Assembly: GCA_020853095.1 (NCBI GenBank)
Contig: JADYZN010000067.1
Coordinates: 1-55,341, forward strand
Length of the DNA stretch: 55,341 nucleotides
DNA from: Phycisphaerales bacterium
GTDB lineage: Bacteria > Planctomycetota > Phycisphaerae > Tepidisphaerales > Tepidisphaeraceae
Direction: 5' to 3'
Positions 1 to 55,341 of the stretch are shown here, in pieces; the first letter of the stretch is position 1, and each line of letters begins with the position of its first letter. The notes under the pieces were generated by a model. The model was not told the origin of the DNA and did not search any database. It saw nothing but the letters and a program-made list of their open reading frames with translations. A program made the position numbers and the translations under genes.

Positions 1-24
1 CAGGGTGGGCCTTGGCTCACCGAT

Positions 25-534
25 TTATTTTTCCCGGCGATTGACCCGGTCGCTGACGTACAGGTCCAGGTAAAAATAGAGCAGGTCGCGGCCGGCGACG
101 TTGCGGGTGCGGGAATGGCGAAAGCGGAATTTCTCGAACAGCTTGATCGCCGGTTCGCGTTCCATGAACGTGTCCAGCGTGATTTTCAGATATTGGTTGT
201 CCTGGCAGAATTTCAGCGCCGATTCCAGCAAGGCGCTGCCGATGCCCCGGCGTCGATGGTCCACCCGCACGCGCAGCCGTCGGATTTCACCCTCATCCTG
301 CTCGTGATGTTGAACCCCGATCATCCCCACCACGTCGCCGCCGGCCGTCTGCGCCACCCAGAAGTGGTTTCCCGGCGTGTTCAGGTAGGTGGACTCGATG
401 TCATCGAGGTCCAGTGCCGTGTCGTTTTCCGCCAGTTTTCCGCCGATCAGGCCTTCGATATACAACTGCCTGCACGCCGCGATGTCGTCGGGCCGAAAAC
501 TGCGAATGGAAAATTCTATCGTCGATTCACTCAT
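25..534 (-). CDS. GNAT-family N-acetyltransferase
   Basis: 169 residues, the usual length of a single-domain GNAT enzyme. Acetyl-CoA-binding motif A is visible as RRRGIGSALL near residues 94-103, preceded by the strand IRRLRVRVDHR typical of the fold, and the tail LFEKFRFRHSRTR fits the GNAT motif B region. The family moves an acetyl group from acetyl-CoA to an amine; the substrate cannot be read here. It is the last gene of a minus-strand run containing amino-sugar genes (neuC-like, aminotransferase, dehydratase) and a phosphodiesterase. It could acetylate a 4-amino sugar as PseH does, but the intervening phosphodiesterase makes that only a possibility. No signal peptide, so cytoplasmic. The ATG at 534 lacks a clear Shine-Dalgarno; a TAAAAT box lies 12 bases upstream. 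Confidence 0.85.
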   Translation of the reverse strand: MSESTIEFSIRSFRPDDIAACRQLYIEGLIGGKLAENDTALDLDDIESTYLNTPGNHFWVAQTAGGDVVGMIGVQHHEQDEGEIRRLRVRVDHRRRGIGSALLESALKFCQDNQYLKITLDTFMEREPAIKLFEKFRFRHSRTRNVAGRDLLYFYLDLYVSDRVNRREK

Positions 535-616
535 GAACTAAAGACCATTTTAGCACCGTCTAGGCGAAGATTCATCCACCCGCCTCGTTTGCCGGTTCAA
601 TTCTCTGGTTTTGAAT

Positions 617-1105
617 TTATGCCATCACCGTTAAGAAATCGAGTTGATCGTTGTCGGTCTCCAACAACGCCACCGTCTTGACGGCCGCCCGATGCAGCGC
701 CCCCGGATTGATCAATCTCGTCCGGCCGATGCGCTGGTCGGTCTTCTGGTGCGTATGCCCCTGAAGCAGGTAGTCGTATTCCTGCCCTTCCAGCAGCCGC
801 CGTCGCAACGACAGGTCATCCCCATGCAGCACCGCGATGCGCTTGTCACCCCAGGTCACCTCACCCCACTCGCCGAGGCATTCGATTTGGAGATTTGCGC
901 CATGTCGATGCAAGGCCAGGCGGTCGTAGTCGGTGTTTCCCCATACGAACACGGCCGGCCCGCCCGCCAATTCATCGAGGATCGCGGCCCTGCCCACGTC
1001 TCCGCAATGAATCAACCCCTGCGCGCCGGCCTGTCGCAACATCCGCACGGCCTGCGCGGCGGCATCCATCTGATCGTGGGTATCGCTTAAAATTCCGATT
1101 CTCAT
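617..1105 (-). CDS. YfcE/MJ0936-type metallophosphodiesterase
   Basis: 162 residues starting MRIGILSDTHD. The calcineurin-like metal-binding motifs appear in order: DTHDQ (D-x-H), HCGDVG (GD), WGNTDYD (GN-D), LHGDD and LQGHTHQ (GH-x-H). That is a complete two-metal phosphodiesterase site of the YfcE family, cytoplasmic enzymes that hydrolyse phosphodiesters and whose natural substrates are mostly unknown. An in-frame extension upstream to 1318 is rejected because it is Arg/Pro-rich and lies inside the neighbouring dehydratase gene. The start at 1105 has no Shine-Dalgarno but has a TACAAT box ending 9 bases before it, suggesting a leaderless transcript. It sits 19 bases downstream of the dehydratase gene. 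Confidence 0.88.
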   Translation of the reverse strand: MRIGILSDTHDQMDAAAQAVRMLRQAGAQGLIHCGDVGRAAILDELAGGPAVFVWGNTDYDRLALHRHGANLQIECLGEWGEVTWGDKRIAVLHGDDLSLRRRLLEGQEYDYLLQGHTHQKTDQRIGRTRLINPGALHRAAVKTVALLETDNDQLDFLTVMA

Positions 1106-1114
1106 CCGTCCCGC

Positions 1115-1120
1115 ATTGTA
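1115..1120 (-). promoter_or_regulatory. -10-like box directly before yfcE-like gene
   Basis: On the minus strand the hexamer TACAAT (5 of 6 to TATAAT) ends 9 bases before the ATG at 1105. A transcript begun 7-9 bases after this box would start at or just before the ATG. No good -35 was found. The same arrangement recurs before other genes in the window (see findings). Confidence 0.4.
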
Positions 1121-1124
1121 CACA

Positions 1125-2204
1125 TCAGCCGGATACTTTGCGCTGACGGCCAGGTTCGGGGGACGATGAAACGATCCGCAGCGGGCCGCCGATGGGAAGA
1201 TGTCCATCCCGCTCCAGCATGGTTTGGATTTCACCCTTGCCGAGGATTCGACCGGCGGCCGCCGCGAGCATCGCCTGCGCGTGGATCGGCGGGGCGGGGG
1301 CCAGGCGGGTCGTCGCATTGCCGATGACGATCAGGTTGTCCAGCTCCCGTGCGAAAGGCGCTTCCTCCTCGGTCAACAGCAGCTCGTGCAATTTTTCCCC
1401 CGGTCGCGTGCCGACGATTTGAACCGCGATCCGATCGGCATCATGGCCGTATTGCGGGGCCAGCCGCCGGATCATCACCTCGGCCAGATCGACGATGCGC
1501 AGGCGGTTCATCTTGAGAACGAACGTTTCGTGCCCCTTCATCAACGTCGCCGCGGCGAGCACCAGCCGAACGCATTGGGGGATCGTCATGACGTAGCGCG
1601 TCATCTGGTCGCTGGTGATCGTCACCGGCCCGCCCCGCGCGATCTGTTCGGCGAACAGTGGCACGACCGAACCGGCCGATCCCAGCACGTTGCCGAATCG
1701 CACGCAGCAGTATTTTGTTTTGCCTTCGCCCAGGGGGGCGTTGACGATGAGTCTTTCGCTGAGCAGTTTGGTCGCCCCCATGGTGCTGACGGGATGGACG
1801 GCCTTGTCGGTGCTGATGCCGATGAAGCGATCGACGCCGCACTCGTTGGCGGCGCGCACGACGTTCTGCGTGCCGACGACGTTGGTCTGCACCGCCTCGA
1901 ACGGGTTGTATTCGCACAAGGGCACGTGTTTCAGCGCCGCGGCGTGAAAAACGACGTCCACCCCTTCCATGGCCCGCCGGACGCGGTCCAGGTCGCGCAC
2001 ATCCCCCACCAGTCCGCGCAGTCGCGGCGATGCGAGGCTTTGCGAGAGCCGCCAGTGCCCCGATTCGTTGTTGTCCAGCACGCGGACCCGGCGGACGCGG
2101 GCCTGGTCCAACTGGCGGACGATCTCCGAGCCGATCGATCCGCACCCGCCGGTAACCAGCACATCCCTGTCTTCAAACTCCGACATCGACGGCGCATCGT
2201 TCAT
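1125..2204 (-). CDS. UDP-GlcNAc 4,6-dehydratase-like extended SDR
   Basis: 359 residues. N-terminal NAD-binding motif TGGCGSIGSE (residues 18-27), then DNNESG, the HAAALKHVPL block near 88-97 and the active-site stretch ISTDKAVHPVSTMGATK (130-146), as in the CapD/PseB/WbpM polysaccharide biosynthesis family. Thr132, Asp133 and Lys134 are present. The usual active-site Tyr is Met142, as in the configuration-retaining WbpM/PglF group, yet this protein lacks their N-terminal membrane region. Predicted product: a UDP-4-keto-6-deoxy-HexNAc for the adjacent aminotransferase. The start at 2204 is supported by AAAGGA about 7 bases upstream; it overlaps the aminotransferase end by 32 bases. A PseB-type inverting enzyme is less likely because of the Met. 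Confidence 0.88.
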   Translation of the reverse strand: MNDAPSMSEFEDRDVLVTGGCGSIGSEIVRQLDQARVRRVRVLDNNESGHWRLSQSLASPRLRGLVGDVRDLDRVRRAMEGVDVVFHAAALKHVPLCEYNPFEAVQTNVVGTQNVVRAANECGVDRFIGISTDKAVHPVSTMGATKLLSERLIVNAPLGEGKTKYCCVRFGNVLGSAGSVVPLFAEQIARGGPVTITSDQMTRYVMTIPQCVRLVLAAATLMKGHETFVLKMNRLRIVDLAEVMIRRLAPQYGHDADRIAVQIVGTRPGEKLHELLLTEEEAPFARELDNLIVIGNATTRLAPAPPIHAQAMLAAAAGRILGKGEIQTMLERDGHLPIGGPLRIVSSSPEPGRQRKVSG

Positions 2205-3330
2205 GGTGGTTCCTTTCGGGTTTCAGTCGAGGCAACACCGTGCGCAACGTGTCGGCCACGTATTGAATCTGCTCATCGGCGATTCCCGTGAAAAAGGGCA
2301 ACACCAGCGTCTGGCGGCTGAGCCGTTCGGCGATGGGGAACATCCCCTCATGGAAGCCCAATTCACGGCGGTAAAATTCCTGCAGATGGATGCACGGATG
2401 GAAATAGGCCTTGCATCCGATGCCCCGGCGGTTGAGTTCCTCCACCAGCGGGTCGCGCAGATCATCCTCCACGCGGATCGCGAAGACGAACCAGCTATGG
2501 TCCTGGTGGTCCCATTGGGTCGGCAGCTTCACCCCGGGAATGTCGCTGAGCAGTTCCAGATACCTGTCAGCCCGTCCGCGCCTGGCGTGCAGGATGTCCG
2601 GCAGTTTGCGGACCTGCTCGACGCCGATGGCGGCGGTGATCTCGCTGATTCGATAGTTGTATCCCAGCCGGACATGGGTCAGCCATTGGCTGTCGTCGTC
2701 GCGGCCCTGGTTGCGCGTGCTGACGCAGTAGTCGCTGATGCGCTGATCGCCGGTGACGATGATGCCCCCCTCGCCGGTGGTGATCTGTTTGTTCGGATAA
2801 AAGCCGAAGACGCCCGCATCCCCGAATGTCCCCGCCAGCCGGCCGGCGTGTCGCGCCCCGATCGCCTCGCAGGCATCCTCGATGATGCCGAGGTTGTGCC
2901 GGCGGGCCAGGGACAGGATGGCCGTCATGTTCGCCGCCTCTCCGAAAACGTGAACCGGCAGGATGGCGCGCGTGCGGGAGGTGATCGCCGGTTCGATCAG
3001 GGCCGGATCGATGTTGAACGATTCCTCCTCGACATCGACAAACACCGGCTTGGCCCCGGCCATCAGGATGCAGTTGGCCGATGCGATGAAGGAAAAGGGG
3101 GTGGTGATGACTTCATCGCCCGGACCGATGCCCAGCGCCTTGACCGCCAGGTGCAGCCCGGAAGTGCCGGAATTGACCGCAATCGCGTGGGGATGGTTCA
3201 GAAATTCGCCGAATCGACGTTCAAACTCGGCGGTCCGTGGACCCAACGCCAGCCGCCCGCTGCGCAGAACCTCGGCCACCGCGGCGATTTCCTCCTCGCC
3301 GACATGGGGTTGGGACAAGGGTACGTTCAC
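2173..3330 (-). CDS. DegT/DnrJ/EryC1/StrS-family sugar aminotransferase
   Basis: About 385 residues from the GTG at 3330. PLP fold type I: AVNSGTSGLHLAV (51-63) binds phosphate, EDACEAIGA (151-159) holds the Asp that contacts the pyridine nitrogen, and FGFYPNKQITTGEGG carries the Schiff-base lysine (Lys181). The family aminates keto-sugars attached to nucleotides, usually with glutamate as donor; the dehydratase next door supplies a suitable 4-keto sugar, so a LegC/PseC/PglE-type role is inferred. A longer form from a TTG at 3387 would overlap the upstream gene by 50 bases; neither start has a good Shine-Dalgarno, and the GTG places the start just before the conserved VPLSQP. Lies 7 bases after the epimerase gene. 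Confidence 0.9.
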   Translation of the reverse strand: MNVPLSQPHVGEEEIAAVAEVLRSGRLALGPRTAEFERRFGEFLNHPHAIAVNSGTSGLHLAVKALGIGPGDEVITTPFSFIASANCILMAGAKPVFVDVEEESFNIDPALIEPAITSRTRAILPVHVFGEAANMTAILSLARRHNLGIIEDACEAIGARHAGRLAGTFGDAGVFGFYPNKQITTGEGGIIVTGDQRISDYCVSTRNQGRDDDSQWLTHVRLGYNYRISEITAAIGVEQVRKLPDILHARRGRADRYLELLSDIPGVKLPTQWDHQDHSWFVFAIRVEDDLRDPLVEELNRRGIGCKAYFHPCIHLQEFYRRELGFHEGMFPIAERLSRQTLVLPFFTGIADEQIQYVADTLRTVLPRLKPERNHHERCAVDVGV

Positions 3331-3337
3331 TTGAAGA

Positions 3338-4510
3338 TTATCGGTCGTCGTTAAATTTTTTCTGAAGCAGCTTCCGGTCCAGCGCAACCGAGGCCAGCCG
3401 GCGGGCGATCAGCCGGCCGGCGTTGCCTCCGCCGTAGGGGTTGTCGATGAACGCCAGGGCGTTCTGGAACCGTCTTGAGGTCGCGCGGGCGATGGCGCGG
3501 CCGATCGCCTGAACATCGTGCGGCGCATCGATGACATTGCCGGCCCGCTGGCGTCCATCCTGCCGATGGCCGATGTTGACCGCCGCCACCCCCAGCGCGG
3601 GGGATTCGATGATCCCGGCGCTGGAATTGCCCACCATCGCCGCGCTGTGGCGGACGAGATTGGCGAAATCCTCGTGTGGAAGGGATTGATACAGTCTAAA
3701 CCAGGGTTCGGAGCGAAACTTCCGCAGTTCGGCGATCATCGCCCGTCCGCCGGCATCCGCGTTCGGATAAATCGCCACGACGAATTGTCCGGTTGAGCGG
3801 AGCGCTTCCAGTGTCTGGCGAATCTGCCGGACGGCGGTCGGGGCATCCGTGCCGACCGGATGTTGCGCCAGCACGAAATAAGGCCGGCCCGCGGGCAGAC
3901 CCCATTGCCGGTCAATCTCCCTCCTGGAGGCCTTGCGATATTTCAACAGGGTGTCGAGGCAGGGAGCGCCCACGACTTTGATTCTCCAGGGATCCTCGCC
4001 CATCCGGCGAATGCGCGCAGCGCTGTCGGCGGTGGCGGGAAAGTGCAGATGAGCCATCTTGGTGATCGCGTGACGGGCCGATTCATCCGCCCCGCCGCGC
4101 GTCACGTCGCCGCCGTGAATGTGTGCCACCGGCACGCCCATGTAGGTTGACGCCACCGCCGCGGCGAGAATCTCGAACCGGTCTCCCAGCAGCACCACCA
4201 CCTGCGGATCCAGCCGTTCCAAGGCGGCGGCCATCCCGCGAATCCCATCCGCCACCGCCCCGGCCACCGACCGGCCGGAATCATCGGAGGGATGCGACCG
4301 GACACGCGCTGAGATCGGATAACCATCCCGCTCGATCTGCCGGACCGTCATGCCGAAGGTTCTTGAAAGATGAGCGCCGGTCACGACAAGTTGCAGGGAC
4401 AATGCGCGGTGGGATGACACGGCGTCGATGACGGGCCGCAACAAGCCGTATTCGGCGCGCGAGCCGGTCACGATGCAGATTCGTCTTTGGTTATGAGCCA
4501 TGTTGTCCAT
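3338..4510 (-). CDS. Hydrolysing UDP-GlcNAc 2-epimerase, NeuC/LegG-like
   Basis: 390 residues with the GT-B-like epimerase fold. Motifs: TGSRAEYGLLRP (15-26), LLGDRFEILAAA (108-119) and AHIHGGDVTRGG (129-140), the signature of the NeuC/LegG hydrolysing branch rather than the WecB non-hydrolysing branch (the GSRAEYG start is typical of NeuC). Expected reaction: UDP-sugar to the free 2-epimer plus UDP, the step that feeds ManNAc-type sugars to sialic or legionaminic acid synthases. First gene of the minus-strand trio with aminotransferase and dehydratase. No NeuB-like synthase or CMP-transferase is in the window. The ATG at 4501 (MAHNQRR) has a better spaced AGGG and may be the true start. Confidence 0.9.
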   Translation of the reverse strand: MDNMAHNQRRICIVTGSRAEYGLLRPVIDAVSSHRALSLQLVVTGAHLSRTFGMTVRQIERDGYPISARVRSHPSDDSGRSVAGAVADGIRGMAAALERLDPQVVVLLGDRFEILAAAVASTYMGVPVAHIHGGDVTRGGADESARHAITKMAHLHFPATADSAARIRRMGEDPWRIKVVGAPCLDTLLKYRKASRREIDRQWGLPAGRPYFVLAQHPVGTDAPTAVRQIRQTLEALRSTGQFVVAIYPNADAGGRAMIAELRKFRSEPWFRLYQSLPHEDFANLVRHSAAMVGNSSAGIIESPALGVAAVNIGHRQDGRQRAGNVIDAPHDVQAIGRAIARATSRRFQNALAFIDNPYGGGNAGRLIARRLASVALDRKLLQKKFNDDR

Positions 4511-4575
4511 CCCTGTTCACCATCGACCACCCGCCCGCTTGCGGTTTGATCGGCCATTGGATATCTCCACTGGCC

Positions 4576-5226
4576 ATGTCATCTCCCATCGGCCGCTCTT
4601 CGCCCCGCCCCGAAAACAGGTTCGATTGTCGACTGCTGCGAGCGGTCAACGTCATCTTTTCGCGAATCTATCACAACACCCGAATTCTTACCCCACAACC
4701 ATTGCCCCGAAACGGGCCGGGCATTCTGATTGCCAATCACATCAGCGGCCTGGACCCGCTGTTGATCCAATCCGTCTGTTCGCGGTTGATCGTTTGGATG
4801 ATGGCGCGCGAATATTATGAAATTCCGCAATTAAACGGTATTTTTCGCGCCATCTCCGCCATTCCGGTGGATCGTTCCGGGCGCGACATGCCCGCGATGC
4901 GCAGCGCCCTGCGGGCGTTGGACAGCGGGCGGATTCTTGGGATTTTTCCTGAAGGTAAAATCGAACCCAACCACGATCTGTTGCCTTTTCAGACCGGCGT
5001 CGCACTGATGGCTTCCCGCGCGGGCGTGCCGATTTATCCGGCGTATCTGGATGGAATCCAACGGAACCTTAGCATGAAAGAGGCGTATCTATATCGTCAG
5101 CGCGCGGCATTGGCGTTTGGAAGGCCAATCGTGCTGGCCGGCCGGCCGGACCTGGAACAGGCCACGAACCAGATTCAACAGGCCGTCGAAAACTTACGAC
5201 AATTTGTCCGATCCCGGATTCTCTGA
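4576..5226 (+). CDS. 1-acyl-sn-glycerol-3-phosphate acyltransferase, PlsC-like
   Basis: 216 residues from the ATG at 4576 (a TTG at 4546 would add ten). Acyltransferase motif I is NHISGLDPLLIQ (His-x4-Asp), motif III is FPEGKIEP, and later PIYPAYLDG matches the motif IV region. The family acylates lysophosphatidate to phosphatidate at the inner membrane. This is a short, soluble-looking form with no clear membrane helix. Transcribed away from the neuC-like gene with only about 65 bases between starts, so their promoters overlap. A strong terminator lies about 200 bases downstream but more likely serves the candidate small RNA there. Confidence 0.88.
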   Translation: MSSPIGRSSPRPENRFDCRLLRAVNVIFSRIYHNTRILTPQPLPRNGPGILIANHISGLDPLLIQSVCSRLIVWMMAREYYEIPQLNGIFRAISAIPVDRSGRDMPAMRSALRALDSGRILGIFPEGKIEPNHDLLPFQTGVALMASRAGVPIYPAYLDGIQRNLSMKEAYLYRQRAALAFGRPIVLAGRPDLEQATNQIQQAVENLRQFVRSRIL

Positions 5227-5345
5227 TACAAAGGCCGATAGAAACGCCAGCCTCAACCGTGGCGTGAATTTTTTTATAATTCGTTGAAGTTCTTTCCGCC
5301 CACCCGCCGATGGAATACCTGTACTGGCGAAAAAAAACCGGTAAG

Positions 5346-5375
5346 TTGACTTGGGAAGGGCGGAATGAATAGGAT
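5346..5375 (+). promoter_or_regulatory. Candidate sigma-70-type promoter
   Basis: TTGACT at 5346-5351 and TAGGAT at 5370-5375, spaced by 18 bases. It predicts a start near 5382 and a transcript of about 85 nt ending at the terminator at 5428-5465. There is no open reading frame of note between them. Confidence 0.4.
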
Positions 5376-5381
5376 GAATAG

Positions 5382-5465
5382 GTAAGTTAGACAGAATTTA
5401 GCGCAACGGCGCATTTTCTCCCCTCCGGAAGACAGCGACCCCATAAAGGCGCTGTCTTCTTTTTA
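5382..5465 (+). ncRNA. Candidate small RNA with anti-Shine-Dalgarno segment
   Basis: Between a promoter-like pair and a strong terminator lies a non-coding stretch with three parts: a short hairpin (GCGC-AACG-GCGC, 5401-5412), a single-stranded U/C-rich segment containing CTCCCCTCC (5418-5426) that is complementary to Shine-Dalgarno sequences, and the terminator hairpin with a T tract. This is the architecture of many trans-acting small RNAs. It is an inference from layout only; the alternative is an untranslated leftover of plsC or a leader of the downstream gene, but the terminator separates it from that gene. Confidence 0.4.
5428..5465 (+). terminator. Rho-independent terminator
   Basis: A perfect 10-base-pair stem (GAAGACAGCG at 5428-5437 with CGCTGTCTTC at 5450-5459), a 12-base loop and then a T tract. 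It lies after plsC and before the 5.6-kb operon. Confidence 0.85.
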
Positions 5466-5607
5466 TTGATCAAGTCGTTGGAAAAGGGACAAATGTTAGG
5501 TATCCAAAGACCGGTTTGGTAGACTGTCGATTCTGGCAGCATTGATTCGCACTTAAAGTCTTATCTGCCAAGGAGATGAGCCGATTTTTCGCCGGATACA
5601 TTTTTTA

Positions 5608-8052
5608 TTGCCGTGGTTGTTTTGCGGGATATTGGCCACATCGTGCGCATTAACGTGGGGGCAGCCTCGGCGGACGGTGAATGCCAGTTTTCCTTTTTCA
5701 CAGTTTTATCCGCCGGGCGAATGGTTGCCGGTGCGGATTGATTTATTGAATGAGACCGGCCAGGAGACGGCCGGGTATGTGGAGTTGCCGATTCATGCCA
5801 AGGGTGGGATGGTTCGGGTGCGCAGTGAGAGTTGGGTTCCGGCGAACAGTCGGGTGACGGACATTGTGTATGCGTATTTTCCGGCCGAGATTTATCAGAC
5901 GGCGCAGCAGGAAAAGACGGGGTTGTCGCCGCCGGTGACGGTGGTGCAGTGGTATGGCGAGTCGGGTGGGGAGATCAGCCGGGTGGAGATGTTGGCGCGG
6001 CCGCTGGGGGCGACGAGGGATCAGAAGGGGAACTGGGTGGAGGGAGCATCCTCCGGGCCGGCGAGGTTGTTGTTGCTGGTGAATCCGACGGGAAGCGGGG
6101 ACAAGCTGGTGCAGAAGGTGTCGGAGATCATCACCTTGCGCGAGCAGTTGAGTGGGGTGGTCGGATATGCGTTGGGGTCGCCCACGGTGGATGTGGCGGA
6201 GATGCCCCGGCAGGGGGTGGGGTATTCGGCGTGTCAGGCGGTGGTGATTGACCAGGCATCGGCCGACGAGATGGATGAGGCGCAGCGGCAGTCGTTGTTG
6301 GATTACATTCGTGGCGGCGGGGTGGTGGTGGTGTCGGCGCCGATGGGGGAATACGAACAGAGCCGGACGTGGTTGGGGTCGTGGTTGCCGGTGAAGATCG
6401 TGGGCAGGCGGGAGACTTCGGCGCTGGAGGTGGTGGGTGAAAAGCCGCTGGCGTTGATCGAGCCATCGCAGGTGAGCGAGGCGATTGAAGGTCAGGGGGA
6501 GGTGTTACTTCGGGGGCCGCATTACGTTCACGCGGCCTATCGTTCGATCGGGATGGGGAGGCTGGTGTTCGTGAGTTTTCCGGTCAGCGCGTTGTCGCCG
6601 GATGATGAGCGGTCGATGAAGCTCTGGTCGGATCTGCTGAACATGAACGTTCAGGGGGTGGACTGGCGGCAGAGCGCGCTGGGGGCGCAACAGACGCAGT
6701 TTATCGAGCGGATGGTGGGCAAGTCGGTTCCTCCGTGGAAGCTGGCGGCGATCGTGGTGGGGGCGTATCTGCTGGTCGTGCTGGGGGTGCAGGGAGTTTG
6801 GGGCGGGACGAGGCGGCCGAAGGCGTTCGCGGTGGTGGTGATCGTGGCGGTGGCGGGTTCGGCGGGGCTGGTGGTTTACAAGGCGGCGGCGTCGCGGCAT
6901 GACCGGCTGAACGCGGCGGCGATCGGGACGATGGACATGGGGCCGGGGGGTGGCGGGGTGCAGCAGCGGACGATCGCGTACATCGGGCAGAACACGAACC
7001 TGGAATTGAAAGGGGCCAATACGGATGTGAGCATTCGGCCGGCGGTGTCGGGGGATGTGATGTTGAAGATGCCGCCGTTTGACGTGCCCGAAGCGACGGT
7101 GTTCGCGGACAAGATCGAGCAGGTGTGGCAGGTTCGCGGGCCGATACCGGCCGATTTGAGCGTATCGGCGACGGGGCGGTTCGGGCCGGATGGACTGGAG
7201 TTGACGGTTGAGAACGGGTTGAAGCATCCGTTGCGGTCGCCGGTGCTGGTCTGGGGTGATCGGGCGTTCGGGCTGGGGGATGTCGAAGGGGAGCGGTCGA
7301 CGTTGACGGCGACGACGCCCAACGCGCCGGGGGATTACACCAACGCGACGATATTCACATCGGACCTGGCGAAATTGCGCGGGGCAATGCTGGCGGCGTC
7401 TTTGCGGCCGGCGACAATGACGTTCGGCCAGCAGAGCAAGCGAAAGCCGATCCTGGCATGCTGGCTGGAGGAAGCGCCCGACTTGTTGCAATCGCCCGAA
7501 GGGATTCCGGGCAAAGTCAACACGCTGGTGCGGGTGGAAGCGGAGCTGGAGCCGACGGCGGTGGGGACGGGGGTGCGGATTCCGGCGGGGTTCATGGAGA
7601 TGCAGCGGTCGGAGGCGGCGGGGCTGCCGTACGATTTCATTAAAAACGAGTGGATCACCAGCCGGACGCCGGGGTCGTGGTTGTTGCGGTTCGTGCCGCC
7701 GGCGGGGATCGGGAAATTGCAGATCGACTCGGCGACGCTGTCGATCAGTATTGATGCGCCGCAGTACGTGGTGAAAATACAGCGGGTCGGCCGTCGGGAG
7801 GGAAAGCCGGTGTTGAATCCGGCGGGTGAGACGATCGCGCAATGGAACCAGCCGGTGGGACAGCAGACGCCGGTGACGTTCGCGTGCGGGCCGACCGACG
7901 TGGATGAGCAGGGTGGGGTGTGGATCCAGTTTACGATTGAAGAATCGGGCGGAGCGGGATTGGCGCAGGGGGCGACCGGCTGGCTGATGAAGCAGATCGG
8001 GATGGGGGTGGAGGGGAAGGTGGTGGGGAATTTGGGGAATGGGGAGCGGTGA
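5608..8052 (+). CDS. Large membrane protein of unknown function, upstream of ABC transporter
   Basis: About 814 residues. The N-terminus is a signal-peptide-like segment (LFCGILATSCALTWG) followed by an exported beta-rich region (about 20-150). A Rossmann/GATase-like segment (about 180-260; note LDYIRGGGVVVVSAP) follows, then two membrane helices near 378-397 and 408-426 and a long second exported part with Ig-like strands. No catalytic motif was recognised. It precedes the ABC ATPase and permease genes, so it may be an accessory subunit. A TTG at 5608 is used here, but AAGGAG at 5570-5575 is placed for an in-frame ATT at 5584, which adds a positively charged FRRIH stretch and a better signal peptide (see findings). 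Coding strand unusually G-rich. Confidence 0.75.
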   Translation: MPWLFCGILATSCALTWGQPRRTVNASFPFSQFYPPGEWLPVRIDLLNETGQETAGYVELPIHAKGGMVRVRSESWVPANSRVTDIVYAYFPAEIYQTAQQEKTGLSPPVTVVQWYGESGGEISRVEMLARPLGATRDQKGNWVEGASSGPARLLLLVNPTGSGDKLVQKVSEIITLREQLSGVVGYALGSPTVDVAEMPRQGVGYSACQAVVIDQASADEMDEAQRQSLLDYIRGGGVVVVSAPMGEYEQSRTWLGSWLPVKIVGRRETSALEVVGEKPLALIEPSQVSEAIEGQGEVLLRGPHYVHAAYRSIGMGRLVFVSFPVSALSPDDERSMKLWSDLLNMNVQGVDWRQSALGAQQTQFIERMVGKSVPPWKLAAIVVGAYLLVVLGVQGVWGGTRRPKAFAVVVIVAVAGSAGLVVYKAAASRHDRLNAAAIGTMDMGPGGGGVQQRTIAYIGQNTNLELKGANTDVSIRPAVSGDVMLKMPPFDVPEATVFADKIEQVWQVRGPIPADLSVSATGRFGPDGLELTVENGLKHPLRSPVLVWGDRAFGLGDVEGERSTLTATTPNAPGDYTNATIFTSDLAKLRGAMLAASLRPATMTFGQQSKRKPILACWLEEAPDLLQSPEGIPGKVNTLVRVEAELEPTAVGTGVRIPAGFMEMQRSEAAGLPYDFIKNEWITSRTPGSWLLRFVPPAGIGKLQIDSATLSISIDAPQYVVKIQRVGRREGKPVLNPAGETIAQWNQPVGQQTPVTFACGPTDVDEQGGVWIQFTIEESGGAGLAQGATGWLMKQIGMGVEGKVVGNLGNGER

Positions 8053-8150
8053 TTTTTTTCGCGGTCCGTGTCCGCGATGATGGGGCGGGGGAGACGAAAA
8101 GTGCGGTCAGCGGCCCGTGGAAGGCCGCGAACAATCAGAGGAACGGCAAC

Positions 8151-9101
8151 ATGGCAGTGGATAAATCGGCCCCGATTTTGAAGACCGAGGGATTGACCAA
8201 GCGGTACGGTGATTTCACCGCGCTGGACAATCTGGATTTGACGGTGCATCGGGGGGAGGTGTTCGGGTACATCGGTCCCAACGGCGCGGGGAAGACGACG
8301 ACGTTTCGGATTTTGTGCGGTTTGCTGGATCCCACCAGCGGCAGGGCGGTGGTGGCGGACAAGGATGTGACGGGGAACAAGGACCTGATCAAGCAACTGG
8401 TGGGGTATCTGCCGGACAATTTCGGGGTGTACCCGACGCTGCGGGTGTGGGAATACCTGGATTTTTTCGCGGCGGCGTATCGGATTCCCAAGAGCAAACG
8501 TCGGGAGCGGATCGACACCTGTCTGCAAATCGCCAACGCCGAGCCGTTTCGTGAAAAATTGATGGGGGAATTGTCGCGCGGGATGAAACAGCGGGTGGGG
8601 ATCGCCAAGACGCTGCTGCACGATCCGGAGGTGCTGATCCTGGATGAGCCGGCGGCGACGATCGACCCGCGGGCGCGGATTCAGATGCGGGGGTTGCTCA
8701 GGCAGTTGGCGGACCTGGGGAAGGCGGTGCTGGTCAGCTCGCACATTTTGCCGGAACTGGCGGATGTGTGCGACACGGTGGGGATTTTGACGGCCGGCAA
8801 GCTGGCGGCGTGCGGGCCGGTGCAGGAGATCATGCGGACGGTCCGCCAGCGGCGGTTGATGGAGATCGAGGTGTTGAAATTCGCCAAGGAGGCGCGGGAT
8901 ACGCTGGCCAAGGCGCCGGGGGAATGGGAGGCGATCGGCGAGGGTCAGGGGGATGCGAACACGCTGCGGTACGAGGTGTCGGCCGATGAGCAGCAGGTGG
9001 CGCAGGCGCTGCTGCTGCTGTTGAAGCAGGGGATTCCGGTGGTGAGTTATCACGAGGTGCCGGCGGACCTGGAAGATGTGTTCATGAGTTTGACGAAGTA
9101 G
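8151..9101 (+). CDS. ABC transporter ATP-binding protein
   Basis: 316 residues from the ATG at 8151, which has AGAGGAA upstream. Walker A is GPNGAGKTT (42-50), the signature is LSRGMKQR (141-148) and Walker B VLILDEP (161-167); a switch His is seen in VSSHILPEL. The Q-loop position reads GYLPDNFGVY, with Asp where Gln is usual, a variation known in the ABC-2 exporter group. The C-terminal 90 residues resemble the DrrA/NatA-type extension. Cytoplasmic partner of the permease encoded after the repeat pair. Substrate unknown. A longer frame from 8049 is rejected: it lacks a Shine-Dalgarno and is not conserved-looking. Confidence 0.93.
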   Translation: MAVDKSAPILKTEGLTKRYGDFTALDNLDLTVHRGEVFGYIGPNGAGKTTTFRILCGLLDPTSGRAVVADKDVTGNKDLIKQLVGYLPDNFGVYPTLRVWEYLDFFAAAYRIPKSKRRERIDTCLQIANAEPFREKLMGELSRGMKQRVGIAKTLLHDPEVLILDEPAATIDPRARIQMRGLLRQLADLGKAVLVSSHILPELADVCDTVGILTAGKLAACGPVQEIMRTVRQRRLMEIEVLKFAKEARDTLAKAPGEWEAIGEGQGDANTLRYEVSADEQQVAQALLLLLKQGIPVVSYHEVPADLEDVFMSLTK

Positions 9102-9113
9102 GGGGGTGAAGAA

Positions 9114-9255
9114 CCCTCTGCCCGACCCTCTCCCCGACCCTCTCCCTGCGTACAGGGAGAGGGAGTGGATTCAGCCGGAGAGGTTGATGTGGATGCCGGC
9201 AGGCCCTCTGCCCGGCCCTCTCCCCGACCCTCTCCCTGGGTACAGGGAGAGGGAG
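9114..9255 (+). repeat. Two copies of a palindromic CCCTCTCCC-type repeat
   Basis: Two near-identical 52-base units (9114-9165 and 9204-9255, 90 bases apart). Each has three CCCTCT-type modules and ends in an 11-base-pair stem, CCCTCTCCCTG with CAGGGAGAGGG, around a four-base loop (stems 9138-9163 and 9228-9253). They fill the gap between the ATPase and permease genes. Such stems could stabilise or attenuate the transcript; they have only a short non-T tail, so they are not classical terminators. Confidence 0.85.
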
Positions 9256-9275
9256 TTGTGAAGTAAGGATGGAAT

Positions 9276-10958
9276 ATGAATCCGGTGTTGCGTAAGGATT
9301 TGTTGGGATTGTTGCGGCTGCGGCGCGTGGCGGCGATCCAGGTGTTTTTCATCATGGTGCTGGCGTTGCTGGTGCTGGCCACCTGGCCGCAGGGGGGCGT
9401 GATGGAGGGGACGGTGGGGATCGGCAGTGCGGCGTCGGTGATCCGGGGGAATGATTATCTGCTGCTGGGGCTGGTGGTGGGGCAGTTGGCGTTGCTCGTT
9501 CTGTTCGTGCCGGGGGTGGCGGCGGTGGCGCTCAGCGGCGAGAAGGAGGCCAACACGCTGGAGATGCTGTATGCGTCGCGGTTGCGGCCGGGGCAGATCA
9601 TCTGGGGAAAGGTGGCGCTGGCGATCGGGTATCCGATGCTGCTGTTGCTGAGCGGATTGCCGTTCGTGGCGTTGTTGTATCTGCGGGGGGATGTGTCGCC
9701 GGCGGATTTGCTGTGGTCGTACCTGATCCTGGCGGTGGCGGCGGTGTTTCTGGCGGTGTTGTCGCTGGCGGTGTCGGCGATGTCCAAGCAGAGCGCCACG
9801 GCGCTGGTGATCGCGTACGTGGTGGTGTTGACGGTGTGCGGGGGGGTGCTGGTGCCGGCGCTGATCATGCTGGAGAGCCAGTCGGGGATGGCGGCGCAGG
9901 CGCTGCATTACGTTCGCGGGGCGTCGCCGATCGCGGCGGCGTTTTCGCTGCTGCGGCCGCAACCGAACGATTTTGACGGGTCAAGACACGGGCTGTTGCC
10001 GATCTGGCAGGTGTTTTTGCCGGTGGCGGCGGGGGTGGTGGTGGTTTGTTTCGGGTTGCTGGTGGCGAAGCTGCGCAAGGCGCCCTCCTCATCCGAGGGG
10101 TATGGGGCATCGGCCGGCGGGAGCGATGACCATCGTTCGCTGGGGCGAAAGATCATGTTCCTGATCGACCCCAAGAAGAAGCGCAAGCCGTTTGGGAGTT
10201 TTCCGGTCATCACCAAGGAACGGCGGACGAACAACCTGCGGTCGGGGCGGTGGATGATCCGGATTTTTTACGGGGCGCTGTTTTTGTCGCTGGCGCTGGC
10301 GGGGATGTCGTTGTACGGCGGGGCGGAATACGCGGATCTGCTGACGCACGTGGCGGTGGTGGTGATCACGTTTCAGATGGGGATCATCGCGCTGGTGTCG
10401 CCGAGCCTGACCAGTTCGTCGGTGAGCACGGAATTTGAGAACGGGACGTTCGAGGTGCTGCGGCTGGCCCCGTTGCGGGGCGGGCAGATTTTCTGGGGGA
10501 AATTCGTGCCGGCGTTCATTCCGGCGATGTTGCCGATCATCGCGCTGGTGCCGGCGTATGGGGCGCTGCGGATGATCGATCCGGGATACGATGCGCGGTT
10601 TTTGAAACTGGCTCCGGTGGTGGCGCTGGCGGTGATTTTCTGCTGCACGCTGGGGCTGGCGTGTTCAACGTACATTTTGAACACCGCGCGGGCGACGGTG
10701 ACGGCGTACCTGATCACGGCGGCGCTGTTCGTGCTGCCGTTGTTCGGGTGGTGGGCCGCTGGAGAGCAATTGTCGGCCCAGGTGGCCCGGTGGATCGCGT
10801 TTGTCAGTCCGCTGGTGATCGCGTTGAACGTGCTGCCGAGTTCGGATGTGCGGATCGAGGCGATGTACGTGTCGCACTTGTGGCTGATGGGGGGGTTGTG
10901 CGTGGCGCTGCTGTTGCTGGCCAGGGCGCGGCTGAGGGGGTTGTTGAGGCAGGGGTAG
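9276..10958 (+). CDS. ABC-2-type permease, double-length
   Basis: 560 residues with about twelve membrane helices in two similar halves. Each half contains the ABC-2 pattern LSGEKEANTLEMLYASRLRPGQIIWGK (split here: LSGEKEANTLEML near 88-100 and RPGQIIWGK near 106-114) and, in the second half, STEFENGTFEVLRLAPL followed by GGQIFWGK. A charged cytoplasmic linker at about 275-310 (PKKKRKPFGSF) joins them. The duplication suggests an internal fusion of two permease subunits. Starts at ATG 9276 with AAGGATGG upstream. Works with the ATPase at 8151 to form an exporter; substrate not known. Confidence 0.9.
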   Translation: MNPVLRKDLLGLLRLRRVAAIQVFFIMVLALLVLATWPQGGVMEGTVGIGSAASVIRGNDYLLLGLVVGQLALLVLFVPGVAAVALSGEKEANTLEMLYASRLRPGQIIWGKVALAIGYPMLLLLSGLPFVALLYLRGDVSPADLLWSYLILAVAAVFLAVLSLAVSAMSKQSATALVIAYVVVLTVCGGVLVPALIMLESQSGMAAQALHYVRGASPIAAAFSLLRPQPNDFDGSRHGLLPIWQVFLPVAAGVVVVCFGLLVAKLRKAPSSSEGYGASAGGSDDHRSLGRKIMFLIDPKKKRKPFGSFPVITKERRTNNLRSGRWMIRIFYGALFLSLALAGMSLYGGAEYADLLTHVAVVVITFQMGIIALVSPSLTSSSVSTEFENGTFEVLRLAPLRGGQIFWGKFVPAFIPAMLPIIALVPAYGALRMIDPGYDARFLKLAPVVALAVIFCCTLGLACSTYILNTARATVTAYLITAALFVLPLFGWWAAGEQLSAQVARWIAFVSPLVIALNVLPSSDVRIEAMYVSHLWLMGGLCVALLLLARARLRGLLRQG

Positions 10959-11015
10959 GTCGTTGCTGGTGAACGTGTTGTCCGGGTGGTTTTATTTTTC
11001 CGGGTTATTGTCGTG

Positions 11016-12761
11016 ATGCGTGGATTGATACACAACGGCGTTGCGTGGCGGTGGATGGTGGCGATCGTGCTGGCCTGTGCGATGCCGGCGTCGGCCGAGG
11101 CGGTGATGGGGCCGGATGGACGGATGGATTTTGGGGTTGAGGGGATCGATTTTCCGCCGGCGGTGCAGGTCAACGGGACATCGCCGCGCACGGTGGAATT
11201 GCTTGGAGAGGCGATCGCGGGGGAAAAGCGGTTCTGGTTTCGGCGGGCGCAATGGGTGCAGGAGCTGGGGCGCTGCAAGATGGCGCAGGCGGCGCCGTAT
11301 TTGAGGCAGGCGATGGCCGATCCGGAGGGGCGGGTTCGGGCGCAGGCCGCGGCGGCCGCGGCGGAATCGGGTTTGGAGGAATTGCTGGCGGACGTTGAGA
11401 AATTGATGGCCGATCCGGATGCGCTGGTTCGGCGCGAGGTGGTCGTGGCGGCCGATGCGCTGAGCCGGTCCAGGGTGAACGATTCGCCGGCGGTGATGAA
11501 GGGGCTTGACGATTCGGATCAGCGGGTGGTCGCGGCGGCGGTGGATTCGGTTCGTGTCGGCGGAGAGGTTCGGGCGTTGGCGGCGAAGATGCCCTCTTTG
11601 GCCGAAACGTTGCAGGTGATGGGTTTGCATTCGCTGGGAAGGGCCAGGGCGGTGGATCAGGCCGGGCTGGTGGCGGGGTTTTTGGACAAGAGTCTCCCGT
11701 TGCGAACGGCGGCGGTGGAGGCGCTGGCGGCGATGAAGGCGACCGATCGGCTGGCGGAGGTGGAGAAACGGCTGGCCGATGAACATCCCACGGCCCGACG
11801 GGTGGCGACCGAGGCGCTGGCGGAGTTGGCGGCGCCGGATGAACGGCATCGTCAGGCGATGAAGATGCTGGCCGATGAGGATCCCTCCGTGCGGACGGCG
11901 GCGGCCAATTTGCTTGATCCATTGCCGCATAACGAGGCGGCCGAGGCGCTGACGAAGCTGCTGGACGATCCATACCGGCCGTTGCACGCGGCGATCCGAA
12001 GGGCGTTGACGCATCCATCCACCGAACAGGTGAAACAACGGGTGATCGAACTGTCGGCCGGGTTGCTGGACAACGCCAACATGCGCCGGCGGGAGGATGG
12101 GTCTTACGTACTGGGGCGGTTGCGCAGCAATGTGGCGTTTGAGAAGCACCTGGCGCTGATGAACCCGCCGATGAACGATCCGCAGACGGTGGACTGGCTG
12201 CTGGTGACGCAGGTGGCGCAGTCGATGGGGTTGATCGGCGACCAGCGGGCGGCGCAGTCGCTGGCCGCGCTGGCGGCCATGGCGCCGAAGGGGATCAAAG
12301 TGGATTTTTCCATGCCGATGGTGGGCAGCCCGCTGGATGCGATGGGGGAGGCGTTTGTCGCGGCGGGGAGGTTGCGCTATGCGGGGGCGCTGGAGGATGC
12401 CAAACGGCAGGTCCGGCCCAGCCCGCGGGAGATTCCGGCTCAGATCCGGGCGGCGGCGATCTGGTACATCGGCGTGGTCAGTCCGGAACATCTGGATGAG
12501 AACGCCGCGTTGGTGATGAGCGTGTATGGGGGGATGGAAGAGTCGATGGATTCGCAGTTGGAGGCGTTGAAGGCGGCGGGGAACATCAAGGCCAAATCGA
12601 TGGAGGATCGACTCAAGGAGATCGGCACGGATGTGGGGGAGGTGAAGTTGCGGTGGATGGCGCACTGGGCGTATGAGCGCGTGTCGGGACAACGGACGCC
12701 GTACGAGCCGCCGCAGCGCATCTGGAAGGCGCAGGTCAGTATCGAGGCGCGCGAGCAGTGA
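11016..12761 (+). CDS. Exported HEAT-repeat protein
   Basis: 581 residues from the ATG at 11016 (a GTG at 10986 would add ten). A signal peptide ends in AMPASAEA. The rest is a series of about 30-residue helical pairs with the HEAT pattern D-x-VR-x-AA-x-AL, for instance DPEGRVRAQAAAAAAESG, DPDALVRREVVVAADAL and DEDPSVRTAAANLLD. Such solenoids bind proteins; no enzyme motif was seen. Last gene of the run that begins at 5.6 kb, about 55 bases after the permease, so a periplasmic accessory role for the transporter is possible. Clear G-rich coding strand like its neighbours. Confidence 0.85.
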   Translation: MRGLIHNGVAWRWMVAIVLACAMPASAEAVMGPDGRMDFGVEGIDFPPAVQVNGTSPRTVELLGEAIAGEKRFWFRRAQWVQELGRCKMAQAAPYLRQAMADPEGRVRAQAAAAAAESGLEELLADVEKLMADPDALVRREVVVAADALSRSRVNDSPAVMKGLDDSDQRVVAAAVDSVRVGGEVRALAAKMPSLAETLQVMGLHSLGRARAVDQAGLVAGFLDKSLPLRTAAVEALAAMKATDRLAEVEKRLADEHPTARRVATEALAELAAPDERHRQAMKMLADEDPSVRTAAANLLDPLPHNEAAEALTKLLDDPYRPLHAAIRRALTHPSTEQVKQRVIELSAGLLDNANMRRREDGSYVLGRLRSNVAFEKHLALMNPPMNDPQTVDWLLVTQVAQSMGLIGDQRAAQSLAALAAMAPKGIKVDFSMPMVGSPLDAMGEAFVAAGRLRYAGALEDAKRQVRPSPREIPAQIRAAAIWYIGVVSPEHLDENAALVMSVYGGMEESMDSQLEALKAAGNIKAKSMEDRLKEIGTDVGEVKLRWMAHWAYERVSGQRTPYEPPQRIWKAQVSIEAREQ

Positions 12762-12771
12762 TGGGGGTTGA

Positions 12772-13110
12772 TCATCCCGGCGGCCAGGTGAATGAACGGC
12801 CGGCCAGGAGGTGCAGGTGGAGGTGGAAGACGGTCTGCTGGGCGCCGGGGCCGCAGTTGAAGACGGTGCGGTAGTCGGCGTGGCCGAGTTTGGCCATCAC
12901 GTTTTTGGCGACCAGGAACAGGCCGCCGACGAGGGGGATGTCCCGGGGATCGAGGTCGTTGAGGGTGGGGATCGGTTTTTTGGGGATCACCAGAAGATGC
13001 ACGGGGGCCTGGGGCTGGATGTCGTGGATGACGATGTATTGTTCATCCTCGTATTCGATTTTGGCGGGAATCTGTCGATTGATGATTTTGGTGAAAAGGG
13101 TTTCGGCCAT
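12772..13110 (-). CDS. HIT-family nucleotide-binding protein, HINT type
   Basis: 112 residues, the typical HINT length, starting MAETLFTKIINRQIPAKI. The histidine triad is HLHLHLLAG (His96, His98, His100) and the C-terminus WPPG is a family hallmark. HINT enzymes hydrolyse purine nucleoside phosphoramidates and related adenylates in the cytoplasm. An upstream in-frame extension to 13347 is rejected: it is of low complexity and runs through the divergent neighbour. Divergent from the SIMPL-like gene with about 110 bases between starts. Confidence 0.95.
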   Translation of the reverse strand: MAETLFTKIINRQIPAKIEYEDEQYIVIHDIQPQAPVHLLVIPKKPIPTLNDLDPRDIPLVGGLFLVAKNVMAKLGHADYRTVFNCGPGAQQTVFHLHLHLLAGRSFTWPPG

Positions 13111-13219
13111 GGCGTTAAACTGACCTGAGGTGGTGGATTCGTCAAGGCGGGTCGGTTGATTTCTTGCCCTGGGGGGCATCGCTCCATAGCATTTGCGGAG
13201 GATGGTCAAGCGGAGCGAC

Positions 13220-14671
13220 ATGGCGCGAATGATGGCGTTGATCCTGATGTTTTTGATGGCGGCGGCCGCGGTCTGTCGTGGGGGGACGGTGTCGGCGGAG
13301 GCGGAAATCTCCGGGCCGGCGGATCGCGTGGCGGTGATGATGTTCATTCGTCAGGAGACTTCGGAAAATCAGTCGGGGGAGGCCGCGCTGGATGCGGTGT
13401 GGGATCGCGCCCGCCAATGGTTGATCAACAACGGATACAAGCCGGAGCAGATCATGGCCGGTCCGGTGACCCGGCGGCTGTTTAATAATGAGCAGCAATA
13501 CCTGGTTCGGCGGATCACGCTGGTGGAGCCGGTCGATCCGGCGAAGGCCGACCAGGTGGCCGAGAAGCTGGCGAGGCTGATTGATCAGGCGATGGCGCGG
13601 GGGTTGGAGCCGGCATCGCGACTGATGTCGCTGGATGCGGATCAGCAGGGGATGATGTTTCAGTCGGGCGGGGTTGCGGGGCAGTTTGTTTTTTTTCTGC
13701 CGCGGGATCCGGCCGGGCTGGTGGAACAGGCGGCCCGAAAGGGGATGGAACAATTGCGCCGACAGGTGGGATGGTTGTCGGCGGCGGCCTCGTTGCCGGC
13801 GTTGCATCCGGTTGACCTGACCATCGATGAGCCGGCGCAGCTGGAGTCGGATTTGAGCCAGGGGCGGATCGGGATCAACGGCGATTCGGCCGACGAGGTG
13901 TTGGCGCGGGTGAAGGTGACGGCGCGGTTGTCCGCCGGGCCGGAGGTGGGGCAAACGCTGGAGATCGTCGGCCAGGGGCGGGTCGAGACCGACATCGGGC
14001 AGGCGGTTTTGTTCACGCGGTTGGCGGCGGTGAATCCCAGTTATCAGGGGGCGATGGACGATCTGGCCGAACAGGCCCGGCGATTGCGCGATTCGATCAA
14101 GGATCTGCCCAAGGCGCAACTGACGATCGGGGGGGTTGCGTTGTTCAGCGGGTACGTCAACGGGATCAACATAGGGGGCAATGCGGCCGACGGGCAGCTT
14201 CCGGGCGGGGCGTATCGCGAGGCGCGCATCAAGCTGGTGCGGGAGGCACAGGAGGGCGAGGCCGATTTTCGCATTCGTGTGGGAAATCTGGTTCGGGTCA
14301 TCCGGGGCGACCGGGTTGACCGGCCGTACCAGCCGCCGGCGGTGCTGGCGTTGTGGGGGGCGGCCGATGAAGGGGCGTGGATGTCAAAGGCGATGTCGGC
14401 GGCGGTGGATGATGCGCGGCAGCGCGCCCAGCGGCACGCCGCCACGCTGGGGTTGAAACTTGGAGCGATTCTCGATGCGGGGCCGGCATCGCAACCGGAA
14501 TCATCTCCGATGACGATGCTGCTGAGCCAGTTTTTGAGGGACAACCCGCATCCGCGGCAGCGTGAATCGGCGGGCATCATGGTGCGGTTCGGCGAGAAGC
14601 CGGTTTTGAACGTGCCGCTGGCGGTGCGGTTCGCCGTGGAGCCGGCTAATCAGTACAATCCCACCCCATGA
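13220..14671 (+). CDS. SIMPL-domain-like exported protein
   Basis: About 483 residues from the ATG at 13220, where GGAG lies 4 bases upstream; ATG 13202 and TTG 13193 are alternatives. A signal peptide (MALILMFLMAAAAV) leads to a SIMPL/DUF541-like pattern: SAEAEISGPADRVAVMMFI, then Lys-rich helices, and a C-terminal DDARQRAQRHAATLGLKLG with the regular Ala spacing of the family. The N-terminal block looks like a first copy of the domain, so the protein may have two. Function of the family is poorly known (outer-surface or periplasmic). Ends in an ATGA overlap with prmC, so the two are translationally coupled. Confidence 0.65.
   Translation: MARMMALILMFLMAAAAVCRGGTVSAEAEISGPADRVAVMMFIRQETSENQSGEAALDAVWDRARQWLINNGYKPEQIMAGPVTRRLFNNEQQYLVRRITLVEPVDPAKADQVAEKLARLIDQAMARGLEPASRLMSLDADQQGMMFQSGGVAGQFVFFLPRDPAGLVEQAARKGMEQLRRQVGWLSAAASLPALHPVDLTIDEPAQLESDLSQGRIGINGDSADEVLARVKVTARLSAGPEVGQTLEIVGQGRVETDIGQAVLFTRLAAVNPSYQGAMDDLAEQARRLRDSIKDLPKAQLTIGGVALFSGYVNGINIGGNAADGQLPGGAYREARIKLVREAQEGEADFRIRVGNLVRVIRGDRVDRPYQPPAVLALWGAADEGAWMSKAMSAAVDDARQRAQRHAATLGLKLGAILDAGPASQPESSPMTMLLSQFLRDNPHPRQRESAGIMVRFGEKPVLNVPLAVRFAVEPANQYNPTP
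14654..14659 (+). promoter_or_regulatory. -10-like box before prmC
   Basis: TACAAT ends 8 bases before the prmC ATG at 14668, inside the last codons of the preceding gene. A start about 8 bases downstream would give a leaderless prmC mRNA. No good -35 was seen. Confidence 0.35.
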
Positions 14672-15558
14672 CGGCGATCAGCGGGCCATGGACGGTGCGG
14701 CGGCTGCTCGAGTGGACGAGCGGTTTTTTTTCGCGCAAGGAGGTGGATTCGCCGCGATTGTCGGCCGAGTTGCTGCTGTCGCACGTCCTGGGGGTGCCGC
14801 GGATCAAGCTGTACACCGATTACGACCGGACGTTGAAGGAGGAGGATCTGACGGCCTATCGCGAGCTGGTCCGCCGGGCCGGCGAGCATGAGCCGATCGC
14901 CCATCTGACCGGCCGGGCCTATTTTTTCAACCTGGAACTGGAGGCTCATCGGGGCGTGTTGATCCCCCGTCCCGACACCGAAACGCTGGTGGAAAACGTG
15001 TTGCAGACCGTTCGTCACCAGAGCGGCATGGAATCGCCGCGCATACTCGATTTATGCACCGGCAGCGGGTGCATCGCGGCGGCGCTGGCGAAGGGGCTTG
15101 CCTCCGCGACCGTCATCGCCACCGATCTGTCGCCCAAGGCCATCGCGGCGGCGCGGGCGAATCTTTCGCGGCTTGGCCTGGCCGGCCGGGTCAGCGTGGT
15201 CGAGGGGGATTTGTTCGAGGCGCTGGATGGAATCGTTGACGCCGGCCCGTTTCATTTGATTGTCTCCAACCCGCCGTACATTCCCACGGGGCAGATTTCG
15301 ATGCTGGACCGCAACGTGCGCGAATACGAGCCGAAGGAGGCGTTGGACGGGGGGCCGGATGGGCTGGATTTTCATCGGCGGATCCTGACGCAGGCGGCGG
15401 GGCGAATGCTGCCGGGGGGGATGTATTTTCTTGAAATCGGTTTTGACCAGGGTCCGGCGGCGCTGGCGTTGGGGGAGTCGTTCAATGAATATGACAACGT
15501 TCGCGTGCTGCGGGACTATGGCGGCAACAACCGGGTGTTGACCGGGCGTCGAAAATAG
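14668..15558 (+). CDS. prmC: Peptide chain release factor N5-glutamine methyltransferase
   Basis: 296 residues, the usual PrmC length. N-terminal helical domain with SPRLSAELLLSHVLG (about 31-45), then AHLTGRAYFFNLEL, the substrate-side strand LIPRPDTETLVE (101-112), SAM-binding DLCTGSGCIAAALA (129-142) and the catalytic SNPPYIP (NPPY motif). The enzyme methylates the Gln of the GGQ motif in release factors RF1/RF2. The release factor gene prfA, often adjacent in other bacteria, is not here; the following gene is parA. Overlaps the previous gene by ATGA. Confidence 0.95.
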   Translation: MTAISGPWTVRRLLEWTSGFFSRKEVDSPRLSAELLLSHVLGVPRIKLYTDYDRTLKEEDLTAYRELVRRAGEHEPIAHLTGRAYFFNLELEAHRGVLIPRPDTETLVENVLQTVRHQSGMESPRILDLCTGSGCIAAALAKGLASATVIATDLSPKAIAAARANLSRLGLAGRVSVVEGDLFEALDGIVDAGPFHLIVSNPPYIPTGQISMLDRNVREYEPKEALDGGPDGLDFHRRILTQAAGRMLPGGMYFLEIGFDQGPAALALGESFNEYDNVRVLRDYGGNNRVLTGRRK

Positions 15559-15623
15559 CCGGCCTTGTCAGGGGATAGGCCGCGGGTGACAATCGGCGGC
15601 GGTTCTCCACATGGAGGTGTCGG

Positions 15624-16463
15624 ATGCGGATCATTGCGTTAATGAACCAAAAAGGGGGCGTGGGCAAGACGACCACGACGGTCAACCTGGGGGCGGCGCT
15701 GGCAGAACGGGGAAAGAAGGTCTGCCTGATCGACCTGGATCCGCAGGCCCATTTGACGATCAACTACGGCATCGAGCCATCGCGCGAGATCTGCAGCTTG
15801 TACAACGTGCTGGTGGAGGGGCGCAGTTTTCTGGAGGCGGTTCACAAGGTGAATCAGAACGTGGCGCTGGTTCCCAGTTCCATCGACCTGGCGGCCGCGG
15901 AGATCGAGCTGGTTGGCGAGCTGGGGAGGGAGATGATTCTGAAAAAACGGCTGGAGCAGGCGCAGCACGATTTTGATTACATCCTGCTGGATTGCCCGCC
16001 GTCGCTGGGGTTGTTGACGATCAACGCGCTGTCGCTGGCGAGCGAGGTGATCATCCCGATGCAGGCGCATTTTCTGGCGTTGCAGGGGGTGGCCAAACTG
16101 CTGGAGACCATTCAACTGGTGAGCCGGCGGATGAACCCCCGGCTGGTGGTGGCGGGGATCGTGCTGACGATGTTCGACGCCCAGACGAAATTGAGCAACG
16201 AAGTGGTGGCGGAATTGAACAGTTTCATCGAGTCGGCGCAGGGCAAGTCGTTGCCCTGGTCGGGGGCGCGGGTTTTTTCCAGCCGGATCCGCCGCAACAT
16301 CAAGCTGGCCGAAAGCCCCAGTTTCGGCCAGACGATCCTGGATTACGAGCCGGCCAGCAACGGGGCGGCCGACCATCGGGCGTTGGCGATGGAAGTCATT
16401 GAAATGTCGGCCGGTGTCGCGCCGGCCGGGGGCGCGGGGGATGATTCGGAGGCCGCGGCGTAG
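15624..16463 (+). CDS. ParA/Soj-family ATPase without adjacent ParB
   Basis: 279 residues. Deviant Walker A KGGVGKTTTTVN (10-21), IDLDPQAHLT (Walker A'), DCPPSLGLLTINAL (Walker B with the conserved PPSLG) and MFDAQTKLSNEVV near 190-205, all typical of chromosomal ParA. It partitions DNA with a ParB partner, dimerising on ATP. No parB follows; the next gene is VanZ-like. The start is backed by GGAGG about 8 bases upstream. The C-terminus is lengthened by a Gly/Ala-rich acidic tail. Could equally be a MinD-like or orphan ParA serving another cargo. Confidence 0.93.
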   Translation: MRIIALMNQKGGVGKTTTTVNLGAALAERGKKVCLIDLDPQAHLTINYGIEPSREICSLYNVLVEGRSFLEAVHKVNQNVALVPSSIDLAAAEIELVGELGREMILKKRLEQAQHDFDYILLDCPPSLGLLTINALSLASEVIIPMQAHFLALQGVAKLLETIQLVSRRMNPRLVVAGIVLTMFDAQTKLSNEVVAELNSFIESAQGKSLPWSGARVFSSRIRRNIKLAESPSFGQTILDYEPASNGAADHRALAMEVIEMSAGVAPAGGAGDDSEAAA

Positions 16464-16466
16464 ATC

Positions 16467-16838
16467 ATGATGTCCCGAACCACCCGACTGACCTGGATCG
16501 CGCTACTGTCGTTCTGGATATTGCTGTTCGCGGCGACGCACATTCCCGGCCCCGAACTGCCGCAGGTGAACGTCAGCGACAAGCTGATCCATGGCAGCGC
16601 GTTTTTCTGCCTGGGAGTGCTGCTGTACGCCACGTTCTGGGTGCGCGGCGGCAAAATTTCGGGCATCTGGTGGAAGGTGCTGCTGATCCTGACGTTGTAC
16701 GGCGCTTTTGATGAATGGACGCAGCAATTCGTCAACCGGTTCACGGACGTGGACGACTGGATGGCCGACACCATCGGGGTGGCCATCGCGGTGGCGCTGA
16801 TGACATTGGTCCATTGGGCCAGACTCCGGTTAGAATAA
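16467..16838 (+). CDS. VanZ-like membrane protein
   Basis: 123 residues with four membrane helices. Family motifs: DKLIHGSAFFCLGVLLY (about 39-55), LYGAFDEWTQQFV (about 77-89) and DDWMADTIGVAIAVAL, the D-W-x-A-N/D-x-G pattern of VanZ. VanZ was named from glycopeptide resistance loci but the family function is not settled; it is an inner-membrane protein. Begins 3 bases after parA and overlaps the next HIT gene by one base (TAATG), so likely co-transcribed. Confidence 0.85.
   Translation: MMSRTTRLTWIALLSFWILLFAATHIPGPELPQVNVSDKLIHGSAFFCLGVLLYATFWVRGGKISGIWWKVLLILTLYGAFDEWTQQFVNRFTDVDDWMADTIGVAIAVALMTLVHWARLRLE
16831..16836 (+). promoter_or_regulatory. -10-like box before HIT gene
   Basis: TAGAAT (5 of 6 to TATAAT) ends 7 bases before an ATG at 16844, which is a second in-frame start of the HIT gene. 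Fits the leaderless arrangement seen elsewhere in this window; the TAATG coupling to the VanZ-like gene is the alternative way to start translation. Confidence 0.3.
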
Positions 16839-17359
16839 TGACCATGCACGGTTCCTCGCTGTTCGCACCCTGGCGCATCGACTACATCCGCTCGCTGCAC
16901 AAGGAGCCGACGGAATGCTTTTTATGCGCGGCCGCCCGGGCGGTCGACGCCGAACAGCGCCGCGCTGCGCTGGTGTTGTGGCAAAGCGACCACAGCATCG
17001 TCCTGATCAACCGCTATCCGTATGCCAACGGCCACCTGCTGGTGGCGCCCAGGGCGCATCAGGCGGAGCTGTCGGAGCTGGATTCGGCCCAACTGGCCGA
17101 TCTGCAGATTCAGACGGCGGCCGCCACCACGCTGTTGAAACGGGCGGTCAGCGCGCAAGGGTTCAACATCGGCATCAACCTCGGCCGATGCGCCGGGGCG
17201 GGCGTTCCGGGTCATCTGCACCAGCACGTGGTGCCGCGCTGGGCGGGCGACACCAATTTCATGGCCGTGGTCGGCGAGGTTCACGTCGTGCCCGAGGCGA
17301 TCGGGCGGTTGTACGATGAACTGTCGCGGGTCCGCGGCGAGCTGTCGCCGCAAGCGTGA
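16838..17359 (+). CDS. HIT-family hydrolase, Ap4A phosphorylase-like
   Basis: 173 residues starting MTMHGSSLFAPWRIDYI (ATG 16838; 16844 also possible). A CFLC pair (Cys27, Cys30) follows the APWR motif, then VLINRYPYANGHLLVAPR and the HIT triad GHLHQHVVPRW (His126, His128, His130). The APWR...C-x2-C layout is that of the actinobacterial/Apa-type diadenosine tetraphosphate phosphorylase or hydrolase group. Cytoplasmic. Second HIT protein in the window; the other at 12772 is of HINT type. Located between vanZ-like and marC-like genes, 6 bases before the latter. Confidence 0.92.
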   Translation: MTMHGSSLFAPWRIDYIRSLHKEPTECFLCAAARAVDAEQRRAALVLWQSDHSIVLINRYPYANGHLLVAPRAHQAELSELDSAQLADLQIQTAAATTLLKRAVSAQGFNIGINLGRCAGAGVPGHLHQHVVPRWAGDTNFMAVVGEVHVVPEAIGRLYDELSRVRGELSPQA

Positions 17360-17365
17360 GCGAAC

Positions 17366-17968
17366 ATGAATTTCTGGCGGGTATTTTTCGAGGCGTTGCT
17401 GCCTCTGTTCGTCGCGATCGACCCGATCGGGCTGCTGCCGATTTTCATCGGCGTCACCGGCGGCATTCCACCGGCCCGCCGCCGTCATATCATCTTTCAG
17501 GCGGTGACCGTGGCGACGCTGGTCTCGTTCGGCTTTGTCTTCATGGGCAACTGGCTGTTTGGTGTCCTGAGCATCGACCAGTTCGATTTCATGATCGCCG
17601 GCGGGGTGATCCTGCTGGTGCTGGCGGTGCTGGATCTGCTGATGCCCGGCAAGCCCACCATCAACGAGGTGGAATCGGTCGGGGTGGTTCCCCTGGCGAT
17701 GCCGCTGATCGCCGGCCCGGCCACGCTGACCACCGCCCTGGTGCTGGCGAGCGACCCGAACAAGGGATACGCCATCACGGTGTTGGCGCTGGCGGTCAAT
17801 TTCGCGATCCTGCTGGGGGTGCTGTTGAGCGCCTCGTGGATCTCCCGCCTGCTGGGGATCACCACGCTGCGGGCCGTCAGCAAGCTGGTGATGGTCCTGC
17901 TGGCCGCCATCGCCGTCAATTTCATCCGCAGCGGCATCGTCGGCGTGTTGACGTTGATGCGTCATTGA
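17366..17968 (+). CDS. MarC-family membrane protein
   Basis: 200 residues with six membrane helices. Typical family marks: FVAIDPIGLLPIFI near 16-29 (D-P-x-G), MIAGGVILLVLAVLDLL and the sequence VPLAMPLIAGPATLTTAL (P-L-A-x-P-x-x-x-G-P), and an Asn in the last helices. MarC proteins are integral inner-membrane proteins of unsettled function. The gene lies 6 bases after the HIT gene and 22 bases before the Asp-box hydrolase, all on the plus strand. Confidence 0.93.
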   Translation: MNFWRVFFEALLPLFVAIDPIGLLPIFIGVTGGIPPARRRHIIFQAVTVATLVSFGFVFMGNWLFGVLSIDQFDFMIAGGVILLVLAVLDLLMPGKPTINEVESVGVVPLAMPLIAGPATLTTALVLASDPNKGYAITVLALAVNFAILLGVLLSASWISRLLGITTLRAVSKLVMVLLAAIAVNFIRSGIVGVLTLMRH

Positions 17969-17990
17969 TGGGCGAAAAGGACATTTGTTT

Positions 17991-19139
17991 ATGAAAATCG
18001 CGCGGATCGCACCATTGTCTTATACGCCGGGAAAGCTGGAATATTTTTCCTTCATCCGCAGCGGATCGGGGGCGGAATATCACCAGAATCCGAACTTTTA
18101 CGTCTTCGCCGACGGCGCGGTGATGATGCACTGGATGGCGTATGACTTTGATGAATGCTCCAACAACGCCGTCCAGCTCTATTCAATCTCCAGAGACAGG
18201 GGGTTGACCTGGTCCGATCCACAGGTGTTCATGGCCGATTACGCCGGCGGTGTGCCATACATCCGGCTGTTGCGACTTGAGGGCACTTCCCATGCCCTGA
18301 TGTTTCTGGCGCAGACGGTGATGGAGGAACTGGTCGTCGACGAGCAACGGCGCATCGCCACCGGCGGAGGAAGCTATTTCAACAGCCGCACGCGCGTGTA
18401 CCTTCGACATTCAGGAGATGGGGGAAGGACGTTTGATCATGGCCGGGAAATCTCCTACACCGACATCACCTCCGGCCGGTCGCTGGAAGGGGTTGGGTTT
18501 TATGGCGCGATCGAAGAGCTGATCCAACTGCGCAGCGGGCGGATTCTGGCGGCTTTCGTGTGGATGGACCCGGTTCGATGCCGGATCGCCGAGGGGTATC
18601 AGCATTTCACGGCCTCCTGCCTGTTGTCGGATGATGGCGGCAAGACGTGGAAGTCCGGAGGGCCGATCACCGCCGAAACGCCGCGTGGGGTCATGGAGCC
18701 GCAGATCGTGGAGATCGCTCCCGATCGACTGTTTTGCCTGTTTCGGACCAAGGGCGGGTTTTTATACCAGACCCATTCAAACGACGGCGGCCACACCTGG
18801 GAACCGACCAGCCCGTCGAAACTGGCTTCGCCGGAGTCCATGCCGCGGATGATCCGGCTGAACAGCGGCAACCTGTTGCTGGTGTGGAATCCGATTTCCT
18901 CCATCACCCAGCAGCCGCGGCATCCGATGTCGGCGGCGATTTCAACGGATGGCGGACGCACCTGGAGCGAGCCAAAGACCATCGCCGATGAAACCGGCGA
19001 GAATCAACTCAGCAATCACGCGCTGGTGCAACTGGACGATGGACGAATCCTGCTGGGTTTGTCCCGTTATCACGCGCTTCGCCCGATGGTCAGCGATCTG
19101 GACGTGGCCATTTTCGACGAGGCGTGGTTGATGCGATGA
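17991..19139 (+). CDS. Asp-box beta-propeller hydrolase, sialidase-like
   Basis: 382 residues with five Asp boxes (S-x-D-x-G-x-T-W/F): SRDRGLTW (67-74), SGDGGRTF (141-148), SDDGGKTW (213-220), SNDGGHTW (263-270) and STDGGRTW (318-325), giving the six-bladed sialidase fold. No signal peptide is seen, so it is probably cytoplasmic. Arg residues fit the family triad but could not be assigned safely. Family members cleave sialic acids or other sugars; a sialic-acid role is inferred only. The ATG at 17991 has AAAAGGAC 7-8 bases upstream. Convergent with a GntR/LacI-type regulator gene (11 bases apart). Confidence 0.85.
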   Translation: MKIARIAPLSYTPGKLEYFSFIRSGSGAEYHQNPNFYVFADGAVMMHWMAYDFDECSNNAVQLYSISRDRGLTWSDPQVFMADYAGGVPYIRLLRLEGTSHALMFLAQTVMEELVVDEQRRIATGGGSYFNSRTRVYLRHSGDGGRTFDHGREISYTDITSGRSLEGVGFYGAIEELIQLRSGRILAAFVWMDPVRCRIAEGYQHFTASCLLSDDGGKTWKSGGPITAETPRGVMEPQIVEIAPDRLFCLFRTKGGFLYQTHSNDGGHTWEPTSPSKLASPESMPRMIRLNSGNLLLVWNPISSITQQPRHPMSAAISTDGGRTWSEPKTIADETGENQLSNHALVQLDDGRILLGLSRYHALRPMVSDLDVAIFDEAWLMR

Positions 19140-19150
19140 CCCGTTTACCG

Positions 19151-20209
19151 TCAGGCGTCGGGGCTTTGGCAGGTTTTTCCCCAGTGCAGCACAGGCGAGA
19201 TGGCTTCGCGGACGATCCGCCGGTCGCGCAGCAGTTCCAGCATGACCTCCGACCCGCGCGTGGCCAGCTCAACCATGGGTAGTTCCACGTAGCTGAGGTC
19301 CGGCAGGGCGATTTGCCGGGGTTGCAGCGGGCTGATGCCGATCACGCTGATGCGCTTCGGAGCGGACCAGCCCGCCTTTTCCAATTCGTGCAGATATCGG
19401 CAGGCGCGCTGGCCCCCTTCAAAGAACAAGGCCGTTGGCGGCGGGTTGGCGCTTTTCATGTATTGAATCAGCCGGGTGACTTCGCCAACATCCAATGCCA
19501 GTTCATCGAAAAAAGCGCTGGGCTGGCGGTGTTTGACGGCCTGCGCGGTCAGGGTGGAGAGCTGGTTCAGGAATCGGGAATATGGCCCGACATCGCCGCC
19601 GCCGCGGTTGATGAACAGAATTCGACGATGCCCCATGCCCGACAGGTATTGTGAGACCTGATCCACCGCGGAGGATAAGTTGAAATTCACCAGGCTGACC
19701 TGTGGCGGGCAATCTTCCTCGTGCATGTTGCCAAGGAGGATGGTGGGGACGTTTTCCTCCAGCAATCGCAACGTAAATTGTCGGGGCGGCTGTCCCCAGG
19801 TCATCACGCCGGCCATCGACTTGGCCCATTCCAGCGCTTCATCGGCCTGTGACGGAGAGAAGACGCCCACCATCAATTCCACGTTGGCTTTGGAAAAAAC
19901 CGCCCGCATCGCCATCAGGTGGTCATATTCGGTCACATCCTGCCCGCCAAAGGCCGCCAGGCCGATGGCGGATGAGGCCGTTGAGGAGGACCATTGCGGG
20001 CCGCGGGTCCGGACGAATGATCCTTTGCCGCGATAGGAACGTACCCACCCCTCCGATTGCAGCCGATTGAGAACCTGCCGAACCGTTCCCAATGCCACCC
20101 CGTGGTTGCGCATCAGGTCGGCCTGGGAAGGGAGCGCCTGTCCTGGCCGAAGCTCACCGGTGACGATGCGCTGCTTGAGCTGAGTGAAAATATGCTCATG
20201 TTTAACCAT
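19151..20209 (-). CDS. GntR-type HTH regulator with LacI-like ligand domain
   Basis: 352 residues. An N-terminal GntR winged helix-turn-helix (about 5-73: IVTGELRPGQALPSQADL, then GTVRQVLNRLQSEGWV and RGKGSFV) is joined to a LacI/periplasmic-binding-like domain with QYLSGMGHRRILFINRG (about 187-203) and the two-lobed pattern to the end. This AraR-like architecture responds to a sugar or sugar derivative by leaving its operator. A perfect 14-base palindrome lies about 20 bases upstream of its start, so autoregulation and control of the divergent carbohydrate genes are inferred. Confidence 0.92.
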   Translation of the reverse strand: MVKHEHIFTQLKQRIVTGELRPGQALPSQADLMRNHGVALGTVRQVLNRLQSEGWVRSYRGKGSFVRTRGPQWSSSTASSAIGLAAFGGQDVTEYDHLMAMRAVFSKANVELMVGVFSPSQADEALEWAKSMAGVMTWGQPPRQFTLRLLEENVPTILLGNMHEEDCPPQVSLVNFNLSSAVDQVSQYLSGMGHRRILFINRGGGDVGPYSRFLNQLSTLTAQAVKHRQPSAFFDELALDVGEVTRLIQYMKSANPPPTALFFEGGQRACRYLHELEKAGWSAPKRISVIGISPLQPRQIALPDLSYVELPMVELATRGSEVMLELLRDRRIVREAISPVLHWGKTCQSPDA

Positions 20210-20230
20210 AATATAGATGGAAAAAGATAA

Positions 20231-20244
20231 CCTATCTAGATAGG
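20231..20244. promoter_or_regulatory. Perfect palindrome, probable operator
   Basis: CCTATCTAGATAGG is its own reverse complement over 14 bases in the gap between the divergent regulator (start 20209) and prepilin-like gene (start 20395). It is the only long perfect palindrome seen in this gap and lies upstream of the forward promoter at 20291. Likely bound by the adjacent GntR/LacI-type regulator. Confidence 0.55.
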
Positions 20245-20290
20245 ACTGTCAAATACTGTCTTAAAAATCACCAGAAAAGCAAAAATATAT

Positions 20291-20318
20291 TTGACGAAAC
20301 GAAAATTCGTGTTACACT
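20291..20318 (+). promoter_or_regulatory. Promoter for prepilin/DUF4838/PEP-CTERM genes
   Basis: TTGACG at 20291-20296 and TACACT at 20313-20318, spaced by 16 bases, in an AT-rich stretch. Transcription would begin near 20325, giving a leader of about 70 bases before the ATG at 20395. Confidence 0.5.
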
Positions 20319-20394
20319 CTGTACATTAGTCTATATGTTTTATGAACAGGTCGCGGAGATAAGTACAGATAGGTTGATAACCGGAGTCATCATC

Positions 20395-21141
20395 ATGGGC
20401 AAATCCGTGCGATCCGGCGGGGCAATTGATCGGCTTGCGGCGTTTACGCTGGTGGAATTGCTTGTGGTCATCGGCATCATAGCGATTCTGATCGCAATCC
20501 TGTTGCCATCCCTTCAGGCGGCCCGTCAGCAGGCATTGAACACGGCCTGTCTGAGCCAGGTTCGGCAAATCGGCATGGCGATGATGATCTATGCCAACGA
20601 CAACAAGGGGACGTATCCGACGCCCCCTCCGTATTGGGCATTTTATTATGGGTGGGGGACGCGCGGCACCAATCCGGATGGAACAACCTATGCGTATGCC
20701 GAGAATTACGTCTTCGACAAGATGGTTCCGGCCTATTTGAAGGAAGGGGCGTGGAAGCAACTGATGGTTTGTCCGGCCGTGCCGCGGGAGGAGATCAGCC
20801 CGAACGATCAGACCGGAAACATCACCAACGCGCAACTGGCTTCTTCCCCGTATTACGACACATCGTGGTATTACCGAGGCTGGAGCATGGAATGGGGGCC
20901 GGACCTGTTGCCGGGAAGCCAGCCGATTCGCAATTTCAAGAACGTGACGCCGTGGCATCCCGATCCATCGGTGCCGCGATACAGCAACTGGCTGATCGCC
21001 GAGCGCATCGACCGGATTTTGACCTATGGCTATCACATGGGAAAGGGTGGATCGCAGTTTTTCACGGATGGTTCGGCGGTGTTTCGGTTGATCGCCAAGG
21101 ACAAGGATCAATTCCGCTGGCGGACGGCACTGAATTACTGA
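20395..21141 (+). CDS. Type II secretion pseudopilin-like protein (prepilin N-terminal)
   Basis: 248 residues. N-terminal methylation motif: [20 protein letters not shown], the prepilin peptidase site followed by Glu5 and a hydrophobic stretch. A repeated Pro/Tyr-rich middle (about 70-110) follows, and the tail has [17 protein letters not shown], an H-x10-DG variant of the planctomycete H-x9-DG motif. Such proteins are numerous in planctomycetes and are thought to be surface or pilus-like components, often beside polysaccharide-related genes. GGAG lies 9 bases upstream of the ATG at 20395; a frame extending to 20335 is rejected for lack of a binding site. Followed 22 bases later by the DUF4838 gene. 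Confidence 0.88.
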
Positions 21142-21163
21142 GGGTTGATTACCAATCGACGTG

Positions 21164-23416
21164 ATGCGAACGAGTTGGATCATTCTGGCGGGTATTTTGA
21201 CGGCCTTCGCCGCGCCGATGGTCGGGCGCGCCGAAGTGGTGGTCGTGGACGAATCGCGGCCGGGGGCGGTGATCGTGGTTCCGCAATCGCCGACGCCGGA
21301 GGAATCGTTGTCGGCCGGGCGATTGCAATTTTACGTCGGTAAAATCACCGGCGCAACCATCGAGATCGTGGATGAATCACGGCTTGACGGGCACGATGGG
21401 CCATCCGGCCGGATTTACATCGGACGAACGCGATCGGCGGAGGGGGTGTTGGAAAAATTGAGTCGGCGGTCCGCGCCGGCGGAATCTTCCCTGGTGGAAT
21501 GCCATGGCAATGAGGTGTTTGTGACCGGCGTCGACCCGATCGGCACGCTTCATGCAACCTATTTTCTGATGGAGGATTTTGGCTGCCGCTGGTATTTTCC
21601 CGCCGAGTGGGGGACGGTGATTCCCAGTTCATCGCGCCTGGTCATCGCCGACCAGTCGACGTATCGGTCGCCCAGTCTCAAGCTGCGCAGCGGCCTGACC
21701 CACACCACCACGCAGATCGACGCCGATCCCACCTGGGCGGCGTATGAATGGGGCCGGGGAAATCATCTGGGCGGGTGGCGATGGTGGGGCGCGGGGCACA
21801 GTTACCGCTTTTTGATTCCGGTGGAGAATTTCAAAACCCATCCGGAGTGGTTCGCGCTGGTCAACGGCAGGCGGATTCCCGATCAACTGTGCATCACCAA
21901 TCCGGAGGGTCGGGCCTTCGCGCTGCACAATCTGCGAACGGCGCTGGCGGGGTATGGCGACAACCCGCCGGAACTGATCTGCATCAGCCCCAACGACACG
22001 ACCGCCGACAAGTTTTGCCAGTGCGAAGGGTGTCAGAAATTCATCCCAACCAAGCCGGATGGGACAAAGGATTTCGGCGCTGGAATCGATCGCATCATCG
22101 CCTACGCCAATTTTTTCGCCGATGCCCTGAAAGATGAATATCCCAACTCGCGCGTGCTTTACATGGTGGATTATCATTCCTACGAAATGCCCACCCTGGT
22201 CACGCCCGCGCCCAACAGCGCGTTCTGGGTGATTCACTGGATGGGCGATCAGTTTCACGGGCAGAACGATTCCACCCGCATGGGCAAGACGCTCACAAAC
22301 TGGGGGAAATATGGCCTGCCGGAGCTGGTTTACACCTATTGGGGCAGCCATACGAGCTGGAGTTTCTGGCCGGTGGTTCACACGATCCGCGAGGAGATTC
22401 CCTATTACCTTGGCAAAGGCGTCGTCGGCATCGTTTCCGAGACGCACGAGAACTGGGGCGCGCAGCATCTGAATTTCATCGTCTACCCGCGTCTGATGTG
22501 GGATGCGAAGATGAACGTGGATGCGTGGATCGACGATTTCTGCGAAAAATTTTACGGGCCGGCGGCCCAGCCGATGCGCCAGTATTACGCGCTGCTGGAG
22601 CGGGCCGCTCAAAATGGCCCGCCGCAGCATCGTTATCGCCAGACGTTGATCCCCACGTTCACGCCGGAGGTGTTGTCGGGCCTGCGGCGGAAGATCGAAC
22701 AGGCGCAGGTCGCGCTGAATGGGGCGGATGAGATTTATCGCACGCGGTTTGATTTTGTGAAGGCGGGGTTTGAAACAGGCGACTTGTATTTTTCGGCCGA
22801 AAACCTGATGCGGACCTATCCCGGGACCAAGGACCCGACCATTCGCCCGCGCATGGTCCAGATGATGGGCCGCGCGCTGGCGCTGGCGGAGGATCCGCGA
22901 TTCAAACATCTGACCGGCGTGTCCGAGTATCCGCTGGTTGAAGACATTCGAAAAATCTACGAACAGTACCGCCAGGGGACGACCTTTGACGTGGGCCGGT
23001 TCGCGTATTTTGAAGATTATTACCTGGGGGGGCGGACGTTCATCGACGCACAGGACAAATCGGGATTTATTGATGACCTGTACGGCTTGTCGCTGGATGG
23101 CGGCAAGACCGGCACGCTGGTTTATCGGTTCGACGCTCGCGATGGTGAATTTGAATCCGTCAAAGGCTCGCTGGTGCTGACCAGCCTTCCTTCGGTCAAC
23201 CCGTTGCGGTTGAGCGTGCGAACCGGGGTGGATCAACCCTGGGCGGACGTTCAATACACTGGCGATGGCACCACGGTCGATTTTGATCTGACCGCCATCG
23301 CCGCCGGGCATTCATCCATCTGGCTGAAGATCGAATTGAAAAATCCATCGGATCGCAACATGCATGTGTTGCACCAGTTGCATCTGAATGGGCAGGTTCG
23401 CATTAAATCGAATTAA
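21164..23416 (+). CDS. DUF4838-type secreted glycosidase-like protein
   Basis: 750 residues. A signal peptide (WIILAGILTAFAAPMVGRA) is followed by an alpha-beta N-terminal domain like those of family 20/67 glycoside hydrolases (AGRLQFYVGKITGATIEIVD; YFLMEDFGCRWYFP). The DUF4838-like TIM-barrel follows, with CISPNDTTADKFCQCEGCQ, YHSYEMPTLV and WIDDFCEKFYGPAA, and a C-terminal beta-sandwich. Conserved Cys (CQCEGC) may bind metal. The function is not established; context (regulator, PEP-CTERM protein) suggests extracellular polysaccharide breakdown. GTG 21161 could be the start instead of ATG 21164. Confidence 0.85.
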   Translation: MRTSWIILAGILTAFAAPMVGRAEVVVVDESRPGAVIVVPQSPTPEESLSAGRLQFYVGKITGATIEIVDESRLDGHDGPSGRIYIGRTRSAEGVLEKLSRRSAPAESSLVECHGNEVFVTGVDPIGTLHATYFLMEDFGCRWYFPAEWGTVIPSSSRLVIADQSTYRSPSLKLRSGLTHTTTQIDADPTWAAYEWGRGNHLGGWRWWGAGHSYRFLIPVENFKTHPEWFALVNGRRIPDQLCITNPEGRAFALHNLRTALAGYGDNPPELICISPNDTTADKFCQCEGCQKFIPTKPDGTKDFGAGIDRIIAYANFFADALKDEYPNSRVLYMVDYHSYEMPTLVTPAPNSAFWVIHWMGDQFHGQNDSTRMGKTLTNWGKYGLPELVYTYWGSHTSWSFWPVVHTIREEIPYYLGKGVVGIVSETHENWGAQHLNFIVYPRLMWDAKMNVDAWIDDFCEKFYGPAAQPMRQYYALLERAAQNGPPQHRYRQTLIPTFTPEVLSGLRRKIEQAQVALNGADEIYRTRFDFVKAGFETGDLYFSAENLMRTYPGTKDPTIRPRMVQMMGRALALAEDPRFKHLTGVSEYPLVEDIRKIYEQYRQGTTFDVGRFAYFEDYYLGGRTFIDAQDKSGFIDDLYGLSLDGGKTGTLVYRFDARDGEFESVKGSLVLTSLPSVNPLRLSVRTGVDQPWADVQYTGDGTTVDFDLTAIAAGHSSIWLKIELKNPSDRNMHVLHQLHLNGQVRIKSN

Positions 23417-23480
23417 GCATCGGTGATTCCGAGGAAGCGTTTTCTTCAGAATCAATCCGACACTTTTATTGGAGGTTGTC

Positions 23481-24113
23481 ATGAGTTTCGCGAAAAGCCT
23501 TTTGATGGGCGCGGTTGTGTGTGGTATCGCCGGCGTGGGAACGGCCCGCGGCGCATATTTTCTTGAAGCGGAGAATTATACGGATTACTTGGGCTCACCG
23601 TCTCCGGCGCCTGTGATATGGGCCGAAGGCACTGGTCCATTCTCCGGTGAGCAAATGAGCGGCGATGCGTATCTGGAAGTCATCCCCGGAAGCTACACCA
23701 CGTTTCAAATCCCAGCCAATACGATACCCGCCGGAACCTATTATCCCGCCGTCCGAAGCGATTCCGGTTCTGGCCACGGAATATTCATTGACCGGGCCAC
23801 CAGCCTGGAGACGCCTCTTGGATCATTTGGCGTTTACGGACTGACCTACAACCCCGAGAGCGGCACACCCGGCGTCTTTGGATGGGATTGGGTGGAAAAT
23901 TACAATAACTCCAACGAATTTGTAAGCATCATCATCAATCCTGGCGAGGCCAATACGTTGCGAATCAACTCCGCGACGGGTGGCAATATCTCCGTGGATA
24001 TGATCGCCTTCCTGGATAGCAATACCGAACTGCCTACCGGCATACCCGAACCGGCATCGATGGGATTGTTCGCCGGCGCGGGATTGTTGTTCATCCGCCG
24101 TCGTCGGGCATGA
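23481..24113 (+). CDS. PEP-CTERM sorting-signal protein
   Basis: 210 residues: a signal peptide ending near GTARGA, a beta-rich secreted domain starting FLEAENYTDYLG that resembles a CBM6/Ig-like carbohydrate-binding fold (not tested), and a C-terminal IPEPASMGLFAGAGLLFI then RRRRA. PEP-x-x plus hydrophobic segment plus Arg tail is the PEP-CTERM signal recognised by exosortase. The exosortase candidate in this window (36554-37708) could process it. Start at 23481 has GGAGG 7 bases upstream. Ends just before a strong terminator. Confidence 0.92.
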   Translation: MSFAKSLLMGAVVCGIAGVGTARGAYFLEAENYTDYLGSPSPAPVIWAEGTGPFSGEQMSGDAYLEVIPGSYTTFQIPANTIPAGTYYPAVRSDSGSGHGIFIDRATSLETPLGSFGVYGLTYNPESGTPGVFGWDWVENYNNSNEFVSIIINPGEANTLRINSATGGNISVDMIAFLDSNTELPTGIPEPASMGLFAGAGLLFIRRRRA

Positions 24114-24132
24114 GTTGAGATGAGTCTTCTTC

Positions 24133-24180
24133 AGCCGTCTGGCGGCCGTGGAAACGACACGGCCGCCGGGCGGCTTTTTT
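24133..24180 (+). terminator. Rho-independent terminator after PEP-CTERM gene
   Basis: GC-rich stem between AGCCGTCTGGCGGCCGTG (24133-24150) and CACGGCCGCCGGGCGGCT (24158-24175), with minor mismatches, a seven-base loop and a six-T tract. Closes the prepilin/DUF4838/PEP-CTERM transcription unit. Confidence 0.9.
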
Positions 24181-24197
24181 CGTGGTTCGATTGGGCG

Positions 24198-24203
24198 TAC
24201 AAT
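24198..24203 (+). promoter_or_regulatory. -10-like box before small gene
   Basis: TACAAT (5 of 6) ends 7 bases before the ATG at 24211, with the terminator just upstream. A T-rich block at 24175-24180 lies at -35 distance but is a poor match. Predicts a leaderless mRNA for the small protein. Confidence 0.4.
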
Positions 24204-24210
24204 GCCGTCC

Positions 24211-24483
24211 ATGGATTCATCCATCGCCCAGCAGTTGCAACCCGGCGCACAGGTCGCCGTGACCCAGCAGATCGCCATGCGCGACCGCACCTGGACCAAT
24301 ACCGTCCGGGGGACGGTCGTCACCTATCAGCAGCGGATGACCGGTAGCTGGTATGCGCATGCCAAGGATGACAAGCTCTGGCTCGATCGCCTGACGTTGC
24401 GGAAGGAAGATGGTGAGTTGATCACCTTGAACCTGGACGAGTTCAGCCGTGTCGAGATTCAATCGCAAGCCACTGTCGCATAA
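24211..24483 (+). CDS. Small protein of unknown function
   Basis: About 90 residues from the ATG at 24211 (ATG 24202 also in frame). Beta-strand-rich, hydrophilic, with a pattern like VAVTQQIAMRDRTWTNTVRG and TVVTYQQRMTGSWYAHAKDD. No signal peptide, Cys pair or catalytic motif was recognised; an SH3-like or PilZ-like small beta fold is possible. It starts just after a -10-like box and has no Shine-Dalgarno. The following kinase gene begins 12 bases after its stop, so the two probably form one unit. Confidence 0.7.
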   Translation: MDSSIAQQLQPGAQVAVTQQIAMRDRTWTNTVRGTVVTYQQRMTGSWYAHAKDDKLWLDRLTLRKEDGELITLNLDEFSRVEIQSQATVA

Positions 24484-24495
24484 GTACTTATCATC

Positions 24496-25425
24496 ATGGA
24501 CGCGGCCATATTCGGATTGATTGTCGCCGACCTGATCGCAGAACCGATTGATTTGCGCAATCCTCCGGCCGCCGGCGGGTTGCAATTGATCCGCTCGATC
24601 TCGTTGACCACGGGGGGCAATGTCTGCAACACCGGCGTGGCGATGCGGAAGCTGGGGATGAACGTCGCGGCCGCGGGGCTGGTGGGTCAGGATGTTCTGG
24701 GGCAGGCCGTGCTGGAGCGGCTGTCGGCGCAGGGGCTGGATACATCGGCCGTCTTTCGCACTGACCAAGCCCAGACCAGCGCCACGGTTGTCGCGGTTGA
24801 ATCCGCCGGCGAACGGACGTTTTTCCATACCGCCGGGGCGACAACGCTGCTCGATGCGGAGGCGTTTCGGCGTTGCTTTGACGTGTTTCGATCGTGCGCG
24901 ATCGTGCAGATCGGTTATTTCGGGCTTTTGCCCAGCCTGACGCCGCATCTGCCCAAGCTGTTGTCCGAATTGCGAAAGCTCGCCCCGCAAACGCACATCG
25001 CGCTGGATACGGTCAATCCGCCCGCTCCGATGGAGCAGTTGCTGCCGATTCTGCCTTATCTGGATATTTTCGCTCCCAGCCGCACCGAGGCGGCCGCCCT
25101 CAGCGGGCAGACGGAGCCGGCACAGATGGTCGCGTTTTTTCGCCAGCATATGCCCCGCGGCCTGATCGGCATCAAGCTCGACGCCGAAGGGTGCTATCTG
25201 GACGATGCCCGCAACGCCATTTTTGTCCCTTCATATAAGATACAGGTGGTGGACACCACCGGCGCCGGCGACACCTGGTTTGGCGGCCTGTTGACCGCAT
25301 TGCGTCGAAAAATGCCTCTTGAACAGGCCGGGCGATTCGCCAACCGCGCCGCCGCCGACTGTTGCACGGCGTTGGGCGCTTCGGCCGGCGTACGCGATTT
25401 TGATCAAACCCTTGCCCGAATTTGA
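24496..25425 (+). CDS. PfkB-family carbohydrate kinase
   Basis: 309 residues with the ribokinase fold. Ribokinase motif 1 reads TTGGNVCNTGVAMRKLG (about 36-52, with GGN), motif 2 is DTTGAGDTWFGG (about 252-263) holding the catalytic Asp and the anion hole GAGD. The enzyme phosphorylates a sugar or nucleoside with ATP; the exact substrate cannot be told. Cytoplasmic. It lies close behind the small protein, within the carbohydrate-rich region. No Shine-Dalgarno was seen for the ATG, unlike nearby genes. Confidence 0.93.
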   Translation: MDAAIFGLIVADLIAEPIDLRNPPAAGGLQLIRSISLTTGGNVCNTGVAMRKLGMNVAAAGLVGQDVLGQAVLERLSAQGLDTSAVFRTDQAQTSATVVAVESAGERTFFHTAGATTLLDAEAFRRCFDVFRSCAIVQIGYFGLLPSLTPHLPKLLSELRKLAPQTHIALDTVNPPAPMEQLLPILPYLDIFAPSRTEAAALSGQTEPAQMVAFFRQHMPRGLIGIKLDAEGCYLDDARNAIFVPSYKIQVVDTTGAGDTWFGGLLTALRRKMPLEQAGRFANRAAADCCTALGASAGVRDFDQTLARI

Positions 25426-25434
25426 AGCGGGAAC

Positions 25435-25470
25435 GGCGTCGCGGAGCGACGCCCTCCAGGCGTTGGAGGG
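25435..25470 (+). repeat. Dispersed hairpin repeat, CTCCAG-tailed, copy 1
   Basis: GGCGTCGC-GGA-GCGACGCC is a perfect 8-base-pair stem (25435-25453) followed by CTCCAG (to 25459). A second stem, CCCTCCA with TGGAGGG (25452-25470), overlaps it. A copy identical over 25 bases lies at 31997-32021; related copies are near 54912, 54993 (inverted) and 55037. It follows the kinase gene and may act as its 3' end. Confidence 0.85.
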
Positions 25471-25494
25471 TCGTGAATATGGGGGTATGGTTGC

Positions 25495-25724
25495 TTGACG
25501 GCCTGTTTGCGCCTTGACATGATGAACGTCAGAATTCGACGCGGTGGGCAATCTCATCGCGGCGGAGACCTGTCTCGCAAAGGATCATAAATTCGACAAA
25601 GTATTTCTTTTTACTGATTTCGGGCCGATCGGCCGATGAGAGACACGAGAACTTACAAACCAACCACGTTGGGTGGTGTCCAGCCATATGGGCTGCGATG
25701 GCCCCGACCGGTTAGGAGGAATTC
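25495..25724 (+). promoter_or_regulatory. Promoter and about 195-base leader of the PrsW-like operon
   Basis: TTGACG (25495-25500) and CATGAT (25518-25523), spaced by 17 bases, predict a start near 25530. The leader to the ATG at 25725 has no open frame of note and several possible small hairpins (for instance around AGCCATATGGGCT near 25682). A good Shine-Dalgarno (TAGGAGG) ends 6 bases before the ATG. The leader did not match a riboswitch class I recognise. Confidence 0.4.
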
Positions 25725-26672
25725 ATGAATCGCGAACGTTGCGGCCGCTGCGGGTGTGACCTGGGCGCCGGCCGCGAGGGTGTATTTTATTGTGAAAACT
25801 GCCTGCGCACCTCGCGCAACGCGGGACACGCCGGCATGTGGTGGGCAACCATCGTCGCGTTGATCCTGATGGTGGGCGGCGGGGTGGCGATGGCCATCAT
25901 GGCGCCCAAGCTCATTATCAGCAGCGACTTACGGCTGTTGATCGGGCTGGGATTGACGCTGGTTCCCGCCTTGTTCTGGCTGATCATCTTCTATAGTGCC
26001 GACCGGCTGGAACCGGAACCCAAGGGTTACGTCTTTGGGTTGTTCATCCTTGGCATCCTTTTGGGCGGGGCGATTCAACAGCCGGTGCAGCGGGATATTT
26101 ACGAGCTTCAGCGCTGGCTGCTGCCGAGCATCGCCGGCGGCAAACTGATTCCGCTGGTGGGTGCGTTTTTGCTCAAGGGAATCGTCACCGCGGCGTTGAC
26201 GTACTTTGCCGTCCGGTTCACCGTCATGCCGACGTCCGAGTTTGACGAGCGGGTGGATGGGATCATTTATGGAACGGCGGCGGCGCTGGGGCTGGGCGTG
26301 GCCGCCAACCTGGCGTATCTCAACGAACATGGCACCATCTCGCTGGGGGTGGGGGCGTTGCAGATCATCATCACCAGCTTGGCGTATGCATCGTTCGGCG
26401 CGATCATGGGCTACTTCATCGGCCTGATCAAACCGGGCGGGGGGCCGTCGGTCCTGGCGCCGTTCGGCGTGATTGTGACCGCGATCATCCAGGGCCTGTA
26501 CGAATGGATGGTCATGCAGATGGGTTCCAACAATTTGAATTACAATCCGTGGCCTTCGCTCATCGCGACGGCGGTTTTCGCGGCCGTGGCCTATGCGATC
26601 GTCTTCATGCTGGTCGCCAGTGCCTACCGTGCCATGGTCGTCAACCCCGCAGGAAAGGAGTCGCTGGCATGA
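25725..26672 (+). CDS. PrsW-family-like membrane protein with zinc ribbon and lost protease residues
   Basis: 315 residues. A zinc ribbon (Cys6, Cys9, Cys23, Cys26) is followed by eight or so membrane helices. The PrsW-like core is recognised by DRLEPEPKG (93-101), SEFDERVDGIIYGTAAALGLG (171-191 in two blocks) and GAIMGYFIG (225-233). The three active-site motifs of PrsW (E-E-x-x-K, a Glu in the next helix, and a His) are replaced here by Leu150-Lys151, Ala194 and Tyr221. It is therefore probably not an active protease. Shine-Dalgarno TAGGAGG precedes the ATG. It overlaps the next gene by ATGA; the three-gene operon ends in a trypsin-like protease. Confidence 0.85.
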   Translation: MNRERCGRCGCDLGAGREGVFYCENCLRTSRNAGHAGMWWATIVALILMVGGGVAMAIMAPKLIISSDLRLLIGLGLTLVPALFWLIIFYSADRLEPEPKGYVFGLFILGILLGGAIQQPVQRDIYELQRWLLPSIAGGKLIPLVGAFLLKGIVTAALTYFAVRFTVMPTSEFDERVDGIIYGTAAALGLGVAANLAYLNEHGTISLGVGALQIIITSLAYASFGAIMGYFIGLIKPGGGPSVLAPFGVIVTAIIQGLYEWMVMQMGSNNLNYNPWPSLIATAVFAAVAYAIVFMLVASAYRAMVVNPAGKESLA

Positions 26673-27301
26673 GCGCCGCCAACACCGGAGTTTCCCTTTC
26701 GTTTTCCGAACAGCCGATCCCGGTTCGCCGATCGGCCGACCTGCTGGTTCTGATCATTCTCATCGCCGCCCTGGCCATTGGCTGGTGGTTGCGCGGAGAG
26801 GTTCTCAACGCCACCGACCTGGCCACGGTCGCGGAGGCCGGCGTGCAGTTGCAGGTTCCCAAGCGTTCGATCGCGCTGCCCAACAGCCGCGATTTGTGGG
26901 CGGTTGAAACCCCATCCGGCCTGCGGGTCCGCATCAACGAAATGCCCATGCCGACGCTCAAGGAAGGACAGGCCGACCCCGGCAAAACCCCGCTGCTGCT
27001 GGTCACCGACCGGGCGTTGGAAGAGGCGCGAACCGTGGACATGTTCCGCAGCGTTTCCACCGCGGTTCAAAACGTCGCCGGCGTCGCCACGGGCATTCAG
27101 GAATATCTGTACGTCGATCAGAACGCCGCGAAATTCTATTCCTCCCCCTTGCGCGTGATGCATGGATATGAAGCGCTCGTCCCGCAGGGCGACCGCGTCA
27201 TCATCGTCAGCCTTGAAGGGCCGGATGCCAAGTGGGACCAGGTGAAGGAATTCTGGCCGCGGCTGCTGAACAGTCTTAAGTTCTCTGAGGTGAAAAAATG
27301 A
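26669..27301 (+). CDS. Single-pass membrane protein of unknown function in PrsW-like operon
   Basis: 210 residues from the ATG at 26669 (overlapping the previous stop as ATGA). A membrane helix lies near 25-44 (LLVLIILIAALAIGWWL) after a short cytoplasmic part; the rest, about 165 residues, is probably outside. The outer part alternates strands and helices (LPNSRDLWAVETPSGLRV, then EEARTVDMFRSVSTAVQ) and ends with LNSLKFSEVKK. No enzyme motif recognised. Coupled on both sides by ATGA overlaps, so it should be made in step with the PrsW-like protein and the serine protease; a scaffold or substrate-adaptor role is conceivable. Confidence 0.75.
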   Translation: MSAANTGVSLSFSEQPIPVRRSADLLVLIILIAALAIGWWLRGEVLNATDLATVAEAGVQLQVPKRSIALPNSRDLWAVETPSGLRVRINEMPMPTLKEGQADPGKTPLLLVTDRALEEARTVDMFRSVSTAVQNVAGVATGIQEYLYVDQNAAKFYSSPLRVMHGYEALVPQGDRVIIVSLEGPDAKWDQVKEFWPRLLNSLKFSEVKK

Positions 27302-28923
27302 AAATGCTTCGCCATTCATGGAAAACCTGGACCCTTGTCGCCCTGCTGATGATGGGCGTTGGTCTGGGCGGCGTCGTCCGATACGTCTATGCGATGCCGG
27401 ATCAAAGCAAGCTCACCGAGCTGCTGCCGGCCAGCGTCTACATCATCTCGGTGGATGACAACGGCAAGCCGCTGGCGCGCGGGTCGGGTTCGGTCATCGA
27501 CAAAAACGGCCTGATCCTGACCAACTTTCACGTTGTCGCCAACGACGACATGACCGCTTTGACCAATGAGAAGGGGATCTGCGCCGTTCTCATCACGCGC
27601 GACCCCCGCCGGTCGGCCGTGCCCACGTATCTGGGCAAGGTCATTCGTTATGATAGCAAGGTGGACTTGGCCCTCGTGCAGGTGATCGCCGACATCAAGG
27701 GCAACCGGCTGACCAGCGCCCCGTCGCTGCCGACGATGACCGTCGGCGATTCCGACAAGCTCAGCCCGGGCGACAACCTGACCATCATCGGGTATCCCGG
27801 TCTGGGCCAGGACAGCATCACCGTCACCACCGGGCGAGTCAGCGGATATTTGTCCGAAAAGAACGGCCCGGTTGAGCTGATCAAGACCGACGCCGAGATC
27901 AATCCGGGCAACTCCGGCGGATCGGCCGTCAACGACGCCGGCGAATTGATCGGCGTGCCGACCTACACGCTCGAAGGCAAGGAACGGATCGGCAAAATCG
28001 GTTTGGTCCGGCCGATCAATCTGGCGATTCCTCTTATGAAGAACGTCAGCGGGCAGACGCCCGATGATCGTCCCCGCCGCCCATCCAAACCCAAGGACAA
28101 AGACAACAAAGGCCGCAAATCGGGCCAGACCCTCAGTTTCACCGGCTTTGCGCTTTCAGAGGAAGCCAGTGAAATGGTCAAGGAGGCCCCCAGCGGCATC
28201 CAGGCTTTGTATGGCATCGTCGAATATTCGGGCATGACCCAGCAGACGCCGTGCAAATATCTGTGGAAGCTGGATGGCGAGGTCATCCCCAACACCGAAA
28301 ACGAAAGTGATACATGGCCCTTTGATCCCGGTCAGGGCGCCGCGATGTTGTACATCTCAACGCAGGATCAGTTGCCTGATGGGACGTACACGCTGGAAAT
28401 GCAGGCCGGCAAGCAGCAGCTCAGCGCCGACATCACCGTCGGCAGCGAAGGAGGCCCGAAGCGAAAGTCGCCGCCCAAAAATGATCAGAACAATCAGGAT
28501 GATCAGGGGATGGACCAGGGCGATCAGGACAATGGAGGCCAGGAAGAAGCCGCGCCGCCGCCACCAAGGAAGAAGACTCCGCGTCAATCGCCCAGCGCCA
28601 AGTCGGTGAAACTCCGTGGAACGGTAGTCTCGGCCGACACCGGCGAACCGATCGAAGGCGCGGCCGTCATTATTCTGGCCCCGGGCATCACCTGGAAATC
28701 CGCCGACTTGAACAACCGCGAACACGTTTTTGACGTGGCCCGCAGCGATGCGGATGGCGTCTTTGAAACCAATCGCGGCTTGAGCATGAATGGCGATTAC
28801 AGCATTGGATTTGCCGCGCAAGGCTACCAGGCCAACGGCGGCGACCACTTCAAGCCCCAGAAGTATTATCAAGGCGGCAACTTCATCGACCTTGGACAGG
28901 TCGGCCTGAAATCCGCCGAATGA
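27298..28923 (+). CDS. Trypsin-like serine protease with C-terminal carboxypeptidase-regulatory-like domain
   Basis: 541 residues. An N-terminal signal anchor (WTLVALLMMGVGLGGVVRYV) is followed by a HtrA-like protease domain: His78 in LTNFHVV, Asp123 in DSKVDLALV, Ser206 in NPGNSGGSAV. No PDZ is evident; instead a linker of acidic and Gln/Asp-rich residues (about 380-430) leads to a CarboxypepD_reg-like domain (LRGTVVSADTGEPIEGAAV, about 443-461) and a C-terminal beta module. Predicted periplasmic and cell-envelope-associated. Third gene of the ATGA-linked operon, after two membrane proteins. An oxyanion loop is intact, so it is likely active. Confidence 0.9.
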   Translation: MKMLRHSWKTWTLVALLMMGVGLGGVVRYVYAMPDQSKLTELLPASVYIISVDDNGKPLARGSGSVIDKNGLILTNFHVVANDDMTALTNEKGICAVLITRDPRRSAVPTYLGKVIRYDSKVDLALVQVIADIKGNRLTSAPSLPTMTVGDSDKLSPGDNLTIIGYPGLGQDSITVTTGRVSGYLSEKNGPVELIKTDAEINPGNSGGSAVNDAGELIGVPTYTLEGKERIGKIGLVRPINLAIPLMKNVSGQTPDDRPRRPSKPKDKDNKGRKSGQTLSFTGFALSEEASEMVKEAPSGIQALYGIVEYSGMTQQTPCKYLWKLDGEVIPNTENESDTWPFDPGQGAAMLYISTQDQLPDGTYTLEMQAGKQQLSADITVGSEGGPKRKSPPKNDQNNQDDQGMDQGDQDNGGQEEAAPPPPRKKTPRQSPSAKSVKLRGTVVSADTGEPIEGAAVIILAPGITWKSADLNNREHVFDVARSDADGVFETNRGLSMNGDYSIGFAAQGYQANGGDHFKPQKYYQGGNFIDLGQVGLKSAE

Positions 28924-28937
28924 TCCCGATCATGCAG

Positions 28938-28974
28938 GCCCCTCTCCTCTGATCGCGGGGGAGAGGGGCTTTCT
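28938..28974. terminator. Shared terminator between convergent genes
   Basis: A 10-base-pair stem, GCCCCTCTCC (28938-28947) with GGAGAGGGGC (28960-28969), and T-rich sequence on the plus side. It lies between the protease operon and the minus-strand run that ends at 28995, and the stem can serve both directions. Confidence 0.7.
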
Positions 28975-28994
28975 GATTGCCGGGGGTCGAATGA

Positions 28995-29444
28995 TCAATC
29001 CTCCACGCCGGATTGCGCCGGCGTCGATGCCGGCCGGGTGGATGGATATATCCTCCATAAATCCAACGTCAGCACCTGCCGGGTGGGAATGGTGAAATCC
29101 TGCTGCGCGAAGGATTGTCCATCGCGGATCAGGCTCAGCGTATAATTGCCCGCCGCCACGTGAAACCGCAGGATGTACTTTTCCTTTGGATCAAACGTTG
29201 CCCGAACCGGCTGGGCCAAACCCACCCCGCTGACCTGCGCCACCACCCCTTCCAGGGCGTCGCTGCCGTTGAGGATGATCAGTGAAGAAGGCTCGCGGTC
29301 GATGATCCAGCGATAGCAGAGGATCGACACCGCCAGGATGAACAGCACCGCCGTCAGCATCAACGCGGTACTGACCCATATGCTGCGCGCCGGCCGGTTT
29401 GCATTCGGATTCGGCGTCATTCCCCCATCGGTTCCGGTGCTCAT
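28995..29444 (-). CDS. Small membrane-anchored protein
   Basis: 149 residues. After about 20 polar residues a membrane helix (ALMLTAVLFILAVSILCY, about 27-44) leads to a C-terminal exported beta-rich domain (SSLIILNGSDALEGVVAQVSG, then KEKYILRFHVAAGNYTLSLI) that looks like a small PEGA-like domain. No catalytic motif. The ATG has GGGGAG 6 bases upstream. It lies 22 bases after ettA in the same direction, and ends before the shared terminator. Confidence 0.75.
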   Translation of the reverse strand: MSTGTDGGMTPNPNANRPARSIWVSTALMLTAVLFILAVSILCYRWIIDREPSSLIILNGSDALEGVVAQVSGVGLAQPVRATFDPKEKYILRFHVAAGNYTLSLIRDGQSFAQQDFTIPTRQVLTLDLWRIYPSTRPASTPAQSGVED

Positions 29445-29466
29445 GAGCGCTCCCCTGAGCGATTGC

Positions 29467-31152
29467 TCAGCTCTTGGTCAGTTTCCGATACTTGATCCGG
29501 TGCGGCCGATCGGCTTCGGTTCCCAGCCGCTTGTGACGGTCGATTTCATAGTCCGAATAGTTGCCGTCAAACCACACCACCTCGCTGTCGCCTTCAAACG
29601 CCAGGATGTGGGTGGCGATGCGGTCCAGAAACCACCGGTCGTGGCTGATCACCACCGCGCAACCGGCGAAATTCGTCAGCGCTTCCTCCAGCGCCCGCAT
29701 CGTGTTCACGTCCAGGTCGTTGGTCGGTTCATCCAACAGGATAACGTTTGCACCCTCTTTTAGCATCCGGGCCAGGTGAACGCGATTTCGTTCGCCGCCG
29801 GAGAGCAGACCCACGTTTTTCTGCTGATCCTGCCCGGTGAACCCGAACCGCGCCACGTAGGCTCGCGAATTGACCTGAAAACTTCCCAGCCGGACGTTTT
29901 CCTGGCCATCGGAGATCACTTCCCAGATCGTTTTGTCGGCCGACAGCACGTCGCGCGACTGCTCGACGTAGGCGAGTTTGACACTGTCGGCGATTCGGAT
30001 TGATCCGCCGTCGGGGGTTTCCTGTCCGGTGATCATGCGGAACAACGTCGTCTTGCCGCTGCCGTTGGGGCCGATGACCCCCACGATCCCGCCGGGGGGC
30101 AGGGAAAACGACAGGCCATTGATTAACAGCTTGTCGCCAAAGGACTTGGTGAGGTTTTCGGCGTCGATGACGCGCTGGCCCAGACGTGGGCCGGGCGGGA
30201 TGTAGATTTCGATTTCCTGCTCTTTTTTCTTCGCATCCTCCGCCAGCATCGCCTCGTAGGCCGCCAGTCGGGCTTTGGATTTGGCCTGTCGGGCGCGGGG
30301 GGATTGCCGCACCCATTCCAATTCGCGCGCCAAAGCCTTCTGGCGGGCGCTTTCCTGTTTTTCTTCAACCGACAGGCGGGCTTTTTTCTGTTCCAACCAG
30401 GAGGAATAGTTTCCCTTCCATGGGATTCCCTCGCCCCGGTCCAGCTCCAGGATCCAGCCGGCCACGTTGTCCAGAAAATAGCGATCGTGCGTGACCGCGA
30501 TCACCGTGCCTTCGTAGCGCTGCAGGTGTTGTTCCAGCCAGCCGACGCTCTCGGCGTCGAGGTGGTTGGTCGGCTCGTCAAGGATCAGGATGTCCGGTTT
30601 TTGCAGCAGCAACCGGCACAGCGCCACCCGGCGTTTTTCGCCGCCGCTCAGGTTGGCCACCGATGCCTCGGCCGGCGGACAGCGCAGCGCATCCATCGCC
30701 ATGTCGAGTTGCGCATCCAGGTCCCAGGCGCCGGCCGCATCCAGCTTTTCCTGCACCTCTCCCTGACGTTCCAGCAGTTTGGCCATCCGATCATCGTCCA
30801 TCGGCTGGGCGAACTGCTCGTTGATCCGTTCAAATTCAGCCAGCAGTGCCACCGTCGCCGCCGCCCCTTCTTCGACGACCTGTCGGACGGTTTTTTGCGG
30901 GTCAAGGCGGGGTTCCTGTTCAAGATGTCCCACCGTGTAGCCGGGTTGCAGGACCACCTGGCCGTCGAAATTTTTGTCCACGCCGGCGAGGATTTTCAGC
31001 AGCGAGCTTTTGCCCGATCCGTTCAACCCCAGCACGCCGATTTTCGCGCCGTAAAAATAGGAGAGGTAAATGTTGTTGAGGACCACCTTCTTCTCGAAGC
31101 GTTTGGTCACGCCAACCATCGAATAGATGACTTTGTTCGGCTCGTTGCTCAT
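29467..31152 (-). CDS. ettA: Energy-dependent translational throttle-type ABC-F ATPase
   Basis: 561 residues from the ATG at 31152 (a start at 31173 would add seven). Two ABC domains: Walker A GLNGSGKSS and signature LSGGEKRRVALCRLLLQ with DEPTNHLD in the first, GPNGSGKTT and LSGGERNRVHLAR with DEPTNDLD in the second, joined by a charged linker with basic helix (EKQESARQKALARELEWVR). No membrane helices. EttA-type ABC-F proteins bind the ribosomal E site and gate translation by ATP. Opening motif MVGVTKRFEKKVVLNNI is EttA-like. The last residues (RLGTEADRPHRIKYRKL) are typical. TAGAGT lies 10 bases upstream of the ATG. Confidence 0.95.
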   Translation of the reverse strand: MSNEPNKVIYSMVGVTKRFEKKVVLNNIYLSYFYGAKIGVLGLNGSGKSSLLKILAGVDKNFDGQVVLQPGYTVGHLEQEPRLDPQKTVRQVVEEGAAATVALLAEFERINEQFAQPMDDDRMAKLLERQGEVQEKLDAAGAWDLDAQLDMAMDALRCPPAEASVANLSGGEKRRVALCRLLLQKPDILILDEPTNHLDAESVGWLEQHLQRYEGTVIAVTHDRYFLDNVAGWILELDRGEGIPWKGNYSSWLEQKKARLSVEEKQESARQKALARELEWVRQSPRARQAKSKARLAAYEAMLAEDAKKKEQEIEIYIPPGPRLGQRVIDAENLTKSFGDKLLINGLSFSLPPGGIVGVIGPNGSGKTTLFRMITGQETPDGGSIRIADSVKLAYVEQSRDVLSADKTIWEVISDGQENVRLGSFQVNSRAYVARFGFTGQDQQKNVGLLSGGERNRVHLARMLKEGANVILLDEPTNDLDVNTMRALEEALTNFAGCAVVISHDRWFLDRIATHILAFEGDSEVVWFDGNYSDYEIDRHKRLGTEADRPHRIKYRKLTKS

Positions 31153-31194
31153 GGAGGGGCATACTCTACTCAAACCCGCCGCCGACGGCCATGG

Positions 31195-31905
31195 TCAGGG
31201 GAGGGTCGATGGGGTGTCGCGCGGTTCCAGCGCCACCGTGTCATCATCCCGCAGCCACCCATCAATTGTGCGGTGGCGCGAATCATCCTCCTGATATTCG
31301 ATGATGAAATGGGATGGGTTGTCCGGATCGTTCTGGCCGGCGAACAGCCGCAGGGCGCTTTGCGACGAGACGATCACCCGCCCCAATACAAGCCCCGATC
31401 CGGCCGACAGGTCTTTTGGGGGGGACAAATATCCCGGTTCGATCACCCGCACCGAAAAATCCAGTGCCCGCGCAGCGCCGATGGACCGCACCGTCAGCAG
31501 TTCCACCGCCACCAGCCGATTTCGGCCATCGGGCGTCTGGCGTTGATGAAGATACAGCGTGGGATTGGGCGCAACGCCCGGCGGGGCCAGCAAGGCGTTG
31601 AAGTCGGCCCAGTCGGGGTCAAAATAATAGGCTGCGCCGGCCGGCGATGAGAGGTATTGAAGCCGATCCACCAGCCGCCGCGCCCCATCGGGCCTCTCTT
31701 CATACACCGCCTGATCGGCCGCCTGGAGGTGGTTCTGGCATTGATGCTGGTAATAGACCAGTTGGGCCTGCCGCCAGATCTCCTCCCCGCGAAAATACAA
31801 CGCCACCACGACCAGAAAGATCCCGCCCAGCAGCAGATGCCGGGTCAAAGGGCGCCGTTTCGAGACGTTTGGCGGGGGCGAATACTGAAGGGATGGACCT
31901 TCCAT
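31195..31905 (-). CDS. Membrane-anchored protein of unknown function
   Basis: 236 residues from the ATG at 31905 (a longer frame to 31950 is possible). A short basic N-terminus and one membrane helix (HLLLGGIFLVVVALYF, near 23-38) are followed by a soluble domain of about 190 residues with LYLHQRQTPDGRNRLVAVEL and FSVRVIEPGYLSPP, which look like a compact mixed fold. No motif recognised. It sits between ettA and the 72-residue gene, in a minus-strand run that may be partly under the upstream riboswitch. Confidence 0.7.
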   Translation of the reverse strand: MEGPSLQYSPPPNVSKRRPLTRHLLLGGIFLVVVALYFRGEEIWRQAQLVYYQHQCQNHLQAADQAVYEERPDGARRLVDRLQYLSSPAGAAYYFDPDWADFNALLAPPGVAPNPTLYLHQRQTPDGRNRLVAVELLTVRSIGAARALDFSVRVIEPGYLSPPKDLSAGSGLVLGRVIVSSQSALRLFAGQNDPDNPSHFIIEYQEDDSRHRTIDGWLRDDDTVALEPRDTPSTLP

Positions 31906-31996
31906 GGCAACACCATGGTGATAGCACAAATAAAAGTGCTTGAACACCATCGGTATCGTGCCGGCGCATGCCCTAGGCTCTGTCTAAAAACCTCGC

Positions 31997-32021
31997 GGCG
32001 TCGCGGAGCGACGCCCTCCAG
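31997..32021 (+). repeat. Dispersed hairpin repeat, CTCCAG-tailed, copy 2
   Basis: Identical over 25 bases to the copy at 25435-25459: stem GGCGTCGC with GCGACGCC around GGA, then CTCCAG. It lies immediately downstream of the 72-residue gene in the gap before the membrane protein gene (minus strand). Confidence 0.9.
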
Positions 32022-32029
32022 ATTCACGG

Positions 32030-32248
32030 TCAGTCGTCGCCGCCGTAGGCGCTTTCCATGGCGAGGACTTCTCCCAGGGTCTGTTCCAGGCGGCGTTCGG
32101 CGTTGCGGATGTCGATCGACGCGACGCCGCTGCGGCGGTGGGCCAGCAGGCGGTCCAGCCCGCCGGGACGAACCAGCACATCCTGCAACTTGGCGTCGAT
32201 CAGATTTTCGATCGCTTTGCGGAGGATTTCAGCCTGCGTGTTCACCAT
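32030..32248 (-). CDS. 72-residue protein of unknown function behind a c-di-AMP riboswitch
   Basis: 72 residues from the ATG at 32248, which has AAAGGA about 6-11 bases upstream. The sequence is helical and charged (TQAEILRKAIENLIDAKLQ, then DIRNAERRLEQTLGEVLAM) with a Pro-Gly turn in the middle; no signal peptide or Cys. No family was recognised. A longer frame to 32356 lies at the end of the riboswitch, with AAAGGA 10 bases before its ATG, so a 108-residue form is possible. The c-di-AMP aptamer lies just upstream in the same direction, so this is its first gene. Confidence 0.65.
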   Translation of the reverse strand: MVNTQAEILRKAIENLIDAKLQDVLVRPGGLDRLLAHRRSGVASIDIRNAERRLEQTLGEVLAMESAYGGDD

Positions 32249-32371
32249 GGCGATTCCTTTCGCGCCCGGCAGGACGCTTTGTGTCTTCCGCGTTGGCGCA
32301 ATCGCACCCCGGCGGAACGACAAACCCAAAAACAACTCAGGATCGGAACGCCTCATGGCGCATTGATCCTT

Positions 32372-32552
32372 TCACGTGCCGACGGAGTTAGCTGACGGGC
32401 TAGGACTTGAAAGTGTCCCTCGGCCTCCGGCCGATGCGCCCCTGTCGCCTTGTCCGAATACCCACACGGGCTTCGGTTTGGCGACGATGCGAAGTTGATC
32501 TTCGCACGGGTCCTCCGCGTTTCCGGAATGGCTCCGGAACCTTAGGCGGTCA
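32372..32552 (-). promoter_or_regulatory. c-di-AMP riboswitch (ydaO-yuaA class)
   Basis: Read on the minus strand, this region carries the conserved blocks of the ydaO-yuaA aptamer in order: GCC-UAA at the 5' end (32547 downward), GCGGAGGACCCGUGC (32518-32504), GGGGCGCAUC followed by a GGCC hairpin (32442-32420), GGGACACUUUCAAGUCC, and the highly conserved 3' block CCCGUCAGCUAACUCCG (32399-32383) with the closing GGC (32380-32378). A 40-base extra stem lies between the second and third blocks. Compared from memory with the T. tengcongensis aptamer used for structures, the match is close at each block. Binding c-di-AMP usually lowers downstream expression. No clear terminator stem follows. Confidence 0.88.
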
Positions 32553-32638
32553 AAAGCAACCGGAAATTGTAGGGTCGTTGCCGCGTCTGTCAACACAAAT
32601 GGTCGTAATTTTTTCACCCCACAATGCCGGCCATCGGT

Positions 32639-34207
32639 TCAGTGCATCGTCTTGGCGGGATTGGCGCGGAGCGTGCCACTGCGCGGCAGCATGAAAATCA
32701 GCGGGATCGTGATGATGAAGAGGATGCCCAGCGCGAAGGCGGCGCCGTTGTATGCCATCATCGTGGCGTGCTGGTTGATCATGCGATTGAGCAAGGCCAG
32801 CGCGGCCTGGCCCGCCTGCAGGGCGCTCATGCCCTGATGCTCGAACATCCGCGTCGCGCCGGCGATAAAGTCATTGAAGGCCGGGTTGTACTGGCTGGCA
32901 TGGGCCGCCAGCGCCGAACGGTGAACCTGCACGCCGCGCGCCACCAGCGTCGCCATCAGGGCATAGCCGACGTTGCCGCCGATGCGCCGGGCCAGCGTAT
33001 AAAGGCTCGACGCCTCGGTCATGTCGTGGCGGCCGATGGTGCTGAGCGACACCGTGCTGATGGTCACAAACATGAACGGCATGCCGATGCCCATGATGAT
33101 CAGCAGCGGCACGAGGTTCCAGAAACCCACCTGCAACGACAGATGTGCCAGGTCCCAATAGGACCAGAGGACCAGCGAAAACCCGAACAGGATCAGCACC
33201 TTGGCGTTGACGTGGCGATACAAAAGGCCCGCCACCGGCATCGCCGCCAGCAGCGCGAAAGCCCGGGGAGAGAGGATCAACCCGGATTCAAACGCATCGT
33301 ACCCCAGCAAATCCTGCGTGAATTGCGGCAGGATGAACGTCGTGCCGAACAGGCCGATGCTCAGGATGATCCCCATGCAGCAGCCGAGGCTCAACGGCGT
33401 ATTTTTCAACAATCGAAGGTTGATGATCGGATGCCGCGCCTTGAGTTCCCAGACGACCAGCGCCGCCACCGCCGCCACGGTCAGGATTGTGGCCCAGATG
33501 ATGAAGCTGGAATTGAACCAGTCTTTTTCCTGCCCCCGTTCCATGACGACCTGCAGGCCGGTCAATGCGACCGCCAGCAGGCCGATGCCCCCCCAGTCGA
33601 TCGATTTGACCCCCCGTCGCAGATAGGGTGGATCGCGAAGGAATATCGCCGTCATCGCCATGCCGGCGAGGCTGACCGGCACGTTGATGAAAAAGATCGC
33701 CGACCAGCCGTAATGATCCGTCAACCAGCCGCCCAGGATCGGCCCGGTCGCCGGGGCCAGCACCACCCCCATGCCGTAGAGCGCCATGGCGATTCCCTGT
33801 TGTTCGTGAGGGAACACCTCGCGCATGATGGCCTGGGAGATGGGGATCAAACTCCCGCCGCCGATCCCCTGGATGGCCCGATAAATCATCATTTGCGTAA
33901 ACGTGTGGGCCGTGCCGCAGAGGATTGATCCAATCGTAAATAGTGCGAATGACAGGAGATACAGCCGTTTTCGCCCCAGCAGCGTGCTCCACCAGCCGGC
34001 CATGGAGACCATGATGATCTCGGCGATGGAATAGCTGGTGGCGACCCAGGTGATGGCCGAGAGGCTCTGGCCGAACGTCCCCATCATGTGCGGCAACGCC
34101 ACGTTGACAACCGAGATGTCCATGACCGCCATGAACGCGCCGAACATCACCGTGCCGGCGATGATCCATTTGTTGGCGGCCGGTTGATCGGGGGTGGAGG
34201 GAGCCAT
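32639..34207 (-). CDS. DHA2-family (EmrB/QacA-like) multidrug exporter, MFS
   Basis: 522 residues from the ATG at 34207, which has AAGGG upstream; a start at 34225 would add six. Fourteen membrane helices are visible, consistent with DHA2. Motifs: VMDISVVNVALPHM (TM1, D1 motif), GWWSTLLGRKRLYLL (motif A), YRAIQGIGGGSLIPISQAI (motif B) and PATGPILGGWLTD (motif C, antiporter). It is an inner-membrane proton-driven drug exporter; the partner adaptor EmrA-like protein is absent here. Located upstream of the riboswitch on the same strand. Confidence 0.95.
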   Translation of the reverse strand: MAPSTPDQPAANKWIIAGTVMFGAFMAVMDISVVNVALPHMMGTFGQSLSAITWVATSYSIAEIIMVSMAGWWSTLLGRKRLYLLSFALFTIGSILCGTAHTFTQMMIYRAIQGIGGGSLIPISQAIMREVFPHEQQGIAMALYGMGVVLAPATGPILGGWLTDHYGWSAIFFINVPVSLAGMAMTAIFLRDPPYLRRGVKSIDWGGIGLLAVALTGLQVVMERGQEKDWFNSSFIIWATILTVAAVAALVVWELKARHPIINLRLLKNTPLSLGCCMGIILSIGLFGTTFILPQFTQDLLGYDAFESGLILSPRAFALLAAMPVAGLLYRHVNAKVLILFGFSLVLWSYWDLAHLSLQVGFWNLVPLLIIMGIGMPFMFVTISTVSLSTIGRHDMTEASSLYTLARRIGGNVGYALMATLVARGVQVHRSALAAHASQYNPAFNDFIAGATRMFEHQGMSALQAGQAALALLNRMINQHATMMAYNGAAFALGILFIITIPLIFMLPRSGTLRANPAKTMH

Positions 34208-34586
34208 GAGCGTACCCTTGAGCATATGCCGACGAATCGGTGGATCAAAACTTCCGGGTTATAAATAAATGCCGGATCACACCCCTGTTTCGTCCATGCC
34301 CTTCTTGCGGCAAATCCATGCAGGTGAGGTTTCCCGTCCGATAACCGGTCATTTGATCGTCGGCAACCTGTGGTGGCAAAAAGGATTAAGCGGGTTGGGG
34401 GGATAAGACGATGTGGTGAGGATGGCCGGCGGCCCGATGGGGGCGCCGGATGGTTGCCGAAACGTTTTTTTTCTTGCAATATAGAGGAAGGCGACCTTAA
34501 ATGGCCGCCTCTTGCCAGAGGTCGGCAATCAACGTTCACACCCAACGCGGGTGCGGCGGATCGAAATCATGGGAAAGGAGCGCACG
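34208..34586. other. Gap between divergent MFS and polysaccharide-export genes
   Basis: Divergent promoter region. It holds a CCGGCG/CGCCGG stem near 34426-34449, an eight-T run at 34465-34472 and a TATAGA box at 34480-34485 with a poor TTGCCG 20 bases upstream. None is strong evidence; no gene was found. AAAGGAG at its right edge is the ribosome binding site for the next gene. Confidence 0.4.
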
Positions 34587-36101
34587 GTGCGTTTGGCCAG
34601 CTTGAGGATCAACGGAAAATTAGGCGTGCTGCTGTGCGGCGGGGCAATCGCCCTTGGAACGCTTGGCGGTTGCGGGATTGAACCTGGAAACAACGAACCC
34701 AAGGGATTTTTCGATCCCACCGCGGTCGGCCATTGGAGCACCGATCCGCTTCAGGTGCCGATCCTTCAGGATTTGGGCACCAAGGATGAGGAGCCCAATC
34801 CGGCCTTTCGCACCGCCACGGATGTGAAGCCCGAAGACCTCGTGGCTCACCACACCGACTACGCGATCGACCGCAACGACCTGATCAGCGTGTCGATCAC
34901 GGACCTGGTCAACACCGGCGTGGAGACGGTCAAAACCGCCCGCGTCAGCGAGAGCGGCAATCTCAGCCTGCCTTTGATCGGCCAGATTCACGCCGCCGGA
35001 TTGACCGAGGCGGAACTGGAGCGTGTCATCGTACAGGCCTATCGCGACGCCAACCTGATTCAAAACGCGCAGGTGTCGGTGGTCGTTCAAGAGGCCCGTG
35101 CCCGCACCTTCAGCATTCAAGGCGCGGTCACGGCGGCCGGCCAATATCAGATTTTGAACACCGATTTCCGGGTTCTGGACGCTTTGGTCTTGGCACGGGA
35201 CATCACGGCCCCGCAGGGGATTGATTACATCTACGTGATCCGTCACACCGACCAGAACGAAGGCGCCTCGACCACCCAGCCGGCGAACAACGCCAACACC
35301 CCGGCCAATCCGCCGACCACCGGGCCATCGCCCGACATTCTCGCCCCCCAATCCAAAGCGCCTTCCAGCGAATTGGCCAAGGCGTTGATGATGGACAATG
35401 AGCCGGCCGCCGCGGAGACCACGGCTCCGCCGGCCGACACGGCCACCCCGGCCCCCGGCGAAGATGGCGGGCATATCGCGGTGATCGACGGCAAGCCGGT
35501 CACGGTCAACAGCCCCGATCAGGCCGCGGCCACCTCGCAGCCGAGTGCCACCGAAGGGACGACGGCCAATTCCGCATCCCCTTCCAGCAAGCAGGACTTT
35601 GAATTTAATGAGCTGACCCCACCGCAGAACACCCGGATCATCCGGATTCCGCTGGATCCGCTTCTGCATGGTGATTTGCGGTACAACATCATCGTCCGCC
35701 CGCGCGACATGATCATGGTTCCGCTGCCGACCATCGGCGAATACTACATGGCGGGTCACGTGGCCCGCGTGGGTGTTTACACCCTGACCGGCCGCAAAAT
35801 CACCCTGAAACAGGCCGTCACCTCGGCCGGCATGTTCGACGGGCTGGCGATCCCCGCCCGTACCGAGATCATCCGCCGGGTGGGTGATGAAAAAGAATTG
35901 TTCGTTCGCGTCAACCTGGACAAGATTTTCGCGGGTGAACAATCGGATGTTTATCTGAAGCCCAACGACATCGTGAACGTCGGCACCACCGCCTGGGCGC
36001 CATTTGTGGCGGCCGTTCGCGGGGCGTTCCGCATCACGTATGGATTTGGCTTCCTGTATGATCGCAACTATGCGTATGACAACGATGGTCGAGCCAGGTA
36101 G
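34587..36101 (+). CDS. Wza-like polysaccharide export lipoprotein
   Basis: 504 residues from the GTG at 34587, supported by AAAGGAG six bases upstream (an ATG at 34569 lacks such a site). A lipoprotein signal ends in LGGC. Then come the Poly_export domain (YAIDRNDLISVSITDLV; RVSESGNLSLPLIGQI; VVVQEARARTFSIQGAV) and a later SLBB-like part (MAGHVARVGVYTLTGRK; LFVRVNLDKIFAGEQ). Between them is an unusual Pro/Ala/Thr-rich insertion of about 110 residues. Wza forms the outer-membrane channel for capsular or exopolysaccharide. First gene of the exopolysaccharide/exosortase cluster, followed by a strong hairpin. Confidence 0.9.
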   Translation: MRLASLRINGKLGVLLCGGAIALGTLGGCGIEPGNNEPKGFFDPTAVGHWSTDPLQVPILQDLGTKDEEPNPAFRTATDVKPEDLVAHHTDYAIDRNDLISVSITDLVNTGVETVKTARVSESGNLSLPLIGQIHAAGLTEAELERVIVQAYRDANLIQNAQVSVVVQEARARTFSIQGAVTAAGQYQILNTDFRVLDALVLARDITAPQGIDYIYVIRHTDQNEGASTTQPANNANTPANPPTTGPSPDILAPQSKAPSSELAKALMMDNEPAAAETTAPPADTATPAPGEDGGHIAVIDGKPVTVNSPDQAAATSQPSATEGTTANSASPSSKQDFEFNELTPPQNTRIIRIPLDPLLHGDLRYNIIVRPRDMIMVPLPTIGEYYMAGHVARVGVYTLTGRKITLKQAVTSAGMFDGLAIPARTEIIRRVGDEKELFVRVNLDKIFAGEQSDVYLKPNDIVNVGTTAWAPFVAAVRGAFRITYGFGFLYDRNYAYDNDGRAR

Positions 36102-36127
36102 CGGTCAGATTTGATTTCAATCACGAC

Positions 36128-36209
36128 GGCGGACTCATACGGCGGCAAAGGATTTCCCCGGATCATCAGGGAATATGCCTTTGCAACGGATGAGTCCGCC
36201 GGTTTTTTT
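36128..36209 (+). terminator. Terminator-like hairpin after the export lipoprotein gene
   Basis: An 11-base-pair stem, GGCGGACTCAT (36128-36138) with ATGAGTCCGCC (36190-36200), then a T tract. The long loop contains an inner stem of GGCAAAGG with CCTTTGC. It can end the wza-like transcript before the exosortase operon. Confidence 0.75.
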
Positions 36210-36232
36210 GCAACCTATTGCCTCGTTGAAGA

Positions 36233-36553
36233 TATAATCTGATGGATGAGACATGAAAATCCGTGGGGGAACTGAATGTGCCGGCCATAAGTGTCGATGA
36301 GCAAAAGGCCTACGGATTGCGGCCGGCCGGATAAAATGATCGGCGGTGTATACAGGCATTCAGCCTCGATCGACCTTGAGGTTGTTTGAAAAAGTGCCGG
36401 AAAGTGGCATCCGATGTGAACCGAGGCAAGGGGTTGCCGTAAAACCCTTTGCGGACGCCAGCGAGCGTGTGGGCCGGCGTTTTCCCATTTGGTTCGCATC
36501 ATGTAATTTTTTTGTTCCTGCTTTGGTCCACGCTTTTGCGGAGGGGTAGTACC
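36233..36553 (+). promoter_or_regulatory. Promoter and long leader of the exosortase operon
   Basis: TATAAT at 36233-36238 is a perfect -10; the -35 (TTGCAA at 36208-36213, 19-base gap) is weak. The leader runs about 310 bases to the start at 36554 and has several small hairpins (TGCC-GGCA near 36395, GGGTT-AACCC near 36430). It resembles no riboswitch class that I know. GGAGG lies at 36540-36544. Confidence 0.4.
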
Positions 36554-37708
36554 CTGGAAACCAGCAGTTCAACATCATCGCTACCGTTGTCCGCAAGCCC
36601 TGTTGGCACGGATACTTATGAATCCGGCTTCGGGGGCCTCAGCCGTGCCGCATGGATCAAGATCGGTTTGATCACCGTGTTGATGGCGATGGCTTTCTGG
36701 CCGAACCTGCGACGTCTTTGGCTGAAAACCAATCCATTTTATGGCGAGCCGAACTGGGGGCACGCGGTCATCGTCCCGATTGTCGGGCTTTATTATCTGT
36801 ACACCAACCGCGAGCAACTGCTCAAAGCCCGCGTTCAGACCTCTTGGTGGGGGTTGTTGCCTTTTCTGGGTGGGATGCTGTTTTATGCCTACGGCATCTA
36901 TCCGGGCCAGAATGACTACTTCAAGGATGTGGGGATGGTCGTCACCCTGTTTGGGGTGGTGCAACTATTGTGCGGTTGGGAGGTGATGAAAATTGCGTGG
37001 TTCCCGATCGCGTTTTTGATATGCGCGCTTCCGTGGCCCGGGCAATTTTACAGCATTCTCGCCACGCCTTTGCAGCGGCTGGCGGCGATTGTCGCGGTGA
37101 AGGTGATGGCATTCACCGGCGTTCCGGCCGGCAATGCGGGGACCAAGATTTTCATCGGCGGAATCACCGGCGATGTGCGGACGCTGAACGTCGCCGAGGC
37201 CTGTGCCGGGCTGCGTTCGTTGATGACGTTCGTCTCATTGGCGGCGGCACTGGCCTTTTTGTCGGTCCGGCCCTTGTGGCAGAAAATCCTGATCACGCTG
37301 TCGGCGATTCCGATCGCGGTGGCGTGCAACGTGATGCGGGTGTCGGGGCAGGGTTTGCTGGACCATTACGTCAGCACGGCCTGGTCGGAAGGGTTTGCCC
37401 ACCAGGTGGCGGGGCTGGTGATGTTGCTGCCGGCGTTTTTGCTGGTGTTGCTGGTTTTCTGGCTGCTGGATCATATTTTTGTCGAGGAGGCGGGTAACAA
37501 GGCGGAATTGGCGAAAATCAGCGGTCCGGCCGCGAACTTATCGCCCAGGTCGGCGTCCAATCTCGTGATCGAACTGCCGCGACGGACCGCGCCGGCCGCG
37601 ACGATGAGCGATAACACGCCGACAAAACCGGCCGCCGCCCGACCTGTCGTGGCGCCGCCCCGGCCAAACATCGTCAAGCCTCAACCTCCTCGAAGGGAGA
37701 AGCCATGA
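36554..37708 (+). CDS. Exosortase
   Basis: About 384 residues from a CTG at 36554 that has GGAGG nine bases upstream; upstream in-frame TTG at 36449 has no binding site. At least eight membrane helices. The exosortase catalytic set is complete: Cys217 in AEACAGLRSLMT, Arg262 in NVMRVSGQGLL and His283 in GFAHQVAGL. Exosortases cleave PEP-CTERM proteins at the membrane and hand them to the surface. The C-terminal tail (about 90 residues, Pro/Ala/Lys-rich) is longer than usual. The operon continues with an EpsI-like gene, overlapped by ATGA. A PEP-CTERM substrate lies at 23.5-24.1 kb. Confidence 0.92.
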   Translation: METSSSTSSLPLSASPVGTDTYESGFGGLSRAAWIKIGLITVLMAMAFWPNLRRLWLKTNPFYGEPNWGHAVIVPIVGLYYLYTNREQLLKARVQTSWWGLLPFLGGMLFYAYGIYPGQNDYFKDVGMVVTLFGVVQLLCGWEVMKIAWFPIAFLICALPWPGQFYSILATPLQRLAAIVAVKVMAFTGVPAGNAGTKIFIGGITGDVRTLNVAEACAGLRSLMTFVSLAAALAFLSVRPLWQKILITLSAIPIAVACNVMRVSGQGLLDHYVSTAWSEGFAHQVAGLVMLLPAFLLVLLVFWLLDHIFVEEAGNKAELAKISGPAANLSPRSASNLVIELPRRTAPAATMSDNTPTKPAAARPVVAPPRPNIVKPQPPRREKP

Positions 37709-38607
37709 ACGACTCCGGCGGGAAAAAATTCTTCACCACTCCATTTGTCGTGGTGCTGGTGGTGCTGGGGTTGGCGGCGATGGGGTTGAACGCATCGGTG
37801 GGGTATCTGAAAGTCACCTTCCGCAAGGAGGCGGTCCACCCGGCCCGCGCCATGAAGGAATTGCCGGCGGCGTTTGGTCCATGGAAACAGGTGTCGCTGG
37901 ACGTGCCGTTGGAAGCCGACATCCAGTCGGCCCTGGGGACCGAGGATTACATTTTCCGCGACTACGTGAACGCGGAGCTTGCCGGTCCGGAGGTCATGGA
38001 ACGGCTGGCCGACCTACAAAACCCCGACACGCCCGCCAGCCAGGCGGTCCTGCGGGAATATGCGACGGCCGTCAACAAGCAGGTGTCACAGCTTGATCCC
38101 GCGCAGGTGCTGATGGCGTTGGACATGGCGCGCAAGCACGAGGTGATGCGGCTCCAGAAGAGCAAGCCGCAGGCGGTGGTGAACCTGGCGGTGACGTATT
38201 ACACCGGCCTGGTGGACACCGTGGCCCACATTCCCGACCGCTGCTATCTGGCCGATGGATATCAGCCGCGCGAATACAAAGTGGAACAGTGGCCGATCAA
38301 AAATCCGCCGATCAAGGTGCGGTACATCAATTTTGAGGACCAGACCGGGTTCGGCAAACAACCGCGCAGCGTGGTCTATTTTTTCAACGTCAACGGGGAA
38401 TATACCGACAGCTCGTATGATGTCCGATATGTGCTGCAGAATTTGTTGCAACGTTACGGATATTACGCCAAGGTGGAGTGCATGACGGCGATGGCGGATC
38501 GGGATAAATCACGGCAGGTGATGACGGATTTTCTCACGCTGGCCATGCCGGAGGTTCAAAAGCTTCTGCCGGATTGGGAAAAGGTTCAACGGGGCGAATG
38601 GAAATAA
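37705..38607 (+). CDS. EpsI-like exosortase-associated protein
   Basis: 300 residues. A single membrane helix (FVVVLVVLGLAAMGLN near 14-29) leads to an exported EpsI/DUF3485-like domain with YYTGLVDTVAHIPDRCYLADG (residues about 166-186 in two blocks) and RSVVYFFNVNGEYTDSSYD. The Cys of the H-I-P-D-x-C motif is kept. EpsI proteins accompany exosortases in many genomes and appear in exopolysaccharide loci; their exact reaction is not known. Coupled to the exosortase gene by an ATGA overlap and 12 bases ahead of the giant TPR gene. Confidence 0.9.
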   Translation: MNDSGGKKFFTTPFVVVLVVLGLAAMGLNASVGYLKVTFRKEAVHPARAMKELPAAFGPWKQVSLDVPLEADIQSALGTEDYIFRDYVNAELAGPEVMERLADLQNPDTPASQAVLREYATAVNKQVSQLDPAQVLMALDMARKHEVMRLQKSKPQAVVNLAVTYYTGLVDTVAHIPDRCYLADGYQPREYKVEQWPIKNPPIKVRYINFEDQTGFGKQPRSVVYFFNVNGEYTDSSYDVRYVLQNLLQRYGYYAKVECMTAMADRDKSRQVMTDFLTLAMPEVQKLLPDWEKVQRGEWK

Positions 38608-38619
38608 GCGAGGTATCTG

Positions 38620-41600
38620 ATGGCCCGACGGGTCAATACGAAATTTCTGGTGATTTTGACGGCGGTGGTGCTAGGTTCCGGCATCTTGGCGCTGGTGGCC
38701 AAGAAGTACATCTTCCGCCAGTCGCCCGACAAGTACATCGCGCTGGCGGATCAATACGCCGAAGGTGGCGATTATGAGAACGCGACCAAGAACATGGGGC
38801 AGGCGATCGCGCTTCGTCCCAACGATCCGGCGCTGTACGTCAAGCTTGGCGACCTTCTCCAGTCGCGCAGCATGGTCGAGCCGGCCTATGCGGGAAAGGA
38901 ACTGGCCGCGTGGAACCGCGCGTTGGAAATCGATCCCCGCTATGAGCCGGCGTTGTCGCGGCTGTTCACCGTTTACAAGGAGGATGCCCAGCTTACGCAG
39001 CGCCCCGAATCGTTCACCCGCGCCCATGACATCGCGGTTCGGCTGGCCAGTGCCCGCCGCAACGATTACGCCACCGAAGCCTACGCCCATTCGACTTCCA
39101 TCCAGTCCGCGCAGGCCGGCATCGCCACCGCCGATACGCAGATCGACGATGATGTCGCCGCATTGACTGAATTGATGGCCAAGGACCCGGCCAACGCCGA
39201 CATCCCCTTTTGGATCTCGCAGGCCAAGTTGATGCGGGCGCAAAACCGTCTGCGGGATGGTTATGCCACCGAAGCGCAAAAGCTGCTGGATGACACCGCG
39301 ACCCTGTGGGAGACCATTCTCAAGGCGCAGGGAAACAGCGCCGCGATGCACCTTCGCGCCGGCCAGGTTTTTGAAGGCCTCTCCCGACTCGATACGGTCA
39401 CCGGCGCCGACAAGAAGCAGTTCGTCAATCGGGAAAAATACGCCGCACGATCGCAACAGGAGATCCTCAAGGCGCGCGAATTGTCCAAGCCGGAGGATGA
39501 ACTGTACGTTGACGTGCAGCTCGCCGCCGCCGGCGCCGTCGCCCAGAATGATCCGGCCGAGGCCGAAAAAATCGTCCGCGAATTGCTGGCCACAAAGCCC
39601 GATGACCAGCAGGCCCGGCTGGCTTTTGCCCGGCTTGTCAGTCGCGACCCGGCCAAACGGCAGGAGGCGATCGAGGTCCTCTCCAAGCCGGTCAAACCTT
39701 CCGGCAACCGCGTTTACCTGACCCGTCAATATCAGATCGTCACGCAGATCACGCTGGCGAATCTTCAGATGGACGCCTACACCACCACCACCGACGCGGC
39801 CGCGCGCGAGGCGCTGGTCAAGCAGATCAAGGAAGGATGCGACAAGGTTCACGACTGGATCGGCGATTCGCCGGAATATCTGAAACTCGCGGGCCGGTTC
39901 AGCTTTTTGCAGGGTCGCGCGGTGGAAGCGGTCCAGATGCTCAACCGCGCCATGAATTTGCTGGCGCAATCCGGCCGGCCCAAGGATTACGACCTGATGT
40001 TTCTGCTGGCCCGCGCGTACGTCACCGCCCAGCAGACCGGCGAGGCCAAATCGCTCCTGACCGACATTGTGCAGCGGTTCGATGGCTCGGTGAGCGCTCG
40101 GCTGCTGCTGGTGGAATTGCTGCTGCGTGAAAACAATTTCGCCGACGCCGAAACCCACCTGGCGATCCTCGAAAAACAGGCCCCCGATTCGCCGGATGTG
40201 GCGAGGCTTCGGGTGGCGCTGCTCAAAGGTTCCAACCAGGATGCCGGCGCCAAGGAACGCTATTCGCGGATGCCGGAGGCCACCGAATCCGAAAAGCGGT
40301 CCAAGCTTCAGGTGGCGCTGGGTCTGAGCGATTTTGATGAAGCCGCCCGGCTGCTGGAATCGATCCTGGCACAAAAGCCCAACGACGCCGAAGTGATCCA
40401 GATGCTGGCGCGGGTCTACGTCTCCATGAACCAGAAGGACAAGGCCCAAAAGGTTCTGGAAGCGGCCGTCCAGCGGGACCCTTCCAACACGGCGCTGGCG
40501 ACGTTGCTCAAGGCGATCCAGAACGAGTCGCCCGAGGCGATGATCCAGTCCATTCCGGATGAGTTTTCGCGCGAGTTGGCGCTGTTTGATCTGGCCGTGC
40601 GAAAAGGGGATTCGGACGGCGCCTACGCCCATCTGCAAAAGGCGGAAAAGCTCAAGCCCGACAACACCCGCGTGATGGAAATGATGTTCCAGTATCACCT
40701 GTCCCAGAAAAAATGGGATCAGGCGTCGGCCTATCTGGACAAGCTGGCCAAGGCCAACGCCGACCAGGCGAACGGTGCGATCTATCGCATCCGTCTGGCC
40801 ATGGCGCAGGGCAAATACGACGACGCGGTGTCGCTGGCCCGCGACCTGACTCAGAAAATGGGCGAGTTTGCGCAGAGCTGGCTGCTGCTGGGCCAGGCGC
40901 TTCAGGCCTCGCGAAAGTTTGATGAGGCGATCGCCCGATACGCCACGGCGCTGGACAAGCAGAGCGAAAACGCCGACGCCATGCGCGGGTTGATCCAGTG
41001 CTATTACGCCCTTCAACGCACCGACGACGCCCGCCGGATGATCGAACAGGCCCGCCGCACGCTGCCCAACGATCCGAGTTTCCGTGAGATGGAGATCGAG
41101 TACAACCTCAATTTCGGCGATGTCGCCGAAGGGGTGAAGGCGCGCGAGGCGCAGCTCAAAGCCAATCCGGATGATCCGCGAAGCTGGCAGAACGCCGCCG
41201 GGGCCAACGTGCGGCTGGCGACGAGCTTCATCCAGAAAAGCGATGAAAAAGGCGCGGCCGCCCCACTGAACCGCGCCCGCACCATCGCCATGGAAGCCAA
41301 CAAGAAATGGCCGGACGATGGGCGGTTTTACGCCATTCGCGCTGAAATCGCGCTGGCCGGCCGCAATCTGTCCGAAGGCGAAAAGGCCATTCAGGAGATG
41401 CTCGCCCGCGATGCGTGGAAGGACAAACCCCACCCTTACATCATGCTGGGCGAAATGTACGCCCGATTCGGCAAGATCGACGAGTCTGAAAAGGCCCTTC
41501 GCCAGGCCATGACGCTGAGCAAGAATGCCGTCGATGTGGAGGTCAAGCTGGCATCGCTGCTGTCGCAGGTCGGCCGGGTGGACGATGCCCTGGTCGTGCT

Positions 41601-43203
41601 GCAAACCAACGCGGACGATCCGGTCATCATCTCTCAACGCATCCAGATTCTGATGGCGGCCAATCGACTCACCGAGGCCGAGAAAACCATCGAGGCCGCA
41701 CTGGCCAAATCGCCGGATTCACCCGATTTGATCAAGGCCCTGGCCGCGGTTTACATCAACACCGGCCGGCTGCAACAGGCCATGGACCGGATCAACCAGG
41801 TTCTGGCCAAGGATCCCAACGATCCCGTGGCGTTGCGCAACCAGGGGCTGATTTTTCTCCGCCAGGGCAACACCGAGGCGGCGGTCAAATCCCTGTCGCA
41901 GGCGCGGGACATCAATCCATCGGATGTCGAGGCACGCTATTTTCTGGGCGAAGCCTATCGCCAGCGCAACCAGCTCGACAACGCCGTTCGCGAATTGTCG
42001 GCCGCTCTGACCACCGCGCCGTTGAACAAAGTCATCCGCATGAAGCTCATCGAGCTGCAGAGCAACGCCGGCGCCTGGGGTGAAGTCGAACGGTTGATTC
42101 GCGAGGCCCGGCAGATGGCCGCCTACGAAAACGACCCCGACTGGCCCAGCGCCGAGGCGACCATGTGGACCGCTCGCGGCCAATACGACCGCGCCCTGAC
42201 CGCGTTGAACGACGCCCAGAAGCTGGCCCCCAACAACGTCGCCCTGGTGCAGATGCACTTTGACATTCTGTTGCAGGCCAAACAGTACGACCGTCTGCTT
42301 CAGGAGACGGCCAACATCCTCAAGTCAAACGACAAACAGATTTGGTGGATCTACGCGCTGCGTGGCGTGGCCAATGCCCGCAAAGGGGACAAGGAGGCCG
42401 CCCTGGCCGAATTTGACCACGCGATGAACAGCACCGAGGCCCAGGCCAATCCCAACATCGCCCTCAATGTCGCCAACCAGATCGCCCGCGAAATCGGTGT
42501 GGCCGAAACCCTGTCACGGATCAAGGACCGCATCGACAAGGAAAACCGCTGGCGGATGTTCGCGGCCTATCTCTATCAGGCCGAACATGACAGCGCCAAC
42601 GCCGTGAAGTTGGTCGATCGAATCATGAGCGAGTACGACAAATTGACGCCCCAGGAGCAGGATGTCGCCCTGCGGATGGCCGGCACGGTTTATTTGACGG
42701 CCGAACCCCATCCATTGGCGGACAAGGCGCAAGATGCGTATGCCCGGTTGTTGAAAAAATATCCGGATGATCTTGGCTCGCTGAACAACATGGCGTGTCT
42801 GCTGGCCGAGACGGTGACGCCCCCCCGGCCGGAACAGGCGCTGACTTACAGCCAGCGGGCATACAAGATCATGGAACAGCGTGGTATCATGATGCCGTTG
42901 GTGTTGGATACCCACGGCTGGGTGTTGACCTTGTGCGGGCGGGTGGATGAGGGCATCTCCTATTTGCGGCAGGCCCTTGAGAAGGATCAATTTGTGGAAG
43001 GATACTATCACCTGGGCGAAGCGTATTTGCTCAAGCAGTATCCTGAAGAGGCGCAAAAGCAGCTCGCCAGCGCGCAGGAGATGATTGCCAAGGCGGATAA
43101 GACCAACAACCCGGTGGATTCCAGCCTCAAGCGCCGGGTGGCGCAGGCGACCCAGCGGGCACAGGATATGATCCGGGCCAAGGGACAAGCCAAGGCCCAA
43201 TAA
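38620..43203 (+). CDS. Giant TPR protein of the exosortase/EPS cluster
   Basis: 1,527 residues, one N-terminal membrane anchor (FLVILTAVVLGSGILALVA) and then about thirty tetratricopeptide repeats to the C-terminus, for instance LYVKLGDLLQSRSMVEPAYA, AEVIQMLARVYVSMNQKDKA and SDVEARYFLGEAYRQRNQLD. TPR solenoids hold protein partners; in PEP-CTERM loci of other bacteria, PrsT-like TPR lipoproteins are coupled with exopolysaccharide export. This one is much longer than those usually described. Probably a periplasmic scaffold. Position between exosortase genes and the Wzc-like kinase suggests one machine. Confidence 0.88.
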   Translation: MARRVNTKFLVILTAVVLGSGILALVAKKYIFRQSPDKYIALADQYAEGGDYENATKNMGQAIALRPNDPALYVKLGDLLQSRSMVEPAYAGKELAAWNRALEIDPRYEPALSRLFTVYKEDAQLTQRPESFTRAHDIAVRLASARRNDYATEAYAHSTSIQSAQAGIATADTQIDDDVAALTELMAKDPANADIPFWISQAKLMRAQNRLRDGYATEAQKLLDDTATLWETILKAQGNSAAMHLRAGQVFEGLSRLDTVTGADKKQFVNREKYAARSQQEILKARELSKPEDELYVDVQLAAAGAVAQNDPAEAEKIVRELLATKPDDQQARLAFARLVSRDPAKRQEAIEVLSKPVKPSGNRVYLTRQYQIVTQITLANLQMDAYTTTTDAAAREALVKQIKEGCDKVHDWIGDSPEYLKLAGRFSFLQGRAVEAVQMLNRAMNLLAQSGRPKDYDLMFLLARAYVTAQQTGEAKSLLTDIVQRFDGSVSARLLLVELLLRENNFADAETHLAILEKQAPDSPDVARLRVALLKGSNQDAGAKERYSRMPEATESEKRSKLQVALGLSDFDEAARLLESILAQKPNDAEVIQMLARVYVSMNQKDKAQKVLEAAVQRDPSNTALATLLKAIQNESPEAMIQSIPDEFSRELALFDLAVRKGDSDGAYAHLQKAEKLKPDNTRVMEMMFQYHLSQKKWDQASAYLDKLAKANADQANGAIYRIRLAMAQGKYDDAVSLARDLTQKMGEFAQSWLLLGQALQASRKFDEAIARYATALDKQSENADAMRGLIQCYYALQRTDDARRMIEQARRTLPNDPSFREMEIEYNLNFGDVAEGVKAREAQLKANPDDPRSWQNAAGANVRLATSFIQKSDEKGAAAPLNRARTIAMEANKKWPDDGRFYAIRAEIALAGRNLSEGEKAIQEMLARDAWKDKPHPYIMLGEMYARFGKIDESEKALRQAMTLSKNAVDVEVKLASLLSQVGRVDDALVVLQTNADDPVIISQRIQILMAANRLTEAEKTIEAALAKSPDSPDLIKALAAVYINTGRLQQAMDRINQVLAKDPNDPVALRNQGLIFLRQGNTEAAVKSLSQARDINPSDVEARYFLGEAYRQRNQLDNAVRELSAALTTAPLNKVIRMKLIELQSNAGAWGEVERLIREARQMAAYENDPDWPSAEATMWTARGQYDRALTALNDAQKLAPNNVALVQMHFDILLQAKQYDRLLQETANILKSNDKQIWWIYALRGVANARKGDKEAALAEFDHAMNSTEAQANPNIALNVANQIAREIGVAETLSRIKDRIDKENRWRMFAAYLYQAEHDSANAVKLVDRIMSEYDKLTPQEQDVALRMAGTVYLTAEPHPLADKAQDAYARLLKKYPDDLGSLNNMACLLAETVTPPRPEQALTYSQRAYKIMEQRGIMMPLVLDTHGWVLTLCGRVDEGISYLRQALEKDQFVEGYYHLGEAYLLKQYPEEAQKQLASAQEMIAKADKTNNPVDSSLKRRVAQATQRAQDMIRAKGQAKAQ

Positions 43204-43366
43204 AAACGATGGAATGATCCGCCGCGGTTGATTGGCTTGGAATGCCATTGGATCGACGGTGAAAGCTGTCCGATGAACATCAAGTGAAGATGCCGCGCCC
43301 GGCTGAACGGAAGTGGTCCGGGGGGCGTAAAAATGACGACGGCCCATTGCCGGCAGGAGCCTTCTT

Positions 43367-45607
43367 ATGACGACACTACCACAGACGACCACCATGCGGC
43401 TGCCGCGCCCCAATGGCGCACAGGTTCTGGCCCCTCCGGGCGTCGGCCCATCCATCGCCATCGGCGGCCAGCCGGGATTTCAGATGACCGGGGCGGATGT
43501 GTGGCGGTTGATCCGAGCGAACATCTGGCTGATCTTGGGCATGATCATCCTCTCCAGCATCGCCGGTGTGGGATTGCATTTGTGGCTGGCTCATAGTTAT
43601 CCGCGTTATACCTCGACCGGCCTGCAGCGGATCGACCCGCCACAGCCGATCACCCTCAAGGGAAGCGATCGCCCCTTTTATGACACCACCAATCGTGAAA
43701 CCATCGCGCTGGAACAATTGACCCAGGCGCAGTTGTTGAAACAGGACCAGCTTTTCAGCGAGGTCCTGCAGAAAAGCGATGCGGTGCGTGGGACGGAATG
43801 GTATGCGAAATTCAATGGCGATACGGAAAAAGCCATGGAAGATTTGCGCGACAATTTCAGCGTCAGCCCGATCACTGATACCCGTCTGATCATGCTTGCG
43901 ATGACCTGTTCATCCCCCAAGGATGCCAAGATCATCGTCGATGAAATCGGCAACCAGCACCTGAAAAATCAGCAGGAACTGAGCCGAAACAAACAATACG
44001 AGCGCAGCAAAACCCTGACCGCCACGATGAACCGTTACAAGATCCGCCTTGGCGAGGTTCAGCAGGAACTTCGCGAAAAAGCGGTTCGTCTGAGCATCGA
44101 CGGCATGGGCGTTCCCGGCCGGCTCAGCTCAAAAGAAGTCGAGTTGTCCAACCTGATCAAGGAACAAATGGAGACCGACAGCCAGGCGGCGATGGCCAAG
44201 TCGTCCCTGGAATCGACCGAAAAATCGCTCCAGGAAGGCCGCGACCCACCCTTTGTCGAAGAAACCGTCAACAAGGACATCTTGGTGCTGGATTATCAGC
44301 GCCAGCTTGATCAAGCCCAGGCAGCGCTGCGGGCTGCGGAAAACCGCGTCTCGCCCGACCACAATTCCGCCCGCATGTGGGAAAGTCAAATCGAGGTCTG
44401 GCAGCGCAAACTCGAAGATCGCAAAGCCGAAGCCCGTGCCCAGGCCCGCGTTATGCTTCAGGACCAGATGCGATCGCAATTGAGCGCCCTGCAGGAACGG
44501 CTGGACTCCCTCAACAAGCGCGTCCAGGCGGCCAAGGATGACTTTGGCGAGATGTCCAAGGCCATGGAAACCTACCTGCTCCGCAAGGATGAGGAAAAGG
44601 ATCTTCTGGACAACATCAAGAGCCTCGATGAACAGTTGGAAATCATCGCCCAGACACAGAGCAGCCAGGACCTCAGCGGCCTGTTGTGGGCGATGCGTCC
44701 AGACATTCCCGACAAGATGAGCTTTCCGCGGCTGGTCATCATCCTTCCGATGGCGATCCTGCTGGGACTTGGTCTGAGCCTGGGCATCGCATTCCTGCGG
44801 GAAATGACCGACACCCGCGTCCGCTCGCCGCGTGACATCGCCAAGGTCGGCCAGATGAACATGCTGGGCATGATCCCGCACAACGAGGATGATCCGCAGG
44901 CGGTCGGCGCACGGCTGCCGCTGGTGATCTTCGATGCCCCGCATTCGATGACGGCCGAGCAGTTCCGACAGGTCCGCGCCCGCCTGCAACACGCGGCATC
45001 GCTGGACAGCACCCGCAGCATCCTGGTCACCAGCCCCAGCCCGGACGATGGCAAGACCACCGTGGCGTGCAACCTCGCGGCCGGATTGGCGCTCAATGGC
45101 CGCCGCATCCTGCTGATCGACGCCAACTTCCGGCGTCCGCAACTGCACAAAATCTTCGAAATCCCCAACGAATCGGGCCTCAGCGACGCCCTGGCCTCGC
45201 TGGACAATTTCGAGGCCGGCGTCCGCGAGACGGCCATCCCCAATCTGTCGATCATGACCAGCGGCCCCAAGCCCGGCAACACGACCGAATTGCTGGAAAG
45301 CCAGCTCCTGGTCGATTTCATCGAGCGCGCCCTCGAAGAGTACGATCACGTCATCTTCGACAGCGGCCCGATGCTGTTTGTCTCCGAAACCGTGGCGTTG
45401 GCGCCGCGGGTCGATGGCGTGGTGACGGTCGTTCGCGCCCGCACCAACACCCGCGGCCTGTTGCAACGGATGCGGGATGCCCTTCGGCAGGTCAAGGCCG
45501 AACACCTCGGCATCGTCCTCAACGCCGTCCATGCCCAGGCCGGCGGCTACTACGGCCGAAACATCAAGACCTACTACGAATACCAGAACGGACACGCGGT
45601 CTCATAA
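43367..45607 (+). CDS. Wzc-like polysaccharide biosynthesis tyrosine autokinase
   Basis: 746 residues. A Wzz-like chain-length part with membrane helices near 52-72 and 455-477 and a long coiled coil (about 210-420), then a cytoplasmic BY-kinase: SPDDGKTTVACNLA (Walker A, near 558), ILLIDANFRRPQ (Walker A', near 581), DHVIFDSG (Walker B, near 661). The C-terminus has a Tyr cluster (GGYYGRNIKTYYEYQNG), the likely autophosphorylation site. It acts with the Wza-like channel in exopolysaccharide polymerisation and export. AGGAG lies eight bases upstream of the ATG. Followed by a strong terminator. Confidence 0.93.
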   Translation: MTTLPQTTTMRLPRPNGAQVLAPPGVGPSIAIGGQPGFQMTGADVWRLIRANIWLILGMIILSSIAGVGLHLWLAHSYPRYTSTGLQRIDPPQPITLKGSDRPFYDTTNRETIALEQLTQAQLLKQDQLFSEVLQKSDAVRGTEWYAKFNGDTEKAMEDLRDNFSVSPITDTRLIMLAMTCSSPKDAKIIVDEIGNQHLKNQQELSRNKQYERSKTLTATMNRYKIRLGEVQQELREKAVRLSIDGMGVPGRLSSKEVELSNLIKEQMETDSQAAMAKSSLESTEKSLQEGRDPPFVEETVNKDILVLDYQRQLDQAQAALRAAENRVSPDHNSARMWESQIEVWQRKLEDRKAEARAQARVMLQDQMRSQLSALQERLDSLNKRVQAAKDDFGEMSKAMETYLLRKDEEKDLLDNIKSLDEQLEIIAQTQSSQDLSGLLWAMRPDIPDKMSFPRLVIILPMAILLGLGLSLGIAFLREMTDTRVRSPRDIAKVGQMNMLGMIPHNEDDPQAVGARLPLVIFDAPHSMTAEQFRQVRARLQHAASLDSTRSILVTSPSPDDGKTTVACNLAAGLALNGRRILLIDANFRRPQLHKIFEIPNESGLSDALASLDNFEAGVRETAIPNLSIMTSGPKPGNTTELLESQLLVDFIERALEEYDHVIFDSGPMLFVSETVALAPRVDGVVTVVRARTNTRGLLQRMRDALRQVKAEHLGIVLNAVHAQAGGYYGRNIKTYYEYQNGHAVS

Positions 45608-45628
45608 CGCCGCTGTCCATCCAACCAA

Positions 45629-45665
45629 AAGAAGCGTCGATCCTTCCTGATCGACGCTTCTTTTT
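45629..45665 (+). terminator. Strong terminator after Wzc-like gene
   Basis: A perfect 12-base-pair stem, GAAGCGTCGATC (45631-45642) with GATCGACGCTTC (45649-45660), extended by A/T pairs, with a six-base loop and a five-T run. Ends the exopolysaccharide cluster. Confidence 0.95.
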
Positions 45666-45810
45666 ATCCCCGGAACAACCTGATCCACTCGTCCCAGGAT
45701 CCGGGTTACAGGCTCATCGTATTTAATTATTCTTGCGTTTATATCTTTAATATGCCATATCTATGCTCGATTGGCAGGTCCGGAATCACGGGTTCAAGCG
45801 GAGGTCGGCG

Positions 45811-47097
45811 ATGTCGAGATCAACAGGTCTGAACGGGATTGGAACTCGGCCGCTTCTGCTGATGTTTGTGATTTTCTGTGGGACATTTTCTTCCGCTGTT
45901 GAGGCGGCGGATGATGCGGCGACGGGTTGTGTGGTGTGGGACAATCTTGTCCAAGCCAGAAAGACCGCCGATGCGACGGCAAAGGCATGGCACCATGTCG
46001 TCATCCCACCCGAACTTGAACAGAAGATCGAACGACTGCTGCTCGAGGCGATGCTGAACAATCCCGGCATGAACATGAAGACGGCCTACGAGAGCGTCAG
46101 GAACCAGCTCGACGCGAAGGAGCAGCTCCAGATTGCCCCCTGGTTTGTCGCGCGGGAAGCGCGCGACGCCGCCGACGCCGCCTTGAAAAATGCATCCGAT
46201 GAATACACCCGCGCCAGCAACGAAAAAGACAAGGCCCTGAACGAGGCGCAAAAAGCGTTCGAGGCCGAACAAGCCTGGCTCCAAAGCGAGAAAGCGGCCA
46301 TCCAATCCATGCCGCGCGACGGCGCTTATCTCGATCGTGTCAGCCGAATCACGCAACGGCTCAAATCGGCCTATGAAAAGATGAAGGTCGACCTGGACAA
46401 GCACAAGGGGTGCTTTTCGGATGTGCGTTCCTTCCTGGATGACAAGGATGAACGGCTGAAGCGCATCGCGATTCTGGACGCTGAAATCGCCCGCCGACGT
46501 GGCCTGGCAGGTGACAATAGTGGTTCAACCGATACAGGTGATTCCAATCAAGCCGGCACGAACACCGATGGACAGGCCGGCAATCCGGCCAATCCCGGCG
46601 CAAATCCGGCCGACGCCACCATCCAGCCCAATGCGGCGACGTGGAGCTGTGCGGGGCCGACCGTGAAGGTCATCCGCGACACGGAGAAACTCCTGACATC
46701 CAGTGATGCCTCCGGCGCAAGCTGGCGGGTGACCTCGCAGGATGGACAGCGCGTCGGCGATGCCAAAATCTCCATCACCAGTCCGCCCAAGGCCAAACTC
46801 ACCGTTGGCCAGGCCGTCAGCCTGACGATGACCGCCACCGCTCAACCGCCCGCCTGGGCCAACGGCATGTGGACACCCGGCGACTTTGGCGGCGGGCAGG
46901 TTTTCGATGGCGACGGCCTGTACATCGACACCCCCGGCGGCCGAATGATCGCCACCTGGCACAGACAGTTCATCGGCCATGACCCCAAAATGGCCCCCTG
47001 TTTCATGCGCGCCACCATCGGCCGGAACATCGGCAATGCCGTATTTGATCCGGAAGTCCAGATCACCTGGACGTATACCCTGGATGGTCAAAAGTAA
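45811..47097 (+). CDS. Secreted coiled-coil protein of unknown function
   Basis: 428 residues from the ATG at 45811, which has GGAGG about 7 bases upstream. A signal peptide (LLLMFVIFCGTFSSAVEA) is followed by a helical, Ala/Glu/Lys-rich coiled-coil region (about 75-220), a low-complexity Thr/Gly/Asn/Pro linker (about 235-275) and a C-terminal beta-rich domain with conserved Trp (MWTPGDFGGGQVFDGDGLYI). No enzyme motif. It lies alone after a terminator and ends 39 bases before a convergent small gene. Confidence 0.75.
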   Translation: MSRSTGLNGIGTRPLLLMFVIFCGTFSSAVEAADDAATGCVVWDNLVQARKTADATAKAWHHVVIPPELEQKIERLLLEAMLNNPGMNMKTAYESVRNQLDAKEQLQIAPWFVAREARDAADAALKNASDEYTRASNEKDKALNEAQKAFEAEQAWLQSEKAAIQSMPRDGAYLDRVSRITQRLKSAYEKMKVDLDKHKGCFSDVRSFLDDKDERLKRIAILDAEIARRRGLAGDNSGSTDTGDSNQAGTNTDGQAGNPANPGANPADATIQPNAATWSCAGPTVKVIRDTEKLLTSSDASGASWRVTSQDGQRVGDAKISITSPPKAKLTVGQAVSLTMTATAQPPAWANGMWTPGDFGGGQVFDGDGLYIDTPGGRMIATWHRQFIGHDPKMAPCFMRATIGRNIGNAVFDPEVQITWTYTLDGQK

Positions 47098-47136
47098 ACC
47101 GTCAATCAATCCTTCAAATTCGGCCGTGACGGTTCG

Positions 47137-47490
47137 CTACGCCCACCAGATCGCGCCATAGCCGCACAACAGCACCAACTGAAACACGATGAACCACGCC
47201 CATGCCGGCATCGAACGTTCCATGCGCGGCCGTGCAGCCGCTTGTGAGTTTTTGCGATGCTCCGCCAGCGCGATCACCAGATTCGCCTCAAAACGGGACA
47301 GTCCCCGCCTCTCTCCTTGGCGGATCAATCGCTGCCGCTGGCTGTACCGAAGCATCGACCCATCGAGTTGCCGCTCAACCAGCCGTGCAAACCCCTCCGA
47401 TCCCGCTTCCAGCCCACTCTCCGGATGATCCGAAGAAGGGCTTGGCAGGGGGCTTGCCCCGATCCTTCTCATGGCCGCCATCTGATTCAC
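47137..47490 (-). CDS. Small C-terminally anchored membrane protein
   Basis: About 117 residues from a GTG at 47490; ATG 47481 and 47472 are in-frame alternatives. A charged helical N-terminal part with GLSRFEANLVIALAEHR and a C-terminal membrane helix (AWAWFIVFQLVLLCGYGAIWW). No function recognised. It lies convergent with the secreted coiled-coil gene and divergent from the next. TAGACT ends 6 bases before the GTG, again in the leaderless style. Some doubt remains that it is coding. Confidence 0.55.
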   Translation of the reverse strand: MNQMAAMRRIGASPLPSPSSDHPESGLEAGSEGFARLVERQLDGSMLRYSQRQRLIRQGERRGLSRFEANLVIALAEHRKNSQAAARPRMERSMPAWAWFIVFQLVLLCGYGAIWWA

Positions 47491-47618
47491 GGTCGCAGTC
47501 TACCACCCCTCCTCCCGCTTCAGACTGCTTTTCACCCCGACGCGACATCTTCATTCAATTTCCCATGCTGATGATGACGATTTTTCCGGATTTTCCGTTA
47601 CACTATGCCGGACTTTCT

Positions 47619-48521
47619 ATGAAATGGTTTAAGCGCATCCTTCTTATCATCGCGATCCTTCTGACCGGCGTTCTGGCCGTGCTGGGCGCCAGTTATTACC
47701 TCATGAAGGGCATTCCAGAGTGGTATCATCCCCGCCACCAGACCGCCCAGCAGCGCGACATCGCCGCCCGCAGCGCCGAGCAGAAGCTGGCGGATGTGCA
47801 AAATTGGGCCGCCGACGCCCATGCCGCCGAAATCCGCGCCCGTTCCGGCCGGCCGACCACCACCGCCACCTCCGCCACCGTCACCTTCACCGAGGATGAA
47901 CTCAACGCCTTTTTCTATAAATGGGCCGAGTTTTATCATTTTCAGGACCGCTATGGCCAATACCTATCCGAGCCGGTGCTGGTCCTCCAGGACAACCGCC
48001 TGATCCTCGCCGCCCAGGCGCAAAAGCTGGACGCCGTCGTCAGTTTCCATTTTGAACCCTCCATCGACGAGCAGGGCCGCTTGCATCTGAAACTGGTCCG
48101 TGTTCTGGCCGGCCGGCTCCCCATGCCCGATGCCCTCTGGTCCAGCCAGAAATCCCGCCTCGAACGCTCGATCAAAGCCCACCTTCCCCATTGGCAGCTC
48201 GATGCCAACATCGACCCCGCCGGCATCGCCAACGATGACGCCGTCATGGCCGGCATGGGCAAACTGATCCTTCACCTGCTCAACAACCAGCCCAGCCAGG
48301 CGGTCATCTTCCTGCCCATCATCCAAAACGCCGGCATCCGCAAAGTCCCCGTCCGCCTGCTGGATGTCTCCATCGCCCCCCACGCCCTGACCCTCACGGT
48401 GGACCGCTTGACCTCCTCCGAACGCACGGAATATCTCCAACAACTTCGACAGGCCGACCCCCTGCAGGCCACCCTGGCGGTGATCACTCCAATTCCAAAA
48501 ACCCGAACTCATCCGGATTGA
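47619..48521 (+). CDS. Membrane-anchored protein of unknown function
   Basis: 300 residues from the ATG at 47619. A membrane anchor (ILLIIAILLTGVLAVLGASYYL) is followed by an exported, mostly beta-rich domain with FTEDELNAFFYKWAEFYHF and LDAVVSFHFEPSIDEQGRLH. No catalytic residues recognised. The coding strand is C-rich. Its 3' end overlaps the convergent glycosidase-like gene by 38 bases. A longer upstream frame is rejected because it crosses the small minus-strand gene and lacks a binding site. Confidence 0.7.
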   Translation: MKWFKRILLIIAILLTGVLAVLGASYYLMKGIPEWYHPRHQTAQQRDIAARSAEQKLADVQNWAADAHAAEIRARSGRPTTTATSATVTFTEDELNAFFYKWAEFYHFQDRYGQYLSEPVLVLQDNRLILAAQAQKLDAVVSFHFEPSIDEQGRLHLKLVRVLAGRLPMPDALWSSQKSRLERSIKAHLPHWQLDANIDPAGIANDDAVMAGMGKLILHLLNNQPSQAVIFLPIIQNAGIRKVPVRLLDVSIAPHALTLTVDRLTSSERTEYLQQLRQADPLQATLAVITPIPKTRTHPD

Positions 48522-50184
48522 TCACGTTCGTCCCCGCCAGATTCAACTGTGTCACCTGCAACGGCTGGGCCTGCACCCGCACCGCCTGAATCGCGATCCT
48601 CATCCCCTTGCGTGGCTCAAATCCCATCGTCGAAAACGGAATCACAAACTGCGCCACCCATCCATCCGTTTCAATTTTCACTTCGTTGGACCACGCCCCC
48701 GACCACAATTCATCCAGCCGCATCTCCTGATCGGGCTTCCCCGACGGGTCCAGAACGAAATGAAAATAATCATTGAGCAGCTGCGCGGGCGACACAAACA
48801 GGTGAACGCTTTGCATCGGGTTCCACCAGGTCCGCGCCCGCAATTGCCTTACGTTGTAATTGTCCGACGGCCACCTTGGCACCGGCAGCAATCCCGCCAC
48901 GTTCCGCTCAGCGCATCGGACCCGCACGTGCAGGGCCTCGGCGGTGTGCACTGACTGAATCTCCGTCACCTGATCCGCCTCCAGCGCCTCGGCGTTGTAC
49001 GCCCTCAAAAATCCACTTATTTTCGGCACCTGATCCCAATCCACCTCCCGCATCATCCGGCTGCGCAATACCCGCTTGTAATGCGGCACGCCGAATTTCA
49101 ACGCCCTGAACCGCTCGCTGACCCGATTGCGCAGCAATTCTTCCGACTCGTGCAGCGCCACCGATCCCACCTTCTGTCGCTCCATCTCCGCAAAGTAACC
49201 ATCCAGCCCGGCCGCCGTCACACCCTCGTAGCCGCTGATCGTCGGGATCACCTCCACCGGCCGATCCTTTACCTGCGGCCGGATCGCATCCAACTGCCTT
49301 CGGACCTCCGCCGGCGAACCGGCATAGGTATGGCTCGCCACCTGCACCGCATCCACCAGCCCGCTGTCCAGAATCTTCTCCAGATCAATCGCCATCCACG
49401 ACTTTTGATGCACCGGCCAGACCATCAGATCCACCCTCGTCCCGTTCTCCCGGCACATCCGGCACGCCTCGATCATCAATTCCGTATAGGGCCGGCTGAC
49501 AAAATCGACCCACCGATGCCAATCCGGCGTGTTCGGTTCCAACTTGCGCGCATTCAAACCACTTTGCCGTGCAAAGGCCTCCGTCATCTTCGGATTAAAT
49601 CCATATCGAAAATACCCATCGCCATCGGCGCTGGGTGTGCCGTTTCTCCTGACCAGATCCAACAAAATACGGCTGGGCTTGCTGGCCAGAATCTCCCGCA
49701 ATATCCCAAGCTTGTATCGCCGCACCTCTTCAAACCAGAATTCCAGGCAACCGCTGATGGATTCCCCCTGGCGGGTGGTGCACCACCACTGCTTGTTTTC
49801 CAGCATGAATGGCGAAGCGAACGACCCCCCATGGTCATCCTCCATGATCGTGTACCAGAGCGCCATTTCGATCCCGGACTGCTCGGCGGCGCGATGAGCC
49901 ACCTCCAGCGGGTTCCATTTGCGAAAATCCAACTGCAGGTAGTAACGGTAATACGACTGCGGGTACGTCAGATACGACCCCGTCTTGTCGTAAACCTCCC
50001 GGCCCACCAGCACCGGCGACACCTTTGATGGATAATCCGCCATCCCACCCTCGTGGGTCCGCAAATAGAGCCTCGACAACCCCGCATCGGCACATAAATC
50101 GCATATCCGATGCAAACCCTCGGCGTTGGAGGTGCCAAAATAATAAAACCAGTCCGGAAGCGTAATCAGCGAATGGAGGTTCAT
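48484..50184 (-). CDS. TIM-barrel glycoside-hydrolase-like protein with C-terminal CBM9-like domain
   Basis: 566 residues from the ATG at 50184, with AAGGGA upstream. The first 400 residues look like a family-10-like or GHL10 TIM-barrel (DWFYYFGTSNAEGLHRICDL; GIEMALWYTIMEDDHGG; VDLMVWPVHQKSW) and the last 150 like a CBM9-type sandwich (FHFVLDPSGKPDQEMRLDEL; WVAQFVIPFSTMGFEP). No signal peptide is seen, so it may be cytoplasmic. The catalytic acids were not assigned. Divergent from a 2-hydroxyacid dehydrogenase, with a strong promoter in between. Confidence 0.75.
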   Translation of the reverse strand: MNLHSLITLPDWFYYFGTSNAEGLHRICDLCADAGLSRLYLRTHEGGMADYPSKVSPVLVGREVYDKTGSYLTYPQSYYRYYLQLDFRKWNPLEVAHRAAEQSGIEMALWYTIMEDDHGGSFASPFMLENKQWWCTTRQGESISGCLEFWFEEVRRYKLGILREILASKPSRILLDLVRRNGTPSADGDGYFRYGFNPKMTEAFARQSGLNARKLEPNTPDWHRWVDFVSRPYTELMIEACRMCRENGTRVDLMVWPVHQKSWMAIDLEKILDSGLVDAVQVASHTYAGSPAEVRRQLDAIRPQVKDRPVEVIPTISGYEGVTAAGLDGYFAEMERQKVGSVALHESEELLRNRVSERFRALKFGVPHYKRVLRSRMMREVDWDQVPKISGFLRAYNAEALEADQVTEIQSVHTAEALHVRVRCAERNVAGLLPVPRWPSDNYNVRQLRARTWWNPMQSVHLFVSPAQLLNDYFHFVLDPSGKPDQEMRLDELWSGAWSNEVKIETDGWVAQFVIPFSTMGFEPRKGMRIAIQAVRVQAQPLQVTQLNLAGTNVINPDEFGFLELE

Positions 50185-50243
50185 GGTATCCCTTAACTTA
50201 TCTCCCAAGTCTCGCGGACCGATGGTGAAAAATAATTATGAAC

Positions 50244-50289
50244 TTGCATTTTCCAATGAATTAAATTATAGTTATAACGTTAAGTATAA
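50244..50289 (+). promoter_or_regulatory. Promoter with overlapping inverted repeat
   Basis: TTGCAT (50244-50249) and TATAGT (50267-50272) are spaced by 17 bases. Immediately downstream, TTATA...TATAA (50272-50289) flanks the palindrome TAACGTTA (50275-50282), which covers the predicted start. The placement suggests a repressor site for the dehydrogenase gene. The whole gap is AT-rich in a GC-rich region. Confidence 0.55.
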
Positions 50290-50321
50290 GTACGTCAAGA
50301 GGCTCATTGGAAATAGTCCGT

Positions 50322-51329
50322 ATGCGAGTTTTCCTGTTTGTTCCCAACTCGATGCAGCAACGGTGTTTCGCACCGGCCGATCTGGATCGCCTGCGGGGTT
50401 CCCACGAGCTGGTCCTTGCCCGTTCCGAAGAGCCGGCCGACCTGTTGCGTGAATGGGATCAGCAGGCTCCGCTTGCGGATGCCATCATCCTTGGGTGGGA
50501 CACCCCTCCCATGACCGATGCGATGCTCGATCTGGCCCCGCGGCTGCGTTTGCTGGTTCACTCGGCCGGTTCGGTCAAGCACCTGTTGCCTCCGGGGTTC
50601 TGGCAGCGACGGATTCGCGTGGTCACCTGCAACGATGCCCTCGCGGTCGGGGTGGCCGAGACGACGCTGGGGATGATGATCGCGGGTCTCAAAGGACTTT
50701 TCCCCGCAAACGCCCTCACCCACGCCGGTGGGTGGAAATCCGATCCGTTCGTGCTGCCGGGGTTTCCCGTCCGTGAATTGTTTGACGTCACCATCGGCCT
50801 GATCGGCGCCAGCAAGGTCGGCCGGCAGGTGATCCGCCTGTTGCAAGCCTTTGAAGTGTCGATTCTCGTGGCCGACCCGTATTTGTCGCGTGAGGAGGCC
50901 GTTCGGCTGGGCGTCAAGCGGGTGAGCCTCGATGAGCTGATGCGTCAAAGCGACATCGTCAGCCTGCACGCCCCGGCGTTGCCGATGACCCGACACATGC
51001 TTGGGGGCGCGCAATTCGGCGCCATGAAGGATCACGCCATTTTCATCAACACCGCGCGCGGCTCCATCGTCGATGAGGAGGCTTTGGCCCGTGAATTGAA
51101 AACCGGCCGGATCTTCGCCTTCCTGGACGTGACCCACCCCGAACCGCCGGATTCCGACCATCCGTTTAGAAATCTCCCCAACGTCGTCCTGACTCCCCAC
51201 ATTTCAGGCGCGATGTCCAACGGTTGCCGACGCATGGGGCGATGCGCCGTCGATCAATTGCTGCTGTTCGCGCAGGGGCTGCGCCTCCCCGGCGAAGTCA
51301 CCGCCGAGCAAATGGCCATCCTGGCCTGA
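50322..51329 (+). CDS. D-isomer-specific 2-hydroxyacid dehydrogenase
   Basis: 335 residues from the ATG at 50322. The NAD-binding glycine motif is GLIGASKVGRQV (G-x-x-G-x-x-x-G variant) followed by an acidic residue in VADPYL. Catalytic Arg is in NTARGSIVDEEAL, the Glu in DVTHPEPP and the His in TPHISG, so the reaction centre is complete. The enzyme reduces or oxidises a 2-hydroxy acid with NAD(P); the divergent glycosidase-like gene hints at a sugar-derived substrate. Cytoplasmic. It has no good Shine-Dalgarno (GGAAATAG at best). Confidence 0.9.
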   Translation: MRVFLFVPNSMQQRCFAPADLDRLRGSHELVLARSEEPADLLREWDQQAPLADAIILGWDTPPMTDAMLDLAPRLRLLVHSAGSVKHLLPPGFWQRRIRVVTCNDALAVGVAETTLGMMIAGLKGLFPANALTHAGGWKSDPFVLPGFPVRELFDVTIGLIGASKVGRQVIRLLQAFEVSILVADPYLSREEAVRLGVKRVSLDELMRQSDIVSLHAPALPMTRHMLGGAQFGAMKDHAIFINTARGSIVDEEALARELKTGRIFAFLDVTHPEPPDSDHPFRNLPNVVLTPHISGAMSNGCRRMGRCAVDQLLLFAQGLRLPGEVTAEQMAILA

Positions 51330-51376
51330 AAAATTTGGCGGTCCACTCTTTTTCAATTCATGGTAAGGTTTGCGGA

Positions 51377-51577
51377 ATGTGCCTGCGCGCAATGCGTATC
51401 CTGTTGCCATTTCTTTGTCTGTTGGCCGGGTGTGCTTCACCCGATGTCAACCCCGCCCAGTCCACCTCCCATCCGGCCAATCCGGATGCTCCCGAAGCCC
51501 CTTATCTCGTTACGCCATCCACCGCCCCCGCGACGACCACCTTTCACCCCATGGAACATGAACACCACCATCCTTAA
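51377..51577 (+). CDS. Small lipoprotein with His-rich C-terminus
   Basis: 66 residues from the ATG at 51377 (ATG 51392 also in frame). A lipoprotein signal with lipobox LAGC is followed by a Pro/Ala/Thr-rich spacer and a C-terminal MEHEHHHP, suited to metal binding. It overlaps the start of the TolC-like gene by 20 bases in another frame. It is the first gene of the likely copper module. Such short metal-binding lipoproteins are common beside CusC-like genes; a role in periplasmic copper trapping is inferred. Confidence 0.65.
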   Translation: MCLRAMRILLPFLCLLAGCASPDVNPAQSTSHPANPDAPEAPYLVTPSTAPATTTFHPMEHEHHHP

Positions 51578-52940
51578 GACAATCGCGGTGGGGTTGGTCG
51601 CAGTGGTCGTATCGGGCTGCGCATCCACTTCCCCGGATGCCGGTTTTGACCAGGTGCGGGACATCATCGCCCAGCGCACCGGCCATCAGGTCCAATGGCG
51701 CGGGCATGGCACGGAAGACACCGCGATTGATGAAGCCGTCGGGGTCATGTTGGCCCACGAATTGACGGTCGATCAGGCGGTGCAGATCGCGTTGTTGAAC
51801 AATCGTCACCTTCAGGCCGATTTTGAAGACCTGGGCATTGCGCAGGCCGACCTGGTTCGGGCCGGCCTGTTGAGCAACCCCGTCTTTGCCGCCAGTTGGC
51901 GGTTTCCCGACCGCCCCCCCAGCATCACCAATGCGGAATATTCCATCTCGCAAAATTTTCTGGACATCCTGATCCTTCCGCTGCGACAAAAAGTGGCCCG
52001 GCGGGAATTTGAAAGCACGCGGCTGAACATCACCCACCAGGTGCTGGAATTGACCGCGCAGGTCAAGACCGCCTGGTACACGCTGGTCGCCCGCCGACAG
52101 TTGCTGGAGCGGATGAAACTGATCGTGGACTTGAACCGCGTCGCCGCGGAACTGGCTCAACGACAATATCAGGCCGGCACCGCCAACGAATTGACCATGT
52201 TGAATCTGCGGTCGCAGTATGAGCAATCCCGCATCGACCTGTCTCAATTTGAATCACAGGAGTCCGCCGACCGCGAACGGCTCAATCGCCTCCTGGGTCT
52301 CTGGGGTGATCAAACCACCTGGACCCTCCCGGATCATCTGCCCGACATTCCACTGCGGGAAATCCCTCTTGAGCATCTTGAATCGCTGGCCATCCGCCAG
52401 CGGCTCGACCTGGCCGCGATGCGCAACCAGGTGATCGCCATGGGCGGTGCGCTGGCCGCGGCCGGCGCCGTTCCGTTTCCTGCGAACATGGAGATCGGCT
52501 TGAGCACCGAACGCGACACCGACGGCCAGCACGTCACCGGCCCGACCCTGAGCCTTGAATTGCCCATTTTTGATCACGGGCAGGTGCGAATCGACAAATC
52601 CGCCGCCCAATACCGGCGGATGCAGCGCCGATACGAAGCCCAGGCCATCGACATCCGCTCACAGGTCCGCCAGGCCCGCGATCAACTGGTGGCCCAGCGA
52701 ACGCTCGCGCAACAGTACCAGAATCTGCTTCCCCTTCGCCTGAGCATCCTGCAACATTTGCTCAAACAGTACAACGGCATGTTGAAAAGCCCTTACGACC
52801 TGATGCAGGCCAAACAGCGGCAGGCCCTCACCGAACAGGCCGGCATCGAGGCCCGCCGCGATTACTGGATCGCCCGCGCCGACCTCGAACTGGCCCTCGG
52901 CGGGCAATTGCCGCAATCTCAACCGGAACAACAACCATGA
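51558..52940 (+). CDS. TolC/CusC-like outer-membrane efflux lipoprotein
   Basis: 460 residues from the ATG at 51558. A lipoprotein signal (lipobox VSGC) is followed by two outer-membrane-efflux domains: DQAVQIALLNNRHLQADF (first helix), then TAWYTLVARRQLLERM and NELTMLNLRSQYEQS, and in the second half GPTLSLELPIFDHGQVRI. The pattern is that of the NodT/CusC subgroup of TolC. Usually it works with an RND pump and an adaptor; neither is in the window. Overlaps the copper oxidase gene by ATGA, so the two are co-translated. Confidence 0.92.
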   Translation: MNTTILKTIAVGLVAVVVSGCASTSPDAGFDQVRDIIAQRTGHQVQWRGHGTEDTAIDEAVGVMLAHELTVDQAVQIALLNNRHLQADFEDLGIAQADLVRAGLLSNPVFAASWRFPDRPPSITNAEYSISQNFLDILILPLRQKVARREFESTRLNITHQVLELTAQVKTAWYTLVARRQLLERMKLIVDLNRVAAELAQRQYQAGTANELTMLNLRSQYEQSRIDLSQFESQESADRERLNRLLGLWGDQTTWTLPDHLPDIPLREIPLEHLESLAIRQRLDLAAMRNQVIAMGGALAAAGAVPFPANMEIGLSTERDTDGQHVTGPTLSLELPIFDHGQVRIDKSAAQYRRMQRRYEAQAIDIRSQVRQARDQLVAQRTLAQQYQNLLPLRLSILQHLLKQYNGMLKSPYDLMQAKQRQALTEQAGIEARRDYWIARADLELALGGQLPQSQPEQQP

Positions 52941-54289
52941 TCACCCGTCGACAAGCCCTGTTGTCCACCGCCGCCGCCATGGTGACCTGGCCGAGCTGGA
53001 AAAAGGTGATGGCCGCCGTCACAAGACCAGCGAGCGGGCCGGCCCCAACCGGCACGACCCCGTACATCCCGGTCGTCACGCCCAACGGCGTCACGCTCCC
53101 CTGGGAAATGGATGGCGACGTCAAAGTCTTTCGCCTGACCGCCGAGCCGGTCAAACGCGAATTCGCCCCCGGCATGGTCGTCAACTGCTGGGGATACAAC
53201 GGCCAATGCCCCGGCCCCACCATCGAAGCGGTCGAGGGGGATCGCGTTCGCCTCTTTGTCACCAACAAGCTCCCCGAAGCCACCACCGTCCACTGGCATG
53301 GCATCCTCCTGCCCAACGGCATGGACGGCGTCGGCGGCGTCACCCAGCCGCACATCGAGCCGGGCGAAACCTACGTCTACGAATTTACCCTCAAGCAGCA
53401 CGGCACGCTGATGTACCATCCCCATTCGGATGAGATGACTCAGATGGCGATGGGGATGCAGGGTTTTTTCATCGTTCATCCCAAAAACCCCGACCGGCGG
53501 ATCGACCAGGATTTTTGCATCTTTTTGCAGGAATGGTCCATCGAACCCGGATCGGCCACCCCCAATCCGATGGTGATGACCGATTTCAATATTTTCACCT
53601 TCAACAGCCGGGCGTGGCCGGGCACCGCGCCGCTGATCATCCGCACCGGCCAGCGCGTGCGCATCCGCCTGGCCAACCTCAGCATGGACAGCCACCCCAT
53701 CCATTTTCACGGCCACCACGCCTGGCAAACCGGCACCGATGCCGGCCCCATCCCCCAATCCGCCTGGTGGCCGGCCACCACCATCAACGTGCCCCCCGGA
53801 ACCACGCGCGACTTTGAATTTGTCGCCGAACATCCCGGCGACTGGCCCATCCACTGCCATAAAAACCACCACGCCATGAACGCGATGGGTCACGATTTCC
53901 CCAACCTGATCGGCGTCGATCAAAGCGGCGTCGCCGACACGATGCGCCGACACGTTGAAGGTTACATGCCCATGGGCAGCGATGGCATGGGCGAAATGGG
54001 ATCGATGCACATGCCCCTGCCGCCCAACACCCTGCCCATGATGACCGGCGAAGGCCCCTTCGGCCCGATCAACATGGGGGGCATGTTCACGATCATGAAA
54101 ATCCGCGATCAACTGACCGGTTACGACGACCCAGGATGGTACAAACACCCTGAAGGAACCACCGCCCGCCGCATCTCAACCGGGGCGGCCGCGCCGATGG
54201 TGTACATCTGCCCCATGCACCCGCAGGTCGTCTCCGACAAACCGGGCAAATGCCCGATTTGCGGCATGAAACTTGCTCCACGGAAATGA
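52937..54289 (+). CDS. Two-domain multicopper oxidase with C-terminal heavy-metal-binding tail
   Basis: 450 residues. A Tat-type signal (TRRQALL) is followed by two cupredoxin domains. Copper ligands: HWH (119-121), HPH (161-163), HPIHFHGHH (253-261) and HCHKNHHAMNAM (306-317), a complete set for T1, T2 and T3 copper. A Met-rich stretch follows (DGMGEMGSMHMPLPP), then a C-terminal YICPMHPQVVSDKPGKC and PICGMKL, a heavy-metal-binding (HMBD/YHS-like) module. The fusion of an oxidase to this tail is unusual to my knowledge. Predicted role: periplasmic oxidation of Cu(I) in copper resistance. Confidence 0.92.
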   Translation: MITRRQALLSTAAAMVTWPSWKKVMAAVTRPASGPAPTGTTPYIPVVTPNGVTLPWEMDGDVKVFRLTAEPVKREFAPGMVVNCWGYNGQCPGPTIEAVEGDRVRLFVTNKLPEATTVHWHGILLPNGMDGVGGVTQPHIEPGETYVYEFTLKQHGTLMYHPHSDEMTQMAMGMQGFFIVHPKNPDRRIDQDFCIFLQEWSIEPGSATPNPMVMTDFNIFTFNSRAWPGTAPLIIRTGQRVRIRLANLSMDSHPIHFHGHHAWQTGTDAGPIPQSAWWPATTINVPPGTTRDFEFVAEHPGDWPIHCHKNHHAMNAMGHDFPNLIGVDQSGVADTMRRHVEGYMPMGSDGMGEMGSMHMPLPPNTLPMMTGEGPFGPINMGGMFTIMKIRDQLTGYDDPGWYKHPEGTTARRISTGAAAPMVYICPMHPQVVSDKPGKCPICGMKLAPRK

Positions 54290-54352
54290 ATCGCAACCCA
54301 AAACAACCTCGGCCGTCCGCGTGGTGCGGCGGCATTTTTTAAGGAGTCCGTT

Positions 54353-54859
54353 ATGAATCGCATGATCGCATTGTTGGGCGGCGTGGTCGTCGCCGCGGGT
54401 TTGAGCATCGGCGCCTACGCCCATGAAGGGCACCACGCCGAAAGTGATGAGGGCAAGCAGGTTACCATCCAAGGCGAGCTGATCGACGCCGCCTGCTTTG
54501 TCGCCAGCGATGGGGGCGCCAAGGGTCAGGACCACGCCGATTGCGCCAAGGAGTGCATGTCCAGCGGCATCCCGGCCGCCATTTTGCCCGATGGCAGCAA
54601 AAACGCCGACGACCTGATGTACCTGCTGACCAACCCCAGGGTGCTCGCCCCATACGCCGCCCAGACCATCAAGGTCGAGGGCACGGCCTTTGAAGACAAA
54701 CACGCCATCGACGTGAAACACGTTTACGTCAAGGATGGCGAAAACTGGAAGGAGGTCCAGCTCCAGGATGAACACCACAACATGTCCGATGACAAAGGCA
54801 TGGAACAACACCATGGCGAACACAATCAGGAGCACCATGGCGAACACCACGGGGATTGA
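54353..54859 (+). CDS. Secreted His-rich metal-binding protein
   Basis: 168 residues from the ATG at 54353, with AAGGAG 7 bases upstream. A signal peptide (ALLGGVVVAAGLSIGAYA) is followed by a short His motif (HEGHHAESDE), a Cys-containing domain (GELIDAACFVASDGGAKG; ADCAKECMSSG) and a C-terminal tail of repeated HHGEH-type units (residues about 150-168). The layout is that of a periplasmic metal buffer. Fourth gene of the copper-type module; 60 bases after the oxidase. The Cys domain is seen in other secreted bacterial proteins but its name is not certain. Confidence 0.88.
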   Translation: MNRMIALLGGVVVAAGLSIGAYAHEGHHAESDEGKQVTIQGELIDAACFVASDGGAKGQDHADCAKECMSSGIPAAILPDGSKNADDLMYLLTNPRVLAPYAAQTIKVEGTAFEDKHAIDVKHVYVKDGENWKEVQLQDEHHNMSDDKGMEQHHGEHNQEHHGEHHGD

Positions 54860-54882
54860 TCCCTGCCGCTGACAGCTTCATC

Positions 54883-55097
54883 CCCGCGACGCCAGGGATG
54901 TCGGAGAAACCGGCGGCGGAGGACCGCCGCCCTCCAGTTACGGTGTATGATCGTCTTGTGCCGGGTCGTCAATGATCGTGGCCATCCGGACGTGGAGGGC
55001 GTCGCTCCCGCGACGCCGTGGATGCCGGAGAAATCCGGCGGCGGAGGACCGCCGCCCTCCAGTTACGGTGTATGATCGCCTTGTGCCGGGTCGTCAA
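54883..55097 (+). repeat. Tandem pair of about 90-base repeats with hairpins
   Basis: Copies at about 54883-54972 and 55007-55097 are nearly identical. Each has the perfect stem GGCGGCGG-AGGA-CCGCCGCC followed by CTCCAG (54912-54937 and 55037-55062). Between them, 54993-55017 holds an inverted copy of the GGCGTCGC stem with CTCCA. Thus three members of the dispersed hairpin family lie here. No gene was found in 54860-55167. Confidence 0.85.
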
Positions 55098-55167
55098 AGT
55101 TCATGACGATCCGGCCATCGAGGTGGAGACAGAACCCTCCACACCCGTTAAAATCGGTTAAACGTCC

Positions 55168-55240
55168 GGGCGATTAACTCAGCGGCTAGAGTACTTCGTT
55201 TACACCGAAGGAGTCGGGGGTTCGAATCCCTCATCGCCCA
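55168..55240 (+). tRNA. tRNA-Val (UAC anticodon)
   Basis: 73 nt with a complete cloverleaf: acceptor stem GGGCGAT/ATCGCCC with discriminator A, D-loop with AGCGGCTAGAG, anticodon stem CTTCG/CGAAG around loop TTTACAC (anticodon TAC), variable loop and T-loop GGTTCGAATCC. CCA is not encoded. It sits after the tandem repeats with no gene close by on its left. Confidence 0.96.
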
Positions 55241-55251
55241 ATGCCGAGTCA

Positions 55252-55327
55252 TTCCAAGCCGTTCCAACCAACTCTGAAATAGACTGGTTTTCCGGCTTTT
55301 TCTGAAAATCGCTTTCCGAGCCGTTCC
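55252..55327 (+). repeat. Near-identical 14-base direct repeats behind the tRNA
   Basis: TTCCAAGCCGTTCC (55252-55265) and TTCCGAGCCGTTCC (55314-55327) match at 13 of 14 positions, 62 bases apart, in the 100 bases between the tRNA and the window end. They could be arm sites of an integrated element whose body lies past the window. Confidence 0.5.
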
Positions 55328-55341
55328 GGATGCTTCCGCCC

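Follow-up and report, generated by a model that had tools for sequence, protein, structure and literature searches.

A PrsW-family protein that has lost its catalytic residues is encoded with a PsbP-fold protein and an exchangeable exported peptidase

The window analysed here, a 55,341-nucleotide contig of a Phycisphaerales bacterium, carries three overlapping genes for a PrsW-like protein, a membrane protein and a serine protease. The first-pass annotation had read the first product as an intramembrane protease that died and became a sensor or scaffold. This raises the question of whether the protein is indeed inactive and, if so, what role it plays beside a secreted peptidase. The features of the locus are as follows:

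25725–26672, + strand: pseudo-PrsW gene (315 residues), an N-terminal zinc ribbon followed by a PrsW-fold membrane domain without catalytic residues
26669–26672, + strand: ATGA start/stop overlap of genes 1 and 2
26669–27301, + strand: gene for a membrane-anchored PsbP/Mog1-fold protein (210 residues counted from the ATG at 26669), helix 21–46 and PsbP-like domain
27298–27301, + strand: ATGA start/stop overlap of genes 2 and 3
27298–28923, + strand: gene for an exported trypsin/HtrA-like serine protease without PDZ (541 residues)
28606–28920, + strand: module-specific CarboxypepD_reg-like C-terminal domain (profile A6), common to the M4-thermolysin partners of Chloroflexota

The ATG of gene 1 is preceded by AGGAGG, and both ATGA joints, as described earlier, were read directly in the sequence. 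The trio is flanked on one side by a pfkB-type sugar kinase gene and on the other, past a small convergent frame, by a gene for an ABC-F-like ATPase; this gene order is also kept in L008, a Phycisphaerales MAG and the sole other genome of the genus. No anti-sigma gene was seen next to the trio by Pfam annotation and a survey of its neighbours. The convergent frame just 3′ of the trio (28995–29444, − strand) encodes a 149-residue one-helix protein that has no Pfam match and is conserved in L008.

Protein 1 matched the Pfam PrsW family (PF13367) with an E-value of 1.2e-10 and 41.7 bits, above the gathering cut-off of 23.5, and scored 67.6 bits against the NCBIfam equivalog for active PrsW, far under its cut-off of 225. 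We compared its catalytic columns by profile alignment with intact PrsWs and Bacillus subtilis PrsW, whose numbering is used for the Glu and His residues. In motif 1, E75, E76 and K79 are replaced by T155, A156 and T159; E114 of motif F110xxxE114 is occupied by A194 and H138 by Y221, whereas H175 and D179 of motif H175xxxD/N179 correspond to Q256 and E260. None of the catalytic Glu and His columns of motifs 1–4 retains a Glu or His, and the only two histidines of the protein, at positions 35 and 202, fall outside the PrsW motifs. The residue numbers of the B. subtilis sequence in this alignment match those in PMC12943098, where the E75A/E76A and H175A substitutions in the YpdC/PrsW motifs are reported to be functionally important; these motifs are also described elsewhere (PMC4602095).

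The first-pass annotation had placed motif 1 at a Leu-Lys pair. That position lies about five residues too early and is ruled out by the gap-free alignment with an intact homologue (FTEEIFKYIAMRF / IVTAALTYFAVRF), which puts Thr155-Ala156 at the Glu-Glu column; the dead-enzyme conclusion stands. The same annotation had correctly assigned Ala194 and Tyr221 to motifs 2 and 3 and recognised the N-terminal zinc ribbon, which is formed by Cys6, Cys9, Cys23 and Cys26. The catalytic loss it claimed is real, and extends to the motif-1 lysine and the motif-4 histidine, which it had not listed. That protein 1 is a catalytically dead PrsW is well supported by this sequence comparison. A second PrsW-like protein in the window's own genome (L004 1387–2412, contig C7) is partly degenerate: the Glu-Glu pair is kept, but Gln replaces the Glu of motif 2 and Asp replaces the His of TM5.

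Protein 1 belongs to a wider family. In profile searches, full-length relatives turned up in about 24 of the 400 genomes searched from L009's phylum, Chloroflexota as judged from its being an Ardenticatenales MAG, and in 5 of the 141 from L012's phylum (Polyangia, hence Myxococcota). The 198 genomes of L010's phylum (Saprospiraceae, hence Bacteroidota) yielded no relative of the degenerate PrsW. Among 392 genomes of its own phylum, the degenerate family was confined to the window's genus. Intact matches in other Planctomycetota, which retain the catalytic residues, and the two Bacteroidota matches inspected proved to be ordinary PrsWs and not members of this family. The degenerate proteins form one clade relative to ten intact PrsWs (support 100/99). 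Because the window clade groups in the tree with two Chloroflexota sequences, the module was likely transferred into the planctomycete genus.

The members of this clade differ in how much they have lost. The deepest (L113, L114, L116 and L117) keep Q-E-x-x-K and the TM5 His and have lost E75, E114 and H175; the other members lost more, and the window clade lost nearly all catalytic residues. In these deep branches some residual activity may persist. No family member keeps E75 together with E76, or H175 together with H138, and the profile search found no intact homologue inside the family; intact PrsWs are common outside it. The zinc ribbon is missing in several relatives, for example L085 and L092.

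We found that purifying selection acts on the pseudo-PrsW gene. When the genus's two genomes are compared, its dN/dS is 0.046, compared with 0.045 for the adjacent ABC-F gene. The window protein is 59% identical overall to its relative in L009 (Chloroflexota), with identity rising to 97% in residues 162–199, which surround the former active site, and lying at 45–56% in stretches outside the core. A dN/dS this low, with conservation highest in the region of the former active site, rules out a decaying pseudogene.

For the membrane domain we relied on a structural model of L085, in which pseudo-PrsW and the PsbP-like protein are fused. The membrane part was modelled with pLDDT of about 80–97 for most of its length and the PsbP part with low confidence. 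The best structural match of the membrane part of this relative, as distinct from the window protein, was APH-1 of gamma-secretase (5a63_C, Z 14.6, 208 residues), followed by the multipass-translocon chain 7tm3_6 (Z 14.1), scores of about 14 being close to what helical bundles may attain by chance. Based on PMC7505659, 7tm3_6 is taken to be TMEM147. After this chain and further APH-1 chains the next rows of the list drop to Z 8.3, and Staphylococcus aureus SpdC (6u0o_A) appears at Z 6.5. This gap, together with the assignment of APH-1 to the PrsW superfamily (PMC4602095), makes the two leading matches credible, and the model credibly adopts the seven-helix fold of the PrsW/CPBP superfamily. 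Searching PDB sequences with profile A5 returned no APH-1 chain, Foldseek with the full L085 fusion model gave no match at E < 0.001, a viral structure search gave no matches, and MmRce1 was not among the matches in the VIA list.

The hydrophobic segment of the second protein is composed of a single helix (residues 21–46), which is followed by a PsbP-like domain. Its AlphaFold model (pLDDT 80) matched PsbP in Foldseek with an E-value of 1e-7 and probability 1.00, and the L077 relative gave a weak Pfam PsbP match (0.004). The PsbP-like gene comes after pseudo-PrsW or is fused to it in all 30 surveyed copies, three of these assignments being weak matches (L113, 1.6e-5; L119, 1.4e-4; L114, 0.008). 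Pseudo-PrsW and the PsbP-like gene are fused in three genomes (L085, L112 and L119), and the PsbP-like and protease genes in one (L114). The mixed alignment A7 was excluded from modelling, as its PsbP-like rows fell under the membrane domain. Fusion and linkage also fit a common pathway without stable contact.

Protein 3 is composed of a signal segment (about residues 12–32), a trypsin-like domain with the triad H78, D123 and S206 kept, an Ig-like region (about 281–385) and a CarboxypepD_reg-like domain (about 437–541). The corresponding Pfam matches are Trypsin_2 (1.7e-26) and CarboxypepD_reg (1.1e-8), and the Pfam search identified no PDZ domain; the earlier description of an intact protease that has a CarboxypepD_reg-like domain instead of PDZ therefore holds. 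The domain match to DegP_HtrA_DO is 2.9e-27, with a score of 95.7 against a cut-off of 416.

The peptidase of this module is exchangeable and its C-terminal domain is constant. A trypsin-like partner, usually encoded downstream, accompanies the module in the window genus, Myxococcota and some Chloroflexota. An M4 thermolysin encoded upstream, with HExxH intact in every case, takes its place in 14 Chloroflexota loci, and thermolysin is the partner in about half of the surveyed copies. Both the S1 and M4 partners terminate in the same CarboxypepD_reg-like domain, and the module peptidases seen bear export signals or lipoboxes. Profile A6 for this domain was built from module members, a choice that biases it towards a private distribution; it found the domain in 9 of 9 module-bearing genomes and in 0 of 20 Chloroflexota genomes lacking the module (Fisher p 1e-7). 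In eight of the nine it matched within the module only, the G443 copy lying on a contig end that apparently continues the module contig; the ninth, G507, has a single match, in a gene on a different contig. In L076 only a fragmentary frame occupies the place of the tail-bearing peptidase.

Several loci depart from this arrangement. The trypsin-like partners of two Myxococcota copies have lost their triads: H>T, D>N and S>C in L111 (6912–8537), and H>D and D>N in L112 (6998–8845). Neither the intramembrane nor the secreted protease appears active in these two loci, so here at least the module probably functions independently of trypsin-type cleavage. In L085 a gene flanked by two pseudo-PrsW genes (6163–7032, − strand) encodes a CarboxypepD_reg-like domain and an Ig-like region without a protease domain. 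Five related Chloroflexota genomes (L077, L082, L083, L088 and L089) have a gene for a Rex-like redox repressor upstream of their M4-type module, an arrangement that we judged to be local synteny and not a recurrent regulator; response-regulator-like frames occur near the module in four loci.

The catalytic loss, the degenerate homologues, purifying selection and the linkage and fusion with peptidase partners give good support to the idea that a dead intramembrane protease became a scaffold. We consider it more likely than not that the dead PrsW and the PsbP-fold protein constitute a membrane platform for an exported peptidase recognised by its private tail. The PrsW membrane fold would act as the scaffold, and together with the single-helix PsbP-fold protein would make up this platform; the platform would recognise the peptidase via the module-specific CarboxypepD_reg-like C-terminal domain and hold, mature or position it. 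The cytosolic zinc ribbon, absent from some relatives, may serve as an accessory contact. That the parts bind one another, that the peptidase is recognised by way of its C-terminal domain, and that the function is tethering, maturation or regulation are inferences.

The main rival to this scaffold is an export or assembly factor, in which pseudo-PrsW would be a conduit or an insertase-like chaperone and the peptidase would act elsewhere. TMEM147 functions in a translocon, and the L085 membrane part matches a multipass-translocon chain. The PrsW domain has been proposed as a conduit in PrsW-dependent export of polymorphic toxins (PMC3482391), and the export signals and lipoboxes of the peptidases would suit such a role. 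However, the ordinary Sec-type N-termini of the partners require no dedicated conduit and the conserved PsbP-like ectodomain points to a lasting extracytoplasmic role, and we regard this alternative as unlikely. The signalling relay favoured by the first-pass annotation, in which the dead protease and its ribbon would sense a cytosolic or membrane signal, activate the protease and start regulated proteolysis, found no specific support and appears improbable. PrsW proper takes part in RsiW proteolysis (PMC4602095), iRhom1 passes a cytosolic signal to ADAM17 (PMC13277793) and a cytosolic-type zinc ribbon would permit cytosolic input; yet no sigma, anti-sigma or kinase gene recurs beside the module in the surveyed loci, L085 and L092 are among the relatives without a ribbon, the frequent thermolysin partner is unlike a site-1 relay, and the protease lacks its triad in two Myxococcota copies.

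It is very improbable that pseudo-PrsW still cuts, through other residues or residual activity. Its retained fold, the strong conservation of the former active-site region and the Q-E-x-x-K and single His of the deep members would fit such an enzyme, whereas the catalytic columns of the window protein are occupied by Thr-Ala, Ala, Tyr and Gln, none of its PrsW motifs contains a His, and no member combines E75 with E76 or H175 with H138. Chance neighbours without common function on a recently transferred island are scarcely credible. The module was found among planctomycete samples only in the window genus and its nearest relatives are in Chloroflexota, so transfer is probable; but the identical linkage in three phyla, the four gene fusions and the persistence of the private domain even where its gene is unlinked argue against chance, and the conservation found already contradicts it. 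The conservation of the trio in another phylum likewise marks it as more than coincidence.

A more specific version of the scaffold reading would make the module a bacterial counterpart of APH-1/nicastrin or TMEM147/nicalin/NOMO, a three-part complex with a dead PrsW core and an exchangeable ectodomain peptidase; we put this forward tentatively, as a possibility that is more doubtful than the scaffold itself. If true, it would be an independent example of an intramembrane protease becoming a scaffold. The APH-1-type change, from a dead CAAX/PrsW-superfamily protease to an essential scaffold, has been seen chiefly in completed eukaryotic complexes, and this family offers a readable series of loss, from Q-E-x-x-K and one His to none, beside a constant partner set. 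Within it the peptidase is exchanged and the docking-type tail retained. The family also provides a compact, testable system in which to study how pseudoproteases evolve. Among the proteins annotated as PrsW in Chloroflexota, in Myxococcota and in this planctomycete are some that are unlikely to be PrsW-type enzymes. Dead scaffolds of the PrsW superfamily and zinc-ribbon-PrsW fusions (PMC3482391) were already known; the PrsW/PsbP/peptidase module is apparently new, as we did not find it described in the literature searched.

Protein 1 shares a homologous fold and the landmarks DxxEPEP, FDExxDGxxYG and LG...N with B. subtilis PrsW (YpdC), a glutamic-type intramembrane protease, but differs from it in lacking the catalytic motif residues, in scoring under the equivalog cut-off and in having no anti-sigma neighbour seen. 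Protein 3 shares the trypsin-like His-Asp-Ser domain of the HtrA/DegP family without the C-terminal PDZ, and the gene 2 protein has the fold of the PsbP/Mog1 superfamily. The repurposed HtrA-like proteases MamO and MamE (PMC4794232) are comparable with L111 and L112 as trypsin-like proteins retained for another role, although their context is the magnetosome and the window protease appears intact. In S. aureus, SpdC (LyrA) is a CAAX-protease-family membrane protein that scaffolds the extracellular hydrolase SagB (PMC10581084, PMC12272431); SagB is, however, a glucosaminidase, the portions of these accounts drawn on here describe no PsbP-like protein or CarboxypepD_reg domain, and the fold score is middling. 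APH-1/nicastrin and TMEM147/nicalin/NOMO provide the best fold matches for the L085 membrane part, and in these complexes a multi-helix core binds a partner that has one helix and a large ectodomain (PMC7505659). They are eukaryotic, the likeness of the partners is one of arrangement, and no presenilin or Sec61 role is implied for the window module. In iRhom-ADAM17, a dead relative of an intramembrane protease controls an active ectodomain protease (PMC6451368, PMC13277793). iRhom belongs to the Rhomboid family and not to PrsW; the parallel drawn earlier is apt as an analogy, and APH-1, TMEM147 and SpdC are closer in fold.
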